Made by a program: the position numbers and the translations under genes. Shown here one piece after another: positions 1 to 64,000 of a stretch of 64,000 nucleotides of DNA. The stretch's first letter is position 1. Each line of letters begins with the position of its first letter. The notes under the pieces are model-generated. The model did not search any database, had not been told where the DNA came from, and worked only from the letters and a program-made list of their open reading frames with translations. The stretch covers positions 616,501-680,500 of the forward strand of contig CANNFA010000002.1 in the NCBI GenBank assembly GCA_947503765.1, given 5' to 3'. Source of the stretch: an uncultured Paracoccaceae bacterium (GTDB lineage Bacteria; Pseudomonadota; Alphaproteobacteria; Rhodobacterales; Rhodobacteraceae).

Positions 1-8
1 CCTCCGCC

Positions 9-1361
9 TCATACGTTGAGCAGCAGGTGTTCACGCTCCCACGGGCTGATCACCTGCAGGAATTCCTGATACTCGACCCGCTTGACCGCCTCGTAGACGC
101 GGCAGAACTCCTCGCCCAGCACGCCGCGGATCGTGTCCGCCGCCCCGAAGGCATCGAGCGACTCGCCCAGGATCTGCGGGATGTCCGGCGGGGTCTCATA
201 GGCGTTGCCGGTGAATTGCGGCGCCGGGTCCGTGCCGTCCAGCATCCCCTGGTAGCCGCAGGCAAGCGACGCGGCGATGCCGAGATACGGGTTGCAGTCC
301 ATCCCGGCCAGCCGGTTCTCGACCCGCCGCGCATCGGGGCCGGAAACCGGCACCCGGATCCCCGTGGTGCGGTTGTCGATTCCCCATTGCAGGTTGATCG
401 GGGCGGCGTGGTCGCGCACATAGCGGCGGTAGGAATTGACATAGGGCGCCAGCACCGCGATCACCGAGGGCAGATGCGTCTGCAAGCCGCCGATGAAATG
501 GCGGAAAGCCGGCGCCTCGCCGCCCCCGGGGGTGGAGAACAGGTTTTGCCCGCTGGCGCTGTCCGCCACCGAATGGTGGATGTGCATGGCGCTGCCCGGC
601 TCGTCCTGGATCGGCTTGGCCATGAAGGTGGCGAAACAATCGTGGCGCAGCGCCGCCTCGCGGATCAGCCGCTTGAAAAAGAAGATCTCGTCGGCCAGCT
701 TCACCGGGTCGCCGTGGCGCAGGTTGATCTCGACCTGGCCGGCGCCGCCCTCCTGCAGGATGCCGTCGATCTCGAAGCCCTGGGCCTCGGCGAAATCGTA
801 GATGTCGTCGATCACCGGGCCGTATTCGTCCACCGCCGACATCGAATAGGCCTGGCGCGCGGCGGCGCGGCGGCCGGAGCGGCCCATCGGCGGCTCAACC
901 GGCTGGTTCGGGTCGGTGTTGCGCGCCACCAGAAAGAACTCCATCTCCGGCGCCACGATCGGGGTCCAGCCCCGTTCCGCATACAGCCCGACCACCCGCT
1001 TGAGCACGTTGCGCGGCGCCACCGGGATCGGCGCGCCGTCACGGTCCTCGATGTCGTGGATCACCTGCAGGGTCCAGTCGCCGGTCCAGGGCGCCGCCGT
1101 CGCGGTGTCGAGCGCGGGGCGCAGGATCATGTCCGGTTCGGTGAAGTCCGACCCGTCATCGACCCAGTCGCCGGTGATGGTCTGCAGGAAGATCGAGTTG
1201 GGCAGGTAGAAATGCGTCTGCTGCGCGAATTTGGCCGCGGGCATCGCCTTGCCGCGCGCCACGCCGGCCAGATCGGCCACCAGGCATTCCACCTCGTCAA
1301 GCCGCCGCCCCTCCAGGTAGGCCCGCGCGGCCTCGGGCAGCGCGTCCATCCAGTCAGCCAT
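9..1361 (-). CDS. Glutamine synthetase family ligase, gamma-glutamylpolyamine synthetase (PuuA)-like
   Basis: A 450-aa glutamine-synthetase-fold ligase. The N-terminal third is the beta-grasp domain and the rest is the catalytic domain. Visible active-site elements are APEMEFF (metal/glutamate site), GGAGQVEIN, the MHIHHS nucleotide/metal motif and NRTTGIRVP. The length and the absence of an adenylylation-type C-terminus fit the polyamine/amine ligases rather than assimilatory GlnA. It would join glutamate to an amine such as putrescine using ATP in the cytoplasm. It is the downstream partner of the amidotransferase gene, which it overlaps by 8 bp, so the two are co-transcribed. The exact amine is not visible; ethanolamine or other amines are possible. 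Confidence 0.85.
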   Translation of the reverse strand: MADWMDALPEAARAYLEGRRLDEVECLVADLAGVARGKAMPAAKFAQQTHFYLPNSIFLQTITGDWVDDGSDFTEPDMILRPALDTATAAPWTGDWTLQVIHDIEDRDGAPIPVAPRNVLKRVVGLYAERGWTPIVAPEMEFFLVARNTDPNQPVEPPMGRSGRRAAARQAYSMSAVDEYGPVIDDIYDFAEAQGFEIDGILQEGGAGQVEINLRHGDPVKLADEIFFFKRLIREAALRHDCFATFMAKPIQDEPGSAMHIHHSVADSASGQNLFSTPGGGEAPAFRHFIGGLQTHLPSVIAVLAPYVNSYRRYVRDHAAPINLQWGIDNRTTGIRVPVSGPDARRVENRLAGMDCNPYLGIAASLACGYQGMLDGTDPAPQFTGNAYETPPDIPQILGESLDAFGAADTIRGVLGEEFCRVYEAVKRVEYQEFLQVISPWEREHLLLNV

Positions 1362-2037
1362 CGGCGTGGCCCTTAAGATGGTCCGCGATGATCCGTGCCG
1401 TCCGGTCGTTGTCCAGCGGCGTGTCCGCCGCGCCGCGCGCCGCCGCCACCGCGTCCTCGGGCAGGATCTCCTCGCGCGTATCCACCAGCCCCGCGAAGAA
1501 GGCCGGCGTCATCTCGGGATGCGGCTGCATGGTCAGGATCGGCGCGTCGTAGCGCAGCATCGCGTTGGCGCAGGTGGCGGTGGTGCCGATCACCCGCGCG
1601 CCGGGCGGAGCCTTCGTCACCTGGTCCTGGTGCATCGCGTTCAGCGTCAGCGGGCCGAACTCGGCGCTGCGGTACATCTGCGGGCCGATGGTCCAGCCGC
1701 CGGCGAACTTCTCGGCCCGCCCGCCCATCGCCTGGGCGATGATCTGATGGCCGAAACAGATACCCACCATGGGAATGCGCGCTGCCGCCACGTCCCGGAT
1801 GAAGGTCTCAAGCGGGGGGATCCACGGGTGATCCTCGTAGACGCCATGGGGCGAGCCGGTCACCAGCCAGCCATCGGCTGCCTCGATCGCGCCCGGCAGC
1901 ACCATGTCCATGACCGGGTAGGTGTCGAATTCGAAGCCCATCCCGTCCAGCATCTGCCGGAATAGCGCGTCGTAATCGCCGAACGGGGCGTGCAGCTGGG
2001 CGGGCGCGCGCCCGGTCTGGAGAATGCCGATCTTCAT
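1354..2037 (-). CDS. Class I glutamine amidotransferase (PuuD/GuaA-type GATase domain)
   Basis: A 227-aa single-domain class I glutamine amidotransferase. The nucleophile elbow is VGICFGHQ, with the catalytic Cys, and the His/Glu pair is in QPHPEMT. The ATG chosen starts MKIGILQTG, the usual start of this family; a longer frame upstream has no family similarity. The gene precedes and overlaps the PuuA-like ligase, so a role in gamma-glutamyl-amine hydrolysis or glutamine handling in polyamine use is likely. That role is inferred from context, because these free GATases are hard to tell apart by sequence. Confidence 0.82.
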   Translation of the reverse strand: MKIGILQTGRAPAQLHAPFGDYDALFRQMLDGMGFEFDTYPVMDMVLPGAIEAADGWLVTGSPHGVYEDHPWIPPLETFIRDVAAARIPMVGICFGHQIIAQAMGGRAEKFAGGWTIGPQMYRSAEFGPLTLNAMHQDQVTKAPPGARVIGTTATCANAMLRYDAPILTMQPHPEMTPAFFAGLVDTREEILPEDAVAAARGAADTPLDNDRTARIIADHLKGHADG

Positions 2038-2288
2038 GGAACACCCGATCTGGAATTCGCAAAACCCTAGCGGCGCCCCGCCGCGCCGGCAAGGGGCCGT
2101 CATCGGCGGGCGGCGGCCGATCCCGGCGCGCTGCGGCATCTGCACGGATTTGCATGGCGTGGTTTGTTCCGGCGGAAAGCGCCTGGCGAAGCCGGCCCCG
2201 AAGCCGCGGGAAACGCCCCTTTTGCGCCTCGCCTCCCCGCCTGCCGAGGGCCATTGCGTCCCCGGTGCCCCCGGCCTAGCGTGCCGCC

Positions 2289-3203
2289 ATGTCCGCGGAT
2301 CGCCCCCTGTTCGGCATCGTCCTGATGCTCGGTTTCTGCTTCATGGCGCCGCTGGGCGATTCCATGATCAAGCTTCTGGGCGACATCGTCCCGCTCGACC
2401 GGCTGCTGCTGGTGCGCTACGGCGTGCAGGCGGCCGTGCTGGCCCCGGTGGTGCTGCTGGCGGGGGGCAGCCTGCGCCTGCCGCCGCGGGTGCTGGCGCT
2501 GACCGCGCTGCGGACCGTCCTGCATGTCCTTGCCGTGGCGATGATGGCGCTGTCGCTGCGCCACCTGCCGCTGGCAGAGGCGATCGCCATCGTCTACGTC
2601 ATGCCGTTCCTGCTGCTGCTGCTGGGCTGGACGCTGCTGGGCGAAGAGGTCGGCCCGCGCCGCCTGACCGCCTGCGCGGTGGGCTTTGCCGGCACCATGC
2701 TGGTGGTCAAGCCCAGCTTCGCCGAGGTCGGCTGGCTGGCGCTTCTGCCGGTGCTGGTGGCCGTCGCCTTCGCCTTCTTCATGCTGGTCACCCGGCAAGT
2801 CGCCAAGGCGGCCGGGCCGGTCGAGCTTCAGGCGGTCAGCGGGCTGATGGCGGTGGCGCTGCTGCTGCCACTCGATCTGTCGGGGCTGATGGGCGACTGG
2901 CCGCTGGACCGCGCGGGCCCGCCGGGCATCGGCGGCTGGGGCCTGCTGCTGGCGATGGGCCTTCTGGGCACGCTGGGACATCTGCTGATGACATGGGCGC
3001 TGCGCCATGCCCCGGCGGCGACGCTGGCGCCGATGCAATATCTGGAAATCCCGTTCGCCGCGCTGATCGGCTGGCTGATCTTTCACGACTTCCCCGACGG
3101 GCTGGCCTTTCTGGGGATCTGCGTGACCATCGGATCGGGTCTCTACATCATCGCGCGGGAACGTCGCCCGCGCCCGGCCAAAGCGCCCGTACCGCCGGCC
3201 TGA
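2289..3203 (+). CDS. EamA/DMT-family inner membrane transporter
   Basis: A 304-aa protein with about ten hydrophobic segments arranged as two EamA repeats, of the RhaT/YdcZ drug/metabolite transporter type. The first repeat contains the YVMPFLLLLLG stretch and a small cytoplasmic break follows at GEEVGPRR. Members export amino acids, nucleobases or other metabolites; no substrate can be read from the sequence. The 3' end overlaps the convergent thiamine pyrophosphokinase gene by 56 bp, a tight tail-to-tail arrangement with no room for a terminator. Confidence 0.85.
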   Translation: MSADRPLFGIVLMLGFCFMAPLGDSMIKLLGDIVPLDRLLLVRYGVQAAVLAPVVLLAGGSLRLPPRVLALTALRTVLHVLAVAMMALSLRHLPLAEAIAIVYVMPFLLLLLGWTLLGEEVGPRRLTACAVGFAGTMLVVKPSFAEVGWLALLPVLVAVAFAFFMLVTRQVAKAAGPVELQAVSGLMAVALLLPLDLSGLMGDWPLDRAGPPGIGGWGLLLAMGLLGTLGHLLMTWALRHAPAATLAPMQYLEIPFAALIGWLIFHDFPDGLAFLGICVTIGSGLYIIARERRPRPAKAPVPPA

Positions 3204-3834
3204 TCTGCGTGCGCGGCAGGATCGCCAGCATCCCGGGCCCGTCCAGCGCCAACGTGACCGGCGATGTCCTGACCGCGTTCGAGGTTGCCACGCGCCCGTC
3301 CGGCGCCAGTGCCAGCCCGTCGATGGGCCAGCGCAGGCCGGTGCTGGTGCCGCGCATCGCGCGCATCGGAAACAGCGACAACCGGGTGCCGACCGGCAGG
3401 TCGAGCCGCAGGTGCCGGGGCGCGTGAAACGCCAGATCGGACTCTCCGATCACGATCGCCGCGCCGGCCCGGTGCCGCACCAGCGCATTGTACACCGCCA
3501 GTTCGTGGTCCAGCCGCGCCCCGGTGAACCCGACCGCCAGCACGATCGGAGCGGCGATCCGGTCCAGCGCCTTGTCGAAATCGGTGCTGTCCTGTTCGGT
3601 CACCTTGTGCAGCACGCCGCTGCCCAGTTGCCGCCGCGCGGCATCTGACAGCGAATCCATGTCGCCGATCACCGCCTCGGGCCTGTAGCCGGCCGCCAGC
3701 GCGGTATCTGCACCGCTGTCGGCGGCCACCAGAACCGGCGCCAGCGCCAGCACCTGCTTCAGCAGCTCTGTTTCCAAAGGCGCACCGCCAAGCAGTGTCA
3801 CGGCCCCGCCGGATTGGACAATTGCGGCACTCAT
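3148..3834 (-). CDS. Thiamine pyrophosphokinase
   Basis: A 228-aa thiamine diphosphokinase that transfers pyrophosphate from ATP to thiamine to make ThDP. Diagnostic motifs are ADSGAD near the N-terminus, IGDMDS (metal/ATP site) and EQDSTDFDKAL, followed by the beta-rich thiamine-binding C-domain. The start is the ATG giving MSAAIVQSG; an upstream continuation of the frame runs into the neighbour's control region and is not family-like. It is divergent from the large acidic protein gene and overlaps the DMT transporter at its 3' end. No TPP riboswitch is visible upstream. Confidence 0.9.
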   Translation of the reverse strand: MSAAIVQSGGAVTLLGGAPLETELLKQVLALAPVLVAADSGADTALAAGYRPEAVIGDMDSLSDAARRQLGSGVLHKVTEQDSTDFDKALDRIAAPIVLAVGFTGARLDHELAVYNALVRHRAGAAIVIGESDLAFHAPRHLRLDLPVGTRLSLFPMRAMRGTSTGLRWPIDGLALAPDGRVATSNAVRTSPVTLALDGPGMLAILPRTQIRPAVRALWPGAGDVPAR

Positions 3835-3975
3835 GCCGATATTAATGGGATATTCGGACTTCGGCCACAATCTGACCAAGAAAAAATACCGCAAATACCC
3901 CGGTTCTGTTCCGAATCTGGAACCAAGGCGTGGTAAACACATCCTTGCTGGATCGGGGGAGAAAGCGACGCTCTG

Positions 3976-6900
3976 ATGGTTAACGCAAGTAAAATTCTGA
4001 CGGTTTCCTACGGCACGTTTTCGTGCACGCTGGAAGGGTTCGACGAGCCGTTCTCGACGATGAAGTCGATTGCCGAGTATTTCCGCGACCTGGCGGCTGA
4101 TGACCGTTACTTCGGGGCCGAGCCGCCGACCCCGGATGCCGAGATGCTCCATCGGATCGCCGAGCGCGAGATTCAGCGCCGGGTCGAGGCGCGCGTGCAG
4201 AAGAACGGCATCCTGCTGCGCCAGATCGACGATGCCGCCCCGTCCCCCGTCCGCCCGCCCGAGCGAGAACCGGCACGCGAAACCGCACCCGCCGGCGCTG
4301 CCTCTGGCCGCGCGTCGCCTGCCGCGCCGCCGCCGCATGTGCCCTCCCCGCCCTACGGAAGCGCCGCCGCCGCGCCTTCCGATGACGGTGTGGCAGAGAC
4401 CGTGGCAGAGAAACTGCGCCGGATTCGCGCCGCCGTCGCCCGTGCCCAGACCGACGATCCGCAGCTTGGCCATGCCTTCGCCGAGGACGAGCGCGCCGAG
4501 CCGGCGGAGGAGGCCGTGCCCCTTGCGCCGGAGGCGCAGGAGACTAGCGCGCCGGAGGCGCAGGAGGAGAGTGCGCCGGAGGCGCAGGAGGAGAGTGCGC
4601 CGGAGGCGCAGGAAGAAATCGCGCCGGCGGCCAGTGCGCCGGAGGTGCCGGATTCGGCAGAGCAGGGAGCGGCCGGCATGGCCGCGCCCGAGCCGGTGGA
4701 GGACCAGCCCGTCGATGCAGCGCCCGAGCCGGCCGAATCAGCCGCGCCCGAGGCAGAGATCGACGAGGACGCGGCAGGCGAAGACGAGGCAGACGAAGAC
4801 GACGGCAGCATCCTCGAAGCGCTCGCCGCCGCCGAGACCGCGCAGCACCCTGCCTCGGACGGCACAGAGCCCGAGGCCGTGGCAGAGCCGGAGGCCGATA
4901 CGGAAACCGACGAGGCCCGCATGGTGCCGGAGCCGGCCGAGGGCATGCTGACCATGCCCGAGGACGACGCGACCGAGCCGGACGAGACCGCTTTGGAGGA
5001 CGATTCGGCGCAGCCCGGCGAGGGCTCGCTCGATTTCTCCGCCTTCGGTCTGGACACGGATGCGCCCGAAGCCGAGCTGGACAGCGACACCGCCGACGAT
5101 GTCGAGGCGGTGTCGGATGGCGGCGAGACTTCGCACGAAGACGATATGATCGCCGCCTTCATGGACAGCGGCGATCCTGCCGACGACAGCGCCGCCGAGC
5201 CGGAAAAAGCCGTGCAATCCGCCTTCGAGGATGAGGGCCCTGCCGCGGCGTTGCCCGCTGATACGACCGCGGAAACGGACGAGGCCGAGGCTGGCCGCGC
5301 CGACGTGATCCACGTGGCGGCGGAAGATACACCGGACGGCGTGGCCGAAGCCGAGATCGTGGACGACGTGACCGACGCCGGTATCGCCGGCGACATGGCC
5401 GAGGCCGAGACGACTGACACCGTGGCCGAGGCCGATACCACTGACGCTATGGCCGAAGCCGGTAGCGCCGACGACGAGACCGAAGCTGATACCGCCGACG
5501 ACGTGGCCGACGCCGATACCCCCGACGACGAGACCGACGCCGATACCGCCGAGGCCGCCACGCTGCCGGATACAGAGCTGGACCTTTCCGACATCCTGGG
5601 CACCTCGGATGCCGAGTCGCTGCCGCCCCTGCCGCTGACCAGCGCGGAGCGGATCGATTCGCTCGGCTCCGGCGAAGAGGACTCAGACGAGTTCGAGCTG
5701 ACCCGTGTGCGGGTCGTGAAGATGACCCGCGTGGAATTCGATGCGCAATTCGTCGAGGATGAGAGCGCGGACGATGCCCCCGTCACCCACGATGGCGAAT
5801 TGCCGGAGGATGCCCCCAGGGGACGCGACCGGATCCGGGCCGCGCTGGGCGATACCGGGCTGTCCGAGGCGGACGAGGCCGACCTGATCGAGGAACTGAT
5901 GCAGGCCGGGCAGGGCGACGACGCCCCCCAGGCGGATGCCGCCCCCGAGGCAGCGCAGGACACCGCCGAAACGGCCGATGATGCCGCAGACGACGCGGAC
6001 GACTACGTGGAAACCGTGCAGGAGCGGCCCGAAGAAACGCCGGGCATGGGCGCGCATGCCGATACGCGCGATCCCGGCATCGGGGCCGGACCGGACGTGC
6101 CGGTGGACCGCCTGCTGGCCCAGACCGACACCGAGCTGCGCGCGACCGAGACCAAGCGCCGCCGGTCGGCGATCGCCCATCTGAAGGCCGCTGTTGCCGC
6201 GGTGCGCGCCGATGGCGGCCGCGCCGCCGCCGCCTCCGACCGCGAGACCGAGGAGGCGATGAACCGCTACCGCGACGACCTCGCCAGCGCCGTCGAAGGC
6301 GACGCCCGCACCGCGCCGCCGGCCCGCGACACGCTGTCGGGCATGCCGGAAACGAACGCGGCGGAAGACGGCGATGCCGCAACGTCCGAGACACGCGGCG
6401 CGGCGGAGCCTGATACCGGCGACGAGGCTTTGGCACCCGGCGCGGCCGGCATTGCGGCGGCGTCGGAAGAAACCGGCCTTGACGATACGGCGCCCGGCGA
6501 CGCCGACGATGACGCCGCGCGCGCCGCCGCCGCCAGCCCCCGGCCGCGCCGCAAGCGGTGGATGGCGCCGCTCATGCTGGTGTCCGAACAGCGGGTCGAC
6601 AAGCCCGGCACCGAAGAGGCCGCCGCGCCGGTTCGACCGCGCCGGATCCGCACCGAGGATCTGGATGGCGACACCGAGACGGATACCGCCGCCGGATCGG
6701 GGGGCGATTCCGCCGAGGAATTCCGCCGCTTCGTGGATGCCGTCGCGCCGGACGGGCTGCAGGAACTGCTCGAAGCGTCCGCTGCCTATGGCGGCGTGGT
6801 CGAGGGCGCGCCGTCAAGCACCCGCCCGCAGATCATGCGCCGCGTCGCGCGGTATCTGCCCGAGGACAGCTTCAGCCGCGAAGAGGGGCTGCGCGCCTTC

Positions 6901-7008
6901 GGTGTTCTGCTGCGCGAGGGGCGGATCCAGCGGATCGAACGGGGCCGCTTCGCCGTGGCGCCCGGCAGCCGGTTCGCCGACGCGACCCGCAAGTCCGCCA
7001 CCGGCTGA
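3976..7008 (+). CDS. Large acidic low-complexity protein with conserved ends, unknown function
   Basis: A 1010-aa protein that I do not recognise functionally. Residues 1 to about 85 form a compact, non-repetitive domain ([20 protein letters not shown]) ending in an Arg/Glu-rich helix. The centre (about 90-620) is extremely rich in Ala, Asp, Glu, Thr and Pro. It holds four exact-phase 8-aa repeats (APEAQEES type) and a second run built on DTADD/DDETDAD units. The last 85 residues ([13 protein letters not shown] onwards) are again globular and basic. There is no signal peptide or membrane segment. The middle is probably a disordered linker between two domains. It is monocistronic and followed by a strong terminator. 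Confidence 0.8.
4525..4620 (+). repeat. Four tandem 24-bp coding repeats
   Basis: Four consecutive 24-bp units beginning gcgccggaggcgcagga, with few mismatches, encode [32 protein letters not shown]. They lie in frame in the acidic protein gene. The near-identity at DNA level suggests recent slippage expansion. Confidence 0.9.
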
Positions 7009-7036
7009 CCGGGCGGCGGCACGCCCTACCCATGTG

Positions 7037-7068
7037 AATGCCCCCGCAACCCGTTGCGGGGGCATTTT
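7037..7068 (+). terminator. Rho-independent terminator after the acidic protein gene
   Basis: A 14-bp perfect stem (aatgcccccgcaac paired with gttgcgggggcatt) with a two-base centre is followed by tttcg. It sits 29 bp after the stop codon. Confidence 0.85.
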
Positions 7069-7142
7069 CGTTCGGGCAAGCCGCACAAGGACCGCCGCGG
7101 CCCGGCGATATGGTTGCCGCGCACCGCCGACTTCGCCCGCGT

Positions 7143-7841
7143 TCAGACGGCCTGCCCGGTGGCAAACTCCGCCGCTTGCCGGATCGCGCGGATATTGGTG
7201 CCGTAGGGCGCGGGATCGTCCGCAGAGCCGCCGCGAAAAACCGCCGAGCCGGCGACCAGCACATCGGCCCCGGCGCGCGCGACCTGCGGCGCGGTCTCGG
7301 GGGTGACGCCGCCATCGACCTCGACATGGACGGGGCGGTCGCCGATCAGCGCGCGCACCGCGCGGATCTTGTCCGTCACGTCGATGAATTTCTGCCCGCC
7401 GAAGCCGGGATTGACGCTCATCACCAGCACCAGGTCGACCAGATCCAGCACATCCGCCACCGCCGCCGCCGGCGTGCCGGGGTTCAGCGCCACGCCCGGC
7501 CGCGCGCCGGCGGCCCGGATCGCCTGAAGCGTGCGGTGGATATGCGGGCCGGCCTCGACATGCGCGGTGATGATGTCGGCGCCGGCGCGCGCGAACGCCT
7601 CGATATAGGGATCGACCGGTGCGATCATCAGGTGCACGTCCATCACCGTCTTCACATGCGGGCGGAACGCGGCCACGGCCGGCGGGCCGAAGGTGATGTT
7701 GGGCACGAAATGGCCGTCCATCACATCGACATGGACCCAGTCGGCGCCCTGATCCTCGATGGCGCGGATTTCGCGCCCGAAATCGGCGAAGTCGGCGGAC
7801 AGGATCGACGGGGCGATGCGGATCGGGCGGGGGGCGGACAT
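7143..7841 (-). CDS. rpe: Ribulose-phosphate 3-epimerase
   Basis: A 232-aa TIM-barrel epimerase that interconverts ribulose 5-phosphate and xylulose 5-phosphate. All family signatures are present: APSILSADF at the N-terminus, the metal/acid-base motif DVMDGHFVPN, HVEAG, MSVNPGFGGQKFI, VDGG and the phosphate-binding VAGSAVF. The chosen ATG (MSAPRPIRIAPS) has an aaggagaa ribosome site about 8 bases upstream. It is divergent from the SDR gene. Confidence 0.95.
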   Translation of the reverse strand: MSAPRPIRIAPSILSADFADFGREIRAIEDQGADWVHVDVMDGHFVPNITFGPPAVAAFRPHVKTVMDVHLMIAPVDPYIEAFARAGADIITAHVEAGPHIHRTLQAIRAAGARPGVALNPGTPAAAVADVLDLVDLVLVMSVNPGFGGQKFIDVTDKIRAVRALIGDRPVHVEVDGGVTPETAPQVARAGADVLVAGSAVFRGGSADDPAPYGTNIRAIRQAAEFATGQAV

Positions 7842-7983
7842 GGCGGGTTCTCCTTGGCTGCGTGCCGGTGCGGCTGGAGGCGGCATAGCGCGCATCGCGC
7901 GGGCACGTCCAGTGCGCTGCCGCGGCTTGACCTTGCCCGCGCCGCCGGGGATGGTCGGCCGCGACACAAGGGAAGGAACGACG

Positions 7984-8721
7984 ATGGAGTTCGACGGACA
8001 GGTTGCGGTGATCACCGGCGGCGCGCAGGGGATCGGGCTGGAAGTGGCGCGGCAGCTGCGCGCGCGCGGCGCGCGTTGCGCGCTGTGGGATCTGGACGAG
8101 GCGCTGGCGCGCGAGGCGGCGGAGACCCTTGGCGGCGACGCGCTGGCGCTGGGCGTCGACGTGTCCGACTGGGCCAGCGTCGAGGCGGCGGCCAAGGCCA
8201 CGCTGGATGCGGCCGGGCGCATCGACGTGCTGGTGAATTCGGCCGGTGTCGCCGGGCTGAACGCGCCGGTCGCGGATTACCCGCCCGAGGAATTCGAGCG
8301 CATCGTGGCGATCAACCTGATGGGCACGTTCCACACCAACCGCGCGGTGGTGCCCGCGATGCGCGCGCAGGGCTACGGGCGGATCGTCAACATCGCGTCG
8401 ATTGCCGGGAAGGAGGGCAACCCGAATGCCAGCGCCTATTCCGCGTCCAAGGCGGGGGTGATCGGGTTCACCAAGTCGCTGGCCAAGGAGCTGGCCGATC
8501 TCGACATCTCGGTCAACAGCGTGACACCTGCCGCGGCGCGCACCCGCATCTTCGACCAGATGGAGCCGAAATTCATCGACTACATGCTGTCGAAGATCCC
8601 GCGCGGGCGGTTTCTCGAACTGGACGAAGCCGCGGCGACCATCGTCTTTGCGGCGAGCCGGGCCAATTCCTTCACCACCGGGTCGGTATTCGACCTGTCG
8701 GGGGGGCGCGCCACCTACTGA
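7984..8721 (+). CDS. SDR-family NAD(P)-dependent dehydrogenase
   Basis: A 245-aa classical short-chain dehydrogenase. It has the Rossmann motif TGGAQGIG (residues about 12-19), the structural NSAGVAG and the catalytic YSASK preceded by IASIAGKEGNPNAS. It ends in FDLSGGRATY. This tail and the catalytic block are shared almost word for word with the SDR at 59.7-60.4 kb, so the two are paralogues of one subfamily, probably sugar or sugar-acid dehydrogenases. A purine-rich aagggaaggaacg site precedes the ATG. The substrate is unknown. Confidence 0.88.
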   Translation: MEFDGQVAVITGGAQGIGLEVARQLRARGARCALWDLDEALAREAAETLGGDALALGVDVSDWASVEAAAKATLDAAGRIDVLVNSAGVAGLNAPVADYPPEEFERIVAINLMGTFHTNRAVVPAMRAQGYGRIVNIASIAGKEGNPNASAYSASKAGVIGFTKSLAKELADLDISVNSVTPAAARTRIFDQMEPKFIDYMLSKIPRGRFLELDEAAATIVFAASRANSFTTGSVFDLSGGRATY

Positions 8722-8761
8722 ACGGCCTTTCCAAACCTCCCTGCCGTGGTAAGACTCGGGC

Positions 8762-9637
8762 ATGGAAGCGAAATCCGACATGGTCGTGGCCGTGGACGGC
8801 GGCGGCACGCGGTGCCGTGCGGCGATCTGCGCGGCGGATGGCAGCGTTCTGGCGCGGGCCGAGGGCGGGGCCGCCAATGTCTCCAGCGCGTTCGACGGCG
8901 CGGTGGACACCTTGCGCATCGTGCTGGAGGCGGCGCGCGATGCCGCAGGGATCGACGCGGAGGCACTGGCCGCCTGTCCGGCCTGGCTGGGGCTGGCCGG
9001 GGCGATCGACGACGCGCTTTGTGCCGAGGTCGCGGCGCGGATGCCGTTTGCCCGCTGCCGGGTCAGCGACGACCGCCCCACCGCGATGGCCGGTGCGCTG
9101 GGCGGGCGCGACGGCTGCCTGATCGCCGCCGGCACCGGCAGTTTCCTGGGCCGGCAGGCCGAGGGGCGGCACGATTTCGTCGGCGGCTGGGGGCTGCAAC
9201 TGTCCGACCGCGCCTCGGGCGCATGGTTGGGGCGGGGGCTTCTGACCCAGGTGCTCGACTGGCATGACGGGATGCGCGCCGAAACGCCCCTGCTTGCGCG
9301 GACCATGGCCGGGTTCGGATCGCCCCGCGCGGTGGTGGAATTCAGCCTGCGCGCCGCCCCGTTCGATTACGCGGAACTGGCGCCGGCCGTGGTGGCCGCG
9401 GCCGAGGATGGCGACGCCACGGCGCAGGCGCTGCTGCGTGCCGGCGCGGACTGGATCGCGGCCGGGCTGCGGCGGCTGGGCTGGCAGACGGCAGAGGCGG
9501 TCTGCGCCGTGGGCGGCGTCGGCCCTCATTACGCCGCCTACCTGCCCGCCGACATCTCTGCCGCGCTGGTCCCCCCCGAGGGCAGCGAGCTTGACGGCGC
9601 GATCCGCCTGGCGCTGGGCCTGCGGGAGGCCGGCTGA
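8762..9637 (+). CDS. BadF/BadG-type sugar kinase, probable N-acetylglucosamine/glucosamine kinase
   Basis: A 291-aa ASKHA-fold kinase. The phosphate-1 loop is VVAVDGGGTRCRAA at the N-terminus, a second nucleotide loop is IAAGTGSFLGR, and GGWGLQLSDRASGAWLGR is the conserved region of BadF/GlcNAc kinases. Its stop codon overlaps the nagA start (TGATG), so it is translationally coupled to nagA. That makes an amino sugar, GlcNAc or glucosamine, the likely substrate. There are no iron-sulfur Cys residues of the benzoyl-CoA reductase activators. Confidence 0.85.
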   Translation: MEAKSDMVVAVDGGGTRCRAAICAADGSVLARAEGGAANVSSAFDGAVDTLRIVLEAARDAAGIDAEALAACPAWLGLAGAIDDALCAEVAARMPFARCRVSDDRPTAMAGALGGRDGCLIAAGTGSFLGRQAEGRHDFVGGWGLQLSDRASGAWLGRGLLTQVLDWHDGMRAETPLLARTMAGFGSPRAVVEFSLRAAPFDYAELAPAVVAAAEDGDATAQALLRAGADWIAAGLRRLGWQTAEAVCAVGGVGPHYAAYLPADISAALVPPEGSELDGAIRLALGLREAG

Positions 9638-10785
9638 TGCGCACGGCGCACAGCGCGCTGTCGGTGTTCGACGGCACAGCCCTGCGCGCCGGCCATGTCC
9701 TGCTGATCGAGGACGGGCGGGTGGCGGCGGTCCTGCCGGAGGAAGAGCTGCCGTCCGGCGTGACGGTGATCGACCACGCGGCGGGCGTTCTGATGCCCGG
9801 TTTCGTGGATCTGCAGGTCAATGGCGGCGGCGGCGTGATGCTGAACGACGATCCCAGCGTCGCCACCATGGCCCGCATCGCAGAGGCGCATGCGGGCCTT
9901 GGCACGACGTCGCTGTTGCCGACCCTGATTACCGACACCGAGGATGTGACCGCCGCCGCGATCGAGGCGGCGGCGGTCGCGGTCTCTGTCGGGGTGCCGG
10001 GGGTGGCGGGCCTTCACCTCGAGGGGCCGCACCTGTCGGCGGCGCGCAAGGGGGCGCATGATCCGGCGCTGATCCGCCCGATGACGGCGCGCGACCTCGA
10101 CCGCATCTGCGAGGCGGCGGCGATCCTGCCGGTGCTGATGGTCACGGTCGCGCCCGAGAGCGTCACGCCCGAGCAGATCGCGGCGATGGCGGCGGCCGGC
10201 GCGGTGGTGTCGCTGGGCCATTCGAACACCGACTACCAGACCGCGATGGAGGCGGCGGAGGCCGGCGCGCGGTGCGTGACGCACCTGTTCAACGCCATGA
10301 GCCCCCTGACCAGCCGCGCACCCGGCCTTGTCGGCGCGGCGCTGGCCCATGGCGAGCTGGCGGCGGGGCTGATCGCGGACGGGGTGCATGTGCATCCGGT
10401 CACGCTTTCGGCGGCTTTGCGCGGCAAGCGCGGGCCGGCCGGGATTTTCCTTGTCACCGACGCGATGGCGACCGCCGGTTCGGGGATCGAGGGGTTCATG
10501 CTGAACGGCCGGCAGGTGCGGCGCGGGGCGGGGCGGCTGACGCTGGAGGACGGCACGCTGGCCGGTGCCGACCTTGAGATGGCGGGCGCGATGCGCCTGA
10601 TCTGGCAGCTCGATTTCGGGATGGAAACGGCGCTGGCGATGGCCACCTCGGTGCCGGCCGGGGTGATCGGGCAGGCCGGGCGGCTGGGCTGCCTCGCGCC
10701 GGGAACGGCTGCCGATTTCGTCGTGCTGGGCCCGGATTTCGCCGTCGTGTCGGTCTGGCGCGGCGGCGAACGGCTGGGCGACTGA
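9637..10785 (+). CDS. nagA: N-acetylglucosamine-6-phosphate deacetylase
   Basis: A 382-aa amidohydrolase-superfamily deacetylase that removes acetate from GlcNAc-6-P. Diagnostic motifs are PGFVDLQVNGGGG (start of the barrel), GLHLEGPHLS (metal Glu), SLGHSNTDY (His ligand), CVTHLFNAM (second His and substrate loop) and the catalytic Asp in LVTDAM. It is translationally coupled to the kinase upstream. Together they turn GlcNAc into glucosamine-6-P. No NagB-type deaminase gene is seen in the window, so the next step must be encoded elsewhere. Confidence 0.93.
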   Translation: MRTAHSALSVFDGTALRAGHVLLIEDGRVAAVLPEEELPSGVTVIDHAAGVLMPGFVDLQVNGGGGVMLNDDPSVATMARIAEAHAGLGTTSLLPTLITDTEDVTAAAIEAAAVAVSVGVPGVAGLHLEGPHLSAARKGAHDPALIRPMTARDLDRICEAAAILPVLMVTVAPESVTPEQIAAMAAAGAVVSLGHSNTDYQTAMEAAEAGARCVTHLFNAMSPLTSRAPGLVGAALAHGELAAGLIADGVHVHPVTLSAALRGKRGPAGIFLVTDAMATAGSGIEGFMLNGRQVRRGAGRLTLEDGTLAGADLEMAGAMRLIWQLDFGMETALAMATSVPAGVIGQAGRLGCLAPGTAADFVVLGPDFAVVSVWRGGERLGD

Positions 10786-10803
10786 AAAACCAAGGAGGAC
10801 GCG

Positions 10804-11544
10804 ATGACACGGTTTTCACTGGAAGGACGCCGCGCGCTTGTGACGGGCGCCAATACCGGGATCGGACAGGCTATCGCGTTGGGGCTGGCGGCCGCAGGCG
10901 CGCGCGTGACCTGTTCGGGCCGCCGCTCCTGCGCCGAAACGCTGGAGCGGATCGCCAGGGCCGGCGGCGCGGCGCAGGAACTGACGCTCGATCTGGCCGA
11001 CCCGATGGCCGCGCAGGATGTCTTTGCCGGCGAAGGCTATGACATCCTGATCAACAATGCCGGCATCATCCGCCGCGCCCCGGCCGAGGAATTCACCGAG
11101 GCCGACTGGGACGCGGTGATGGACGTGAACCTGAAGGCGCTGTTCTTCACCGCCCGCGCCTTCGCGCGCGAGGCACTGGCGCAGGATCGGCCGGCCAAGA
11201 TCGTGAACATCGCCTCGGTGCTGTCGTTCCAGGGCGGGGTCCGCGTCGCCTCGTACACGGCGGCGAAACATGGCGTGGCCGGCCTGACAAAGACGCTGGC
11301 GAACGAATGGGCGGCCAGGCGGGTCAACGTGAACGCCATCGCGCCGGGCTATATCGAGACGAACAACACCGAGGCGCTGCGGGCCGATCCCGCGCGTTTC
11401 CAGGCGATCCTCGACCGGATTCCCGCCGGCCGGTGGGGCCAGCCCGAGGATATCGCCGATGCCGCCGTGTTCCTGTCGGCGCCCGCGTCGGATTACGTGC
11501 ACGGCACGGTCCTGTGCGTCGATGGCGGCTGGCTGGCACGATGA
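10804..11544 (+). CDS. SDR dehydrogenase, KduD-like (2-dehydro-3-deoxy-D-gluconate 5-dehydrogenase type)
   Basis: A 246-aa SDR with cofactor motif [20 protein letters not shown] and catalytic YTAAKHG, ending [21 protein letters not shown] and the spacing around FQGG match the KduD group, which handles deoxy-keto-sugar acids or 2-deoxygluconate. An aaggagg ribosome site lies 5-6 bases before the ATG, and the gene follows nagA by 18 bp, so it ends the amino-sugar operon. Substrate assignment is by family only. Confidence 0.85.
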
Positions 11545-11587
11545 TCGCGGCGGCGCACGATCCGGTATCGAGTGTTGGGAAGACCTT

Positions 11588-11662
11588 TGGAGCGGGCGAT
11601 GAGATTCGAACTCACGACCCTTACCTTGGCAAGGTAATGCTCTACCCCTGAGCTACGCCCGC
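11588..11662 (-). tRNA. tRNA-Gly (GCC)
   Basis: Read on the minus strand the cloverleaf is complete. The acceptor GCGGGCG pairs with CGCCCGC, the D arm is GCTCAGGGGTAGAGC, the anticodon arm ACCTTGCCAAGGT has GCC in the loop, and the T arm contains GTTCGAATC. CCA is encoded in the DNA (positions 11588-11590). Confidence 0.97.
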
Positions 11663-11837
11663 ATCCGTAAGGTGAGCGTCAGATATAAAGAACCGGCCGG
11701 GGCTTCAAGGGGAAAATGACCGCCCCGCCCGGATATTCGCGGAAATGCGGGAAAGCCCGGCGCGGGGCGGGCAGGGCGGGTTTGTACCCGGCGTGCCCCT
11801 GCCGTAGACCGGCGCCGGATACGGGGTGGAGGGCGCG

Positions 11838-13433
11838 ATGACACACGGACGGGCCGAGGGCGAAACGCCCGCCTTGCCGTCCTGGCTGGGCGCGGCGATC
11901 CGCCTTGCGGCGGCGTTGGTCTGGCTGTCGGTCGCGGTGCAGGCGGCGCTGGCCTTTGCCGCGCCGGGCTACAACTGGGATCTCGATCACGAGATGTATT
12001 TCGGCACCCGCCTGCTGGCCGGAGAGCTGATCTGGACCCGCGAGTTTCACGACAAGCTGCCCTTCACGCAAATCCTGTTCGCCCTGCCGGCCTGGGCGGG
12101 CAGCATCCAGGCGTGGCGGGCGCTGTCCCTTGCGCTGTGCCTGGGGGCGGCCGCGGCGCTGATCCGGCTGGCGCCGCGCGCATTTCCCATGGGCGGCCTG
12201 ACGCGCCCCGAGACGCGGTGGCTATGCGTGCTGGCGGGCGGGGTGTTCACCGGGTTCGCGCTGACGCTGCCGGGGGGCATTTCCGTCATCAACCCGGCGG
12301 CCGGGGCGCTGGCGCTGATCGGGACATTGATGGTGCTGGCGGACATGCGGCCGGGCGCGGCGCATGGCGGCTGGAGCCTGCTGGCGGGCGCGCTGGCCAT
12401 CGCGGCGGCGATTTCGCTCCGGCCGTATTTCGCGGCACTGCTGGCGCTGGCGGTGCTGTGGGGCGGGCTGCGCTGGGCGTTGGCGCGGCGCGGATCGGCC
12501 GCGGATGCGGCGTTCCGCGCGCTGGTCTGGGGCGGGTGGATCGGGCTGTGGGGCATGATCCTGAACGTGCTTCCCTACCTCGTGACCGGCCAGTACGGGG
12601 CGTTCCGGCTGGGGCTGGCCGCGCTTGGCTCCGACCTCTACGGCCGGGACGGCTGGACACGCTTCGTGCTGGCAGTGCGGGGCGGCGACACCTACACGCT
12701 GGCGCTGTGGGGCATCCTTGCCTTCGGCGCGGCGATCTTCGCGGTGTCGGCCCGGCCGCGGGCGCGCACGGTGCCGGGCGTGCTGTTCGTTCTGGCCGCC
12801 GCGCTGGCGCTGACAGGTTTCACCGCCGTGCAGCGCTGGTGGTCGCATTACGCGCATTTCCCGGCCGGCCATGCCGCGCTGCTGCTGGTGGTGCTGGGCG
12901 CGTGGCTGGCCGAGGGGCGGCAGTGGCGCGTGCTGCGCCCGGCCGTCCGCATCCTGTCGGCGGCGGGCGTTCTGGTGCTGGGCGGCGGGCTGGCGGGGCT
13001 GACCCTGCGCGACGCGGCGGACCCGAACGGGGACGATGCCGGCCGCGCCGCGATCCTTGCCACGTTCGAGGGCTACCGGGCGCAGCCGGGCCGCGCCGAA
13101 CTGCCATTCCTCGCGCCGTCGCAGATCTTCCTGCACTGGAAGCTGGACGAGCCGCGCCACGGCTTTCCGCAATCGGCCAATACCGGGCATATCGCCCGCG
13201 GCTGGTGGGCCGCGCTGCCACAGACCACCTGGATCGCGATGCCGCGCAATACCGCCCGCTATTGCGAGCTGTTGCTGGCAAAGGGGCCGGCGCTGGTGGC
13301 CATAACCCGGTTCGAGTGGCTGGTGCCCTGCATCGAGGGGGCGGCGTCGCCCTACCGGCTGGACGCCGCGCTGCCGCTGCCGGATGGCGGGGCGATGCGG
13401 ATCTACCTGCGCGCGCCGAAGGGCGCGGGGTAG
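11838..13433 (+). CDS. Multi-pass membrane protein, GT-C glycosyltransferase-like
   Basis: A 531-aa integral membrane protein with about ten hydrophobic helices and a periplasmic C-terminal part of roughly 120 residues. The first external loop carries acidic residues (NWDLDHEMYFGTR) and an EFHDKLPF segment, like the DxD/ExD and NDKPP-type loops of PMT/ArnT GT-C enzymes that use polyprenyl-phosphate sugars. The ATG is preferred over an in-frame GTG 12 bases upstream because ggagg lies 5 bases before it. The specific donor and acceptor are unknown, and a non-enzymatic membrane protein is possible. Confidence 0.75.
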   Translation: MTHGRAEGETPALPSWLGAAIRLAAALVWLSVAVQAALAFAAPGYNWDLDHEMYFGTRLLAGELIWTREFHDKLPFTQILFALPAWAGSIQAWRALSLALCLGAAAALIRLAPRAFPMGGLTRPETRWLCVLAGGVFTGFALTLPGGISVINPAAGALALIGTLMVLADMRPGAAHGGWSLLAGALAIAAAISLRPYFAALLALAVLWGGLRWALARRGSAADAAFRALVWGGWIGLWGMILNVLPYLVTGQYGAFRLGLAALGSDLYGRDGWTRFVLAVRGGDTYTLALWGILAFGAAIFAVSARPRARTVPGVLFVLAAALALTGFTAVQRWWSHYAHFPAGHAALLLVVLGAWLAEGRQWRVLRPAVRILSAAGVLVLGGGLAGLTLRDAADPNGDDAGRAAILATFEGYRAQPGRAELPFLAPSQIFLHWKLDEPRHGFPQSANTGHIARGWWAALPQTTWIAMPRNTARYCELLLAKGPALVAITRFEWLVPCIEGAASPYRLDAALPLPDGGAMRIYLRAPKGAG

Positions 13434-13449
13434 GGCGGGGCCTGCCGGC

Positions 13450-14166
13450 TCACGCCCGCGCGCGCCGCCGCTTCTGCCGCCACAGGTTCAGCGCCTCGAC
13501 CGCGCCGGCGAACACCATCGCGGCATAGATGAACCCCCGCTCCACATGGTAATGGAACCCGTCCGCGACCAGCGCCATGCCCACCATCACCAGAAAGGCC
13601 AGCGCCAGCATCTTGGTCGACGGGTGCGATTCGACGAACCCCGCGATCGGCTCGGACGCGGCCATCATCACAAGGATGGCGATCACCACGGCCCCGACCA
13701 TCACCTCTATATGGGTGGCGATGCCCACGGCGGTGATCACGCTGTCGAAGGAAAACACCATGTCGAGCACCACGATCTGCGCGATCACCGCGCCGAACGT
13801 GGTCGAAGCGGAGCTGGGCGCCTTCTCCTCGCCCTCGACCTCGGTGAAAATCTCGGTCGCGGCCTTGTAGATCAGGAACAGCCCGCCCGCGAGCATCACC
13901 ATGTCGCGCCAGCTGAACGGCTCTCCGAAGACGGTGATCACCACCTCGGTCAGCGACGCGATCCAGGCGATCGAGAACAGCAGCGCGATCCGCATCACCA
14001 GCGCGAGGCTGAGCCCGGTCAGCCGCGCCGCGCGGCGCCGCTCCTCGGGCAGCCGTGAGGCGGTGATCGAGATGAAGATGACGTTGTCCACGCCCAGCAC
14101 GATCTCCAGGATCACGAGGGTCAGGAAACTGGCCCAGACAGCGGGGTCGGAAAGAAGCTCGTACAT
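13450..14166 (-). CDS. TerC-family integral membrane protein
   Basis: A 238-aa TerC-like protein with seven hydrophobic segments. The family's charged intramembrane motifs are clear: LEIVLGVDNVIFIS in helix 1 and VVLDMVFSFDSVITAVG in the second repeat, each carrying the metal-coordinating acidic residues. TerC/YgdQ/MeeF proteins export manganese or other metals, often to load secreted enzymes, or give tellurite tolerance. The start MYELLSD is chosen because upstream in-frame codons have no family similarity. It converges tightly on the membrane protein gene. Confidence 0.88.
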   Translation of the reverse strand: MYELLSDPAVWASFLTLVILEIVLGVDNVIFISITASRLPEERRRAARLTGLSLALVMRIALLFSIAWIASLTEVVITVFGEPFSWRDMVMLAGGLFLIYKAATEIFTEVEGEEKAPSSASTTFGAVIAQIVVLDMVFSFDSVITAVGIATHIEVMVGAVVIAILVMMAASEPIAGFVESHPSTKMLALAFLVMVGMALVADGFHYHVERGFIYAAMVFAGAVEALNLWRQKRRRARA

Positions 14167-14404
14167 GCGGTGCCTCAGTTTGGATGGCGGTAACGTAGGC
14201 CCAACCGCCGGCAGTGCCACGCCTGTTGGATCCGCCCTACGAATCCTGTGTCATTTAGATCAGTTTCGGCAATCACGTTTTTCGCCGTTTTTCGTGATGT
14301 TTCAGCGCGTTGCCGTGAATTGTCGTGATCGGAACGCCGCATATATCGACAGTCATCCGGTACGGAAACGCCGTGCCAGCAACTCGAAATCAAGGAGCCA
14401 TTCC

Positions 14405-14620
14405 ATGAAACGCACCCTCATCGCCGCCGCCACCGTCCTGACCCTTGCCAGCCCCGCGCTGGCCATGAACGGCGGCGCCGCGCAGCTTGCCGCCGAGCTT
14501 GGCGTCGCGCCGGGCCAGTTCACGCTGGCGCAGCTGGTGCAGTTGAAGAACGCGTCCGAGAAGTCGGGCAACGATGCCGTCGTGGTGATCGACGGGGTGC
14601 GCATCGACACCCAGATGTGA
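14405..14620 (+). CDS. Small secreted protein, unknown function
   Basis: A 71-aa protein with a Sec signal peptide (MKRTLIAAATVLTLASPALA, cleavage after ALA) and a mature domain of about 51 residues rich in Ala, Gln and Leu (LAQLVQLKNASEK). A caaggagcc ribosome site precedes the ATG. The upstream region, between divergent TerC and this gene, contains an inverted ATCACG/CGTGAT pair. The gene is closed by a terminator hairpin. I recognise no function. It resembles the many short periplasmic proteins of Rhodobacterales. Confidence 0.75.
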   Translation: MKRTLIAAATVLTLASPALAMNGGAAQLAAELGVAPGQFTLAQLVQLKNASEKSGNDAVVVIDGVRIDTQM

Positions 14621-14645
14621 CGTGGCCGAACGGCCAACCTGCAAC

Positions 14646-14671
14646 AAACGGGGCCCCGCGGGGCCCCGTTT
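14646..14671. terminator. Bidirectional hairpin between small secreted gene and pyc
   Basis: A 12-bp perfect inverted repeat (aaacggggcccc and ggggccccgttt) with a two-base centre. It lies between two convergent stop codons and could end both transcripts. Confidence 0.75.
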
Positions 14672-14690
14672 CGCGTACAAGGGTGGAAAC

Positions 14691-17600
14691 CTACGCCTCG
14701 AACTCGATCAGCAGATCCTTGGCGTCGATCTGAGCGCCGGGGGCGGTGTGCACGGCCTTGACCACCGCGCCGCGTTCGGCGTGCAGGCCGGTTTCCATCT
14801 TCATCGCCTCGATCGTCAGCAGCAGGTCGCCGGTCTTGACCTTGGTTCCCGGCTGCACCGCCACGGTCGCAACGACGCCGGGCATCGGCGCACCGAGATG
14901 GGCGGGATTGCCCGGCTCTGCCTTGGCATTGGCCTTCTTGTCGCCGGCCACCTTGCGGTTCGGCACGCGCACCACGCGCGGCTGGCCGTTCAGCTCGAAG
15001 AACACGCGCACATCGCCATCCGTATTCGTCTCGGACAGCGCGGCGAGGCGGATTTCCAGCGTGACGCCGGGGTCGATCTCGGCCGAGATTTCCTCGCCCG
15101 CCTCCATGCCGTAGAAGAAGGTGCGCGTCGGCAGCACCCGCACCGGGCCATAGGTGGCATGGCGCGACAGGTAGTCGGTGAAGACCTTGGGATACATCAG
15201 GTAGCCGTTCAGATCCTCGTCGTCGAGGTCGTCCTCGGGGAACTTCTCGGCAAGCTCGGCGCGATGCGCGTCCAGATCGGCATCCTTCAGGTGCTTTCCG
15301 GGGCGATCCTTCAGCGGCTTTTCCTTTTTCAGCACCTTCTTGACGATCGCCTCGGGGAAGCCTTCGGGCGGGCGGCCCAGATTGCCCTTCATCATGTCCT
15401 TGACGGAATCGGGGAACGACACCTCGACTTTCGGATCCTCGACCTCTTCGCGGGTCAGGCCCTGGCTGACCATCATCAGCGCCATGTCGCCGACGACCTT
15501 GGAGGACGGCGTGACCTTGACGATGTCGCCGAACATGCGGTTCACGTCGGCATACATCTTCGCCACCTCGTGCCAGCGTTCCTCGAGCCCCAGGCTGCGG
15601 GCCTGCGCCTTGAGGTTGGTGAACTGGCCGCCGGGCATCTCGTGCAGATAGACCTCTGACGCGGGGGCCTGCATGCTGGATTCGAAGGCGGCGTACTGGC
15701 CGCGCACGGCCTCCCAGTAATTGGACAGCGCGCGGATCGCGTCCACGTCCAGCCCGGTGGCCCGGTCGGTCTGGGCGAGGATCTCGACCACCGTGCCCAG
15801 CGTCGCCTGGCTGGTATTGCCGGACAGCGCGTCCATCGCGCAATCGACCGCATCCACCCCGGCCTCTGCCGCGGCAAGGATCGTGCCGCAGGCGACGCCG
15901 GCCGTGTCATGGGTGTGGAAATGGATCGGCAGGCCGATCTCTTCCTTCAGCGCCTTGAACAGGGTGCGTGCGGCGACCGGTTTCAGAAGGCCGGCCATGT
16001 CCTTGACGCCCAGCACATGGGCGCCAGCGGCCTCCAGCTCCTTCGCCATGGAGATGTAGTATTTCAGGTCGTACTTGGCGCGGTCCGGATCGAACAGATC
16101 GCCCGTGTAGCACAGCGTGCCTTCCAGCACCTTGCCCGAGTCCAGCACCGCATCCATCGACACGCGCATGTTCTCGACCCAGTTGAGCGAATCGAACACG
16201 CGGAAGATGTCCACCCCGCTTTCCGCCGCCTGTCTGACAAAGGCGCGCACCACGTTGTCGGGATAGACGGTATAGCCGACCCCGTTGGACCCGCGCAGCA
16301 GCATCTGCGTCAGCAGGTTCGGCATCGCCGCGCGGATGTCGCGCAGCCGCTGCCAGGGGCATTCCTGCAAGAAGCGGTAGGCCACGTCGAAGGTCGCGCC
16401 GCCCCAGCATTCGACGCTGAACAGCTCCGGCAGGTTGGCCGCATAGGCGGGCGCCGCGCGGATCATGTCGAGCGAGCGCATCCGCGTGGCCAGCAGCGAT
16501 TGATGCCCGTCGCGCATCGTCGTGTCGGTGACCAGCAGCCGTTTTTCGGCCTTCATCCAATCGGCCAGCCCCTCCGGCCCGCGGTCTTCCAGGATTTGCC
16601 GGCTGCCGGGCGGCGGCGTGTCGGTTTTCAGATCCGGCACACGGGGCGGCTTCAGGTCGGGATGCGGGCGCGCGCGGCCTTCCGTCTCGGGGTGGCCGTT
16701 GACGGTGATGTCGGCGATATAGGTCAGGATCCGCGTCGCCCGGTCGCGCGGGGTCTTGAACTCGAACAATTCCGGCGTCTGGTCGATGAACCGCGTGTGG
16801 TATTCGTTGTTCAGAAAGACCGGATGGCGCAGCAGGTTGATGACGAAGTCGATATTGGTGCTGACGCCGCGAATGCGGAACTCGCGCAAGGCCCGGTCCA
16901 TCCGCGCGATCGCGGCCTCGGGCGTTGGCGCCCACGCGGTGACCTTTTCCAGAAGCGAATCGTAGAACCGGGTGATGACCGCGCCCGAATAGGCGGTGCC
17001 GCCGTCCAGGCGGATCCCCATCCCGGTCGAGACGCGGTAGGCGGTGATGCGGCCGTAATCGGGGATGAAATTGTTCTGCGGATCCTCGGTGGTGATCCGG
17101 CACTGGATCGCGTGGCCGGTCAGGCGGACATCGTACTGGCTGGCCATTCCCGTCGCCTCGGTCAGCGACTTGCCCTCGGCGATCAGTATCTGCGCGCGCA
17201 CGATGTCGATGCCGGTGACTTCCTCGGTCACGGTATGTTCGACCTGCACGCGCGGGTTCACCTCGATGAAGTAGAACTTGCCGGTCTCCATATCCATCAG
17301 GAATTCGATCGTGCCGGCGCATTCATAGCCCACCGCCTCGGCGATGCGGCGGCCGAGATTGCACAATTCCTCGCGCTGCGCGTCGGACAGGTAGGGGGCG
17401 GGGGCGCGTTCCACGACCTTCTGGTTGCGGCGCTGGACCGAGCAATCGCGTTCCCAAAGGTGATAGATGTTGCCCTGGCTGTCGCCGAGGATCTGTACCT
17501 CGACATGGCGGGCGCGCTCGATCATCTTTTCGAGATACCCCTCGCCATTGCCGAAGGCGGCCTCGGCCTCGCGCCGGCCCTCCATCACCTTCGCCTCCAG

Positions 17601-18137
17601 CTCGTCCGGCCCGGTGATGGGGCGCATCCCGCGCCCGCCGCCGCCCCAGGACGCCTTGAGCATCATGGGATAGCCGACCTCCTCGGCCTGGGCGGCGATC
17701 TTCTCCATGTCGTCGCCCAGCACCTCGGTCGCGGGGATCACCGGCACGCCGGCCTCGATGGCGACCTTGCGGGCGCTGGCCTTGTCGCCAAGCGCGCGCA
17801 TCGTGTCCGCCTTCGGCCCGATGAAGGCGATGCCGGCCTCGGTGCAGGCATCGACGAAATCGGGGTTTTCCGACAGCAGGCCATAGCCGGGATGGATCGC
17901 GTCCGCGCCCGACATCTTCGCCACGCGGATGATCTCGGGGATCGACAGATACGCCTGCACGGGGCCCAACCCCTCGCCGATCAGATAGCCTTCATCCGCC
18001 TTGAAGCGGTGCAGCGACAGCTTGTCCTCCTCGGCATAGACGGCGACGGTGCGCTTGCCCATCTCGTTCGCCGCGCGCATCACGCGGATGGCGATTTCTC
18101 CCCGGTTGGCAATCAGGATCTTCTTGAAATCGGCCAT
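14691..18137 (-). CDS. pyc: Pyruvate carboxylase
   Basis: A 1148-aa single-chain pyruvate carboxylase. The order is a biotin carboxylase domain (KILIANRGEIAIRVMRAANE at the N-terminus, ATP-grasp loop KASWGGGGRGMR, ECAGTIEFL), a carboxyltransferase TIM barrel (DTTMRDGHQSLLATRMRS, the GVKDMAG carboxylated Lys, HFHTHDTAG), an allosteric linker, and a C-terminal biotinyl domain with EAMKMET (biotin Lys about 1113). It makes oxaloacetate from pyruvate and bicarbonate for anaplerosis. The start is the ATG giving MADFKKILIANRG. A CtrA-type box and AT-rich region lie about 100 bases upstream. Confidence 0.97.
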   Translation of the reverse strand: MADFKKILIANRGEIAIRVMRAANEMGKRTVAVYAEEDKLSLHRFKADEGYLIGEGLGPVQAYLSIPEIIRVAKMSGADAIHPGYGLLSENPDFVDACTEAGIAFIGPKADTMRALGDKASARKVAIEAGVPVIPATEVLGDDMEKIAAQAEEVGYPMMLKASWGGGGRGMRPITGPDELEAKVMEGRREAEAAFGNGEGYLEKMIERARHVEVQILGDSQGNIYHLWERDCSVQRRNQKVVERAPAPYLSDAQREELCNLGRRIAEAVGYECAGTIEFLMDMETGKFYFIEVNPRVQVEHTVTEEVTGIDIVRAQILIAEGKSLTEATGMASQYDVRLTGHAIQCRITTEDPQNNFIPDYGRITAYRVSTGMGIRLDGGTAYSGAVITRFYDSLLEKVTAWAPTPEAAIARMDRALREFRIRGVSTNIDFVINLLRHPVFLNNEYHTRFIDQTPELFEFKTPRDRATRILTYIADITVNGHPETEGRARPHPDLKPPRVPDLKTDTPPPGSRQILEDRGPEGLADWMKAEKRLLVTDTTMRDGHQSLLATRMRSLDMIRAAPAYAANLPELFSVECWGGATFDVAYRFLQECPWQRLRDIRAAMPNLLTQMLLRGSNGVGYTVYPDNVVRAFVRQAAESGVDIFRVFDSLNWVENMRVSMDAVLDSGKVLEGTLCYTGDLFDPDRAKYDLKYYISMAKELEAAGAHVLGVKDMAGLLKPVAARTLFKALKEEIGLPIHFHTHDTAGVACGTILAAAEAGVDAVDCAMDALSGNTSQATLGTVVEILAQTDRATGLDVDAIRALSNYWEAVRGQYAAFESSMQAPASEVYLHEMPGGQFTNLKAQARSLGLEERWHEVAKMYADVNRMFGDIVKVTPSSKVVGDMALMMVSQGLTREEVEDPKVEVSFPDSVKDMMKGNLGRPPEGFPEAIVKKVLKKEKPLKDRPGKHLKDADLDAHRAELAEKFPEDDLDDEDLNGYLMYPKVFTDYLSRHATYGPVRVLPTRTFFYGMEAGEEISAEIDPGVTLEIRLAALSETNTDGDVRVFFELNGQPRVVRVPNRKVAGDKKANAKAEPGNPAHLGAPMPGVVATVAVQPGTKVKTGDLLLTIEAMKMETGLHAERGAVVKAVHTAPGAQIDAKDLLIEFEA

Positions 18138-18239
18138 GAACGGTTCCCTGCTGGTGCGGTTTCGCAGGTGCAGCATAGTGCAGGCAGGCGCGGCATAAAA
18201 CTGGCAATTCAACCCGCGAAGGTGCTGTGTTAATATTCG

Positions 18240-18255
18240 TTAAGATTTCGTTAAC
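18240..18255. promoter_or_regulatory. CtrA-type binding site
   Basis: TTAA-gatttcg-TTAAC is an exact match to the alphaproteobacterial CtrA consensus TTAA-N7-TTAAC. A further TTAA half-site lies 6 bases upstream. It sits 26 bp before the 185-aa unknown gene and in the promoter region of divergent pyc. The match is seen; regulation is inferred. Confidence 0.6.
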
Positions 18256-18281
18256 GGGACACCGGCGCGGGAGGCGGGAAC

Positions 18282-18839
18282 ATGAAGGAAACGGCCATTG
18301 CCGCGCTTCTTTGCAGCCTTCTCAACGGCGGCGAGACGGAGGTGCGGCACCATTTTCCCAATCTCGGCAGCGACCGCGAGCCTTACGTCCGCATCGACTG
18401 TGAAACACCGACCCATGTCATCGAGATCGGGCTCGACAACAAGGCCAGTGCCCGCGACAGCGTGCATCAGGCGGTATTCGGCGCGTTCCTGACCGGGCGC
18501 ACGCTGGACGGCAGGGCGAAGACGCCGATGGTCATCATCATCGACCGCGACGGGGTCGAGGACCGCTATCAGTACGAAACCCGCATCGTCGCGCAGCAGC
18601 TTGGCATCGCCTATGCCAGCTGCAACGAGAATTTCGTGCAGGCATGGTGGGCGCGCACCGCGATGAGCGGCGATTACAGCCTGAAGACGCTGAACAACCT
18701 GCCGGACAACCCGGTGGCCCGGCAGCATTGCGACCTTGGCCCCGGATTTCACGGCGCGCCCGGCGCGGGGCTGGCGGGGCTTTCGCTGGACAAGGACGGG
18801 CTACTCGATGATGTGCCGGTCGAGGCCGGGCTGGACTGA
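18282..18839 (+). CDS. Hypothetical cytoplasmic protein, possible PD-(D/E)XK-like fold
   Basis: A 185-aa soluble protein with no signal or membrane segment that I do not recognise. The N-terminal helix (ETAIAALLCSLL) is followed by strands VRIDCETPTHVIEIGLDNKA and PMVIIIDRD, then RYQYETRIVAQQLGI. The Asp, Glu-x-Gly-Leu-Asp-x-Lys pattern on adjacent strands resembles a PD-(D/E)XK nuclease-like core, but the spacing is not diagnostic. The CtrA-type box just upstream suggests cell-cycle or motility-linked expression. Confidence 0.7.
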   Translation: MKETAIAALLCSLLNGGETEVRHHFPNLGSDREPYVRIDCETPTHVIEIGLDNKASARDSVHQAVFGAFLTGRTLDGRAKTPMVIIIDRDGVEDRYQYETRIVAQQLGIAYASCNENFVQAWWARTAMSGDYSLKTLNNLPDNPVARQHCDLGPGFHGAPGAGLAGLSLDKDGLLDDVPVEAGLD

Positions 18840-18878
18840 GGCGCGGCGGCGGGGGCGGGCAGGGGGGGCTCTGCCCCC

Positions 18879-18937
18879 GTCCCGGCCCTGGGCCGGGACT
18901 CCCCCGGGATATTTGTGAACCGAAGAAGCGGTGCGGG
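18879..18937. repeat. Intergenic hairpin plus 32-bp dispersed repeat, copy 1
   Basis: A 10-bp perfect palindrome (gtcccggccc with gggccgggac) is followed by a 32-bp block containing ggatatttg and gaaccgaagaagcggtgcgg. The block recurs with only two mismatches at 43420-43450. The region between the 185-aa protein and proS otherwise shows no gene. Confidence 0.75.
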
Positions 18938-19082
18938 CCGGGGGCGCGGAGATGCGGCGCGTTAACCTTAACGACGTCAAGGGGTTGATGTCGGCGGGAA
19001 GCCTGCCGATTGCGTCCGCTTGCCACGTCCCGGCCTTTCCCCTAGACCGATCCGCGACCGATTTCGCGCCCAAGGAGCCTTC

Positions 19083-20408
19083 ATGCGTCTCTCCCGCTAT
19101 TTCCTTCCCGTGCTCAGGGAAACCCCCGCCGAGGCGCAGATCGCCAGCCACCGGCTGATGCTGCGCGCCGGCATGATCAAGCAGGCTGCCGCCGGCATCT
19201 ATTCGTGGCTGCCGCTGGGCTACCGGGTGCTGCGCAACATCGAGCGGATCGTGCACGAGGAACAGCAGCGCGCGGGGCATATCCCGCTGCTGATGCCGAC
19301 GCTGCAACCGGCCGACCTGTGGCGCGAATCCGGGCGCTATGACGCCTACGGCCCCGAAATGCTGCGGATCCGCGACCGGCACGACCGCGACATGCTGTAC
19401 GGGCCGACCAACGAAGAGCTGATCACCGACATCTTTCGCAGCCATGTCAGCAGCTACAAGGATCTGCCGCTGACACTGTATCACATCCAGTGGAAGTTCC
19501 GCGACGAGGTGCGCCCCCGCTTCGGGGTGATGCGCGGGCGCGAGTTTCTGATGAAGGACGGCTACAATTTCGACCTGACCCGCGAGGACGCGCTGCACGC
19601 CTATAACCGGCACCTGGTCAGCTACCTGCGGACCTATGAACGGATGGGCCTGCAAGCGATCCCGATGCGCGCCGATAGCGGGCCGATCGGCGGCGACGAC
19701 ACGCATGAATTCCTGGTTCTGGCGGAGACCGGCGAGTCGGAGGTATTCTATGACAGCGCCATCACCGACCTGAAATTCGGCAGCCGCGCCATCGACTATG
19801 ACAGCCACGCCGAATGCCGCGCCGTGCTGGAGGAATTCACGTCGCGCTACGCGCGCACCGACGAGACCCACGACCCCGCGCTGTTCGAGCAGATCCCCGA
19901 AGAGCGCCGCCGCGTCGCGCGCGGCATCGAGGTCGGGCAGATCTTCTATTTCGGCACCAAGTATTCCGAACCGATGGGCGCGACCGTGCAGGGGCCGGAC
20001 GGCAAGGCGGTGCCGGTTCACATGGGCAGCCACGGCATCGGCGTGAGCCGTCTTGCCGGCGCGCTGATCGAGGCCAACCACGACGAGCGCGGCATCATCT
20101 GGCCGCGCGAGGTGGCGCCGTTCCATGTCGGCATCGTCAACGTCAAGCAGGGCGACGCGGCCGCCGATGCCGCCTGCGAAGGGCTGGAGGCGGCGCTGGG
20201 CAAGGCCGGGCTCGAGGTGCTGTACGACGACCGCGAGGAACGGGCGGGCGCGAAATTCGCCACGATGGACCTGATCGGCCTGCCGCACCGGATCACGGTC
20301 GGCCCGCGCGGGCTGGACAAGGGGGTGGTGGAACTCACGGATCGCCGCACCGGCGAAAGCGAGGAGATCAAGCCGGAACTGGTGGCGGAACGGCTGACGC
20401 AGGGGTGA
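19083..20408 (+). CDS. proS: Prolyl-tRNA synthetase (short alphaproteobacterial type)
   Basis: A 441-aa class II aminoacyl-tRNA synthetase that charges tRNA-Pro. Motif 1 lies around the [12 protein letters not shown] region. [12 protein letters not shown], motif 2 ([20 protein letters not shown]), the amino-acid pocket region and motif 3 ([13 protein letters not shown]) follow, then the anticodon-binding domain. At about 440 aa it lacks the roughly 180-residue editing insertion of E. coli ProS, as is usual in alphaproteobacteria. The start is the ATG ([15 protein letters not shown]) with an aaggagcc site upstream. Confidence 0.96.
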
Positions 20409-20491
20409 CGGCGCTGCCCGGCTCAGCGCCGGGCGGAATACGTTGGCGGCCGTGGCGCCTGTCCGGCAGGACAGCGCCCCGACGCGGCGGC

Positions 20492-21280
20492 CTACAGGTT
20501 CTCGGTCTGCGGCATCCCCAGAACGTGGAAGCCCCCGTCGACGCGCACGATTTCCCCGGTCGTGCAGGCGCCGTAATCCGACGCGAGGTAGACGGCCGTG
20601 CCGCCAACCGCCTCAAGCGTGGCATTGGCGCGCAGGGGGGCATTCAGCTCGGTATGCTTGAAGGTCTTGCGCGCCCCGCCGATCGCCGCGCCGGCCAGCG
20701 TCTTCATCGGGCCGGGGGAGATGGCGTTGACGCGGATGCCTTCCGGGCCGAGGTCGTTCGCCAGGTACTTGACCGTCGATTCCAGCGCCGCCTTGGCCAC
20801 GCCCATCACGTTGTAATAGGGCGTCACCCGGCTGGAGCCCTGGTAGGTCATGGTCAGCACCGTGCCGCCATCCTTCATCAGCGCGCGCGAACGGCGGGCC
20901 ACGTCGATCAGCGAATAACAGGAAATCGCCATCGAATTGGTGAAGTTCATCAGCGACGTGTCGATGAACCGCCCGGTCAGTTCCGCCCGGTCGGAATAGG
21001 CGATGGCGTGCACCACGAAGTCGAGGCCGCCCCACCGGTCGCCCAGCTCGGCAAAGGCGGCGTCCATCTTGGCCTCGTTCATCACGTCGCAATCGATCAG
21101 GATGTCGCCGCCCAGCGATTCCACCAATGGCTGCACGCGCTTGGCGAAATTCTCGCCTTGGTAGGTGAACGCCAGATCCGCGCCCTCGGCGGCCATCGCG
21201 CGCGCGATGCCCCAGGCAATGGAGCGTTCGTTCGCGACACCCATGATCAGGCCGCGCTTACCGCGCATCAGGTCAGCCAT
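20492..21280 (-). CDS. fabI: Enoyl-[acyl-carrier-protein] reductase (NADH)
   Basis: A 262-aa FabI that reduces enoyl-ACP in the last step of each fatty acid elongation cycle. Characteristic features are the atypical cofactor loop GVANERSIAWGIA and the Y-x6-K catalytic pair in YYNVMGVAKAALE, plus a C-terminal DGGFHVLGM. It is the last gene of a fabA-fabB-fabI operon, 6 bp after fabB. Confidence 0.96.
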   Translation of the reverse strand: MADLMRGKRGLIMGVANERSIAWGIARAMAAEGADLAFTYQGENFAKRVQPLVESLGGDILIDCDVMNEAKMDAAFAELGDRWGGLDFVVHAIAYSDRAELTGRFIDTSLMNFTNSMAISCYSLIDVARRSRALMKDGGTVLTMTYQGSSRVTPYYNVMGVAKAALESTVKYLANDLGPEGIRVNAISPGPMKTLAGAAIGGARKTFKHTELNAPLRANATLEAVGGTAVYLASDYGACTTGEIVRVDGGFHVLGMPQTENL

Positions 21281-21286
21281 CGTTCG

Positions 21287-22516
21287 TCATCCGTCATATC
21301 TGCCGAGCAGCATCGAGCCGTTGGTGCCACCGAAGCCAAAGGAGTTGGTCATTACCGTATCGAGCCCGGCATTTTCCACCGTTTCGGTGGCAATCTCGGC
21401 CGGGTCCAGCGCGGGATCGAGCGTTTCGACATTGATCGAGGGGGCGATGAAGTCGTCCTTCAGCATCAGCAGGCAGAAGATCGCCTCCAGCGCGCCGGCA
21501 GCACCCTGGGCATGGCCGGTCATCGACTTGGTGGACGACACCGGCGGCGTGGTGCCGGTGCCGAACACGCGGCGCACCGCCTCGATCTCGCCCACGTCGC
21601 CCACCGGGGTCGAGGTGCCGTGCGCGTTGATGTAGCTGACGCGCCGCCCCTCGGGCAGGGTGTTCAGCGCCAGCCGCATCGCCCGTTCGCCGCCCTCGCC
21701 CGAGGGCGCAACCATGTCATGCCCGTCCGAGGTGGCGCCGAAGCCGGTGATCTCGGCATGGATGGTGGCGCCGCGCGCCTTCGCCCGTTCCATGTCTTCC
21801 AGCACGACCATGCCACCGCCACCCGAGATCACGAACCCGTCGCGCCCGGCGTCGAAGGCGCGGCTGGCGCGGGCGGGGGTGTCGTTGTACTTGGACGACA
21901 TCGCGCCCATCGCGTCGAACAGGCAGGACAGGGTCCAGTCCAGTTCCTCGCCGCCGCCGGCGAACATCACGTCCTGCTGGCCCAGCATGATCTGCTGCGC
22001 CGCGATGCCGATGCAGTGCAGCGAGGTCGAGCAGGCCGAGGTGATGGAAAAGTTCATGCCCTTGATCTGGAACGCCGTCGACAGGTTGGCCGAGATCGTG
22101 GACGACATGCATTTGGGCACCGCGAAGGGGCCGATGCGTTTCGGCGCGCCTTTCTCCAGCACGGTCTGGTGCGCGGCGAACATCGCCGAGGTCGACGGCC
22201 CGCCCGATCCGGCAATGATCCCGGTGGCGGGGTTCGACACCTCGTCCGGGGTCAGGCCGGCATCGGCGATGGCCTGGCTCATGGCGATATGGGCATAGGC
22301 CGCGCCCGGTCCCATGAACCGCAGCAGCCGCTTGTCGACATGCGCGGTCACGTCGATGTCGATCGCGCCCTTGACCTGGCTGCGAAAGCCCCGCTCGGTA
22401 TAGTCGGGGGCGGCGACGATGCCGGACCGCCCGGCCTTCAGGCTGGCGGCGACCTCGGCCGCATCGTTGCCGATGGACGAGACGATCCCCATTCCGGTAA
22501 CCGCGACGCGGCGCAT
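21287..22516 (-). CDS. fabB: 3-oxoacyl-ACP synthase I
   Basis: A 409-aa beta-ketoacyl-ACP synthase of the FabB type, needed to elongate the cis-unsaturated intermediates made by FabA. The catalytic triad is visible: Cys in TSACSTSLH, His in [11 protein letters not shown] and His in [11 protein letters not shown]. The start at [10 protein letters not shown] is favoured by an agggagga site 6 bases upstream; a TTG two codons earlier is less likely. It lies between fabA and fabI. Confidence 0.95.
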
Positions 22517-22539
22517 GCCCAATCCTCCCTGGCCGGTAT

Positions 22540-23055
22540 TCAGGACGTGCCGGCGGCCGACAGGCCGACCTTCATGCCCTTGGTCTCGCAGACCAGCTCA
22601 CCATCCGCCAGGACGCGGCCATCGGCAACACCCATCTTCAGCTTGCGGTCGATGACGCGGGTGAAGTCGATGTGATAGCTGACGATTTTCCGGTCGGGCC
22701 GGACCATGCCGGAGAATTTCACCTCGGACGCGCCCAGCGCAAAGCCCTGGCCCAGCCAGCCGCGCCAGCCCAGGTTGAACCCGGTCAGCTGCCACAGCCC
22801 GTCCAGCATCAGGCAGCCGGGCATCACCTCGTTCCCCGGAAAGTGGCACGGAAAGAACCACAGGTCGGGCGTGATGTCGAGCTCGGCCGCGATGTGGCCC
22901 TTGCCGTGGGCGCCGCCATCGGCCGACACGTCGGTGATCCGGTCCATCATCAGCATGGGCGGTTCGGGAAGCTGCGCGTTTCCGGGGCCGAACAGCTCGC
23001 CGCGGGCGCATTTCAAAAGGTCTTCCTTGTCGAACGACGTCGGATATTCGGACAT
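22540..23055 (-). CDS. fabA: 3-hydroxydecanoyl-ACP dehydratase/isomerase
   Basis: A 171-aa hot-dog-fold FabA that dehydrates 3-hydroxydecanoyl-ACP and isomerises trans-2 to cis-3, the branch point to unsaturated fatty acids. The active site is [19 protein letters not shown], with His71 and Asp85. The start [12 protein letters not shown] is the family start; the longer upstream frame crosses into the irr promoter. It heads fabA-fabB-fabI and is divergent from irr. Confidence 0.96.
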
Positions 23056-23224
23056 TCCCTGGCGGCTCCTGCACTCGCACATCGTGTATCTGGGCGTCTG
23101 TAGCATCGCGCGGCGCGGCCATGCAAGGCGGCGCGGGCCGGTGCGGCGGGCACAATTGCATGAAACCGTTTGAAAACCGGCGCCATCGCGCCCTATATTG
23201 AGACCCGAGCAGGATAGGTCAGTG

Positions 23225-23662
23225 ATGCTGGACAGTACCGACATTCGCCTCAAGCGCGGCGCCGAATGGCTGGGAGGCGCGGGGCTGCGCCCGACGCGGC
23301 AGCGCGTGGCGTTGGCGGCGCTTCTGGTTGGCGACGGCCGCGACCGGCATGTCACCGCCGAAAGCCTGTATGCGGCCAGTTGCGACAGCGAGGACCGCGT
23401 GTCGCTGGCAACGGTGTACAACACGCTGCGCGCCTTCTGCGACGCGGGCCTGATGCGCGAGATCACGGTGGACGGCTCGAAAAGCTATTTCGACACGAAC
23501 ACCTCGAACCATCCGCATTTCTACTGGGAAGACAGCGGCCATCTGAGCGATGCGCCCAGCGAGCAGCTCGATATCTGCCGTCTGCCCGGCGCGCCCGACG
23601 GGGCGGAGATCGCGGCGGTGGACGTGGTGATCCGGCTGCGGCCCGTTCGCGGCCGGGGCTGA
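23225..23662 (+). CDS. irr: Iron response regulator of the Fur family
   Basis: A 145-aa Fur-superfamily regulator of the Irr subgroup. The winged helix starts LRPTRQRVALAALL and continues through SLATVYNTLRAFCDAGLM. The dimerisation domain has SNHPHFYWEDSGHLSD, the haem/metal-binding region of Irr, and it lacks the CxxC zinc sites of true Fur. It senses iron status through haem availability. An aggata site precedes the ATG by about 9 bases. The irr-fabA divergent arrangement recurs in Rhodobacteraceae. Confidence 0.92.
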   Translation: MLDSTDIRLKRGAEWLGGAGLRPTRQRVALAALLVGDGRDRHVTAESLYAASCDSEDRVSLATVYNTLRAFCDAGLMREITVDGSKSYFDTNTSNHPHFYWEDSGHLSDAPSEQLDICRLPGAPDGAEIAAVDVVIRLRPVRGRG

Positions 23663-23788
23663 GCATCCGGCAGGGCGGTTTGCCGTGAGTTTTTCGCCAG
23701 GATGAAGCCACAGGTGCGTGCAAGGACGGCGCGCATTGGGTGCCGCGTTCGGGACGGGCGGCGGCCACCGGCCTTGGCCTGAAACTAT

Positions 23789-23816
23789 GCCGCGCGGCCC
23801 CGGAAGGCCGCGCGGC
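23789..23816. terminator. GC-rich hairpin between convergent irr and sulfotransferase genes
   Basis: A perfect 11-bp stem (gccgcgcggcc with ggccgcgcggc) with a six-base loop lies between two convergent genes. There is no T tract, so termination efficiency is uncertain. Confidence 0.5.
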
Positions 23817-23857
23817 GCTGTCGTCGTACCCATTACGACAGGAGGGGGTGGGGCGTC

Positions 23858-24535
23858 CTATGCCGCCCGTGCATTCCGCTCGGTGCTGTCCGCAGCCTGT
23901 TCTGTGCTCTTGCCGGCCTTCGCCTCTGCGGCCTCGTCGGGGGTGCGAGCCGGTTTCCAGTGGCGCGGTTTCAGGTCGATCTCGGGGCCGACGAACCGTT
24001 TCAGCCGGCGGATCGGCGTCGTGTCGATGTCGAATACCAGCAGACGATCGGGCCGGTCCCGGAAATAATCCTGCACCATCTCGTGGTGGCGGTCGAAATC
24101 GTCGGCCCAGTAATCCAGAACGCCCCTGCGGCCGAGACCCGTCCGGTCCATCGCGTGCTTCAGGTAAAGCCCGTCATTGTGCCGTGCGCGGCTGTGCAGC
24201 CAGGCGGCCTTTTCGCGGGTGTTCAGGATGAACCTGGCATCGGGGTAATCCTGGGCCAGCGTTCCGAACTCGCGGTAATTCTCGATGTTCCAGCCGTGCT
24301 GCGAGAATTCCATGTCGAAGAAGGCGTCGAAATCCTCGAGGCTCTCCAGCGCCGGGCGGCCGGCCGCGATGTTGCGGTGGATCACAAGCTGCACGTTGCG
24401 CCCGGTCACGGCGGGATGCCCGTTCAGGCGCCAGTAGCGGCCCGGCCCGTGCAGCGCCCTGACGCCGCTTTTCAGGAACATCGATTGCAGCGCCGACGCC
24501 GCGCATTTGTTGAAGCCGATCTGAAAGACCTTCAT
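23858..24535 (-). CDS. Sulfotransferase-family protein
   Basis: A 225-aa protein with the sulfotransferase PAPS-binding pattern. The N-terminal strand-loop FQIGFNKCAASALQSMF corresponds to the 5'-phosphosulfate loop. A central RFILNTREKAAWLHSRARH block, followed by His/Asp-rich residues, corresponds to the 3'-phosphate site. Such bacterial proteins modify glycans or small molecules. The C-terminal 25 residues are low-complexity. The neighbouring gene on the same strand is of unknown function, so the acceptor cannot be inferred. Confidence 0.75.
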   Translation of the reverse strand: MKVFQIGFNKCAASALQSMFLKSGVRALHGPGRYWRLNGHPAVTGRNVQLVIHRNIAAGRPALESLEDFDAFFDMEFSQHGWNIENYREFGTLAQDYPDARFILNTREKAAWLHSRARHNDGLYLKHAMDRTGLGRRGVLDYWADDFDRHHEMVQDYFRDRPDRLLVFDIDTTPIRRLKRFVGPEIDLKPRHWKPARTPDEAAEAKAGKSTEQAADSTERNARAA

Positions 24536-24701
24536 GATCCTGCCTGCCCGCCCGTTTTTTCCGGTCTCTTGTTGAGGGAAACGGCTAAGAACCGAATGGG
24601 GCGAGAATGTGGCGGACCGCGCCGATACGGGTTTTCAGGCGGCGGCACTGTGGCGAAAATGTGTCACGCGCGCGCGCCCGGCGCCGGGGGCGCGCCGCCG
24701 C

Positions 24702-25565
24702 TCAGAACCACTGGCCCGGCTCCATCAGCCCGAGGTTCAGAAGCTGGCTGGAATGCCACGAGAACGGCGTCGAATTGTGCCAGCGGAAATCGTGGATCTC
24801 GAAGGCGGAACCGGCATTTCCCCTAAGCGCCTTGGCCGTGCGGAACGAACAGATCGCGGCGGTGATGTTGTGATGCCAGGGGCAGGAATAGGTGTTGTAT
24901 TCCTCGTCCGAGAAGGTGTGGTTGGCACGCAGGCGCAGACCTTTCTTCGCGCGGAACAGCGCGATGCGGTCGATCTTCCGGCTTGCAGGGGGCACATGTT
25001 CCTCGAACCGCCAGCGCAGCCCGCCGAAGAAGTCGAGCTGCCGGTCGCGCGGATTGCCGTCCTCGCCCGTCCGGCCCAGGGCGTAATAGCCCGACTTGTC
25101 GAGATGGGCATCCTCGATGCAGACCGCGTCCGGGAATTCGCCAAGGTCGGCCGCGTAAAGATCGACGACATAGGTCAGCACCGCGTCGCGCCGTTCCTCG
25201 GTGTGAAAGGTCAGCATTTCCGCGACAGATCGCGTTTCGCAGAACGGGTAGAACAGGTATTCCGCGTTGAAGCAGTAATACAGCCAGATGCCCGGCGCCG
25301 CGTCGATGATCCGGTTCACCGTGTCGACGACCGCCCGGCCGCCCGTCTGCGACGTGTGGATGCGGTGCACGCTTTCGGCCAGATCGGGCGGCAGCGTCAG
25401 TTCCTCGGGCGCGAGGACCAGAAGCGACGCGAAATCCAGCCGCTGGTGGTGGCGGATGGTCGATTCGACCTCGACCAGATCTTCGACGAAGATCAGTGCC
25501 ACCGGCCCCTTGGCCAGCGCCGCCTTGCCGTCCCGCAAAAACGCATCCAGCCCCGAATACCGCAT
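24702..25565 (-). CDS. Conserved hypothetical protein
   Basis: A 287-aa soluble protein that I do not recognise firmly. It has alternating strands such as VALIFVEDLVEV and FASLLVLAPEEL, a central aromatic/Cys region (WLYYCFNAEYLFYPFCETRS) and an acidic DLYAADLGEFPDAVCIEDAH segment that could be a nucleotide-sugar or metal site. The C-terminus is rich in His and Trp (YSCPWHHNITAAICSFRTAK). A nucleotide-diphospho-sugar transferase-like fold is a guess. It lies upstream of the sulfotransferase on the same strand and is divergent from miaB. Confidence 0.65.
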   Translation of the reverse strand: MRYSGLDAFLRDGKAALAKGPVALIFVEDLVEVESTIRHHQRLDFASLLVLAPEELTLPPDLAESVHRIHTSQTGGRAVVDTVNRIIDAAPGIWLYYCFNAEYLFYPFCETRSVAEMLTFHTEERRDAVLTYVVDLYAADLGEFPDAVCIEDAHLDKSGYYALGRTGEDGNPRDRQLDFFGGLRWRFEEHVPPASRKIDRIALFRAKKGLRLRANHTFSDEEYNTYSCPWHHNITAAICSFRTAKALRGNAGSAFEIHDFRWHNSTPFSWHSSQLLNLGLMEPGQWF

Positions 25566-25704
25566 GTTGGTGTCCTGTCTGCCCGCCCGTTTATCCGTCG
25601 GCGGTTAACATCCCCCGAATGGCAGCGGGTTTGCAAGAGCGGCGGCGAGGGTGTATTGCCCGCGCCTGACCCGCCCAGATCCGGCACCCGGACGGAGCCC
25701 GCAC

Positions 25705-27042
25705 ATGGCCGATTCCAAGAAACTGTTCATCAAGACCTATGGTTGCCAGATGAACGTCTATGACAGCGAGCGCATGGCCGAGGCGATGGGCGGCGCGGGA
25801 TACGTGCCGACCGACCGGCCGGACGATGCCGACATGATCCTGCTGAATACCTGTCATATCCGCGAAAAGGCCGCCGAAAAGGTCTATTCCGAGCTGGGCC
25901 GCTTCAAGGATCTGAAAGCGGCGCGGCCCGATCTCAGGATCGGTGTCGCCGGCTGCGTCGCCCAGGCCGAGGGCGAGGAGATCATGCGCCGCCAGCCGCT
26001 GGTCGATCTGGTGGTCGGCCCGCAAAGCTATCACCGCCTGCCCGAGCTGGAGGCGAAGGCGCGCGGCGGGCAAAAGGCGCTCGACACCGATTTCCCCGAG
26101 GAGGACAAGTTCGCCCGGCTCAAGGGGCGCGGCAAGGCGCGGCGCGGGCCGACCGCGTTCCTGACCGTGCAGGAAGGCTGCGACAAGTTCTGCGCCTTCT
26201 GCGTGGTGCCCTATACCCGCGGGGCCGAGGCGTCGCGCCCGGCCGCACAGGTGCTGGATGAGGCCCGCGATCTGGTCGGGCGCGGGGTGCGCGAGATCAC
26301 GCTGCTGGGCCAGAACGTCAACGCCTATCACGGCGAAGGCGCGGGTTCTGGCGCGGGCGGGACATGGACGCTTGCGCGGCTGATCCGCGCGCTGGCCGAA
26401 ATCGACGGGCTGGACCGGATCCGCTTTACCACCTCGCACCCGAACGACATGGCGGACGATCTGATCGCGGCGCATGGCGATTGCGAGAAACTGATGCCGT
26501 ACCTGCATCTGCCGGTGCAATCTGGCAGCGACCGGGTGCTCAAGGCGATGAACCGCAAGCATACCGCCGACATGTATATCCGCCTGATCGAGCGCATTCG
26601 CGCCGCGCGGCCGGATATCCTGATATCGGGCGATTTCATCGTCGGCTTTCCCGGCGAGACCGACGCCGATTTCGAGGCCACGATGGCGCTGGTGCGCGAG
26701 GTCCGCTACGGCCAGTGCTATTCGTTCCGCTACTCGGCCCGGCCCGGCACGCCCGCGGCCGAGCGCGCGATGATCGATCCAGAGGTCGCGGCGGACCGTC
26801 TGGCGCGGTTGCAGGCATTGCTGACCGAGCAGCAGCAGCAGATCCAGCGCGCGATGATCGGGCGCGAGGTCGGCGTGCTGTTCGAGCGGGCCGGCCGTCT
26901 GCCGGGGCAGATGGTGGGCAAGTCCGACCATCTGCACGCGGTGCATGTCACCGGCGGCGGCATCGCGGCGGGCGATCTGCGGCGCGTCAGAATCACCGAC
27001 AGCGCCCCGAACTCGCTGGCGGGCGTTCCGGTAGCCGCCTGA
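25705..27042 (+). CDS. miaB: tRNA-2-methylthio-N6-dimethylallyladenosine synthase
   Basis: A 445-aa radical-SAM methylthiotransferase that adds the methylthio group to i6A37 of tRNAs. The N-terminal UPF0004 domain has its three cluster cysteines (Cys14 in TYGCQMN, Cys50 in NTCHIREKA, Cys84 in AGCVAQ). The radical SAM CxxxCxxC is in [10 protein letters not shown] (159, 163, 166), and a TRAM domain closes the C-terminus. The start is the ATG giving [13 protein letters not shown]. Confidence 0.96.
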
Positions 27043-27307
27043 TCGCGCTGGAAAGTTATCCCTGCGGCAAGCCCGCAACTGTGGACAATTTCGCGTTCCT
27101 CGCCTGATTTCGGATGTTTAAGCCGATTTTGGGTGGTTCCAACCGTTCTATTGTCAAGGTCTTCCTCGTAAAAACCCACAGGATGTGGACAATTCGCCTT
27201 CACAATACCCGCGAAATTGCTAGGCTTCCCCGGTCAAAGGGAAAATCCGGGCTGCTGCCAGCAACTCGTCCGGACGATCTGCAAGTCAAGTCAGGGGGAC
27301 AGGAAAC

Positions 27308-27880
27308 GTGGCTTACGGCATTTCCAAACTGCTGCGTGCCGGGTTGGCGGGGCTAGCCGCCGCACTCGTCGCGCTGACCGCGGGCGCCGTTTCGGCGCAA
27401 GGGGTCGAACGTACCACAATCGGCGAGGCCTACGTGCCGACGATCTGGGTGGATCCGGACGGATGCGAACACTGGGTCATGGATGACGGCTGGGAAGGCT
27501 ACATGACGCCGCATGTCACGCGCCAAGGCATCCCGGTCTGCCACCGGGGCAATACCTGCGCGGTGATGAACTCGGACATGCTGTTCGCGACGGACAGCCA
27601 CCGGGTGTCGAACCAGGGCAAGGCGTATCTGGCCGACTTCTTCCGCAAGGCGGGGGCCACCAGCTATGTCATCGCCGGCCATACCGACAGCCGGGCGAGC
27701 GATGCGTACAACATGCGCCTGTCGCTGAACCGCGCCAATGCCGTCGCCTCGGTGGCTGCCAGCGTCGGAGCGCGGATCGCGGATGTGCGCGGCTATGGCG
27801 AACGGATGCCGGTCGCCTCCAACCGCAGCGCGGCCGGGATGCAGAAAAACCGCCGCGTCGAAATCATCTGCATCCGCTGA
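27308..27880 (+). CDS. OmpA-family peptidoglycan-binding protein with novel N-terminal motif
   Basis: A 190-aa exported protein with a GTG start and a Sec signal peptide (LAALVALTAGAVSAQ-like). The mature N-terminus carries W-x-DP-x-GC-x-HW-x2-DDG-x-EGY and ends PVC. The C-terminal half is an OmpA domain: IAGHTDSRASDAYNMRLS, RANAV, GYGERMPVASN and KNRRVEI, which binds the diaminopimelate of peptidoglycan. The N-terminal motif recurs in the lipoprotein encoded next. The two genes are 25 bp apart and co-oriented, so they probably act together at the outer membrane or cell wall. Confidence 0.85.
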   Translation: MAYGISKLLRAGLAGLAAALVALTAGAVSAQGVERTTIGEAYVPTIWVDPDGCEHWVMDDGWEGYMTPHVTRQGIPVCHRGNTCAVMNSDMLFATDSHRVSNQGKAYLADFFRKAGATSYVIAGHTDSRASDAYNMRLSLNRANAVASVAASVGARIADVRGYGERMPVASNRSAAGMQKNRRVEIICIR

Positions 27881-27905
27881 GCGGATCGCAAAGGGGGATA
27901 GAGGA

Positions 27906-28205
27906 ATGACCATCATCAAGGGTGCCGCGCTTCTGGCTGCCGCCGCGACGCTGGCCGGCTGCGTGGACAACAAGATCGACAAGACCGTGGATCGCGGTTT
28001 CGACAGCCACCATCTGAGCGACATGCAGGCCGGGATCTGGATCGACCCGACCGGCTGCGATCACTGGATCATCGACGACGGCGCCGAGGGCTACCTGTCG
28101 CAGCGGCTAGACAAGTACGGCAAGCCGGTCTGCTCGGGCGCCGCGCCGCCGAACACGGCGATCGGCCCCTACAAGAAGGGCTCTTCGGTCTCCGACCCGA
28201 TCTGA
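27906..28205 (+). CDS. Small lipoprotein sharing the WxDPxGC motif
   Basis: A 99-aa predicted lipoprotein with lipobox LAGC after a hydrophobic leader (lipidated Cys at 19). Its core, WIDPTGCDHWIIDDGAEGY followed by KPVC, aligns residue by residue with the N-terminal segment of the OmpA-like protein upstream. Two conserved Cys in that segment could form a disulfide. An aggggg-atagagga region supplies the ribosome site. Function is unknown; it may be a partner or paralogous half of the upstream protein. Confidence 0.8.
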   Translation: MTIIKGAALLAAAATLAGCVDNKIDKTVDRGFDSHHLSDMQAGIWIDPTGCDHWIIDDGAEGYLSQRLDKYGKPVCSGAAPPNTAIGPYKKGSSVSDPI

Positions 28206-28236
28206 GCCGTCTCGGCCAGTGCCGTCCTGAACTGGG

Positions 28237-28263
28237 AACCGTCCGGCCTGCCGGGCGGTTTCC
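28237..28263 (+). terminator. Probable terminator after the lipoprotein gene
   Basis: A 10-bp stem (aaccgtccgg with ccgggcggtt, one T:G pair) with loop cctg is followed by a short tcctg tail. It lies 32 bp after the stop. Confidence 0.65.
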
Positions 28264-28445
28264 TGCATGAGAAAGGGCGTTGCGCGCATGGCGGCATCGG
28301 GCCGCACCGCCATCCATTCGGGCCATATATAGCGTGCGCTGCCGGCCTTTCGCGCAATTTGTGTCTTGCGCCACGGGGCGGCGCTTGGCACCCTCGGGCC
28401 AGAAACGGGCCTGCCACGGGCCCCGACCCGGCAACGGAGAGCTAA

Positions 28446-29459
28446 TTGGCCATCGGCACAGTGACCCCGACCGCCACGCAGGACGACGTGCATGAAACCC
28501 TGCTGGAATTCCCCGACAACCGGCTGCTGATCGACCTGTGCGGCGAATTCGACCGCAATCTCGCGCAGGTGGAGCATGGGCTGGGCGTGCAGATCTTCCG
28601 CAAGGGCAACCATCTGGCGGTGATCGGCGACGGCGATGCGCGCGGGCAGGCGGCGGCGGCGCTGCAACAGCTTTACGCGCGGCTCGAAACGGGCCAGCCC
28701 GTCGAGGCGGGGGACATCGACGCCGTGCTGCGCCTCGGTGCGGAGCAGGATGGCGGCGCGTCCGGCGGCGGCGACCAGATGGAGATGTTCAAGGGCGGCA
28801 AGGTCGAGATTCGCACCCGCAAGAAGACCGTCAGCCCCCGGACGGAGGCGCAGACAGCCTATGTGCGCGCCCTGTTCGGCAACGAGATGGCGTTCGGCAT
28901 CGGCCCCGCCGGCACCGGCAAGACCTATCTGGCCGTCGCGGTCGGCGTGTCGATGTTCATCGGCGGCCATGTCGACCGCATCGTCCTGAGCCGCCCGGCG
29001 GTGGAGGCGGGCGAAAAGCTTGGCTATCTGCCCGGCGACATGAAGGACAAGGTCGATCCCTACATGCAGCCGCTCTACGACGCGCTGAACGATTTCCTGC
29101 CGGCCAAGCAGCTCGCGCGGCTGATCGAGGAAAAGAAGATCGAGATCGCGCCGCTGGCCTTCATGCGCGGGCGCACGCTGTCCAATGCCTTCGTGGTGCT
29201 GGACGAGGCGCAGAATGCCTCGACCATGCAGATGAAGATGTTCCTGACCCGCCTTGGCGAAGGCAGCCGCATGGTGATCACCGGCGACCGCAGCCAGGTC
29301 GACCTGCCGCGCGGCATGACATCGGGCCTGCGCGACGCCGAACGGCTGCTGTCGGGGATCGAGGGGATATCCTTCAACTACTTCACCGCCAAGGATGTGG
29401 TGCGCCACAAGCTGGTCGCGCGAATCATCGAAGCCTACGACGCCGACTCGCCGGCCTGA
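28446..29459 (+). CDS. PhoH-family ATPase
   Basis: A 337-aa PhoH/YbeZ-type P-loop protein. Walker A is GIGPAGTGKTYLA, Walker B is FVVLDEAQN, and VITGDRSQVDLPRG is the conserved PhoH motif. The N-terminal about 100 residues form the KH-like portion. The start is a TTG with a ggagag site 5 bases upstream. PhoH/YbeZ works with YbeY in RNA metabolism, and ybeY lies 1.4 kb downstream, separated here by a CDF transporter gene. Confidence 0.93.
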   Translation: MAIGTVTPTATQDDVHETLLEFPDNRLLIDLCGEFDRNLAQVEHGLGVQIFRKGNHLAVIGDGDARGQAAAALQQLYARLETGQPVEAGDIDAVLRLGAEQDGGASGGGDQMEMFKGGKVEIRTRKKTVSPRTEAQTAYVRALFGNEMAFGIGPAGTGKTYLAVAVGVSMFIGGHVDRIVLSRPAVEAGEKLGYLPGDMKDKVDPYMQPLYDALNDFLPAKQLARLIEEKKIEIAPLAFMRGRTLSNAFVVLDEAQNASTMQMKMFLTRLGEGSRMVITGDRSQVDLPRGMTSGLRDAERLLSGIEGISFNYFTAKDVVRHKLVARIIEAYDADSPA

Positions 29460-29562
29460 GGGGCGCGGTTCCGCCTCCTGCCTCGGCGGCCCGCGCGGCG
29501 CCGGTTTGCTTCGCCCGTCCCGCCGCCCTAAGTCGCATGGGGCAGATGCAGGAGCCGCGCCT

Positions 29563-30483
29563 TTGGGACAACACCACCATCACCAGCACGCCCATGTCGA
29601 CCCCGAGGCCGGCGACCGCCGGATGTGGGGGGCGATTGCCGTCAATCTTGGCCTGACGGTGGCGCAGGTGGTGGGCGGTGTCCTGGCCGGCTCGCTGTCG
29701 CTGATCGCCGATGCCCTGCACAACCTCAGCGACGCGGCCTCGCTGGTGATCGCCTTTGCCGCGCGGCGCATCGCGCGGCGTCCTGCCGATGCCGAGATGA
29801 CCTTCGGCTATGGCCGGGCAGAGGTGGTGGCGGCGCTGGTCAACTACACCACGCTGATCCTGCTGGCGATCTACCTGGTCTACGAGGCGGTGATGCGGTT
29901 TTTCGACCCCTCCGAGGTGGCCGGCTGGATCATCGTAATCGTCGCCGGAATCGCGGTGGCGGTCGACCTGGTGACGGCGGCGCTGACCTATGCGATGTCC
30001 AAGGACAGCGTGAACATCCGGGCCGCGTTCCTGCACAACCTGGCCGATGCGCTGGGCTCTGTCGCGGTGATCGTCGCGGGCACGCTGATCCTGCTGTTAG
30101 GCTGGTGGTGGGTGGACCCGGCGGTGACGCTGATGATCGCGGGCTACATCCTGTGGATGGCCTGGGCCGAGATCGGCGGCGTGATCCGTATCCTGATGCA
30201 GGGCAGCCCGCCCGATCTGGACGCGCGCGCCGCGATCGCGGCGATGCGCGGCGTCGACGGGGTGGAGGGCATCCACCACGCGCATTTCTGGCAGATGGAG
30301 GAAAACCGCGCCGCGATGGAGGCGCATGTCGTCGTGGCCGAAGGCCGCTGGGCCGATGCCGACGCGATCAAGGCGCGGCTGAAGGCCCTGCTGGCCGAGG
30401 AATTCGATGTGCCCCATTCCACGCTCGAGCTGGAATGCGCGCGGCACGCCTGCGACGATGCGCAGGTGATCGGCCACGGCTGA
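29563..30483 (+). CDS. Cation diffusion facilitator (CDF) metal exporter
   Basis: A 306-aa CDF transporter with six transmembrane helices and a C-terminal ferredoxin-like metal-binding domain. The Zn-type site A pairs are HNLSD in helix 2 and HNLAD in helix 5. The N-terminus is His-rich (GQHHHHQHAH), typical of ZitB/DmeF members. A TTG start is proposed because aggag lies 7 bases before it and no in-frame ATG exists before the first helix. It exports zinc or similar divalent metals using the proton gradient. Confidence 0.9.
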   Translation: MGQHHHHQHAHVDPEAGDRRMWGAIAVNLGLTVAQVVGGVLAGSLSLIADALHNLSDAASLVIAFAARRIARRPADAEMTFGYGRAEVVAALVNYTTLILLAIYLVYEAVMRFFDPSEVAGWIIVIVAGIAVAVDLVTAALTYAMSKDSVNIRAAFLHNLADALGSVAVIVAGTLILLLGWWWVDPAVTLMIAGYILWMAWAEIGGVIRILMQGSPPDLDARAAIAAMRGVDGVEGIHHAHFWQMEENRAAMEAHVVVAEGRWADADAIKARLKALLAEEFDVPHSTLELECARHACDDAQVIGHG

Positions 30484-30826
30484 GCCGCAGTTATCAACGC
30501 GCGGCCACGAGGCAGGGCTTGGGCCGGGTGTTGCTGGCGGCAGGTGTGCCGGGACGCGGCCAGAGCGCCATTTGCAGGCAGGCGCGGCGGTAGCAGATTG
30601 TAAAGATCATCGGGGCAATCCTTTGTCGTCTTGCAGCTTGGTCCCAGCCTTTGCCGCGGGGCGCGAGTATGCAAAGACCGGCGGGCGTTATCGGATAACC
30701 GGCGGGGCGGGCGATGTGCGGGGCGGTCGCGCCGCGGCCTGCATATGCGCGATCCGCGGTCCGGGTGAGGGCGCGCATCATCCATGGACCACTGGACTTT
30801 TCCGGCGATTTGCGCTGCATGGCCGG
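30484..30826. other. Gene-poor 343-bp interval
   Basis: Between the CDF gene and ybeY there is no convincing plus-strand gene. It holds a possible 38-aa minus-strand ORF and, about 80 bp upstream of that ORF, a perfect 13-bp palindrome GTTATC-G-GATAAC (30687-30699) that could be an operator. Confidence 0.5.
30494..30610 (-). CDS. Possible small Cys/Arg-rich protein (38 aa)
   Basis: An ATG-initiated 38-codon frame with an aaagga site 8-10 bases upstream. The product starts MIFTICYRRACLQMALWPR, has three Cys and five Arg, and has a proline-rich second half. It has no homology that I recognise. Arguments for it are the ribosome site and the lack of any other gene in the interval; the argument against is its small size in high-GC DNA. 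Confidence 0.35.
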   Translation of the reverse strand: MIFTICYRRACLQMALWPRPGTPAASNTRPKPCLVAAR

Positions 30827-31306
30827 ATGAGTGTCGATGTCATCGTGGAAGCGCCCGAATGGGACGCGCTGGGGCTGGAGGCGCTGGCCGCGCGGGCCGA
30901 GGCGGCGACGCTGCGGCATCTGGATCTGGCACCCGAGGCGTTCGAGGCCGCGATCCTCGGCTGCGACGACGCGCGCATCGCGGCGCTGAACGCCGATTTC
31001 CGGGGCAAGCCGCAGCCGACCAACGTGCTGTCCTGGCCGTCCGAGGAGCGGGCGGCGGCCGCCCCCGGCGGGCATCCCGCGCCGCCACAGCCCGGCGAGC
31101 TGGGCGACATCGCCATCGCCTACGGCACCTGCGCGGCCGAGGCCGGCGCGGCGGGACGGCCACTTGCCGACCATGTGAGCCACCTGATCGTGCACGGTGT
31201 GCTGCATCTGTTGGGGTTTGACCACACGGACGGGCAGGATGCCGCCCTGATGGAAAGACTTGAGGCCGAGATACTTGCAAGCCTGGGGGTTCCGGACCCA
31301 TATTGA
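30827..31306 (+). CDS. ybeY: Endoribonuclease YbeY (rRNA maturation factor)
   Basis: A 159-aa metalloprotein required for 16S rRNA 3'-end maturation and ribosome quality control. The signature H-x3-H-x5-H zinc site is present in HLIVHGVLHLLGFDHTDG near the C-terminus, preceded by PTNVLSWP and GELGDIAIA. The start MSVDVIVEAPEW is the usual family start. It lies downstream of phoH and upstream of the CorC-like gene, the common alphaproteobacterial order. Confidence 0.94.
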   Translation: MSVDVIVEAPEWDALGLEALAARAEAATLRHLDLAPEAFEAAILGCDDARIAALNADFRGKPQPTNVLSWPSEERAAAAPGGHPAPPQPGELGDIAIAYGTCAAEAGAAGRPLADHVSHLIVHGVLHLLGFDHTDGQDAALMERLEAEILASLGVPDPY

Positions 31307-31345
31307 CCGCACGGGCCAAAACGGCCCGCGCTTTGGAAAGGAACG

Positions 31346-32263
31346 ATGGGCGACGCGGATAGCGGGTCTCCTAGCGCAGCGCGATGCGCGCAGGACGAAC
31401 ATGATGGCAGGAATCGTGGGCTGATGGCCTGGATCAGGACTGCACTGAACGGTGGCGGCACGGAAAATTCCGGGCCCGAGCACTCGATGGAACCTCACGA
31501 ACACAGGAATGGTACGGCAACGGCCGGCGCGGATCTCGGCCTGCTCAACCTGCGCCGGATGCGGGTCGAGGATGTGGCGATTCCCAAGGCCGAGATCGTC
31601 TCGGTCCCGGTGGACATCACCAAGGACGAGCTGGTCAAGGTGTTCCGCGACAGCGGCATGACGCGGCTGCCGGTATTCAAGGGAACGCTGGACACGCCGC
31701 TGGGCATGATCCACCTCAAGGATTTCGCGCTGACGCATGGCTTCAACGGCGGCGGCGGGCGGTTCACCTTGCGCAAGATGCTGCGTCCACTGCTGTTCGC
31801 CCCGCCGTCGATGCCGATCGGCGTGCTCCTGCAGAAGATGCAGACGCAGCGGATGCACCTGGCGCTGGTGATCGACGAATATGGCGGCGTCGACGGGCTG
31901 GTGACGATCGAGGATCTGATCGAACAGGTGATCGGCGAGATCGAGGACGAGCACGACACCGAGGACGACGTGCAATGGACGCTGGAAAAGCCGGGAAGCT
32001 ACCTGGTGCAGTCGACCGCGCCGCTGGACGAGTTCGAGGATCTGATCGGCATCCGGCTGGCCGATGACGACGAGCAGGAAGAGATCGACACGCTGGGCGG
32101 GCTGGTCTTCATGCTGTCGGGCCGGGTGCCGGCGCGGGGCGAGATGATCCCGCATCCCGCCGGGGTCGAGTTTGTCGTGGTCGATGCCGATCCGCGCCGG
32201 ATCAAGCGGCTGCGGGTGCAGCTGCCCGACAATGGCGACGGTGTCGATGACGGGCATGGCTGA
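31346..32263 (+). CDS. CBS-domain hemolysin/CorC-family protein
   Basis: A 305-aa soluble protein. After a variable N-terminus, residues about 70-200 form a CBS pair (MTRLPVFKGT, ALVIDEYGGVDGLVTIEDLI), and the last 85 residues are a CorC_HlyC domain. It lacks the membrane DUF21 domain of YfjD/TlyC types. CorC modulates magnesium/cobalt efflux and, in this conserved ybeY-corC-lnt order, is linked to envelope functions. An ATG with aaaggaac upstream is used. Confidence 0.9.
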   Translation: MGDADSGSPSAARCAQDEHDGRNRGLMAWIRTALNGGGTENSGPEHSMEPHEHRNGTATAGADLGLLNLRRMRVEDVAIPKAEIVSVPVDITKDELVKVFRDSGMTRLPVFKGTLDTPLGMIHLKDFALTHGFNGGGGRFTLRKMLRPLLFAPPSMPIGVLLQKMQTQRMHLALVIDEYGGVDGLVTIEDLIEQVIGEIEDEHDTEDDVQWTLEKPGSYLVQSTAPLDEFEDLIGIRLADDDEQEEIDTLGGLVFMLSGRVPARGEMIPHPAGVEFVVVDADPRRIKRLRVQLPDNGDGVDDGHG

Positions 32264-32265
32264 CC

Positions 32266-33834
32266 GTGGATGAACGCGGCGCGCGCGCGGCTGCCGGCCG
32301 GCCCGCGCGATTCGCCCGCCGCGCCATGCCGTCCGCGGTGCTGCTGGGTGCGCTTGCCGCGCTCGGACAGGCACCGGTAAGCCTGCCCTGGGCGACGCTC
32401 CTGGCGCTCGGGCTGGTTTATCCGCTGTTCGCGCTGACACGGCGACTGCGCGGCGCGGCCTGGCTGGGCTGGGCCTTTGGCGTGGGGTATTTCGCCGCGA
32501 CCCTGTTCTGGATCGTCGAGCCGTTCCTTGTCGATCTCGCGCGCCACGGCTGGATGGCGCCCTTTGCGCTGGTGTTCACCGCCGGCGGCTTCGCGCTGTT
32601 CTGGGCGGCGGGGTTCGCGCTGGCGCGCTGGCTGGCCCCAACCGGCGCCGCCGGGGGACGTATCCGGTCGGTGCGCGCGGCGCTGGCCTTTGCGCTGTCC
32701 ATGGCGCTGATGGAACTGGCACGCGGCTACATCCTGACCGGGTTTCCCTGGGCGCTGCTCGGTCATGTCTGGATCGGCTGGGCGCCGATGCAGCTTGCGG
32801 CATGGATCGGCCCGTTCGGATTGACGGCTCTGACGCTGTTCGTGCCGGTCCTGGCGGTGGCCCTGTGGCCGCGGCGCGGTCTGCTGGTGCCGGTCCTGAT
32901 GGTCTTTGCCGCGCTTTATGGCGCCGGGGCCTGGCGCGCCGCCGCGCCGATCCCGTCCGCTGCAGAGGCGCCGGTGCTGCGCCTGGTGCAGCCGAACGCC
33001 GCGCAGCACCTGAAATGGGATCCTGAACAGGCGCCGATCTTCTTCCGCCGCCTACTGGACTTCACCGCCGCCGGTACGGAGGGGCGCCCCGATCTGATCA
33101 TCTGGCCCGAAACCTCGGTGCCGGCGCTGCTGAACGATGCGGCCCCCCTGCTGGAGCGGATCGCGCGCGCGGCGGGCGGCGTGCCGGTGGTGGCCGGCAT
33201 CCAGCGCGAAGAGGCGGGGCGGTACTACAACAGCCTCGTGGTGCTGGACGCGGCCGGCGCCGTGGCCGAGCTTTACGACAAGCACCACCTCGTTCCGTTC
33301 GGCGAGTACCTGCCGCTGGCCGATTACATCGACGCGGTCGGCATGACCGTGTTCGGGGCCAGCGCGGGCTTCGGCTATGCGCCGGGGCCGGGGGCGCGGC
33401 TGCTCGACCTCGGCGATCTGGGCGCGCCCTTGCCGCTGATCTGCTACGAGGCGATCTTTTCGCAGGACGTGAACGCCGCGCCGGCGCGGCCGGGCTGGCT
33501 GCTTCAGATCACCAACGATGCGTGGTTCGGCCGTGTCTCCGGCCCGTATCAGCACCTGGCGCAGGCGCGGCTGCGTGCGGTGGAACAGGGGCTGCCGATG
33601 GTGCGTGCCGCCAATACCGGCGTGTCCGCCGTGATCGACGCCAGGGGCGCCGTGCTGCATGCGCTGCCGCTGAACGAGGCGGGATGGCTCGACGCGCCGC
33701 TGCCGGCCGCGCTGCCGCCCACGCTTTACGCGCGCACGGGCGACTGGCCGTCATCGGTGCTGATCCTGCTGGGGCTGTGCGGGATGTGGATAACACGCCG
33801 GCGCGGCATTGACGCTGCCGCAGCGGCAGGATAA
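32266..33834 (+). CDS. lnt: Apolipoprotein N-acyltransferase
   Basis: A 522-aa inner membrane enzyme that adds the third acyl chain to lipoproteins. About six to seven N-terminal membrane helices precede a periplasmic nitrilase-like domain. The Glu-Lys-Cys catalytic triad is visible in [26 protein letters not shown] and [14 protein letters not shown] start 2 bp after the upstream stop is used, implying coupling. A last membrane helix ([14 protein letters not shown]) is present. Confidence 0.94.
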
Positions 33835-33847
33835 TTCTGCGCGATTG

Positions 33848-33893
33848 CCGCCACAACGGCTTCCTGACGTGGCTGGCTGACCATAATGGAGCG
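33848..33893 (+). promoter_or_regulatory. SAM/SAH riboswitch upstream of metK
   Basis: The 62-bp leader contains gccac (33850-33854) pairing with gtggc (33869-33873) around an acaacggcttcctgac core. A second pairing joins gcttcc to ggagc, which is the metK Shine-Dalgarno. This H-type pseudoknot with a buried ribosome site is the architecture of the SAM/SAH (SAM-II-like) riboswitch known before metK in Rhodobacterales. Binding of SAM would hide ggag and repress translation. The structure is deduced by eye. Confidence 0.88.
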
Positions 33894-33896
33894 TTC

Positions 33897-35066
33897 ATGT
33901 CCCGCACGAATTATATCTTCACCTCCGAATCCGTTTCGGAGGGCCACCCGGACAAGGTCTGTGACCGGATATCCGATGCCGTCCTCGACGCCTTCCTCGC
34001 GGCCGATCCGACCTCGCGCGTCGCGTGCGAGACATTTGCGACCACCGACCGCGTCATCGTCGGCGGCGAGGTGCGCGGCCCCGGCGCGGTGATCGAACAG
34101 GTGGAACAGATCGCCCGCGACTGCGTGCGCGACATCGGCTATGAGCAGCAGGGCTTTCACTGGGCCAATGTGAAGATCGATAGCTATCTGCATGCGCAGT
34201 CCGCCGACATCGCGCAGGGTGTGGATGCGCGCGAGAACAAGGACGAGGGTGCCGGCGATCAGGGGATCATGTTCGGCTATGCGGTGAACGAGACGCCCGA
34301 ATTGATGCCGGCGCCGATCCATTTCGCCCATGCGATCCTGAAGCGGCTGGCCGAGGTGCGCAAGGACGGCACCGAGCCCAAGCTGGGACCGGACGCGAAA
34401 TCGCAGCTGACCGTGCGCTACGAGAACGGGATGCCGGCGGCGGTGTCCTCGGTGGTGCTGTCGACGCAGCACCTCGATCCCAAGCTGGACTCTGCGGACG
34501 TGCGCGACATCGTCTCCCCCTATATCCGCGAGGTGCTGCCCGAGGGGTGGATCACCGACGAAACGGAATGGTGGGTGAACCCGACCGGCAAGTTCGTGAT
34601 CGGCGGGCCGGACGGCGATGCGGGGCTGACCGGGCGCAAGATCATCGTCGACACCTATGGCGGCGCGGCCCCGCATGGCGGCGGTGCGTTTTCCGGCAAG
34701 GATCCGACCAAGGTGGACCGCTCGGCCGCCTATGCCGCGCGCTATCTGGCGAAGAACGTGGTGGCGGCCGGCATGGCGCATCGCTGTACGCTGCAATTGG
34801 CCTATGCCATCGGCGTGTCGGAGCCGCTGTCGGTCTATGTCGACACGGGCGGCACCGCCCACGGCGTGCGCGACGAGGAGATCGAGACCGCGATCCGCAA
34901 GGTCATGAACCTGACCCCGCGCGGCATCCGCGAGCATCTGAACCTGAACCGCCCGATCTTCGAGCGCACCGCCGCCTACGGCCATTTCGGCCGCACGCCC
35001 GATGCGGATGGCGGGTTCTCTTGGGAGCGCACGGATCTTGTCGAGGCGTTGAAGAAAGCCGTCTAG
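33897..35066 (+). CDS. metK: S-adenosylmethionine synthetase
   Basis: A 389-aa MetK that makes SAM from methionine and ATP. Signatures are [19 protein letters not shown] near the N-terminus, [12 protein letters not shown] (ATP site) and [16 protein letters not shown] (the phosphate-binding loop). The ATG lies 6 bases after the ggag ribosome site that forms part of the riboswitch pseudoknot, so product feedback on translation is predicted. Confidence 0.97.
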
Positions 35067-35101
35067 GCTGCGGCGCGATGTTGGCGGCGTCGGTAATTGA
35101 A

Positions 35102-35263
35102 CGATCCCGCGAGTCTTTTTGGCGGGGGCGACCAGTCCCCGCCGCGCCCGCCCCTTCCGGTGGGCGGGCGCATCGCTTCCGTCCCGCGCCGAAGCAACGT
35201 CATGCAGTAAGACGGGGATAAATCGCACAGAGCAACTGTCTCGTAAGCGCCCACCCAGGGGCG
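35102..35263. repeat. Long direct repeat, copy A
   Basis: About 162 bp, roughly 85-90 percent identical by eye to copy B. It includes 44 bp with no mismatch, running from gggcgggcgcatcgcttccg through to the cgtcatgc end. It opens with a hairpin-forming cccgcgag...ggcggggg segment. Confidence 0.85.
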
Positions 35264-35312
35264 GCCGCGTCGCGGTCTGATCGCGCGCGTCGGTGGCGCA
35301 GGATATAAAACG

Positions 35313-35400
35313 AACCCGTGAGCATTTTTGCGGGGGATAAACCGCGTCGCCCGTCGGTTCTGCCAGCGCCCGCCCTTCGGGAGGGGCGGTCACGTCGGGT
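35313..35400. repeat. Degenerate partial copy of the same repeat
   Basis: The stretch acccgtgagcatttttgcgg followed by a gcccgcccttcgggaggg hairpin resembles the first half of copies A and B. It lacks the conserved 44-bp core. Confidence 0.55.
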
Positions 35401-35436
35401 GCAGGCAGCCCCGCGCCCGCTGATGAAGCTACGAGA

Positions 35437-35596
35437 CGACCCGCGAGCATTGTTGCGGGGGCGACCAGCCCCCGCCGCGCCCGCCCCTCCCGAAGGGCGG
35501 GCGCATCGCTTCCGTCCCGCGCCGAAGCAACGTCATGCGGGAAGGCGTGGATAAACCGCACAGAGCAATTGTTTCGGAAGCGCCCACCCAGGGGCG
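35437..35596. repeat. Long direct repeat, copy B
   Basis: About 160 bp in the same orientation as copy A, 335 bp downstream. It ends with the shared cgcccacccaggggcg block. Confidence 0.85.
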
Positions 35597-35669
35597 AGCG
35601 CGGCGGGGGCTGGCCGTGCGCCATACCTCCGCTTGACGCCACCGCGCCGCGTGCGCCATAGGCGCGGCC

Positions 35670-36374
35670 ATGGACGAGACCAAGCATCCCAAGGCGCCCT
35701 GGCGCAATTTCTACGGCCGCCGGCATGGCAAGGGGCTGCGTGACAGCCAGCGTGAATTTCTTGACGCGGACCTTGCCGCGCTCAGCCCCGGCGCGGTGGA
35801 TTGGGACGCCAACCCCGAACGCCGCAAGCTCGACCTCGGCGCGCTGTTCGGCGGGCGCGAGACGTGGCTGGAGATCGGGTTTGGCGGGGGCGAGCACATG
35901 GTCCACCAGGCGGCGCGGCGGCCCGATGTCGGCCTGATCGGCTGCGAGCCGTTCATCAACGGCGTGGCGATGCTGCTGGGCAAGATCCGCAAGGCGGGAG
36001 TCGGCAATATCCGTATTCATCCCGGCGACGTGCGCGACCTGTTCGACGTGCTGCCGGATGCGTCGGTGGCGCGGGCCTTCCTGCTCTATCCCGATCCCTG
36101 GCCGAAGAAGCGGCATCATCGCCGCCGGTTCGTCACGCCAGACTACCTTGTGCCGCTGGCCCGCGTGATGCGAAGCGGGGCCGAATTGCGGGTGGCGACC
36201 GACATTCCCGATTATGTCCGCCAGACGCTGGAGCAGGTGCCGCGTCACGGATTTTCCCGGCAGGCGGCGGCGGACTGGCACAGGCCCTGGGACGACTGGG
36301 CGCCGACGCGCTACGAACAAAAGGCCCTGCGCGAGGGGCGCACACCGCATTACCTGACATTCACGCGGGACTGA
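35670..36374 (+). CDS. trmB: tRNA (guanine-N7-)-methyltransferase
   Basis: A 234-aa SAM-dependent methyltransferase that makes m7G46 in tRNA. The SAM-binding loop is LEIGFGGGEHMV, and the TrmB-specific LLYPDPWPKKRHHRRRF follows. The C-terminus RYEQKALREGRTPHYL is typical. Its position after metK is common in this order, but a 0.6-kb repeat region now separates the two. Confidence 0.95.
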   Translation: MDETKHPKAPWRNFYGRRHGKGLRDSQREFLDADLAALSPGAVDWDANPERRKLDLGALFGGRETWLEIGFGGGEHMVHQAARRPDVGLIGCEPFINGVAMLLGKIRKAGVGNIRIHPGDVRDLFDVLPDASVARAFLLYPDPWPKKRHHRRRFVTPDYLVPLARVMRSGAELRVATDIPDYVRQTLEQVPRHGFSRQAAADWHRPWDDWAPTRYEQKALREGRTPHYLTFTRD

Positions 36375-37296
36375 CCGCGCCTTCGCCGCGCCCCGCGCGC
36401 TGCAACTTCACCGGCTCGGTCCGTGCCAGTTTCAGCAGATGCGCCATGAACGGGCGCGCGGTATCCTCGGCGCGGGTCGCGGCATAGAGCCGCCGGGTCA
36501 GCCCGGTCTCGGTGATCGGCCGGGTGACGTAATCGGAATGATAGCGCACATCGCGCACCACCCAGTCGGGCAGCACCGCCACCCCCCGGTTCGACGCGAC
36601 CAGCAGCAGGATCACCGCCGTCAATTCGACCTGGCGCACTGCGCGCGGCTCCACCTTGGCGGGGGTCAGAAGCTGGCTGAACACGTCGAGCCGCGCCCGT
36701 TCCACCGGGTAGGTGATCAGCGTCTCGGTGCGGAAATCCCCGGCCTCGACAAAGGGCTTTTGCGCCAGCGGATGCTGCGCGGCGGCGACAAAGACCGGCT
36801 CGTAATCGAAGAGCGGCGAGAAATCGACATCCGCAAGCTCTTCGGGATCGGAGGACACGACAAGATCGACCTCCTCGCGTTTCAGCGCCGGCAGCGCGTC
36901 GAAGGCGAGGCCGGGGCGGATGTCCACGTCCACCTCGGGCCAGGCGCGGCGGAACTGCTCGAGCACGGGAAACAGCCAGTCGAAACAGGCATGGCATTCG
37001 ATGGCGATGTGCAGCCGGCCCGACCGGCCCGATTGCAGGTTGGCGAACTCGTCCTCCAGCGCCTCGATCTCGGGCAGGATCCGTTCGGCAAGGCGCAGCA
37101 TCTTCAGGCCCGCCGCGGACAGCCGCAAGGGCTTGGTCCGGCGCACGAAAAGCTCTACCCCGGCCTGGTCCTCCAGCCCCTTGACCTGATGCGACAGGGC
37201 CGACTGGGTGATGTTCATCGCCTCGGCGGCGCGGGCCAGCCCACCCGCCTCGTGGATCGCGCGGATCGTGCGCAGATGGCGGAATTCGATGTGCAT
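36361..37296 (-). CDS. metR: LysR-family regulator of methionine metabolism (MetR-like)
   Basis: A 311-aa LysR regulator. The N-terminal winged HTH (FRHLRTIRAIHEAGGLARAA, NITQSALSHQVKGLE) is followed by an effector domain with IECHACFDWLFPVL, characteristic of MetR, which senses homocysteine. It is divergent from metF, its expected target. The 3' end overlaps trmB by 14 bp. The chosen ATG (MHIEFRHLRTIRAI) is the family start. Confidence 0.88.
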   Translation of the reverse strand: MHIEFRHLRTIRAIHEAGGLARAAEAMNITQSALSHQVKGLEDQAGVELFVRRTKPLRLSAAGLKMLRLAERILPEIEALEDEFANLQSGRSGRLHIAIECHACFDWLFPVLEQFRRAWPEVDVDIRPGLAFDALPALKREEVDLVVSSDPEELADVDFSPLFDYEPVFVAAAQHPLAQKPFVEAGDFRTETLITYPVERARLDVFSQLLTPAKVEPRAVRQVELTAVILLLVASNRGVAVLPDWVVRDVRYHSDYVTRPITETGLTRRLYAATRAEDTARPFMAHLLKLARTEPVKLQRAGRGEGAVSPA

Positions 37297-37321
37297 TTCG
37301 CGGCTGTGCTCATAACCTTCT

Positions 37322-37343
37322 TGAGGATTATGAATTTGTCTCA
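37322..37343. promoter_or_regulatory. Possible MetR operator in metR-metF intergenic region
   Basis: TGAG-N14-CTCA, enclosing TGAATTTGTCTCA, lies midway between the divergent metR and metF starts. LysR regulators bind such T-N11-A dyads; the match to the enterobacterial MetR consensus is only partial. Confidence 0.35.
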
Positions 37344-37393
37344 CAGCGGGGCGGGACATACAACAACCCAAGCCCATATCGCAGGATGCCGCC

Positions 37394-38260
37394 ATGACAC
37401 CGCCCCGCCTTTCGTTCGAATTCTTCCCGCCGAAATCGCTGGACGGGTCGTTCCGGCTCTGGGACACGGTGCGCACGCTGGCGCCGCTGGGTCCGCAATT
37501 CGTGTCGGTGACCTATGGCGCGGGCGGCACGACGCGCGATCTGACCCATGACGCGGTGGGCGCGATCCACACCCATTACGGGCTGAACGTGGCCGCGCAC
37601 CTGACCTGCGTGGATGCCTCGCGCGCCGAGACGCTGGAAATCGCGGACCGCTACGCCGAGGCCGGCGTGACCGAGATCGTGGCACTGCGAGGCGATCCGC
37701 CGAAAGGGCAGGGCCGGTTCACCGCCCAGCCGGACGGTTTCGCCGACAGCTGCGAGTTGGTCGAGGCGCTGGCCGCCACCGGCAAGTTCCACCTGCGCGT
37801 CGGCGCCTACCCCGACCCGCACCCCGAGGCGGGCCACGACACGGCCGATATCGACTGGCTGAAGCGCAAGTTCGATGCCGGCGCGGATTCGGCGATCACC
37901 CAGTTCTTCTTCGAGGCGGACACGTTCTTTCGGTTCCGCGATGCCTGCGCAAAGGCCGGAATCGACGCGCCGGTGATCCCCGGCATCCTGCCGGTGGAAA
38001 ACTGGGCTGGCGTGCGCAAGTTCGCGCAAAGCTGCGGCGCGCATATCCCGCGCTGGGTCAGCGATGCCTTCGACACCGCCGCGCGCGACGACCGGCACGA
38101 TCTGCTGGCCGTGGCCATGTGCACCGAGCTTTGCAGCGATTTGATCGCGGGCGGGGTCGAGGATTTGCATTTCTACACGCTCAACAAGCCGCATCTGACC
38201 CGCGACGTCGCCCACGCGCTGGGCGTGCAGCCGCAGGCGGTTCTGCGCGACGTGGCCTGA
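37394..38260 (+). CDS. metF: 5,10-methylenetetrahydrofolate reductase
   Basis: A 288-aa FAD-dependent TIM-barrel reductase that makes 5-methyl-THF for methionine synthesis. Family motifs are FEFFPPKS at the N-terminus, [19 protein letters not shown] and [11 protein letters not shown]. It is divergent from metR. Together with riboswitch-metK and trmB it forms a methionine/SAM neighbourhood. Confidence 0.95.
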
Positions 38261-38363
38261 CGGGCGCACGGGGCGCGGGCGGCCTGCCACGCCGCTAGGG
38301 CATGGACCCCGGCGGGCGCATTGGGTAAGCCAAGGCCCGATCCGCCTGCAAAGAGGTTGCCCC

Positions 38364-39713
38364 ATGTCCGGCCACGGCCCCGCCATTCCGATGACCGCCC
38401 GCAAGTCGGGCCCGCTGAGCGGCACCGCCGATGTGCCCGGCGACAAGTCGATCAGTCACCGCGCGCTGATCCTCGGCGCGCTTTGCGTGGGCGAGACGCG
38501 GATTTCGGGGCTGCTCGAAGGGCAGGACGTGCTTGACACGGCCTCTGCGATGCGGGCGTTCGGCGCGGATGTCGAGCAATCGGGCGGCGGCGACTGGCGG
38601 GTGAACGGCGTCGGCGTCGGCGGCTTTGCAGAGCCGGGAAACGTCATCGACTGCGGCAATTCGGGCACCGGCGTGCGGCTCATCATGGGCGCGATGGCAA
38701 CAACGCCCGTCGCCGCGACCTTCACCGGCGATGCCAGCCTGCGGTCGCGCCCGATGGGGCGGATCACCGACCCGCTGGCGCTGTTCGGCTGCGCGGCTTA
38801 CGGCCGGCAGGGCGGGCGGCTGCCGATGACGCTGATCGGCGCGGCCGATCCCGTTCCGGTGCGCTACCGCCTGCCGGTCGCCTCGGCACAGGTGAAATCG
38901 GCGGTGCTGCTGGCCGGGCTGAACGCCCCCGGCGAGACCGTGGTGATCGAGCCCGAGGCGGCGCGCGACCATACCGAGCGGATGCTCGCGGGCTTCGGTG
39001 CCGCGTTGACCGTCGAGGACAGCGCAGAGGGCCGGGTCATCACCCTGACCGGCCAGCCGGAGCTTCGCCCGCAGACCATCGCGGTGCCGCGCGATCCGTC
39101 CTCGGCGGCGTTCCCGGTCTGCGCGGCGCTGATCGTCGAGGGATCGGACGTGCTGGTGCCGAATATCGGGCTGAACCCCACGCGGGCAGGGCTGTACACG
39201 ACGCTGCGCGAGATGGGGGCCGACCTGACCTTCGAGAACGAGCGCGTCGAGGGCGGCGAGCCGGTGGCCGATCTGCGCGCGCGCTTCTCGCCCGCGATGA
39301 CCGGGATCGAGGTGCCGCCCGAACGTGCGCCGTCGATGATCGACGAATATCCCGTCCTGTCGGTCGTCGCCGCCTTTGCCGAGGGGCGCACGGTGATGCG
39401 CGGGATCCGGGAAATGCGGGTCAAGGAATGCGACCGGATCGACGCCATGGCGCGTGGGCTGGAAGCCTGCGGGGTGCGCATCGAAGAGGACGAGGATACC
39501 TTGATCGTGCATGGTCGCGGGGCCGGCGGCGTGCCGGGCGGCGCGACCTGCGAGGCACGGCTCGACCACCGGATCGCGATGTCGTTCCTCGTGTGCGGCA
39601 TGGCCTCGCAACAGCCCGTCACGGTGGACGATTGCGGCCCCATCGCCACGTCCTTTCCGATTTTCGAGGGGCTTATGTCCGGGCTGGGCGCGGATCTGGT
39701 GCGCGGCGAATGA
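38364..39713 (+). CDS. aroA: 3-phosphoshikimate 1-carboxyvinyltransferase (EPSP synthase), class II-like
   Basis: A 449-aa shikimate-pathway enzyme. Two inverse-alpha/beta domains carry [64 protein letters not shown] and [11 protein letters not shown]. The pattern is closest to class II enzymes such as the Agrobacterium CP4 form. The residue equivalent to E. coli Gly96 is Gly (N-S-G-T), not the Ala found in CP4. The stop overlaps the cmk start (ATGA), so the genes are coupled. Confidence 0.95.
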
Positions 39714-40327
39714 CAGCCTTTACCGTCGCCATCGACGGGCCGGCGGCGGCTGGCAAGGGCACGGTGTCCAAGGCGGTTGCGGCGCATTTCGGCTTTGCGC
39801 ATCTCGATACCGGGCTTTTGTACCGCGCGGTCGGGCGCAAGGTTCTGGACGGCGCGGATCCGCTGGCGGCGGCGGGCGCGCTGGTGCCGGCGGATCTGGC
39901 GGGCGGCGGCTTGCGCACCCCCGAAGTGGCGCAGAAGGCCAGCGAGGTGGCCGCCGATGCCGGCGTGCGCCGTGCGCTGGTGGCGTTCCAGCGCGGTTTC
40001 GCCCGGCGCTGCGGCGGCGCGGTTCTGGACGGGCGCGACATCGGCACGGTGATCTGCCCCGATGCCGAGGTAAAGCTGTTCGTCACCGCCAGCCCCGAGG
40101 TGCGCGCCGCCCGCCGCTACCGAGAATTGCTGGAAGGCGGCCACGCCGTCACCCCCGAAGAGGTGCTGGCCGACCAGCTGGCGCGCGATGCCCGCGACCG
40201 CGGCCGCGCCGATGCGCCGCTGGTACAGGCGCCGGACGCGGTGCGCATCGACACCAGCGACATGAGTATCGACGCGGCAGTCGCGCGCGCGGTCGCGGAA
40301 ATCGCCAGCCGGCGGGGAGACGGGTGA
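39710..40327 (+). CDS. cmk: Cytidylate kinase
   Basis: A 205-aa CMP/dCMP kinase. The P-loop is [15 protein letters not shown] at the N-terminus, [11 protein letters not shown] is the CMP-binding region, and [18 protein letters not shown] and AARRYRELL follow. It starts within the aroA stop codon and its own stop overlaps the next gene (TGATG). aroA-cmk linkage is widespread in proteobacteria, usually followed by rpsA; here an aldo/keto reductase follows instead. Confidence 0.96.
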
Positions 40328-41319
40328 TGCAGCAGCGCATGTTGGGCACCGTGCCGGTCTCGGCGCTGGGGATCGGCGCGATGTCGTTCGGGCCGTTCTA
40401 CGGGCCGACCACCGAAGCGAACAGCTTTGCCGTGCTGGATGCGGCGATGGAACTGGGCGTGACCCATATCGACACCTCGAACATCTATGCGGGGGGCGAA
40501 TCGGAACGGGTGATCGGCCGCTATCTGGCGCAGCGGCCCGAGGCGCGGCGCCATTTCGTCATCGCGACCAAGGGCGGGATCACCACGGATGCGGACGGCG
40601 CGCGCTGCCACCGCAACGATGCGGCCCACCTTGAGGCGGCGCTGGATGGCAGCCTTGCCCGCCTGGGGGTGGAGGCGGTCGATCTTTACTACATCCATCG
40701 CCGGCAGCACGAGATCCCGATCGAGGACGCCGCCGGCACTCTCGCGCGGCTGGTCGAGAAGGGCAAATGCCGCGCCATCGGCTTTTCGGAGATCGCGCCG
40801 TCCAGCCTGCGGCGCGCAGCGGCGGTGCATCCCGTGGCGGCGGTGCAGTCGGAATACTCGCTGGCCACCCGTGCGCCCGACCTGGGGCTGGTGCAGGCCT
40901 GCGCCGAGCTGGGAGCCGCGCTGGTCGCGTTCTCGCCCGTGGGGCGCGGGCTTCTGACCGATACGCCGCCGGATGCCGCGCGCGTCGCGGCGCAGCCATT
41001 CCTGGCCGGCAATCCGCGCTTTCAGCCGGACACGCTGCCCCGCAACCTGGAGGCGACAGGCAGGTTCCGCACGCTGGCGGCCGAGATGGGCGTGCCGGGC
41101 GCGTCGCTGGCCATCGCCTGGCTGCTGACACGCGGCGATCACGTGTTGCCGATCCCCGGCACTCGAAGCACGGCGCATTTCCGCGAACTGGTGCAAGGCG
41201 CAAACATGGCGCTGGGCGCGGCGGACTTGGCGGCGATCGAGGCGGTGCTTCCGGTCGGCTGGTGCGACGGCGACCGCTATACCGCGGCACAATGGGACGG
41301 GCCCGAGCGCTTCAGCTAG
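40327..41319 (+). CDS. Aldo/keto reductase
   Basis: A 330-aa NADPH-dependent AKR TIM barrel. The catalytic tetrad region is visible: HIDTSNIYAGGESER (Asp, Tyr), IATKGG (Lys) and DLYYIHR (His). The cofactor-binding C-terminus has VLPIPGTRSTAHFREL. It is translationally coupled to cmk. The substrate cannot be told from sequence. Its place in an aroA-cmk operon is unusual and suggests a housekeeping carbonyl-detoxifying role. Confidence 0.88.
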   Translation: MQQRMLGTVPVSALGIGAMSFGPFYGPTTEANSFAVLDAAMELGVTHIDTSNIYAGGESERVIGRYLAQRPEARRHFVIATKGGITTDADGARCHRNDAAHLEAALDGSLARLGVEAVDLYYIHRRQHEIPIEDAAGTLARLVEKGKCRAIGFSEIAPSSLRRAAAVHPVAAVQSEYSLATRAPDLGLVQACAELGAALVAFSPVGRGLLTDTPPDAARVAAQPFLAGNPRFQPDTLPRNLEATGRFRTLAAEMGVPGASLAIAWLLTRGDHVLPIPGTRSTAHFRELVQGANMALGAADLAAIEAVLPVGWCDGDRYTAAQWDGPERFS

Positions 41320-41402
41320 GCCGGGATTTGCGCGCGCGGCGGCCGCCGGAACGTGTATTTCCGGCGCAAGAAATCGTTTTGAAAGTAACGTAAAAACAGA
41401 AA

Positions 41403-41426
41403 TTTGCATGATCTTCTTCATGCAAA
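41403..41426. repeat. Inverted repeat in AT-rich spacer
   Basis: TTTGCATGA and TCATGCAAA form a perfect 9-bp stem with a six-base TCTTCT loop. There is no T tract in the plus direction, so it could equally be an operator. Confidence 0.6.
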
Positions 41427-41570
41427 AAATGACGTTGCGGCAGGCGCGTGAAGTCACCCCGGCCCTTGCAGAAAAACGCAGCAGCGCTGTTGCTTAGCGG
41501 CGATCAATTTGCTTGTATGCTCCGTTACAAGCGGCGAACAAATCGCCCGGACACCGACAGGGAGCCCAGT

Positions 41571-41615
41571 TTGGACGCGAGCGCACGCGACGGCGCATTC
41601 GTCGAATTCGATCGC
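41571..41615 (+). pseudogene. 5' stub of an ABC transporter ATP-binding protein gene
   Basis: A TTG with gggag 5 bases upstream opens a frame reading LDASARDGAFVEFDR. The AFVEFDR segment is what I recall from the very N-terminus of polyamine-type (PotA) ATPases in Rhodobacterales. After this the frame becomes proline/arginine-rich with no Walker motif and stops at 41705. It is interpreted as a remnant left by a deletion; this rests on a short match. Confidence 0.4.
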
Positions 41616-41718
41616 GGGGTTCCTTCCCCGCCCTTGCCGCGCAGAACCACTGGGGCGGCCCCGCAGGGGCGCATCCAGACCGAAAGGCAAGACCGACAGA
41701 ACTGACAGGGAACGGACC

Positions 41719-42021
41719 ATGCCCAAGGGCTATATCATCGGCCATATCACCGTGACCGACGCGGACGCCTACAAGGAATACGTGGAACGCGACACCCCGG
41801 TGCTCAGGGCGCTGGGCGCGCGGTTCATCGTGCGCGGCGGGCAATCCGAGACCCCCGAGGGCGATGCGCCCGCCGGCCAGCGCCATGTCGTGATCGAGTT
41901 CGACAGCTACGCGCAGGCGCGCGCCGCCTATAACGACCCCGACTACCAGGTGATCGCGGATATCCGCCGGCGCAGCGCCGACAGCACGATCATCCTCGTC
42001 GAGGGGCACGACGATGAGTGA
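41719..42021 (+). CDS. DUF1330-family protein
   Basis: A 100-aa ferredoxin-like alpha/beta protein of the DUF1330 family (dimeric, related to ABM/Dabb folds). Typical features are KGYIIGHITVTDADAYKEY at the start, the VERDTPVLRALGARFIVRGG region and HVVIEFDSYAQARAAYNDPDY. The function of the family is unknown. An agggaac site precedes the ATG. It sits exactly between the two relics of a decayed ABC transporter operon and may use that operon's promoter. Confidence 0.85.
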   Translation: MPKGYIIGHITVTDADAYKEYVERDTPVLRALGARFIVRGGQSETPEGDAPAGQRHVVIEFDSYAQARAAYNDPDYQVIADIRRRSADSTIILVEGHDDE

Positions 42022-42399
42022 TGCGGCCACCGGCCCGAGGTTGCCTCCGGTCCGACACCCGACAACGCGCTGCGCGAGGCAGATGCGGCCGCGAATATGG
42101 GCGCGGACCCGGTGCGCACTTTCTTCAGGGTACAGATGCCGCTGATCCTGCCGGGGGTGATCTCGGGCGGACTTTTCGCCTTCATCACCTCGTTCGATGA
42201 GGTGGTGGTGGTGCTGTTCGTGGGCTCGGCCGGACAGAAGACGCTGCCGTGGCAGATGTTTACCGGTCTGCGAGAGCAGATCAGCCCGACGATCCTGGCG
42301 GTGGCGACGATCCTGGTGATCATCTCCATCGCGCTGCTGACCACGGTCGAATTGCTGCGCCGCCGCTCCGAGCGGCTGCGAGGGCTGTCTCCGGGCTGA
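42022..42399 (+). pseudogene. C-terminal fragment of a PotC/PotB-type ABC permease
   Basis: The frame is open directly after the DUF1330 stop and reads the permease EAA loop (EADAAANMGADPVRTFFR, then LPGVISGGLF). It continues with the last membrane helices (FITSFDEVVVVLFVG, ILAVATILVIISIALLT). Only about 115 of the usual 260-290 residues remain, and the N-terminal helices and start codon are gone. It is the clear remnant of a spermidine/putrescine-type transporter permease. Confidence 0.85.
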
Positions 42400-42413
42400 T
42401 CCGCCGGGACGGG

Positions 42414-42436
42414 GCGAATTTTCGTCGAAAATTCGC
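42414..42436. terminator. Palindrome between convergent permease relic and AEC gene
   Basis: GCGAATTTTCG-T-CGAAAATTCGC is an 11-bp perfect palindrome with A/T-rich arms, 10 bp from the AEC gene stop. It is probably a bidirectional terminator. Confidence 0.5.
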
Positions 42437-42445
42437 GGCGAGCGG

Positions 42446-43375
42446 TCAGGGCAGTATCGCCAGCCAGACCCAGATCGTGCCGATGCTGAGCCCGGTCGCC
42501 AGCAGCAGGCTGGAGGCCGCGACGCGCTTTCCGACGCCGTAGATGCTGGCGAAGATGTAGGTGTTCACGCCCGGTGCCATAGCCGCCGTCAGCACAGCCG
42601 AGCGGAACTGGTCGACCGGAAGCGCTAGCGCCCGTCCCAGCCCCCAGGTGATCGCCGGGTGCAGGATCAGCGAGATCGCGCAGACCATCGCAATGGTGGC
42701 CATGTCGCCCTCGGGGCGGTAGCGATAGAGCACACCGCCCAGCCCGAACAGCGCCGCGGGCAGGGCGGCGCGCACCATCAGGTCCAGCCCGTCGGTCAGC
42801 ACGCCGGGCAGCGGCAATCCGGTGACATTGACCGCCAGCCCCAGCGCGATGCCGATCACCAGCCCGTTGCGGAACATCGCATTGGCGATGGACCGCGCGC
42901 GCGCCAGCGGGCTGGCGCCCTGCGAGCGTACCAGCTCCATCACCGTCAGGCCCAGCCCGTAGCAGAACGGCGCATGCGCGGCGACGATGGCGTAGTTGGC
43001 GGGCAGGGCCTCGGGGCCATAGGCGCGTTCGGTGATCGGGATGCCCAGCAGCAGCGAGTTCGAGAAGAGCCCGCAGAACCCGATCGCCACGCTGTCCGGC
43101 CAGGGCCGGCGGAACAGCAGGCGTGCGCCCGCGATCCCGGCCACGAACCCGGCCGTCGCGCCGGTGTAGAACGACAGGTAGAGCGCCGGGTTCAGCACCG
43201 CGGCCAGGTCGAGCTGCGACACCGCGCGAAACAGCAGGCAGGGAAAGGCGAAGGTCTGGGTGAAACGCATCAGACCGTCGACCGCCGCATCGCTGAACAG
43301 GCCGCGCCATGTCACCAGGTAGCCGAATCCGATCACCAGGAAGACCGGCAGAATGACGTCGAGCAGCGCCTGCAT
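42446..43375 (-). CDS. AEC-family transporter (auxin efflux carrier-like permease)
   Basis: A 309-aa membrane protein with about ten helices in two inverted five-helix halves, typical of AEC/MdcF carriers. Key segments are ILPVFLVIGFGYL in helix 1, FSNSLLLGIPI (the conserved Asn-containing crossover) and MAPGVNTYIFASIYGV in the second half. Members export or import malonate, malate or other organic acids. The substrate is not determined by sequence, and neighbours give no hint. Confidence 0.88.
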   Translation of the reverse strand: MQALLDVILPVFLVIGFGYLVTWRGLFSDAAVDGLMRFTQTFAFPCLLFRAVSQLDLAAVLNPALYLSFYTGATAGFVAGIAGARLLFRRPWPDSVAIGFCGLFSNSLLLGIPITERAYGPEALPANYAIVAAHAPFCYGLGLTVMELVRSQGASPLARARSIANAMFRNGLVIGIALGLAVNVTGLPLPGVLTDGLDLMVRAALPAALFGLGGVLYRYRPEGDMATIAMVCAISLILHPAITWGLGRALALPVDQFRSAVLTAAMAPGVNTYIFASIYGVGKRVAASSLLLATGLSIGTIWVWLAILP

Positions 43376-43419
43376 TACCGGCCGCGTCGCGGGGCTTCGG
43401 GTGCGGGAGCCTCCGGCGG

Positions 43420-43450
43420 GGATATTTGGAAACCGAAGAAGCGGTGCGGG
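43420..43450. repeat. 32-bp dispersed repeat, copy 2
   Basis: The ggatatttgg and aaccgaagaagcggtgcggg block matches 18906-18937 except for two bases. It lies in the short gap between the AEC and PhnP-like genes. Confidence 0.75.
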
Positions 43451-43465
43451 GGCGCGGCGCGGCGA

Positions 43466-44263
43466 TCAGATCGCATAGCGGATGACCATGCCGTCATGGG
43501 CGGGCATGACGTGAGCCGGCGTTTCGGCGGCGACGGTGTCGTGGTCGAGGTCGAGATGCATGTTGGTCAGCACTGCCCGGCGCGGGGCGGCGCGTTCGAT
43601 CCAGTCGAGCGACTGGGCGAGGTGCGAATGGGTCGGGTGCGGCTTGCGACGTAGCGCATCGAGGATCCAGCAGTCCAGGTTCCGGACATGGTGCCAGGCT
43701 TCGTCGGTCATCTGCGCGACATCGGGCAGGTAGGCCAGATCGGCGATGCGAAAGCCGAGCGCGTCGATCGAGCCGTGCGGCACCCGGAACGGCGTCAGCG
43801 TGACCGCACCGCCCGCGCCGTCCACCGTGACCGGCCCGTCGATGACGTGCATGTCGAGGATCGGCGGATAGAACGAGCCCGGCGGCTGCACGAAGGCATA
43901 GGCGAAGCGCGCGACCAGGTCGTCGCGGGTGGCGGCGTCGGCCCAGACCGGCAGCCGGCGTTCGGTGTTGAACACCACCTGGCGCAAGTCGTCGAGGCCG
44001 TGGACGTGGTCGGCGTGGGAATGGGTGTAGACCACCGCATCCAGCGCGCCGATGCCTGCATCCAGAAGCTGCGCGCGCATGTCGGGGCTGGTGTCGATCA
44101 GCACCGTCGTGGTGCCGCCATCGGTCTCGCGCTCGACCAGGAGCGAGCAGCGGCGGCGCGTGTTCCTGGGATTGGCAGGATCGCAATCGCCCCATTTGCC
44201 GCCAAGGCGCGGCACGCCGCCCGACGATCCGCAGCCGAGGATGGTGAAGCGCAGCTCGGCCAT
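43466..44263 (-). CDS. MBL-fold metallohydrolase, PhnP/RNase Z-like
   Basis: A 265-aa metallo-beta-lactamase-fold hydrolase. The metal motif HSHADHVHGLDDLR (HxHxDH) is followed by further ligands, with TNMHLDLDHD near the C-terminus. The N-terminal ILGCGSSGGVPRLGG is typical of the PhnP/ElaC-like branch, which acts on cyclic phosphates or RNA ends. It overlaps the tatD stop by one base and ends a DNA-replication-linked operon. In Rhodobacterales this gene routinely follows tatD. Confidence 0.88.
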   Translation of the reverse strand: MAELRFTILGCGSSGGVPRLGGKWGDCDPANPRNTRRRCSLLVERETDGGTTTVLIDTSPDMRAQLLDAGIGALDAVVYTHSHADHVHGLDDLRQVVFNTERRLPVWADAATRDDLVARFAYAFVQPPGSFYPPILDMHVIDGPVTVDGAGGAVTLTPFRVPHGSIDALGFRIADLAYLPDVAQMTDEAWHHVRNLDCWILDALRRKPHPTHSHLAQSLDWIERAAPRRAVLTNMHLDLDHDTVAAETPAHVMPAHDGMVIRYAI

Positions 44264-45069
44264 CAGGCGGGGCCTGTCCAGGCGGCGGCCTTGGCGAAGA
44301 GGCGGTCGAAATTGGCCTGGGTCTGCGCGGCGAAGGCGGGATAGTCCATGCCGAACACCTCTGCCCCCGCGCGGGCGGTATGGGCGGTATAGGCCGGCTC
44401 GTTGCGCTTGCCGCGATGCGGCGGCGGGGCGAGGTAGGGCGCGTCGGTTTCCACCAGGATGCGGTCGACGGGGGCGGCGGCGAAGATCTCGCGCAGCGCG
44501 CCGCTCTTGGGGAAGGCGGCGATGCCGGACATCGACAGGTAGAAGCCCAAGCCCAGCGCCGTCTCGGCCAGCGCGGCACCCGAGGAAAAGCAGTGCATCA
44601 CGCAGGAATAGGCGCCGGCGCGGTGTTCCTCGGTCAGGATGCGGGCCATGTCCGCGTCCGCATCGCGCGCATGGATGATCAGCGGCAGCCCGGTCTGCCG
44701 CGCGGCGTCGATGTGGATGCGCAGGCTTTCCTGCTGTATCGCCTTGGACTCGGCGGTATAGTGGTAATCCAGCCCGGTCTCGCCGATGCCGACGAATTTC
44801 GGGTGATCCGCCAGGGCGACCAGATCGGCGGCCGAGACCAAGGGTTCCTCATGCGCGCTCATCGGGTGGGTGCCGGCGGCGTAGAAGACGGGCGCGTGCG
44901 CCTCTGCCAGGGCGCGCACCTGCGGCTCTGATCGCAGCCGGGTGCAGATCGTGACCATGCGCGTGACACCCGCCGCTTCGGCACGGGCGATCAGCGCATC
45001 ATGCTCGCCGTCGAATTGCGGAAAGTCGAGGTGGCAATGGCTGTCGGTGATCTCTGGGGGGGCTGTCAT
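44263..45069 (-). CDS. TatD-family metal-dependent deoxyribonuclease
   Basis: A 268-aa TIM-barrel hydrolase. Metal ligands are visible in DSHCHLDF (HxH), GETGLDYHY (Glu), LIIHARDAD (His) and LVETDAPYLAP (Asp). TatD/YcfH enzymes are 3'-5' DNases or D-tyrosyl-tRNA-related hydrolases. It lies 10 bp after holB and overlaps the next gene by one base, within the tmk-holB-tatD block. Confidence 0.92.
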   Translation of the reverse strand: MTAPPEITDSHCHLDFPQFDGEHDALIARAEAAGVTRMVTICTRLRSEPQVRALAEAHAPVFYAAGTHPMSAHEEPLVSAADLVALADHPKFVGIGETGLDYHYTAESKAIQQESLRIHIDAARQTGLPLIIHARDADADMARILTEEHRAGAYSCVMHCFSSGAALAETALGLGFYLSMSGIAAFPKSGALREIFAAAPVDRILVETDAPYLAPPPHRGKRNEPAYTAHTARAGAEVFGMDYPAFAAQTQANFDRLFAKAAAWTGPA

Positions 45070-45079
45070 GCTCGATCGC

Positions 45080-46192
45080 TCAGGCGGCTGTCGCGGCGGC
45101 CGTTTCGTGAATTTTCAGGACCATATCAAGGATGAGCGCGGCAGGGTCAAGGTTGACCGCCCGGCCGTGGCGGGCACGTGCGCCCAGCGATTGCGCCAGA
45201 TCGGCCCAGCGGCGAGCGGCGGCGGGGCCGGGCGACAGGCGCGACAGCAGCGCCGCCTCGCCGGCCGCGGCCTCGGGCAGGGGCGGGCCGCTGATGCCGG
45301 TTCGCGCGGCGCGCGCCAGGAACAGATCCACGAGGTCGAGCAGCAGCGCCAGCCGGTCGGCGGCGGCGCGGCCCGTGCAACTGTCGGCCAGTGCCAGCGC
45401 GGCGGGGCGCGCATTGGGATCGCCCAGCACGACAATGAGTTCGCGGTAAAGCGTCAGCCCCTCCATGTTGAGCAGCCGCAGCGCGGTGCCGACCGAGCCT
45501 TCGGACAGCGCCGCCAGCGCCGGCGCGTCGGGGCCGGGATCGGCGCCGGCCTGGTCCAGCGCGCGGGCCAGGTCGTCCGGACCGAGCGCGGTGCAGCGCA
45601 GCCGGCGGCAGCGTGACAGGATCGTCGGCAGCAGGCGCGACGGCTGGTGCGCGATCAGCAGCAGAGTGGTGTCGGCTGGCGGCTCCTCGAGCACCTTGAG
45701 CAGCGCGTTGGCGGCATTCGGGTTCATCTCGTCGGCCGCATCGACGATCACCACCCGGCGGCCGCCATCGGTCGCCGACAGCTCGAAGAAGTGCTTGAGC
45801 CGGCGCACTTCGTCCACGGTGATCTCCTGTTTCAGGCGCTCGGCCTTGGCGTCCCAGGGGCGGCGGACCAGCACGAGGCCGGGATCGGACAGGGCGGCGA
45901 CGCGCCGCGCCACCGGGTGATCGGCCGGAACATCCAGGCTGGCGGGCGCGGGGGAGGCGAACAGGCCGGCCTCCTGCCCGCGCGGCGCGGCCAGCAGGAA
46001 ACGCGCGATGCGCCAGGCCAGCGTCGCCTTGCCGACGCCGCGCGGGCCGGTGATCAGCCAGGCATGGTGCAGGCGCTGTGCGGCATAGGCGTCGAGAAAG
46101 GCGCGTTCCGCCGCCTCCTGCCCGAACAGTGCCGGCGTCTCGCGTGGATGCGGGGCGCCGGGCGCGCGGTCGGCTTCGGCCGCCTCGGTCAT
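45080..46192 (-). CDS. holB: DNA polymerase III subunit delta'
   Basis: A 370-aa clamp-loader subunit. The AAA+ core has a degenerate Walker A (ITGPRGVGKATLAWRIARFL), a Walker B/sensor region RRVVIVDAADEMNPNAANAL, and the typical KVLEEPPADTTLLLI followed by LLPTILSRCRRL. It overlaps the tmk stop by 4 bp (ATGA). The tmk-holB-tatD order is widely conserved in bacteria. Confidence 0.95.
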   Translation of the reverse strand: MTEAAEADRAPGAPHPRETPALFGQEAAERAFLDAYAAQRLHHAWLITGPRGVGKATLAWRIARFLLAAPRGQEAGLFASPAPASLDVPADHPVARRVAALSDPGLVLVRRPWDAKAERLKQEITVDEVRRLKHFFELSATDGGRRVVIVDAADEMNPNAANALLKVLEEPPADTTLLLIAHQPSRLLPTILSRCRRLRCTALGPDDLARALDQAGADPGPDAPALAALSEGSVGTALRLLNMEGLTLYRELIVVLGDPNARPAALALADSCTGRAAADRLALLLDLVDLFLARAARTGISGPPLPEAAAGEAALLSRLSPGPAAARRWADLAQSLGARARHGRAVNLDPAALILDMVLKIHETAAATAA

Positions 46193-46812
46193 GCGGGGTC
46201 CGCCGGCAGGTGCGACAGGATGTCGGCGGCCACCGCATCCTCGGGGCGAGCCCCGTCGATCACCACGAAGCGGTCCGAAAATTCCCGTGCGAGGTTGAGG
46301 AACCCGTCCCGCATCGCGGTCTGAAGATCGAGGCCGAAATCCTCGAACCGTTCCTCGTGCCCTTGCCGGGCCTTCGCGCGGGCAAGTCCCGTGGCCGGAT
46401 CCATGTCGATCAGGAAGGTCAGGTCCGGCTCGCGGCCGATCATCAGCGCGTGCAGCGCATCCACCTTGGCGCGCAGGTTGCCGCGCGACAGGCCCTGATA
46501 CATGCGCGTCGAATCGGCGAAGCGGTCGCAGATCACGGTTTTTCCGGAAGCCAGCGACGGCGCGATCAGCCGCTCCAGGTGGTCGCGGCGCGCGGCGGTG
46601 AACAGCAGGATCTCGGTTTCCGCCGACCAGCGGTCGGGATCGCCCTCGAGCACGAGGCGGCGGATCTCGTCCGCGCCGGGCGAGCCGCCGGGCTCTCGCG
46701 TCAGCACGCAGGGAACCCCGCGCGCGGCCAGGGCGGCGTGCAGGCGGCGGGCCTGGGTGGACTTGCCCGAGCCGTCGATGCCCTCGAAGGTGATGAAGCG
46801 CGGGGGTGTCAT
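46189..46812 (-). CDS. tmk: Thymidylate kinase
   Basis: A 207-aa dTMP kinase. The P-loop is FITFEGIDGSGKSTQ at the N-terminus, the dTMP-binding region is TREPGGSPGADEIR, and the catalytic VICDRFADSTRMYQG is followed by a short LID. It supplies dTDP and is coupled to holB by a 4-bp overlap. Confidence 0.96.
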   Translation of the reverse strand: MTPPRFITFEGIDGSGKSTQARRLHAALAARGVPCVLTREPGGSPGADEIRRLVLEGDPDRWSAETEILLFTAARRDHLERLIAPSLASGKTVICDRFADSTRMYQGLSRGNLRAKVDALHALMIGREPDLTFLIDMDPATGLARAKARQGHEERFEDFGLDLQTAMRDGFLNLAREFSDRFVVIDGARPEDAVAADILSHLPADPA

Positions 46813-46945
46813 CGCGCAGGGGGCCGCGCGGCCTGGGTGCCGGCGGGCATGGCCGCAGAACGAAGAGCGGCGCGCGCGGGAAGGTTTGATCGAACCGGCA
46901 ACATCCCCGCTGGCGTAGCCCCGCCGCGCGGCGGGGTCAACGGCG

Positions 46946-48103
46946 TCAGATCGCGTCCTTGACGGTCTGCGTCAACTGGCCCAGCAGGATGCGGGCGGCG
47001 GTGCGCACGCGCGGCAGGAAGCCGCCCTTTTCCACGGCGCGGTCGGCGACCAGCGGAACCGTGGTTTCGGGCAGGTCGGGCAGGGCGATGATCAGCTCGC
47101 CCACCTGCTGGCCTTCCTCGATGGGCGCGCGCAGCGGGCCGCGATAGCGGATCTCGCCGGTGATCTCGCCCTGCACCAGCGCCGGCACCAGCAGCGACAC
47201 GTCCTCTGCCACGGTCAGCCCGACGCTTTCGATGTTGCCCAGCCAGACCGGCGCGTTGGCCAGCACCCGGCCCTTTTCGGTCAGGGTCTTTTCCACGAAT
47301 TGCCGGAACGCCCAGCTGACGATGCGCTCGGCCTCTTCGGCCCGGGCATCCTCGGAATTCATCCCGGTGATGACGAAGACGATCCGCCGCCCGCCCTGCA
47401 ACGCCGAGCCGACAAGGCCGTACCCGGCCTCGCTGGTGTGGCCGGTCTTCAGCCCGTCCGCGCCGATCCCCAGCGTCAGCAGCGGATTGCGGTTGAACCG
47501 GTTCTGCGGTGCGCGGTTGTCCCAGGCAAATTCGGTCATGCCGAAATAGCCGTAATATTCGGGGAACTCGGAAATCAGCCGGGCGGCCAGCATTCCCAGA
47601 TCGCGCATCGACATGCGCTGGTTCGGGGCGGGCCAGCCGCTGGAATTGGAAAAGGTCGAATTGTCCATTCCCAGCGCGCGGGCGCGGTCGTTCATCATCC
47701 GCGCGAAGGCTTCCTCGGTGCCGGCCAGACCCTCGGCCACGACGACACAGGCATCGTTGCCCGACAGCACCACGATGCCCTTGATCAGTTCCTCGACCGT
47801 GGGGCGGTCGGTCTCGTTCAGGAACATGGTCGAGCCGCCCATGTTCTTGGCCTTCGTGGACACGCGGAACCGGGTGTCGAGCGTCACCCGGCCGTCGCGC
47901 AGCGCCTCGAACAGCATGTTGAGCGTCATCAGTTTCGACATCGAGGCCGGCGGAAGGGGCAGGTCGGCCTCCTTCTCCATCAGCACCGTGCCGGTGGTCA
48001 TGTCGTAGACATAGGCCGCCCGCGCCCGCGTCTCGAACGCGGATGCGGGCAGGGCGAGCGCCAGGATCAGGCCGAGCGTTGCGAGCAACCGGGCAAGTGC
48101 CAT
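46946..48103 (-). CDS. D-alanyl-D-alanine carboxypeptidase (PBP5/6 type)
   Basis: A 385-aa DacA/DacC-like peptidase that trims the terminal D-Ala of peptidoglycan stems. A Sec signal peptide (LARLLATLGLILALALPASA) is followed by the three penicillin-binding motifs: SMSK (SxxK), SGND (SxN) and KTGHTSEAG (KTG). A C-terminal beta-domain and an amphipathic anchor helix complete the protein. The upstream SPOR lipoprotein gene is 25 bp away, so the two form a cell-wall pair. Confidence 0.94.
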   Translation of the reverse strand: MALARLLATLGLILALALPASAFETRARAAYVYDMTTGTVLMEKEADLPLPPASMSKLMTLNMLFEALRDGRVTLDTRFRVSTKAKNMGGSTMFLNETDRPTVEELIKGIVVLSGNDACVVVAEGLAGTEEAFARMMNDRARALGMDNSTFSNSSGWPAPNQRMSMRDLGMLAARLISEFPEYYGYFGMTEFAWDNRAPQNRFNRNPLLTLGIGADGLKTGHTSEAGYGLVGSALQGGRRIVFVITGMNSEDARAEEAERIVSWAFRQFVEKTLTEKGRVLANAPVWLGNIESVGLTVAEDVSLLVPALVQGEITGEIRYRGPLRAPIEEGQQVGELIIALPDLPETTVPLVADRAVEKGGFLPRVRTAARILLGQLTQTVKDAI

Positions 48104-48128
48104 GCGCCTTCCTTCCTCGTTTTGGCGG

Positions 48129-49052
48129 TCAGTTCTTCACGAAATAGGCGTCGGCATATCCCAGCTTCTTGACCTTGGCCAGTATCGCGCCGCGTTCCGA
48201 AGAGGTCGGTGCCGGACCGGCGAGAACCCGCCAGTAGGTCTTGCCGTTGCTTTCCTCCTTGCGGATCGTCGGCACGATCCCGGCATTGCGCAGCGCGGTG
48301 CCGTTGCGGTTGGCATTGTCCTCGACGCTGAACAGACCGATCTGCACGAACGGCTTGGACAGCGTGGAGGTCGGCGCGGGCCGGGCCGGCGGCGCGCTCT
48401 CCGCCGGCGCCGAGGTCGGCACGACCTCGGTCAGCGGCGCCTCGGCGGCGACGTTGTCCAGCGCGGCCTTCGCGATGTCGGCCGGATCGTCCAGCGTCGT
48501 GGTCTCGACGGCTTCCGGCGCGTCGAGCGTGGCCACCGCCGTCTCTTCCGGGGGCAGGTCGGCGGCATCCGTGGTCTCGGGCGAGATCGGCACTTCCTGC
48601 CGGCGCAGCGCCGTGACGTTCAGCCCGTCGGGCGAGCCGGCGAGCATCCCCAGCGCGGCGGCCGCGTCGGAGGATACCTGGAACGAGGGGCCGGGATTGT
48701 CGCGCTCGCGCTTGAACAGGGCGCCGATGACGAACTTGCCGTTGTCCTCGTTGCGGATGATGACGCGCTCCGGCTCGCTGACATCGGGATGCGCGACCCA
48801 GACGCCGCCCAGTGACGGGCGCCCGTCCCACAGCCCCTTGTCCGTCGTCTGGAACACTTCGGGCACCTCGACATCACGCTCGACCAGCGTGGTGCTGCTC
48901 GGCACCGCGTCCGAGGTCACTTCGGCCTCGGCCGTGCCCTTTTTCTTGAATAGATCGAATTGCTTGCCGTCCGCGCACGCGGTCAGAAACACCGCACCGC
49001 AGAGCGTCAAGGCAATGCGCCCTGTCTGCATCCTTGCCATATCTTGCCCCAT
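48129..49052 (-). CDS. SPOR-domain lipoprotein (septal peptidoglycan-binding)
   Basis: A 307-aa predicted lipoprotein. The leader ends in lipobox LTAC, and the middle is a long Ala/Pro/Thr/Glu-rich linker with a WDGRPSLGGVWVAHPD patch. The last about 75 residues are a SPOR domain (FVQIGLFSVEDNANRNGTAL through YFVKN), which binds denuded glycan at division septa. The start is uncertain: ATGs at 49052, 49040 and 49031 are all possible. It is probably co-transcribed with the D,D-carboxypeptidase gene. Confidence 0.88.
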   Translation of the reverse strand: MGQDMARMQTGRIALTLCGAVFLTACADGKQFDLFKKKGTAEAEVTSDAVPSSTTLVERDVEVPEVFQTTDKGLWDGRPSLGGVWVAHPDVSEPERVIIRNEDNGKFVIGALFKRERDNPGPSFQVSSDAAAALGMLAGSPDGLNVTALRRQEVPISPETTDAADLPPEETAVATLDAPEAVETTTLDDPADIAKAALDNVAAEAPLTEVVPTSAPAESAPPARPAPTSTLSKPFVQIGLFSVEDNANRNGTALRNAGIVPTIRKEESNGKTYWRVLAGPAPTSSERGAILAKVKKLGYADAYFVKN

Positions 49053-49281
49053 TCTTCGCGGTCATTGCCGCGTTTTTTGCTGCTCGATCCCGCATGCGGG
49101 CGTGCATGCAGGTGCGCGCAGCGTAACCGATCCAGGGGGGCGCTGGGAAGAGTCAAGCGCAGCGCGGCGCAATTTGCCCGCGCCATGTGACCCTGGGGCC
49201 GGTCTTGCGTGCCCGCCCGCTCTGGCGCTAAGCAGGGCGCGCGCCCGCGCGCAGCCGCCACCAGGCCGCGCCGCGCGCCGC

Positions 49282-49369
49282 GGAAGCGTGGCAGAGTGGT
49301 CGATTGCACTGGTCTTGAAAACCAGCGAACCGCAAGGTTCCGTGGGTTCGAATCCCACCGCTTCCGCCA
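49282..49369 (+). tRNA. tRNA-Ser (UGA)
   Basis: The acceptor GGAAGCG pairs with CGCTTCC, the anticodon loop is CTTGAAA with anticodon TGA, and a long variable arm (CGAACCGCAAGGTTCCG region) is typical of serine tRNAs. The T arm is GTGGGTTCGAATCCCAC. The discriminator G and CCA are encoded. Confidence 0.97.
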
Positions 49370-49487
49370 ACAGGAACGATCAGGCAATGACTGGTGCCGC
49401 CGCAGCGCCGCACCCTGGCGCATGTCCGCCGCATATTGGCGGCGCGGTGCGGTCATGGCTGCGGCAGGCGCCATGACCGCACCGGGG

Positions 49488-49874
49488 TCAGGCGGCGTCG
49501 ACGGCGCGGACCATCATGTCGCGCACCTGTCCGGCGACGGCGTGCAATTCGTCGTTGTCGATGGCCGCCATCGAGGCCACGGGGTCGATCGCGCTGATCT
49601 CGGTTCCGCCATCGGTCTCGCGCAGGATGACGTTGCAGGGCAGCATCGCGCCGACGCGCGGTTCGATCCCGATCGCCTCATGCGCCATCTTCGGGTTGCA
49701 GGCCCCGAGGATGCGATAGCCGTCCATCTCGGCGCCGATCTTCTTCTTCATCGTTTCCTTGACGTCGATCTCGGTCAGAACGCCGAAACCGGCCTCTGCA
49801 AGTGCTGCGCGGATACGCTCCTCGGCATCGCCGATGGAAACCCCTTTCAGCAGGCGGTCGTGTGTGTAGCTCAT
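49488..49874 (-). CDS. DUF302-family protein
   Basis: A 128-aa alpha/beta protein of the DUF302 family. Recognisable elements are the AEERIRAALAEAGFGVLTEID helix-strand, the KIGAEMDGYRILGACNPKMA core with its conserved Cys-Asn-Pro, and GAMLPCNVILRE with the second Cys. There is no signal peptide. Function is unknown, but family members often sit beside copper/heavy-metal and sulfur-oxidation genes. Here it borders a metal/envelope cluster. Confidence 0.88.
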   Translation of the reverse strand: MSYTHDRLLKGVSIGDAEERIRAALAEAGFGVLTEIDVKETMKKKIGAEMDGYRILGACNPKMAHEAIGIEPRVGAMLPCNVILRETDGGTEISAIDPVASMAAIDNDELHAVAGQVRDMMVRAVDAA

Positions 49875-49947
49875 GGAAATGCTCCTTTCCGAACGGTACG
49901 GCCCGGTCCGGTGGACCGGGCATCAGGTCAAACGCGGTCTCGTCGAT

Positions 49948-50523
49948 TCAGTCCTGCTCGGGCATGTCCCGCATCATCGGGCGCCCCTTCATGGCATCGT
50001 TGCGCATCCGGGACAGGCGATCGGCGAAGGCGTTCATTTCCTCGGACGTTACCGCGCCATCGCCATCCGCATCCAGATGCTGGAAGCGGTCCACCATCCT
50101 TTCGCGCATCATCGCCGCATGCCAGGCGGCGAACTCTTCCAGGTTCAGCGCGCCGTCACCGTCCGAGTCGTATTCCTCGAGGCGCGACTGGATCATCTGG
50201 CCGGGTGCACCCTGCGGCATACCGTCCATCATCCCCGATCCTATCATCCGCATCATGTCGCGGTCCATCATGGTCATGCCCGGCATGCCATGGCCGCCCA
50301 TCGGGCCCATGCCCGGCGTCATGGCGTCCGGGCCGTGCATCCGCATCATCATCCGCATCATGTCTTTCATCATATCGTGCCGGTCGCCGCCCATGGGCAT
50401 GGCGTCGGCGCCCATGCGCGGCCCCGAGGCATTGCGGTCGTGATGTCCGTTATCCGCCGAGGCGGCCCCGGCGGTCAAAAGGGCGATGGCGAGAATGCTG
50501 GCGGGTTTTGCGAGTGCGGGCAT
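49948..50523 (-). CDS. Periplasmic Met/His-rich EF-hand protein
   Basis: A 191-aa secreted protein. After the signal peptide (AILAIALLTAGAASA) comes a region of about 90 residues packed with Met, His and Asp (HDMMKDMMRMMMRMHG, GHGMPGMTMMDRDMMRM). Two EF-hands follow (DSDGDGALNLEEF and DADGDGAVTSEEM). Met/His-rich segments bind Cu(I)/Cu(II), and EF-hands bind calcium. It is divergent from the two-component system and lies near a multicopper oxidase. A role as a metal sponge or sensor accessory is inferred. Confidence 0.85.
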   Translation of the reverse strand: MPALAKPASILAIALLTAGAASADNGHHDRNASGPRMGADAMPMGGDRHDMMKDMMRMMMRMHGPDAMTPGMGPMGGHGMPGMTMMDRDMMRMIGSGMMDGMPQGAPGQMIQSRLEEYDSDGDGALNLEEFAAWHAAMMRERMVDRFQHLDADGDGAVTSEEMNAFADRLSRMRNDAMKGRPMMRDMPEQD

Positions 50524-50632
50524 GACAGCCTCCTGTGGTTTGTGTCGATACCAGTCAGGTCGGCATGATGGCGCGGAATGGAAGGCCCGCGCGGCGATGG
50601 AATTGTAACAGTCTGTCGCAGACCCTTCCTCT

Positions 50633-50652
50633 GATACAAACCGCTACATATC
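50633..50652. promoter_or_regulatory. Putative response-regulator site, 10-bp-phased repeat
   Basis: GATACAAACC followed directly by GCTACATATC is an imperfect direct repeat with 10-bp phase. It lies in the divergent EF-hand/response-regulator promoter region and resembles the perfect repeat before the L,D-transpeptidase gene. Confidence 0.45.
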
Positions 50653-50693
50653 GCGGGATGAAACAGGACAGGCCATTCCGGTAGGAGAAGCTC

Positions 50694-51413
50694 ATGGGAC
50701 CGCCGCACATCCTGGTCGTGGACGACCACGCGCAGATCCGCGAAAGCGTGACGCGCTATCTCGAACGGAACGGGATGCGTGCGACCGCGGCGAAGGACGC
50801 GGCGGAGATGGACGCGAAGCTTGCGGCGGGGCAGTTCGATCTTCTCGTGCTCGACGTGATGATGCCCGGCGAAGACGGGCTTTCGGTCTGCCGCAGGCTT
50901 GCAGCGGCGGGCGAGGTGCCGATCATCATGCTGACGGCCCTCGGAGAAGAGACCGACCGCATCGCCGGCCTCGAGATCGGCGCGGACGACTATCTTGCCA
51001 AGCCGTTCAATCCGCGTGAATTGCTGGCGCGTATCAAGTCGGTCCTGCGGCGCAGCAATCGGGCGGAGCCTATCGCGGGGCGTCTGGCGGGGCGGAAGGT
51101 GCGGTTCGAGCATCTCGTGCTCGACACCGACCGGCAGGTTCTCATTGATGCCGAACAGGGCGAGATGGCCCTCACCAGTTCCGAATTCCGGTTGCTGGTC
51201 GTTCTGCTTGAGCGGGCGCGCATGGTGCTGAGCCGCGAACAACTGCTTGACCTTACCGCCGGCCGCACCGCCGGGCCGCTGGACCGCACCATCGACAACC
51301 AGATCAGCCGCCTGCGGCGCAAGATCGAACCCGACGTCCTGCGTCCGCGGATCATCAAGACGGTGCGCAACGGCGGCTATTGCCTTGCCACGGATGTGGA
51401 GGACGGCGCGTGA
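50694..51413 (+). CDS. OmpR-family response regulator
   Basis: A 239-aa two-component regulator. In the receiver domain Asp10-Asp11 precede phosphoacceptor Asp54 (LLVLDVMMPGEDG), Thr81 and Lys103 (YLAKPF). The C-terminal winged helix (LTSSEFRLLVVLL, RTIDNQISRLRRKIE, IKTVRNGGYCL) binds DNA as a tandem dimer. Its stop overlaps the kinase start (GTGA). Likely targets are its own promoter and the L,D-transpeptidase-cytochrome genes, judged from shared repeats. Confidence 0.94.
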   Translation: MGPPHILVVDDHAQIRESVTRYLERNGMRATAAKDAAEMDAKLAAGQFDLLVLDVMMPGEDGLSVCRRLAAAGEVPIIMLTALGEETDRIAGLEIGADDYLAKPFNPRELLARIKSVLRRSNRAEPIAGRLAGRKVRFEHLVLDTDRQVLIDAEQGEMALTSSEFRLLVVLLERARMVLSREQLLDLTAGRTAGPLDRTIDNQISRLRRKIEPDVLRPRIIKTVRNGGYCLATDVEDGA

Positions 51414-52819
51414 CCCTGCGGCACCTGACGACGCTGCGGGTCCAGTTGATCCTGCTGGTTGTCGCCGCCCTGGTCGTGGCACAGCTGGTCAGCCTGTTTC
51501 TATTCGCGGATGAGCGAAGCCTCGCGATCCGCGCCGCGCTCGGGTTCGAGGCGGCGGGAAGGGCCGCGAATGTCGCGCGCCTGATCGAGGAAGCGCCGCC
51601 CGATCTGCACGCTTCCATCCTGCGGGCCGCGAATTCGCCGCTCGTGCGGTTCGATCTGTCCGGCACCGCATCGGTCCGGCACACGGACCATTCCGACGGC
51701 GGATTGGTCGAGGCCCGCATCCGCACCCTTCTCGACGACAGCTACAGCCGGGACATCCGCGTCGAGCTGCACGAGGTCGAGGGCCGGCTGATGCCGCTGC
51801 CCAACCTGTCGCGCGAGATGACGGACATGCATATGGCGATGATGCGGGGCGAGCTGACGGCGGTCGAGATGAACCTGTCCATCGGCATCCGGGGCGGTCA
51901 GTGGCTCAACGTGGGTACCCGTTTTGAACGGCCGCCAATCCAGTGGACGCTTTACTCGATGCTGACCTTTGCCCTGTCGGCGGGCCTGCTTCTTGGCGTC
52001 GTGATCTGGTTCGTGATGACGCGGCTGACCGGCCCCCTGCGGCGGCTCGCCCGTGCGGCCGACAGCCTCGGGCGCGGCGAGGATGTCGCCGCGCTGCCCG
52101 TCGCGGGTCCGACCGAGGTGCGCGATCTCACCGGGGCCTTCAACCGGATGCAGGATCGCCTGACCAGGTTCGTGGGCGACCGGACGCGGATGCTGGCGGC
52201 CCTGGGTCACGACCTTCGCTCGCCCCTGACCGCCATGCGCGTGCGCGCCGAAATGGTCGATGACGACGAGACACGCGACAGCCTTGTGGCCTCTGTCGAA
52301 GAGATGCAGGGCATGGTCGACGCGACCCTGACCTTCGCGCGCGGGTTGACCGGGGCCGAGCAGCCCGAGACCGTGAACCTGCACGCCTTCCTGGACGCCT
52401 TGCGCGCGGACATGCCCGGCGGGTTCGACCTGGACCCCGGCCCGCGGATCGAAGTGCGTCTTCGGCCGAATGCGATCCGGCGTGCGCTTCGCAACCTGAT
52501 CGAGAACGCCAACCGCTATGGCGGCGGCGCTTCGATCCGGTGGCAGAGGCGGGAGGGAACGCTTGTTCTGACGGTCGAGGATCGCGGCCCCGGCATTCCC
52601 GCCGACGAACTGGAAAAGGTCTTCGATCCGTTCTACCGGCTCGAGGCGTCGCGCTCGCTCGAGACGGGCGGCCACGGGCTGGGCCTGTCGATTGCGCGGA
52701 CGATCGTGCAGGCGCATGGCGGCGACATCACCCTGAGCAACCGTGAAACCGGCGGGCTGCGCGCCGCAATATCCATCCCGCTCGCCGCGGAAACCCTTGA
52801 GGAAAGGAGAGAAAGATGA
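51410..52819 (+). CDS. Sensor histidine kinase
   Basis: A 469-aa membrane kinase. Helix 1 (LRVQLILLVVAALVVAQLVS) and helix 2 (FALSAGLLLGVVIWFV) flank a periplasmic sensor of about 140 residues with a Met-rich patch (REMTDMHMAMMRGE). HAMP, the H-box (LGHDLRSPLTAMR), N-box (LRNLIENANRYGGG), G1 (VEDRGPGIP) and G2 (GGHGLGLSIAR) follow. The GTG start overlaps the regulator stop. The Met-rich sensor patch hints at copper or a related metal as signal; this is inference. Confidence 0.93.
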   Translation: MTLRHLTTLRVQLILLVVAALVVAQLVSLFLFADERSLAIRAALGFEAAGRAANVARLIEEAPPDLHASILRAANSPLVRFDLSGTASVRHTDHSDGGLVEARIRTLLDDSYSRDIRVELHEVEGRLMPLPNLSREMTDMHMAMMRGELTAVEMNLSIGIRGGQWLNVGTRFERPPIQWTLYSMLTFALSAGLLLGVVIWFVMTRLTGPLRRLARAADSLGRGEDVAALPVAGPTEVRDLTGAFNRMQDRLTRFVGDRTRMLAALGHDLRSPLTAMRVRAEMVDDDETRDSLVASVEEMQGMVDATLTFARGLTGAEQPETVNLHAFLDALRADMPGGFDLDPGPRIEVRLRPNAIRRALRNLIENANRYGGGASIRWQRREGTLVLTVEDRGPGIPADELEKVFDPFYRLEASRSLETGGHGLGLSIARTIVQAHGGDITLSNRETGGLRAAISIPLAAETLEERRER

Positions 52820-53127
52820 CCTGGAAATTCTGGACCATGAGCGGCCTGACGACCCTTGCCGCATCGACGGCGACGGCCGCCCCCGAGGGGCCGTGGGACG
52901 GGCACATGATGTGGGGCGGCGGCACCGGCATCTTCGGCAGCTTCATGATGCTGGTCTTCTGGGGCGTCGTCATCGCCCTGATCGTCCTTGCCGTGTACTG
53001 GCTGCGCGGCAACCGCACCGGCGGCAGCCCGTCCAACGACGCGCTCGACATCCTGCGCGCGCGGCTGGCCAAGGGCGAGATCGACGAGGAGGAATTCCGC
53101 CGCCGAAAGGCCGCGCTCGACGAGTGA
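52816..53127 (+). CDS. SHOCT-domain small membrane protein
   Basis: A 103-aa protein with a short hydrophobic leader, a His/Met/Gly-rich stretch (GPWDGHMMWGGGTG) and one strong membrane helix (FMMLVFWGVVIALIVLAVYW). A C-terminal SHOCT domain (DALDILRARLAKGEIDEEEF) completes it. SHOCT domains mediate oligomerisation, and such proteins are common next to copper-resistance genes. It overlaps the kinase stop by 4 bp (ATGA), so it belongs to the two-component operon. Confidence 0.88.
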   Translation: MTWKFWTMSGLTTLAASTATAAPEGPWDGHMMWGGGTGIFGSFMMLVFWGVVIALIVLAVYWLRGNRTGGSPSNDALDILRARLAKGEIDEEEFRRRKAALDE

Positions 53128-53165
53128 TGCGCGCAGGCTGCCCGTCTTCTGCCCGCGACGGTCAA

Positions 53166-53185
53166 GGATACAATCGGATACAATT
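53166..53185. promoter_or_regulatory. Perfect tandem 10-bp repeat upstream of the L,D-transpeptidase
   Basis: GGATACAATC is followed by GGATACAATT, two units in the same helical face, about 83 bp before the gene start. This is the spacing bound by OmpR-family dimers. The cognate regulator is probably the one encoded 1.8 kb upstream. Confidence 0.55.
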
Positions 53186-53267
53186 CTCGCGGTCTTGTCA
53201 GCTTGCCGCAAGCGCCGTCTAGGGTATGCACTTCCCTGCAACTGGAATGGCGGCGGGAAGCAGGCAG

Positions 53268-53834
53268 ATGAAGACAGATCGTTCGGTCCGACTGGAAAGA
53301 CGGCGTGTGATTGCGGGGGCCCTCGCGTTCATGGCGGCGCCGGGGATTTTGCGCGCCGGAAGCGATACCGCGTCGCGCAACATCTCGTCTTTCCGGATGC
53401 ATGATTGGCGGGATCATTTCGACCGTCTCGGGGTGGGCATCATCCTTTCCGATACGAAGTCGAGAATGCTTCAGCACTGGACCGCCGACGGCCGGCTGCA
53501 GATCTATCCGACATCTGTCCCCATGACCGACGCGATGACCCGGCGCGGCTACACCAAGGTTGTCGAAAAGCGCAAGAACCCGGGATGGGGGCCGACGCCC
53601 GCCATGCGCGAGCGCGACCCGTCCCTGCCTGCCTATGTCGAGGGGGGCGACCCGAGAAACCCGCTTGGCACGCGCGCCCTGTACCTGTCGTGGCAGTTCT
53701 ACCGCATCCACGGAACGCAGGACACGCGCAAGATCGGGCGGCGGTCGTCGAGCGGCTGCATCGGCCTTTACAACCACCAGATCGAGGCGGTCTACGAGCA
53801 GGCGCCGGTCGGAACCCAGGTCAAGCTCATCTGA
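53268..53834 (+). CDS. L,D-transpeptidase (YkuD domain), Tat-like leader
   Basis: A 188-aa exported YkuD protein. The leader LERRRVIAGALAFMAAPGIL has a twin-arginine-like start. The catalytic region is HGTQDTRKIGRRSSSGCIGL, with the His and nucleophile Cys present. The residue after GCI is Gly where most family members have Arg. It should form or edit 3-3 peptidoglycan cross-links or attach proteins. The ATG (MKTDRSVRLERR) is preferred over an in-frame ATG 42 bases upstream because of gggaagcaggc before it. Confidence 0.87.
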   Translation: MKTDRSVRLERRRVIAGALAFMAAPGILRAGSDTASRNISSFRMHDWRDHFDRLGVGIILSDTKSRMLQHWTADGRLQIYPTSVPMTDAMTRRGYTKVVEKRKNPGWGPTPAMRERDPSLPAYVEGGDPRNPLGTRALYLSWQFYRIHGTQDTRKIGRRSSSGCIGLYNHQIEAVYEQAPVGTQVKLI

Positions 53835-53861
53835 AGATCGCGGAACGAAAGAAAGGCTGAC

Positions 53862-54320
53862 ATGGACAAGCTGACTGTGGTGGTCGGGGCTGTTCTGGTC
53901 GCGGGCATCGGCGCCGTGGGCTGGCAATTCCTGCAACCTGCCGCCACGCCGATGGGGCATTCGATGACCCCGCCCGACACAAGCGCCATTTCCCAGGGCG
54001 ATGCGATCGCGGAGGTCAGCCTTCCGGCAGAGCTTTCGCGGAACGCCGAGCTGGGGAAGACCGTCTTCGAGGCCAAATGTGTCAACTGCCACGGCGAGAA
54101 CGCGACCGGCCAGAACGGCGTCGCACCGCCGCTGGTTCACAAGATCTACGAGCCCGGCCATCACTCGGACATGGCTTTCGTTCTGGCCGCCCAGAACGGG
54201 GTGCGGGCGCATCACTGGAACTTCGGCAACATGCCCCCCGTCGAGGGGGTCACGGCGGGCGAAGTCAAGATGGTCGTGGCCTATATCCGCGAATTGCAAC
54301 GCGAGAACGGGATCAACTGA
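53862..54320 (+). CDS. Class I c-type cytochrome
   Basis: A 152-aa protein anchored or exported by an N-terminal hydrophobic segment (LTVVVGAVLVAGIGAVGW). A single haem c site CVNCH lies at about residue 74. The axial Met is probably in FGNMPPV, the usual c-type position. VVAYIRELQRENG is the terminal helix. It is 27 bp after the transpeptidase gene and before a multicopper oxidase, so it may pass electrons to or from that oxidase. Confidence 0.9.
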   Translation: MDKLTVVVGAVLVAGIGAVGWQFLQPAATPMGHSMTPPDTSAISQGDAIAEVSLPAELSRNAELGKTVFEAKCVNCHGENATGQNGVAPPLVHKIYEPGHHSDMAFVLAAQNGVRAHHWNFGNMPPVEGVTAGEVKMVVAYIRELQRENGIN

Positions 54321-54465
54321 TGGCCCCGGGACGGGCGAAAAGACTGCCGAACGTCGCCTTGCGGGCGCAATCACCGCGATCACGGCCAAAACCCGGCGCG
54401 CGCCGCGTTCATTTGCGACCTCTGCGGAATAGGCTATGCCCTGCGGCATCGAAAGGCATGAGACG

Positions 54466-55857
54466 ATGACAACGACACGGCGCGACTTTCTGCGATCTGC
54501 CGCAGCGGCGGGATTGGGCGCAGCCTTGCCGCTCAGGGCGCTGGCCGAAGACGGCTTTGCCGCCCTCACCGCGCGGGCGGCACGGCTGCAATTGCTGCCC
54601 GACAGTTATCCGCCGACCGAAATCTGGGGATATGACAGCACCATCCCCGGGCCGGAAATCCGCGTGAAACAGGGTGAGCGGGTGCGCCGGCGCTTTGCCA
54701 ACGCCCTGCCGCAGGACAGTTCGGTCCATTGGCACGGCATCCGGATCGACAACGCGATGGACGGCGTTGCGGGCGTGACGCAGGCGCCTGTCGCGCCCGG
54801 TGACAGCTTCGACTACGATTTCGCCGCGCCGGATGCCGGCACCTACTGGTACCACGCGCATAACCGGTCGTGGGAACAGGTGGCGCGCGGTCTGCACGGG
54901 CCGCTCATCGTCGAAGAGGCCGAGGCCCCCGATGTCGACCGCGAAGAGGTCCTGGTTCTGGATGACTGGTTGCTGAACCCCGAGAGCGGCCAGATCGACG
55001 ACAGTTTCGACCATCCGATGATGATGAGCCATGGCGGCCGGATCGGAAATTACATCACCACGAACGGGCGCTACAACCTGTCGCTGCCCGCGCGCCGACA
55101 CGAGCGGCTGCGGCTGCGCCTGATTAATGCCTCCAACGCGCGGATCTTTCCGCTGAAACTGTCCGGGCTGGCGGGCTGGATCGTCGCCCTCGACGGGATG
55201 CCGCTTGCCGCGCCCTCGCCGGTGGAGGACGTTCTTGTCCTCGGCCCCGCGCAGCGCGCTGATCTGATCGTGGACGTTCTGGCGCAAGAGGGGGAAGACG
55301 CGGATCTTGTCCATGTCGACGACCCCGATGCTTTTTCGCAGGTCGTGTTCCCGGTATCCGGCACGGCCAGCCAGTCGCGGCGGGCACCGCCTGCGGCCTT
55401 GCCGCCCAACCCGAACATGAACATGCCCGATCTGGCCGGGGCGACGCCGCTGCGTCTCGTCATGTCGGGCGGCGCCATGGGACGCATGCAATCGGCCATC
55501 CTGAACGGTGAACGCAAGGGGTTCCGCGAGCTTGCGGCCTCGGGCTATTTCTGGGCGTTCAACGACATGGCGGACATGACCGAAACGCCATTGGCCGATC
55601 TGAGCATGGGCGAGCCTGTGCGCTTGGAGATCGTCAACGACACCGTCTTTCCGCACGCCATGCACCTGCACGGCATGCATTTCCGCGAGGTGTCCGATAA
55701 AGGCGAATTCGGCCCCCTGCGGGATACGATCGTGATGGGCGGCGGCGAGACGCGCGAGATCGCCTTTACTGCGGACAATCCCGGCGACTGGCTGTTCCAC
55801 TGCCACATGCTCAGCCATGCGCCTTCGGGCATGATGACATGGCTTCGGGTGACGTGA
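54466..55857 (+). CDS. Multicopper oxidase, Tat-exported
   Basis: A 463-aa three-cupredoxin-domain oxidase with a Tat leader (TTTRRDFLRSAAAAGLG). All copper ligands are present: VHWHGIRID, YWYHAHNRS, HAMHLHGMHF and LFHCHMLSHAPSGMM, giving one type 1 and one trinuclear site with Met as the axial ligand. The closest type is CueO/SufI-like periplasmic oxidase. It probably oxidises Cu(I) or small reductants in metal defence, in line with its Met-rich neighbours. Confidence 0.93.
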   Translation: MTTTRRDFLRSAAAAGLGAALPLRALAEDGFAALTARAARLQLLPDSYPPTEIWGYDSTIPGPEIRVKQGERVRRRFANALPQDSSVHWHGIRIDNAMDGVAGVTQAPVAPGDSFDYDFAAPDAGTYWYHAHNRSWEQVARGLHGPLIVEEAEAPDVDREEVLVLDDWLLNPESGQIDDSFDHPMMMSHGGRIGNYITTNGRYNLSLPARRHERLRLRLINASNARIFPLKLSGLAGWIVALDGMPLAAPSPVEDVLVLGPAQRADLIVDVLAQEGEDADLVHVDDPDAFSQVVFPVSGTASQSRRAPPAALPPNPNMNMPDLAGATPLRLVMSGGAMGRMQSAILNGERKGFRELAASGYFWAFNDMADMTETPLADLSMGEPVRLEIVNDTVFPHAMHLHGMHFREVSDKGEFGPLRDTIVMGGGETREIAFTADNPGDWLFHCHMLSHAPSGMMTWLRVT

Positions 55858-56064
55858 GGTTGGCTTTGCGCGGGTTCTGATCGCGGTATTCCCGGGCGTC
55901 GGACCGGGGCATTCCGGGATATTCGGACACACGGCGAAGTTTGCCTGGAAACGCTGGGCCTTGCGGGCGGGAGACATGGCCTGCGATACCCTTTCGGAGC
56001 ATCGGGGATCAGCCGCATGAGCCTGACGCGGTGCCATGCCGGGGAGGGTGCCGGCGGTTCCGCC

Positions 56065-57057
56065 TCAGGCCGAGTGTCGGATAACGAATTGTGCCGGCAC
56101 CACCGCCCGGCCGGGGCGGCCCGTATCCGCCAGCATCCCTGCCGCGCGCTCTGCAATGGCGTCGGCCGACAGCCCGATGGTCGTGATGCCGCCGCATATC
56201 CACCGATAGAAGCTGGGGTCTCCGTATCCCACGAAGGCCAGATCGCCGGGAAACCGCACCCCCCGCCGCAGGCACAAATCCAGCGCCCCGTTGGAAATCT
56301 CGAAGCCGCCGCAGATCACCGCGCTTGGCGGGGCGGGCAGGTCGAGCAGCCCGGCCATCTTTTCCTGTCCCATCGCGAAACCCGGCGCCCCGGTGCGCAC
56401 AAGCGCCGGGTCCTCGGGCCTGTCCAGCGCGCCGGTGGCCTTCCGAAAGGCGGCCAGCCGCGCGCGCCCCGACGACATCGAGGCGCTGGCCCCGATGAAG
56501 CCGATCCGGCGGTGCCCCTGCGCGATCAGATGCGCGGCGGCGGCGGCGATGCTGGGGCCGTCGTCGATCAGCAGCTGGCCGGCGCGGTCGTCCTCGGCGC
56601 GGGTGCGGATCAGCTCGATGATCCTGAAGTCTTCGGGAAAGGGCGGCGCATCGGGCGGCGCTTCGGGGGTCGGGACCATGAACACGGTCGATGCCTGCAA
56701 GGCCCGCAGCCGCAACAGCGACTGCCGCTCGCGGGCCGGTTCGTCATTGGTCAGGTGAATCACCAGATCGTGGTTCCGGTCGGCGCAAAGCAGGGCAAGC
56801 GTGTTGGCGACTTGCGAGTAGAATTCGTTCACCAGGTTCGGAAGCAGCAGGCCGACGATCTCGGTCGCCTCTCCGCGCATGGCGGTCGCGGCGGAATTGC
56901 GCACATAGCCAAGCTCGTGCGCGCGCCCAAGGACCTTTTCGCGGGTGGAGGGTTTGACATTCGGATGCCCGGACAGCGCCCGCGACACCGTCATGTGCGA
57001 GATGCCGAGATCCCTTGCGATGGATTTGATCGTCGCGCGCAACGGTCGTCTTTCCAC
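56065..57057 (-). CDS. LacI-family transcriptional regulator
   Basis: A sugar-responsive repressor of about 330 aa. The N-terminal HTH (ATIKSIARDLGISHMTVSRA) with hinge helix is followed by a periplasmic-binding-like effector domain (IVGLLLPNLVNEFYSQ, GHRRIGFIGASA, DLAFVGYGDPSF). Start choice lies between GTG at 57057 and TTG at 57042; both are non-ATG and both are close to purine-rich sites. It is divergent from the kinase-enolase-SDR operon, whose promoter carries a LacI-type operator. Confidence 0.9.
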   Translation of the reverse strand: MERRPLRATIKSIARDLGISHMTVSRALSGHPNVKPSTREKVLGRAHELGYVRNSAATAMRGEATEIVGLLLPNLVNEFYSQVANTLALLCADRNHDLVIHLTNDEPARERQSLLRLRALQASTVFMVPTPEAPPDAPPFPEDFRIIELIRTRAEDDRAGQLLIDDGPSIAAAAAHLIAQGHRRIGFIGASASMSSGRARLAAFRKATGALDRPEDPALVRTGAPGFAMGQEKMAGLLDLPAPPSAVICGGFEISNGALDLCLRRGVRFPGDLAFVGYGDPSFYRWICGGITTIGLSADAIAERAAGMLADTGRPGRAVVPAQFVIRHSA

Positions 57058-57135
57058 CTGCCTGCCGCCCTTTGCCTGCGAATGGCGGCCCTGGGGTGCC
57101 CGGCCGCCGATCCCGTGATCCACCCGAATTCGATC

Positions 57136-57162
57136 TTGACACACAGCGCCGTGCAGGACAAT
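57136..57162 (+). promoter_or_regulatory. Sigma70-type promoter of the kinase-enolase operon
   Basis: TTGACA (57136-57141) and GACAAT (57157-57162) are separated by 15 bp; a 16-bp reading with ACAATT is also possible. It directly abuts the LacI-type operator. Confidence 0.55.
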
Positions 57163-57176
57163 TGTTAACGTGAACA
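57163..57176. promoter_or_regulatory. LacI-family operator
   Basis: TGTTAAC-GTGAACA is a 14-bp dyad with a single mismatch to the palindromic TGTTAACGTTAACA form common for LacI-family sugar repressors in alphaproteobacteria. It lies at about the transcription start of the downstream operon, a position suited to repression. Confidence 0.75.
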
Positions 57177-57203
57177 GTCTGCGTGAACACCAGTGGGGCC
57201 GCG

Positions 57204-58208
57204 ATGCAAGGAGGACGTGCAAACGGGGATTTCGACCGTCGCTGCGCGCTTCTGCTGACCGATCTCGGGCTGTGCGACGCGGAGGCGGATATCGAGATCC
57301 GGCGGCTCAGCGGCGGGGTCGCCTCGGATATTGCGGCGGTGACCTGCGCCGGCCGAACGTTTTGTCTGAAATTCGCCCTGGCCAAGCTGGCCGTGGCCGA
57401 AGACTGGTTCGCGCCGGTCCATCGCAGCCGGGCGGAATTCGCCTGGCTGTCTTTCGCGGGATCGGTGGTGCCCGGATGCGCGCCCGCGCTGTACGGGTTT
57501 TCCGAGGCGCAGAACGGCTTTGCGATGGAGTTTCTTTCCGGCGCCGATATCCATCTGTGGAAACAGGCGCTGCTGGAGGGTGCGCCGGACCGGGGCGAGG
57601 CGCAGGCGGTGGGCGACACGCTTGGCCGCATCCATGCCGCCTCGACCGAGCCGGATTTTGACACGGCGCCGTTCGAGAATGCCGAGGATTTCGACGCGCT
57701 GCGGCTGGAGCCCTATCTGCGCTTCACAGCGACCCGGCACCCGGCGCTGGCCGAGCACCTGACGGAAATGGCCATCTGGCTCAAGGAAAGCCGGATCGCG
57801 CTGGTCCATGGCGATGTCAGCCCCAAGAACATCCTGGTCCGGGCCGGGCGGCCGGTGCTGCTGGACGCGGAATGCGCGAGCATGGGCGATCCGGCCTTCG
57901 ACGTGGCCTTCTGCCTGAACCATCTGGTGCTCAAGGCGTATCACATGCCTGACCGGCGCGAGGCCCTGCTGGGGCAGGTTTCCGCCCTCTGGTCCGCCTA
58001 TTCCCCGCATGTCGAATGGGAACGTGCCGCCGGGCTTGAAAGCCGGATCGCCATGCTGTTGCCGATGCTGATGCTGGCGCGGATCGACGGAAAATCGCCC
58101 GTGGAATACCTGGACGACGCGGCGCGGGGCAGGGTGCGCGGGCAAGCCTGCGCCCTGATCGAGCGCCCGCCCGAGAGCCTTGGTGAAGTGAAGGACCGCC
58201 TGTCATGA
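57204..58208 (+). CDS. Aminoglycoside-phosphotransferase-fold small-molecule kinase
   Basis: A 334-aa APH/choline-kinase-fold enzyme. The Brenner-type catalytic loop is LVHGDVSPKNILV and the metal site is LLDAECASMGDPAFDVAF. The N-lobe Lys is in FCLKFALAK. In this LacI-controlled operon the likely substrate is a sugar or sugar-acid hydroxyl rather than an antibiotic. The ATG at 57204 is preferred to an in-frame GTG at 57183 because the GTG would lie within about 13 bases of the predicted transcription start. It overlaps the enolase-like gene by 4 bp. Confidence 0.85.
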   Translation: MQGGRANGDFDRRCALLLTDLGLCDAEADIEIRRLSGGVASDIAAVTCAGRTFCLKFALAKLAVAEDWFAPVHRSRAEFAWLSFAGSVVPGCAPALYGFSEAQNGFAMEFLSGADIHLWKQALLEGAPDRGEAQAVGDTLGRIHAASTEPDFDTAPFENAEDFDALRLEPYLRFTATRHPALAEHLTEMAIWLKESRIALVHGDVSPKNILVRAGRPVLLDAECASMGDPAFDVAFCLNHLVLKAYHMPDRREALLGQVSALWSAYSPHVEWERAAGLESRIAMLLPMLMLARIDGKSPVEYLDDAARGRVRGQACALIERPPESLGEVKDRLS

Positions 58209-59533
58209 AGGATGCCGATATCGTGGACACTGCGATCGAAGGCCTGACCGCGCGCCGGGTCTGGGACAGTCGCGGGAACCCGACAATCGAGGTCGAGATA
58301 CGCTGTGCCTCGGGCGCCACCGGTCGGGCCATCGCCCCGGCCGGCGCGTCGCGCGGCACGCGAGAGGCGATCGACCTGCGCGACGGCGGCGACCGGCTGG
58401 GCGGGGTCGATGTGCGCCGCGCGGTGTCGGGCGTGACCGACATGATCGCGCCGCTTCTGCGGGGCCGGGATGCCGCCGATCAGGCCGGCATCGACGCGGC
58501 GCTGATCGCCTGCGACGGCACGAAGCTGAAATCGAAGCTGGGCGGCAACGCGATGGTCGCCGCCTCGCTGGCCGTCCTGCACGCGGCCGCTGCGGCAAGA
58601 GGCGTTCCGCTTTGGCGGCATGTCGCGGATCTGACGGGCCAGACGCCAAGCCTGCCCTTGCCCGAGATCCAGATCTTCGGCGGCGGCGCGCATGCCGGGC
58701 GGCGGGTGGATGTGCAGGATTTCATGGTCATGGTCCCCGGTGCAGGCAGCTTTGACGAGGTGCTGGAGGTCACCTCGGAAATCTACCGCGCGGCCGGGGC
58801 GATCATGGCCCGGAAGGGCAAGCTGGCCGGAGTCGCGGACGAGGGCGGCTGGTGGCCGTCCTTCGACAGCAACGAAGAGGCGCTTGAAACGCTGGTCGCC
58901 GCCATAGAGGCCGCGGGCGAGACGCCGGGCGAGCGCGTCGTCATCTCGCTGGACATCGCGGCGTCGGAATTCGGATCGAACGGGCGCTACCGCCTTGCGC
59001 TGGAGGATCGCGAACTGGACAGGGGCCAGTTGATCGACCTGCTGGGCCGCTGGATCGACGCCTATCCCATCGCCTCGATCGAGGATCCGCTGGCCGAGGA
59101 CGATTCCGAGGGGATGGTGGCCTTCACCGCGCTTTACGGCGACCGGTTGCAGATCATCGGCGACGATTACCTTGTGACCAACGCGGCGCTGGTGGATGCG
59201 GCGGCGGCCGCGGGCGCCTGCAACGCGGTCCTGATCAAGGTCAACCAGGCCGGGACGGTCAGCGAATCCATCGAATGCGCGGCGCGGGCGCGAAAGCACG
59301 GCTTTCGCGGCATCGTCTCGGCCCGGTCGGGCGAGACAGAGGATGTGTCGATCTCGCATCTGGCGGTGGGGCTGGGCGCCGGCCAGCTCAAGGTCGGCTC
59401 GATCACCCGGTCGGAACGGACGGCGAAATGGAACGAATGCCTGCGCATAGCGGGCGCGCTGGGGCCGGGCGCCTATGCCGGCGGCGCGGCGCTGGCGGGC
59501 ACATGGTGGGGCCGCAAAGGGGACGACACATGA
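58205..59533 (+). CDS. Enolase-superfamily paralogue with altered active site
   Basis: A 442-aa protein homologous to phosphopyruvate hydratase over its full length: RRVWDSRGNPTIEVE, LDIAASEF, SIEDPLAEDD, IIGDDYLVTN, LIKVNQAGT and the SGETED loop. Mg ligands (Asp250, Glu293, Asp320), the catalytic Lys345 and Glu213 are kept. The active-site His of SHRSGET is Ala373 (SARSGET), and the Glu of QEFM is Asp172 (QDFM). These changes suggest another substrate than 2-phosphoglycerate, perhaps a larger phosphorylated acid. It is in a LacI-regulated operon, not beside housekeeping genes. Confidence 0.88.
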   Translation: MKDADIVDTAIEGLTARRVWDSRGNPTIEVEIRCASGATGRAIAPAGASRGTREAIDLRDGGDRLGGVDVRRAVSGVTDMIAPLLRGRDAADQAGIDAALIACDGTKLKSKLGGNAMVAASLAVLHAAAAARGVPLWRHVADLTGQTPSLPLPEIQIFGGGAHAGRRVDVQDFMVMVPGAGSFDEVLEVTSEIYRAAGAIMARKGKLAGVADEGGWWPSFDSNEEALETLVAAIEAAGETPGERVVISLDIAASEFGSNGRYRLALEDRELDRGQLIDLLGRWIDAYPIASIEDPLAEDDSEGMVAFTALYGDRLQIIGDDYLVTNAALVDAAAAAGACNAVLIKVNQAGTVSESIECAARARKHGFRGIVSARSGETEDVSISHLAVGLGAGQLKVGSITRSERTAKWNECLRIAGALGPGAYAGGAALAGTWWGRKGDDT

Positions 59534-59697
59534 AACTGCTTCGCTACGGCGCGGATTGCCGGACCGCTCGCATCGCGGCCAGGGCGTGTGCCGCGCCTCG
59601 GCAATCCGTGAACCCGGGGGGCCGTATCCGCCTCGGCCTCGAAGAACCGGGCGCGCGGTGCCGGGTTGAGCCCCTGATCGCGGAGGCGACACGATGA
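59530..59697 (+). pseudogene. Short frame with FAH-like N-terminus, probable remnant
   Basis: A 55-aa frame overlapping both neighbours (ATGA at each end). It begins MKLLRYG, the typical start of fumarylacetoacetate hydrolase-family enzymes. The rest (RIAARACAAPRQ onwards) is Arg/Ala-rich with no catalytic EPE motif, and the usual 280 residues are missing. Either it is a deletion remnant that keeps translational coupling, or a genuine small protein. The FAH link rests on seven residues. Confidence 0.45.
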
Positions 59698-60443
59698 ACA
59701 GCTACGACTACAAGGGCCGCGTCGCGGTCGTCACCGGCGGCGCAAACGGTATCGGCGCGGCGGTGGCCGAACGCATGGCGGCCTCGGGTGCGCGGATCGC
59801 GATCTGGGACATGGACGTGTCGGCCCCCGACAAGCGGGTGGCGGGGCTGGCCGAAGATGCCTGCCAGATGGTGCAGGTCGATGTCAGCGATCCGGGCAGC
59901 GTGGCAGAGGCCATGGCGCAGACCGAATCCGCGTTCGGGCAGATCGACGTGCTGGTCAACAGCGCTGGGATCGCCGGGCCGACAGCCACCCTGGCCGAAT
60001 ACGACCCCGCGATGTGGCGCAAGGTGCAGGCGGTGAACCTGGATGGCACCTATCTGTGCTGCCGCGCCGTGGTGCCGGGCATGCGGGATCGGGGCTATGG
60101 CCGGATCGTCAACGTCGCCTCGATCGCGGGCAAGGAAGGCAACCCCAACGCCTCGGCCTATTCGGCGTCGAAGGCGGCGGTGATCGCGCTGACCAAGTCG
60201 CTGGGCAAGGAGCTGGCGGATGTCGATGTCGCGGTGAACTGCATCACGCCGGCCACCGCGCAGACCCGCATCCTGGAACAGGTCAGCACAGAGTTCATCG
60301 ACTACATGCGCTCCAAGATCCCGCGCGGCCGGTTCGTCACCGTCGAGGAGATCGCGAGCATGGTGCTCTGGATCGCCTCGGCCGAGAATTCGTTCACCAC
60401 CGGCGCGGTGTTCGATCTGTCCGGCGGCCGCGCAACCTATTGA
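59694..60443 (+). CDS. SDR-family dehydrogenase of the catabolic operon
   Basis: A 249-aa short-chain dehydrogenase with cofactor motif TGGANGIG, an acidic residue after strand 2 (IAIWDMD, favouring NAD), NSAGIAG and catalytic YSASK. It shares IASIAGKEGNPNASAYSASK and the terminal FDLSGGRATY with the SDR at 8 kb. The order kinase, enolase-like, FAH-like remnant, SDR suggests a route through a phosphorylated or keto-deoxy sugar acid. The reaction itself is unknown. Confidence 0.9.
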   Translation: MNSYDYKGRVAVVTGGANGIGAAVAERMAASGARIAIWDMDVSAPDKRVAGLAEDACQMVQVDVSDPGSVAEAMAQTESAFGQIDVLVNSAGIAGPTATLAEYDPAMWRKVQAVNLDGTYLCCRAVVPGMRDRGYGRIVNVASIAGKEGNPNASAYSASKAAVIALTKSLGKELADVDVAVNCITPATAQTRILEQVSTEFIDYMRSKIPRGRFVTVEEIASMVLWIASAENSFTTGAVFDLSGGRATY

Positions 60444-60677
60444 CGGGGCGGGCGCCGCTGGTCGAGGCGGTGACCCTGGCCAGCCGGATCGCGGTGATGT
60501 CAAGGGCGTGTTGCGGCAATTCACAAGCTCGTCGCCGGGTTCATGGGGTCGCCGAGGGTAAGCTTTATGGACGGGTGCGGTTGCCGAAGGCGGGATCGTC
60601 CCTGATGGCGAAGGCGCGCATGTCCTTCCCCTGCCGCCGGGCCGCGCGCGCCTCTGTGCCCGCCCGATGCCCGGCAT

Positions 60678-61559
60678 TTATCCCGGCGCCTTCAGGCTTT
60701 CGCCCAGCGCCGGTGACAGAAATTCCATGACGGCGCGGATGCGGGCGGTGTGGCGCAGGTCTTCGTGGGTCAGCAGCCACAGATCGAGGCCGAAGCTGTC
60801 GGGCAGTTCGGCCACACGGACAAGATCGGGCTTCTGGTCGGCGATGGCGCAGGGCAGGGCGGCAAGGCCGAGGCCCGCCTTGGCCAGCCGCACCGTGCAG
60901 GCGACCGAATTCGAGCGCGTGGCGGGCCGGATACCGGGCAGGAATTGCTCGAACTGGCGGGTCAGGGGCGTATGGCCGCCGTCAAGGCCGATCCAGCTAT
61001 GCTGCGCCAATTCGGTTCCGGGATGGGCGGCGCAATAATCGGGCGCGCCATAGACCGCGAACTTGAGCCGGCCGGCCCGCCGGCCTACCAGTGTTTCTGG
61101 CGGGGTATCGCCGATGCGCAGCGCGATATCGGTCTCGCGCCGCGACAGGTCCAGCGTCTCGTTGCCGACCGACACGCCGATCTCGATCCGCGGATAGGCC
61201 TCGCGGAACCGCGCGAGGTGATCGGGCAGCAGCCAGAAGGCAAGCATGTCGACCGCCGTGATCCGCACCGACCCGCTCAGCCGCAGATCCTGCCCCGTCA
61301 CCGTGCGGTTGAGCGTGGCGACGTCATCCTCGATGCACTCGACGATGCCAAGGGTTTCCTCGCCCACCGGGGTCAGCGCATAGCCGTTCGGCAAACGCTC
61401 GAATAGCCGCACGTCCAGCGTTTCCTCGAGCCCGGTAATCCGGCGGAACACCGTGGAATGGTTGACGCCAAGATGCCGCGCCGCGCCCGACAGGCTGCCC
61501 GCGCGCGCCACCGCCAGGAACACCCGCAGATCGTCCCAATTCGAAAGCCGTGCATCCAT
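60678..61559 (-). CDS. LysR-family transcriptional regulator
   Basis: A 293-aa LysR protein of the GcvA/DsdC-like single-target type. The HTH is WDDLRVFLAVARAGSLSGAA and VNHSTVFRRITGLE, followed by a two-subdomain effector region (SVRITAVDMLAFWLLPDHLA, AVYGAPDYCAAHP). The start MDARLSNWDDLR is preferred; an upstream ATG adds nine residues. It is divergent from the HMA protein gene and may regulate the HMA/ATPase pair, but no effector can be deduced. Confidence 0.88.
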   Translation of the reverse strand: MDARLSNWDDLRVFLAVARAGSLSGAARHLGVNHSTVFRRITGLEETLDVRLFERLPNGYALTPVGEETLGIVECIEDDVATLNRTVTGQDLRLSGSVRITAVDMLAFWLLPDHLARFREAYPRIEIGVSVGNETLDLSRRETDIALRIGDTPPETLVGRRAGRLKFAVYGAPDYCAAHPGTELAQHSWIGLDGGHTPLTRQFEQFLPGIRPATRSNSVACTVRLAKAGLGLAALPCAIADQKPDLVRVAELPDSFGLDLWLLTHEDLRHTARIRAVMEFLSPALGESLKAPG

Positions 61560-61655
61560 GCAAGGGCACCTTTCCGTTTTCGCCACTCCCTGTGCGCTGA
61601 GTGTGGAGCCATATTGAGGTCAGAGGCAACACCCACCCGATGAAAGGATTACGCC

Positions 61656-61886
61656 ATGACCAATACCAAGACCCGCACTCTCCTGCGCAGCGACGAGCTT
61701 TCCTGTCCCTCCTGCGTGCCCAAGATCGAAGGCGCGCTGAAGGCGCTGCCCGGCGTGCAAAAGGCCGAGGTGAAATTCGCCAGTGGGCGGATCGAGGTCG
61801 AGCATGACCCGGCGCTTGCCGATGTGGACACGCTGGTGAAGACCATCGCCAAGACCGGCTATACCGCCAAACCCTCGGCATTCTGA
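61656..61886 (+). CDS. Free heavy-metal-associated (HMA) domain protein
   Basis: A 76-aa ferredoxin-like HMA protein. The metal motif is SCPSC (CxxC at about residues 17-20), followed by VPKIEGALKALPGVQKAEV and GRIEVEHDP. Such free domains act as cytosolic metal chaperones. The P-type ATPase downstream has no N-terminal HMA domain of its own, so this protein probably delivers or senses metal for it. Confidence 0.9.
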   Translation: MTNTKTRTLLRSDELSCPSCVPKIEGALKALPGVQKAEVKFASGRIEVEHDPALADVDTLVKTIAKTGYTAKPSAF

Positions 61887-61909
61887 CCTTCCGATCATTG
61901 CGCCCGCGC

Positions 61910-61939
61910 CCCACCGCTTTCCAAGGCGGTGGGCTTTTT
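61910..61939 (+). terminator. Terminator/attenuator between HMA protein and ATPase genes
   Basis: An 8-bp stem (cccaccgc with gcggtggg), an 8-base loop and a cttttt tail lie 24 bp after the HMA stop. A fresh ribosome site (aaaggagag) follows for the ATPase. Partial read-through would make more chaperone than pump. Confidence 0.8.
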
Positions 61940-61958
61940 CCCTGAAAGGAGAGAATGA

Positions 61959-63884
61959 ATGTTATCCGAACTCATGACGATCTACAGAAACCCCGCCGCG
62001 CGGCGCAAATGGCTGACCATTGCCAGCGGTGTGTTCATCACCTTTGCGCTGGTCGCCTGGTACGGCTTCGGGCTGGCCGCGCCTTGGGCACCGTTCATGA
62101 CGATCGCCGCCGTGCTTGCAGGGTATGACATTGCCCTGCGGGCCTGGGGCGCGTTGCGCCTGCGCCAGCTCAGCATCGAATTGCTGGTGATCGTGGCCGC
62201 GGTGGGTGCGCTGTTCATCGACAACCACTGGGAATCGGCCGCCGTGACCTTCCTGTTCATGCTGGGCGCCTGGCTGGAGACCCGCACCATGAGCCGCACG
62301 CGCGGCGCGCTCAAGGCGCTGATCGACGCGGCCCCCGTGACGGCAACCGTGCTGCGGAATGGCGAAACGGTCGAGGTGGCGGCCCATGAGGTGGGCGTCG
62401 GCGAGACCGTCCTGGTCCGGGCCGGTGAACGCCTGCCCGTCGACGGCGAAGTGACCGACGGTACCGCCGCCGTCAACGAGGCGTCGATCACGGGCGAACC
62501 GATTCCGGCCGAAAAGGCCCCGGGATCAAAGGTCTTCGCCGGAACCCTGGCCGAAAACGGGTTGCTGCATCTGCGCGCCACCGGCGTCGGCGCCGACACC
62601 ACGCTCGCCCGCATCATCAGCCGCGTCGAAGAGGCGCAGGAGGCCAAGGCCCCGGCCCAGCGGATGATCGAGAGCTTCGGGCGCTGGTACACCCCGGCTG
62701 TCTTCGTGATGGCGGTTCTCAGCTATCTCGTCACGCGCAACGTCGAACTGGCGCTGACGCTGCTGGTGGTCAGCTGCCCCGGTGCGCTGGTCATCTCGAC
62801 ACCGGTTTCCGTGGTGGCCGGGATCGGGCGCGCGGCCCGTGCCGGCATACTGATCAAGGGCGGAGAGCATCTTGAGAATGCCGGGCGCATCAACACTCTG
62901 GCGCTCGACAAGACCGGCACGCTGACCGAAGGCGAGCCGCGCCTGGCCGAGGTCGTGGCGCTGGCGGGCCAATCCGAGGCCGATGTGCTGCTTTGGGCGG
63001 GCATCGCCGAGACCGGGTCGAGCCATCCGCTGGGCCGCCCGATCATCGAGGCGGCGCGCAAGCAGGGCCACCTGCCCACCGCCGAGGAGCTGGAAGAAAT
63101 CGCCGGCATGGGCCTGATCGCGCGCCATGACGGGCACGAGATCGCCGTCGGAAGCCACCGCCTGTTCGATCATCTCGAGATCGGCTTTGACGCCGAGACC
63201 AAGGCAGGCATCGCCCGGCTGCATGATCTGGGCCACACGGTGGTGATCGTGGCACGCAATGGCAAGGTCGCGGGTCTGCTGGGCCTGGCCGACATGCCGC
63301 GCGCCAGTGCAAGGCCGATGATCGACCGGCTGCATGCGCTGGGGGTGAACCGCGTGGTGATGCTCACCGGCGACCAGCGCCCGGCGGCCGAGGCGATTGC
63401 CAAGGCGGTCGGCGTCGACGAGGTGCATGCCGCGATGATGCCCGACGACAAGCTGGAGCGGATCCGCAATATGCGCGCCGAGGGTCTGCGCGTGGCGATG
63501 GTCGGCGACGGCATCAACGACGCGCCCGCCCTCGCGGCGGCCGATATCAGCATCGCGATGGGGGCGTCGGGAAGCGACATCGCCATCGAGACGGCGGATA
63601 TCGCGCTGATGACCGACGATCTGGGCAAGATCGCCGAGGCGATGGAAATCTCGCGCGCCACGCTGACCAACATGCGCCAGAACCTCGTCATCGCGGTTCT
63701 GACCGTCATCGGCCTGCTGTTCGGGGTCTATACCGGCAGCATTCACATGGCGGGCGGCATGCTGGTGCACCAGCTTTCGGTGCTGATCGTCATCCTCAAC
63801 GGCATGCGCCTGCTGCGCGTGCCCAAGGCGAGCAGGGCCAGGGCAGGCAGCGTCAAGGCGAAGGCCACGCGCGTCGCGGCATAG
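61959..63884 (+). CDS. P1B-type heavy-metal ATPase with Cys-Pro-Gly membrane motif
   Basis: A 641-aa heavy-metal P-type ATPase without an N-terminal metal-binding domain. The A-domain motif is ITGEPIP, the phosphorylated Asp317 is in DKTGTLTEG, the N-domain His-Pro is in SSHPLG, and the hinge is MVGDGINDAPAL. The ion-channel helix reads SCPGALVIS (Cys273-Pro-Gly) instead of the common CPC or SPC. The last helix has HQLSVLIVILN, without the Asp typical of Zn/Cd pumps. The transported metal is therefore uncertain. Confidence 0.92.
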   Translation: MLSELMTIYRNPAARRKWLTIASGVFITFALVAWYGFGLAAPWAPFMTIAAVLAGYDIALRAWGALRLRQLSIELLVIVAAVGALFIDNHWESAAVTFLFMLGAWLETRTMSRTRGALKALIDAAPVTATVLRNGETVEVAAHEVGVGETVLVRAGERLPVDGEVTDGTAAVNEASITGEPIPAEKAPGSKVFAGTLAENGLLHLRATGVGADTTLARIISRVEEAQEAKAPAQRMIESFGRWYTPAVFVMAVLSYLVTRNVELALTLLVVSCPGALVISTPVSVVAGIGRAARAGILIKGGEHLENAGRINTLALDKTGTLTEGEPRLAEVVALAGQSEADVLLWAGIAETGSSHPLGRPIIEAARKQGHLPTAEELEEIAGMGLIARHDGHEIAVGSHRLFDHLEIGFDAETKAGIARLHDLGHTVVIVARNGKVAGLLGLADMPRASARPMIDRLHALGVNRVVMLTGDQRPAAEAIAKAVGVDEVHAAMMPDDKLERIRNMRAEGLRVAMVGDGINDAPALAAADISIAMGASGSDIAIETADIALMTDDLGKIAEAMEISRATLTNMRQNLVIAVLTVIGLLFGVYTGSIHMAGGMLVHQLSVLIVILNGMRLLRVPKASRARAGSVKAKATRVAA

Positions 63885-63905
63885 TCTGCGGCCCAAGCAA
63901 AGGGG

Positions 63906-63933
63906 AACCCGCGCCACACCGGCGCGGGTTTTT
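63906..63933 (+). terminator. Rho-independent terminator after the P-type ATPase gene
   Basis: A 10-bp perfect stem (aacccgcgcc with ggcgcgggtt), a five-base loop and a tttc tail. The remaining 67 bases of the window show no gene. Confidence 0.88.
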
Positions 63934-64000
63934 CGCTGGATGGAACGCGGCCTGTCAGTCGGCTATCCTGCACCCACCCGAATACCCGCCGCTGGTGCGC

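Follow-up and report, generated by a model that had tools for sequence, protein, structure and literature searches.

The 64-kb window (the whole stretch of DNA that was analysed) contains an operon in which a divergent gene for a LacI-family regulator and an operator are followed by genes for a kinase, an enolase paralogue, a remnant of an FAH gene and an SDR (Table 1). This gene set, proposed in the initial annotation, was borne out by Pfam matches and, for the remnant, by eye. The tight coupling claimed for it is evident at all three operon-internal junctions, each of which is a 4-base ATGA overlap. The frames of the kinase, the enolase paralogue and the SDR are intact.

Table 1. Positions and supporting evidence for the features of the operon and its upstream region
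Feature	Position in window	Strand	Basis or remark
LacI-family regulator	56065..57042	-	PF00356 + PF13377; divergent to operon; start codon provisional
-35-like box TTGACA	57136..57141	+	Sequence; recurs upstream of operator in relatives
Putative LacI-type operator TGTTAACGTGAACA	57163..57176	.	Differs by one base from TGTTCACGTGAACA of relatives
APH-fold kinase	57204..58208	+	PF01636, E 2e-20; alternative start GTG 57183
Enolase paralogue, A373 + D172	58205..59533	+	PF03952 + PF00113
FAH-gene remnant, 55 codons	59530..59697	+	FAH-like start + end, middle lost; judged by eye
SDR	59694..60443	+	82% identical match at same place in L003

Operator and accessory genes

The divergent LacI-family gene and a palindromic operator with a central CG mark this as a probable LacI-regulated operon. 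The operator TGTTAACGTGAACA is the sole site within one mismatch across the 3.98-Mb genome, which rules out a wider regulon there; given this single site, the genome's own homologue of the TTT permease (contig C1, 68%) is without one. Of 14 LacI/kinase intergenic stretches compared, including that of the window, 10 contain the relatives' form, TGTTCACGTGAACA, without a mismatch; the near-perfect LacI operator of the initial annotation thus stands. The sigma70-like promoter fared less well: TTGACA is present, and by eye precedes the operator in 12 of these 14 stretches, window included, but the -10 is weak and a consensus promoter scan returned no site. Relatives feature extra operator sites among the 29 loci scanned: L083:4519 (exact) and L084:4757 (one mismatch) lie upstream of TTT genes, and L083:12953 (one mismatch) lies ahead of an ABC binding-protein gene.

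The 55-residue frame between the enolase and SDR genes gave no Pfam match, and its BLAST alignment to the FAH of L084 is not significant (E 0.13). By eye, its start, MKLLRYG, is that of the L003 FAH, and its end resembles an FAH C-terminus. Other FAH remnants are found at the same place in L004, L012 and possibly L007; ten relatives (L003, L009, L015, L017, L022, L071, L077, L083, L084 and L087) have an FAH frame that is open. The L084 FAH is nearest to L-2,4-diketo-3-deoxyrhamnonate hydrolase (8gsr, E 2e-81), and the FAH proteins of two relatives score 352 and 357 against the NF053535 cut-off of 500. The window's own genome codes for other FAH-like proteins, 50% and 36% identical to that of L084. 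With the FAH gene decayed and no transporter seen directly beside the operon, the operon here may encode an abbreviated form of a more extensive pathway.

Family models are unspecific for the window's SDR, which we take to be NAD-type from its WDMD motif. In L084, SDR3 is nearest to xylose 1-dehydrogenase (332 bits against a cut-off of 400), and the L084 SDR lies just above the cut-off of a broad glucose 1-dehydrogenase subfamily (216.7 against 215). No SDR3 orthologue was found among the 47 SDR matches in the window's own genome, none of which exceeds 39% identity; the best-scoring one is the window's SDR (34%). An HpaI/GarL-type aldolase is found in L066, along with a symporter whose score of 520 bits passes the cut-off of the TcuC subfamily, 445 bits. 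Since most partner families, except this symporter and the L084 SDR, score below the NCBIfam cut-offs, their substrates are not readable from their names.

The enolase paralogue and its clade

Alignment to E. coli enolase places A373 and D172 of the paralogue at His369 and Glu167 (presumably H373 and E168 in yeast numbering), confirming the reported changes of the His of SHRSGET and the Glu of QEFM. The metal ligands and catalytic Lys had likewise been read correctly as kept: D250, E293, D320 and K345, together with K396, R374, S375, S49, H163 and E213, match E. coli enolase and are invariant in a 25-row alignment (A3). Every one of the 95 variant-clade rows has A373 and D172 (one of the two broken L077 enolase pieces being omitted and L120, which is the window itself, dropped), and all 53 canonical rows have H and E, with none carrying the changes; a single-strain oddity is thereby ruled out. 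In total, 23 diagnostic columns split variant from canonical enolases: the two at the C3-OH site and 21 further ones.

In the passages of PMC6863902 on E. coli enolase with SF2312, Ala40, Ser371, His158, Arg370 and Mg2 hold the phosphonate; Mg1, Gln166, Asp316 and Lys392 hold the carboxylate mimic; and Glu167, Lys392 and His369 hold the group that corresponds to the 2-PGA C3-OH. Among the SF2312-contacting side chains, the paralogue changes only Glu167 and His369, with the phosphate- and carboxylate-binding residues retained. As the changed residues hold the C3-OH, 2-PG itself would be expected to be turned over poorly.

The paralogue nevertheless scores 447.4 bits against the TIGR01060 cut-off of 300, and the best solved match to its structure is E. 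coli enolase (43% identity, TM 0.93). It shares with glycolytic enolase (EC 4.2.1.11, TIGR01060) the fold, the metal ligands and the other conserved residues listed above, but differs in the His-to-Ala and Glu-to-Asp changes on the C3-OH side, in the 21 further columns, and in having its own kinase and accessory gene. A separate canonical enolase on contig C6 rules out the paralogue as the sole enolase of the genome. At the sequence level, the earlier view that the paralogue is not the glycolytic enolase is thus supported. The findings that the initial annotation named as refuting it did not turn up there: the second, canonical enolase exists, and the residue changes occur in none of the 53 canonical rows.

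The kinase and the genomic settings of the pair

The kinase conserves HGD204, N209 and D221, and its modelled structure (pLDDT 93) has methylthioribose kinases as the nearest solved folds. It shares with 5-methylthioribose kinase (MtnK) the fold (2pyw, Foldseek rank 1, E 5e-17, 18% identity) and a sequence profile match (2olc, E 3e-15), but scores 47.8 bits against the TIGR01767 cut-off of 275; no methionine-salvage genes are named in the annotated loci of relatives.

The kinase is a near-obligate partner of the variant enolase. In a class sample of 289 genomes, the variant enolase is found in 23, the kinase in 25 and both in 23 (Fisher p 5e-32, the genomes not being independent), leaving only two genomes with the kinase alone. 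Across the variant-enolase loci, the kinase was found in 89 of 95, in 66 of them within 300 bp on the same strand; no kinase match lies beside the 53 canonical enolases. Thus, the gene set's recurrence elsewhere, a check suggested in the initial annotation, holds for the kinase–enolase pair. Over 88 loci, kinase distances and enolase distances are correlated with r 0.77, as against ≤0.15 in 1000 permutations. An extra enolase accompanies the variant one in 8 of 8 carriers examined, and a second enolase match is present in 22 of 23, a tally by number of matches (scores known for 16 of the 22); the exception is a 63% complete genome. A divergent enolase in G228, 50% identical to its own canonical enolase and 45% to the window's, again features A373, D172 and a kinase partner.

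The partners of the pair vary: they include FAH, SDR and transporters; a 2-hydroxyacid dehydrogenase; a hydratase with an HpaI-type aldolase; or an HpaD-like dioxygenase cluster. In two of these settings, they belong to families consuming 2-keto-3-deoxy-type acids. Further settings show a TRAP/PhyH set or nothing recognised by the partner probes. We sorted the loci into types A to E by score thresholds of our own choosing; several type E loci end at contig ends or span only about 4 kb, and the Streptomyces loci L020, L027 and L028, typed E, resemble type D. No partner probe exceeded the thresholds in 37 of the 95 loci, some of them such contig-end or 4-kb loci.

The 2-hydroxyacid dehydrogenase is found in 15 loci of type B, 12 of which have it immediately after the enolase, in both type C loci and in 19 of the 20 type D loci. 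The type D clusters join the pair to a dioxygenase resembling HpaD (290.6 bits, below the cut-off of 321.4), CMD, a Zn-alcohol dehydrogenase and partly an FMN reductase; the dioxygenase probe had no match in type A, B or C loci. In five Rhizobium loci, ppc adjoins the kinase (three by probe among the 95, two by annotation), with ppc, dehydrogenase and kinase consecutive on one strand. Genes that we named serC- and serA-like by reading their sequences lie near the pair in L057, L068 and L075, and an IlvD/Edd-type dehydratase in L009, L017 and L073 only. Transport proteins offer broad hints: the nearest solved structures are sugar-binding proteins for the L084 ABC binding protein, TTT-family proteins for the L084 TTT protein and a mixed set for the L089 TRAP protein, while the type D binding protein of L086 weakly matches Leu/Ile/Val-type proteins. 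Searching plasmids for near-DNA matches to the enterobacterial operon returned none. With neighbours this varied, the pair looks like a module serving several contexts.

Candidate reactions

The canonical copy elsewhere in the genome, the fixed-residue clade and the tie to the kinase make a catabolic role on a phosphorylated acid the best reading. The initial annotation's preference for a phospho-sugar acid dehydratase over glycolytic enolase therefore stands as to a non-glycolytic role on a phosphorylated acid, but not as to a sugar acid, the contexts being varied. We see about an even chance that kinase and enolase act jointly as a phosphorylation-primed dehydratase of a 2,3-dihydroxy acid substituted at C3, feeding the host's lower pathway. 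From the observed gene set, fixed residues, pairing and operator, we infer the substrate class, step order and fate of the phosphate as follows. The inducing acid would relieve the control of the operon by LacI, and the kinase would phosphorylate the 2-hydroxyl of a 2,3-dihydroxycarboxylic acid bearing a C3 substituent, for which the lost His and shortened Glu of the enolase would make room. K345 would then take the C2 proton, with E213 as acid helping the C3 hydroxyl leave, to give the enol phosphate of a 2-keto-3-deoxy acid. Release of the phosphate, back to ADP or by hydrolysis, would yield the 2-keto-3-deoxy acid itself. The lower pathway would depend on the host: in the window's relatives, oxidation at C4 by the SDR and cleavage by FAH; in enterobacteria, an aldol cleavage of the HpaI type. 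Counted against this scheme are ppc in Rhizobium, the 37 loci in which no partner probe exceeded the thresholds, the mostly sub-threshold scores of the partner families, and the IlvD/Edd-type dehydratase at 3 of 95 loci, which would make another dehydrating system there look redundant; nor was a pyruvate-kinase homologue or a phosphatase noticed next to the pair.

Within the enolase superfamily, the mandelate racemase and glucarate dehydratase subgroups contain aldonate and aldarate dehydratases that likewise combine alpha-proton abstraction with loss of the beta-hydroxyl, as proposed here, but they use free acids, whereas the window's paralogue scores as enolase proper. The L-rhamnose/L-fucose diketo-hydrolase route resembles the relatives' loci in its SDRs and in the hydrolase nearest to the L084 FAH; it differs in that kinase and enolase would replace its free-acid dehydratase, none of which is annotated in L083 or L084, and in the sub-threshold FAH scores.

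The main rival, which we hold to be unlikely, is a PEP-forming salvage modelled on the serine cycle: the 2-hydroxyacid dehydrogenase would supply glycerate or a close relative, a glycerate-type 2-kinase would phosphorylate it and the enolase would form PEP or a short homologue, with PEP carboxylase as the following step in Rhizobium. The dehydrogenase is indeed a frequent partner, serC- and serA-like genes occur at three loci, and the consecutive Rhizobium genes fit plain PEP formation better. However, the host's canonical enolase already covers 2-PG, no locus among the 95 other than the three Rhizobium ones matched the ppc probe, and both changed residues hold the C3-OH of 2-PG in the passages cited (PMC6863902). 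A different reaction on the kept phosphate and carboxylate sites, with another C3 leaving group or, in the HpaD-like clusters, a cyclic or aromatic-derived acid, appears improbable: the 20 type D loci speak for it, but E213, the general acid serving hydroxide departure, is kept, and the dioxygenase is confined to that type among types A to D.

We consider it quite improbable that the paralogue is an ordinary second 2-phosphoglycerate enolase with neutral substitutions. Its TIGR01060 score, fold and other catalytic residues would suit such an isozyme; against it stand the 23 diagnostic columns, two at the C3-OH site, its supplementary status in the carriers and the kinase in all 23 of them. Marginally less credible still is a window copy decaying without present function, as the FAH reduced to 55 codons and the lack of an adjoining transporter might suggest, given the three intact frames, the kept invariant residues of kinase and enolase, the conserved operator and the other FAH-like genes in the genome.

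Returning to the phosphorylation-primed dehydratase, the recurrent pair suggests that hydroxy acids are dehydrated by a route not yet described, whose genes databases record as glycolytic. Enolases are taken to catalyse one reaction only: the SFLD table that PMC4922564 reproduces lists just one family for the enolase subgroup, and the NCBI model and annotated records name the variant clade phosphopyruvate hydratase. In targeted searches of the open full-text literature, we recognised no description of this gene set or of a non-glycolytic enolase. With slightly less than even confidence, we suggest that the subgroup holds a second catalytic family, a two-enzyme ATP-primed dehydratase with potentially recoverable enol-phosphate energy, which would serve several catabolic pathways across Pseudomonadota, Actinomycetota, Acidobacteriota and Binatota while annotated as glycolytic enolase. 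The fixed active-site changes, near-obligate kinase and own regulation make such a second reaction testable with two purified proteins. If true, the pair would be the entry to a catabolic route of bacteria that live in soil, with plants or in the sea, and metabolic models counting these genes as glycolysis would need correction. Of 398 genomes of the phylum, 10 matched a codon pattern written for the SARSGET motif, and 1 matched its backward control.

Operon layout and enolase active site

The operon had been read as a tightly coupled kinase, enolase paralogue and SDR with an FAH-like remnant in between, and the sequence bears this out: three intact genes and one remnant are closely packed, with junctions formed by 4-base overlaps.

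Features of the operon and its flanks
Feature	Position	Context	State or remark
Multicopper-oxidase-like gene	54436-55857	flank	ORF translation only
LacI-family gene	within 56065-60443	minus strand	divergent from operon
APH-fold kinase	57204-58208	divergent from LacI-family gene	intact
Enolase paralogue	58205-59533	same operon as kinase	intact
FAH remnant, 55 codons	59530-59697	between enolase and SDR	decayed
SDR	59694-60443	last operon gene	intact
P-type-ATPase-like gene	61959-63884	flank	ORF translation only

FAH remnants of other kinds, judged by eye, occupy the same operon position in the related loci L004, L012 and possibly L007; the decay differs between these and the window, and the enolase frame remains open. 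FAH homologues also occur elsewhere in the window's genome; the nearest (50%) adjoins IlvD/Edd-like and 2-hydroxyacid-dehydrogenase-like genes (named by sequence reading). The kinase is modeled confidently (pLDDT 93), its nearest folds being methylthioribose kinases at 16-18% identity, but it scores far under that family's cut-off.

The enolase paralogue shares 187 identities over 426 aligned positions with the reference E. coli enolase. This alignment places A373 and D172 opposite His369 and Glu167, as initially numbered, and confirms that the metal ligands and catalytic lysine are kept, as are the other residues compared (S49, H163, E213, D250, E293, D320, K345, R374, S375 and K396 are all retained). 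The predicted fold is likewise an enolase (pLDDT 89; top solved match E. coli enolase), and the NCBI equivalog model calls the protein phosphopyruvate hydratase by a wide margin (447 versus 300 bits). According to PMC6863902, three sets of contacts hold the inhibitor SF2312 in E. coli enolase: Glu167, Lys392 and His369 for the counterpart of the C3-hydroxyl in 2-phosphoglycerate; Ala40, Ser371, His158, Arg370 and Mg2 for the phosphonate; and Mg1, Gln166, Asp316 and Lys392 for the mimic of the carboxylate. Given these contacts, the A373/D172 changes fall in the pocket for the C3-hydroxyl and leave those for phosphate and carboxylate untouched. Both Lys345 (base) and Glu211 (general acid), as described for the yeast enzyme (PMC4450660), are retained. 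Judging from these residues, we infer a substrate that would still carry a 2-phosphate and a carboxylate, with a bulkier, perhaps charged, C3 group.

The variant clade and its kinase

Scanning GTDB species genomes with the window enolase, we used the best 80 of 246 relatives. To these were added the window itself, seven loci on plasmids and seven from relatives, giving 95 variant rows that we aligned with 53 canonical (glycolytic-type) rows. At 23 columns the two groups part with at least 90% agreement within each. A373 and D172 occur in 95/95 variant rows, against H and E in 53/53 canonical rows, so neither change occurs among those 53. In mobile loop L2, R166 is found in 92/95 variant rows versus N in 53/53 canonical rows, and R167 is invariant in a 25-row alignment. 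A tree of the variant rows and 30 of the canonical ones, built by a quick method with no bootstrap, places each group on its own side of one branch (SH-aLRT 100). Named carriers include Alpha-, Beta- and Gammaproteobacteria, Streptomyces, Acidobacteriota and Binatota. The copy on a Rhizobium sp. RCAM05350 plasmid (L077:9863-11312) looks broken, since the enolase and the kinase and LacI matches are split into pieces.

A canonical enolase, 41% identical to the paralogue, lies on another contig of the window's genome, in keeping with the view that the paralogue is not the glycolytic enzyme. Among 61 genomes (own included), eight hold a protein at least 58% identical to the window enolase, and all eight additionally hold a 40-46% protein. 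A clade-profile search of 289 genomes of the class gave 23 matches of at least 591 bits, the next scoring 515. Going by match counts, a second enolase is present in 22 of the 23 carriers (its score is known for 16 of the 22); the exception is a genome 63% complete.

The expected recurrence of the gene pairing within the A373/D172 clade was found: a kinase homologue is present in 89 of 95 loci (66 within 300 bp on the same strand, 23 further off), and a match lies at most 1500 bp from the enolase in 70. It was not found in L006, L012, L027, L028, L056 and L058, the sequence upstream of the enolase being too short to reveal it in L006 and L058. None of 53 canonical enolase loci (~4 kb each) has a kinase match. 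Across 88 loci, kinase divergence tracks enolase divergence: their pairwise distances correlate with r 0.77, against at most 0.15 in 1000 permutations. The kinase occurs in 25/289 genomes of the class, including all 23 with the variant enolase (Fisher p 5e-32, the genomes not being independent). Of the two remaining genomes, G159 has the kinase and lacks the variant enolase; its orthologue (L170:6176-7174, 417 bits) has VOC-type and MFS-type genes near it, named by reading.

In G228, the other of these two genomes, the kinase is divergent, with 36% identity to that of the window, and overlaps a divergent enolase (pair at L171:2107-4454), near FAH-like and 2-hydroxyacid-dehydrogenase-like genes (named by sequence reading). 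This enolase, 50% identical to its own canonical enolase and 45% to the window's, has A373 and D172 (motifs SARSGET and QDF). At the 23 diagnostic columns it shows the variant state in 8, the canonical in 6 and neither in 9; therefore, in this one case, A373/D172 track the kinase while much of the rest does not. It joins the tree between the two clades, a placement made unsure by its long branch.

Regulation and gene neighbourhoods

We compared 14 intergenic stretches of loci with a divergent LacI gene. The predicted operator TGTTCACGTGAACA is exact in 10 of them and one base off in the window. Near-copies lie in tandem in L003, L004 and L009, and the window's genome has no second site within one mismatch. 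Neither an acid-type nor a sugar-type transporter adjoins the window operon. Extra copies with no or one mismatch stand before TTT transporter genes in Roseibium L083 and Paracoccus L084, and before an annotated ABC binding-protein gene in L083; by these sites, acid-type and sugar-type transporters probably share the operon's predicted regulon there.

Neighbour classes among the 95 variant loci, assigned with probes and thresholds of our choosing
Type	Loci	Neighbours
A	21	FAH and/or SDR; some also sugar ABC, TTT, further SDRs
B	15	2-hydroxyacid dehydrogenase, directly after enolase in 12
C	2	TcuC-like symporter, 2-hydroxyacid dehydrogenase, MhpD-like hydratase, HpaI/GarL-like aldolase
D	20	HpaD-like dioxygenase and cupin

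Type D loci also contain a 2-hydroxyacid dehydrogenase (19/20) and varying combinations of a branched-chain-type ABC system, CMD, Zn-alcohol dehydrogenase, FMN reductase, FAH and LacI. In 37/95 loci no partner probe passed the thresholds, short contigs or loci being part of the reason. Sugar ABC systems accompany the pair in some type A loci; other loci have a TcuC-like symporter or a TRAP transporter. On a plasmid of the laboratory strain A. brasilense Sp7 (L089:4903-13290), the kinase and variant enolase stand in one row with genes read as an iron-type alcohol dehydrogenase, TRAP transporter, PhyH-like dioxygenase and GntR-type regulator. In three Rhodospirillaceae loci (L057, L068, L075), serC- and serA-like genes lie near the pair and no catabolic neighbour was noticed.

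Candidate reaction

We favour, in even balance, a reading in which kinase and enolase together act as a dehydratase for a C3-substituted 2,3-dihydroxy acid. The HpaI/GarL family cleaves 2-keto-3-deoxy-type acids; the closest solved structure to the type A FAH of L084 is L-2,4-diketo-3-deoxyrhamnonate hydrolase, and the nearest model to its last SDR is xylose 1-dehydrogenase, scoring below cut-off. In types A and C, the step with no obvious enzyme is 2-keto-3-deoxy acid formation, which the pair could fill; an IlvD/Edd-type gene in the examined stretches of L009, L017 and L073 counts against this. In the strongest rival, which we consider rather unlikely, the pair would simply make PEP out of an acid resembling glycerate. 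It is suggested by the 2-hydroxyacid dehydrogenases among the neighbours and by five Rhizobium loci (L024, L085, L086, L168, L169) in which ppc, 2-hydroxyacid dehydrogenase and kinase, with ppc adjoining the kinase, follow one another on a single strand next to the variant enolase, a segment resembling part of the serine cycle. The residue evidence opposes 2-phosphoglycerate itself as the substrate, though not a small homologue.

Both folds are known; no description of the gene set was recognised in targeted searches of an open full-text library, and the pairing is undescribed as far as searched there, its reaction probably so too. The SFLD table, as reproduced in PMC4922564, enters one family in the enolase subgroup.
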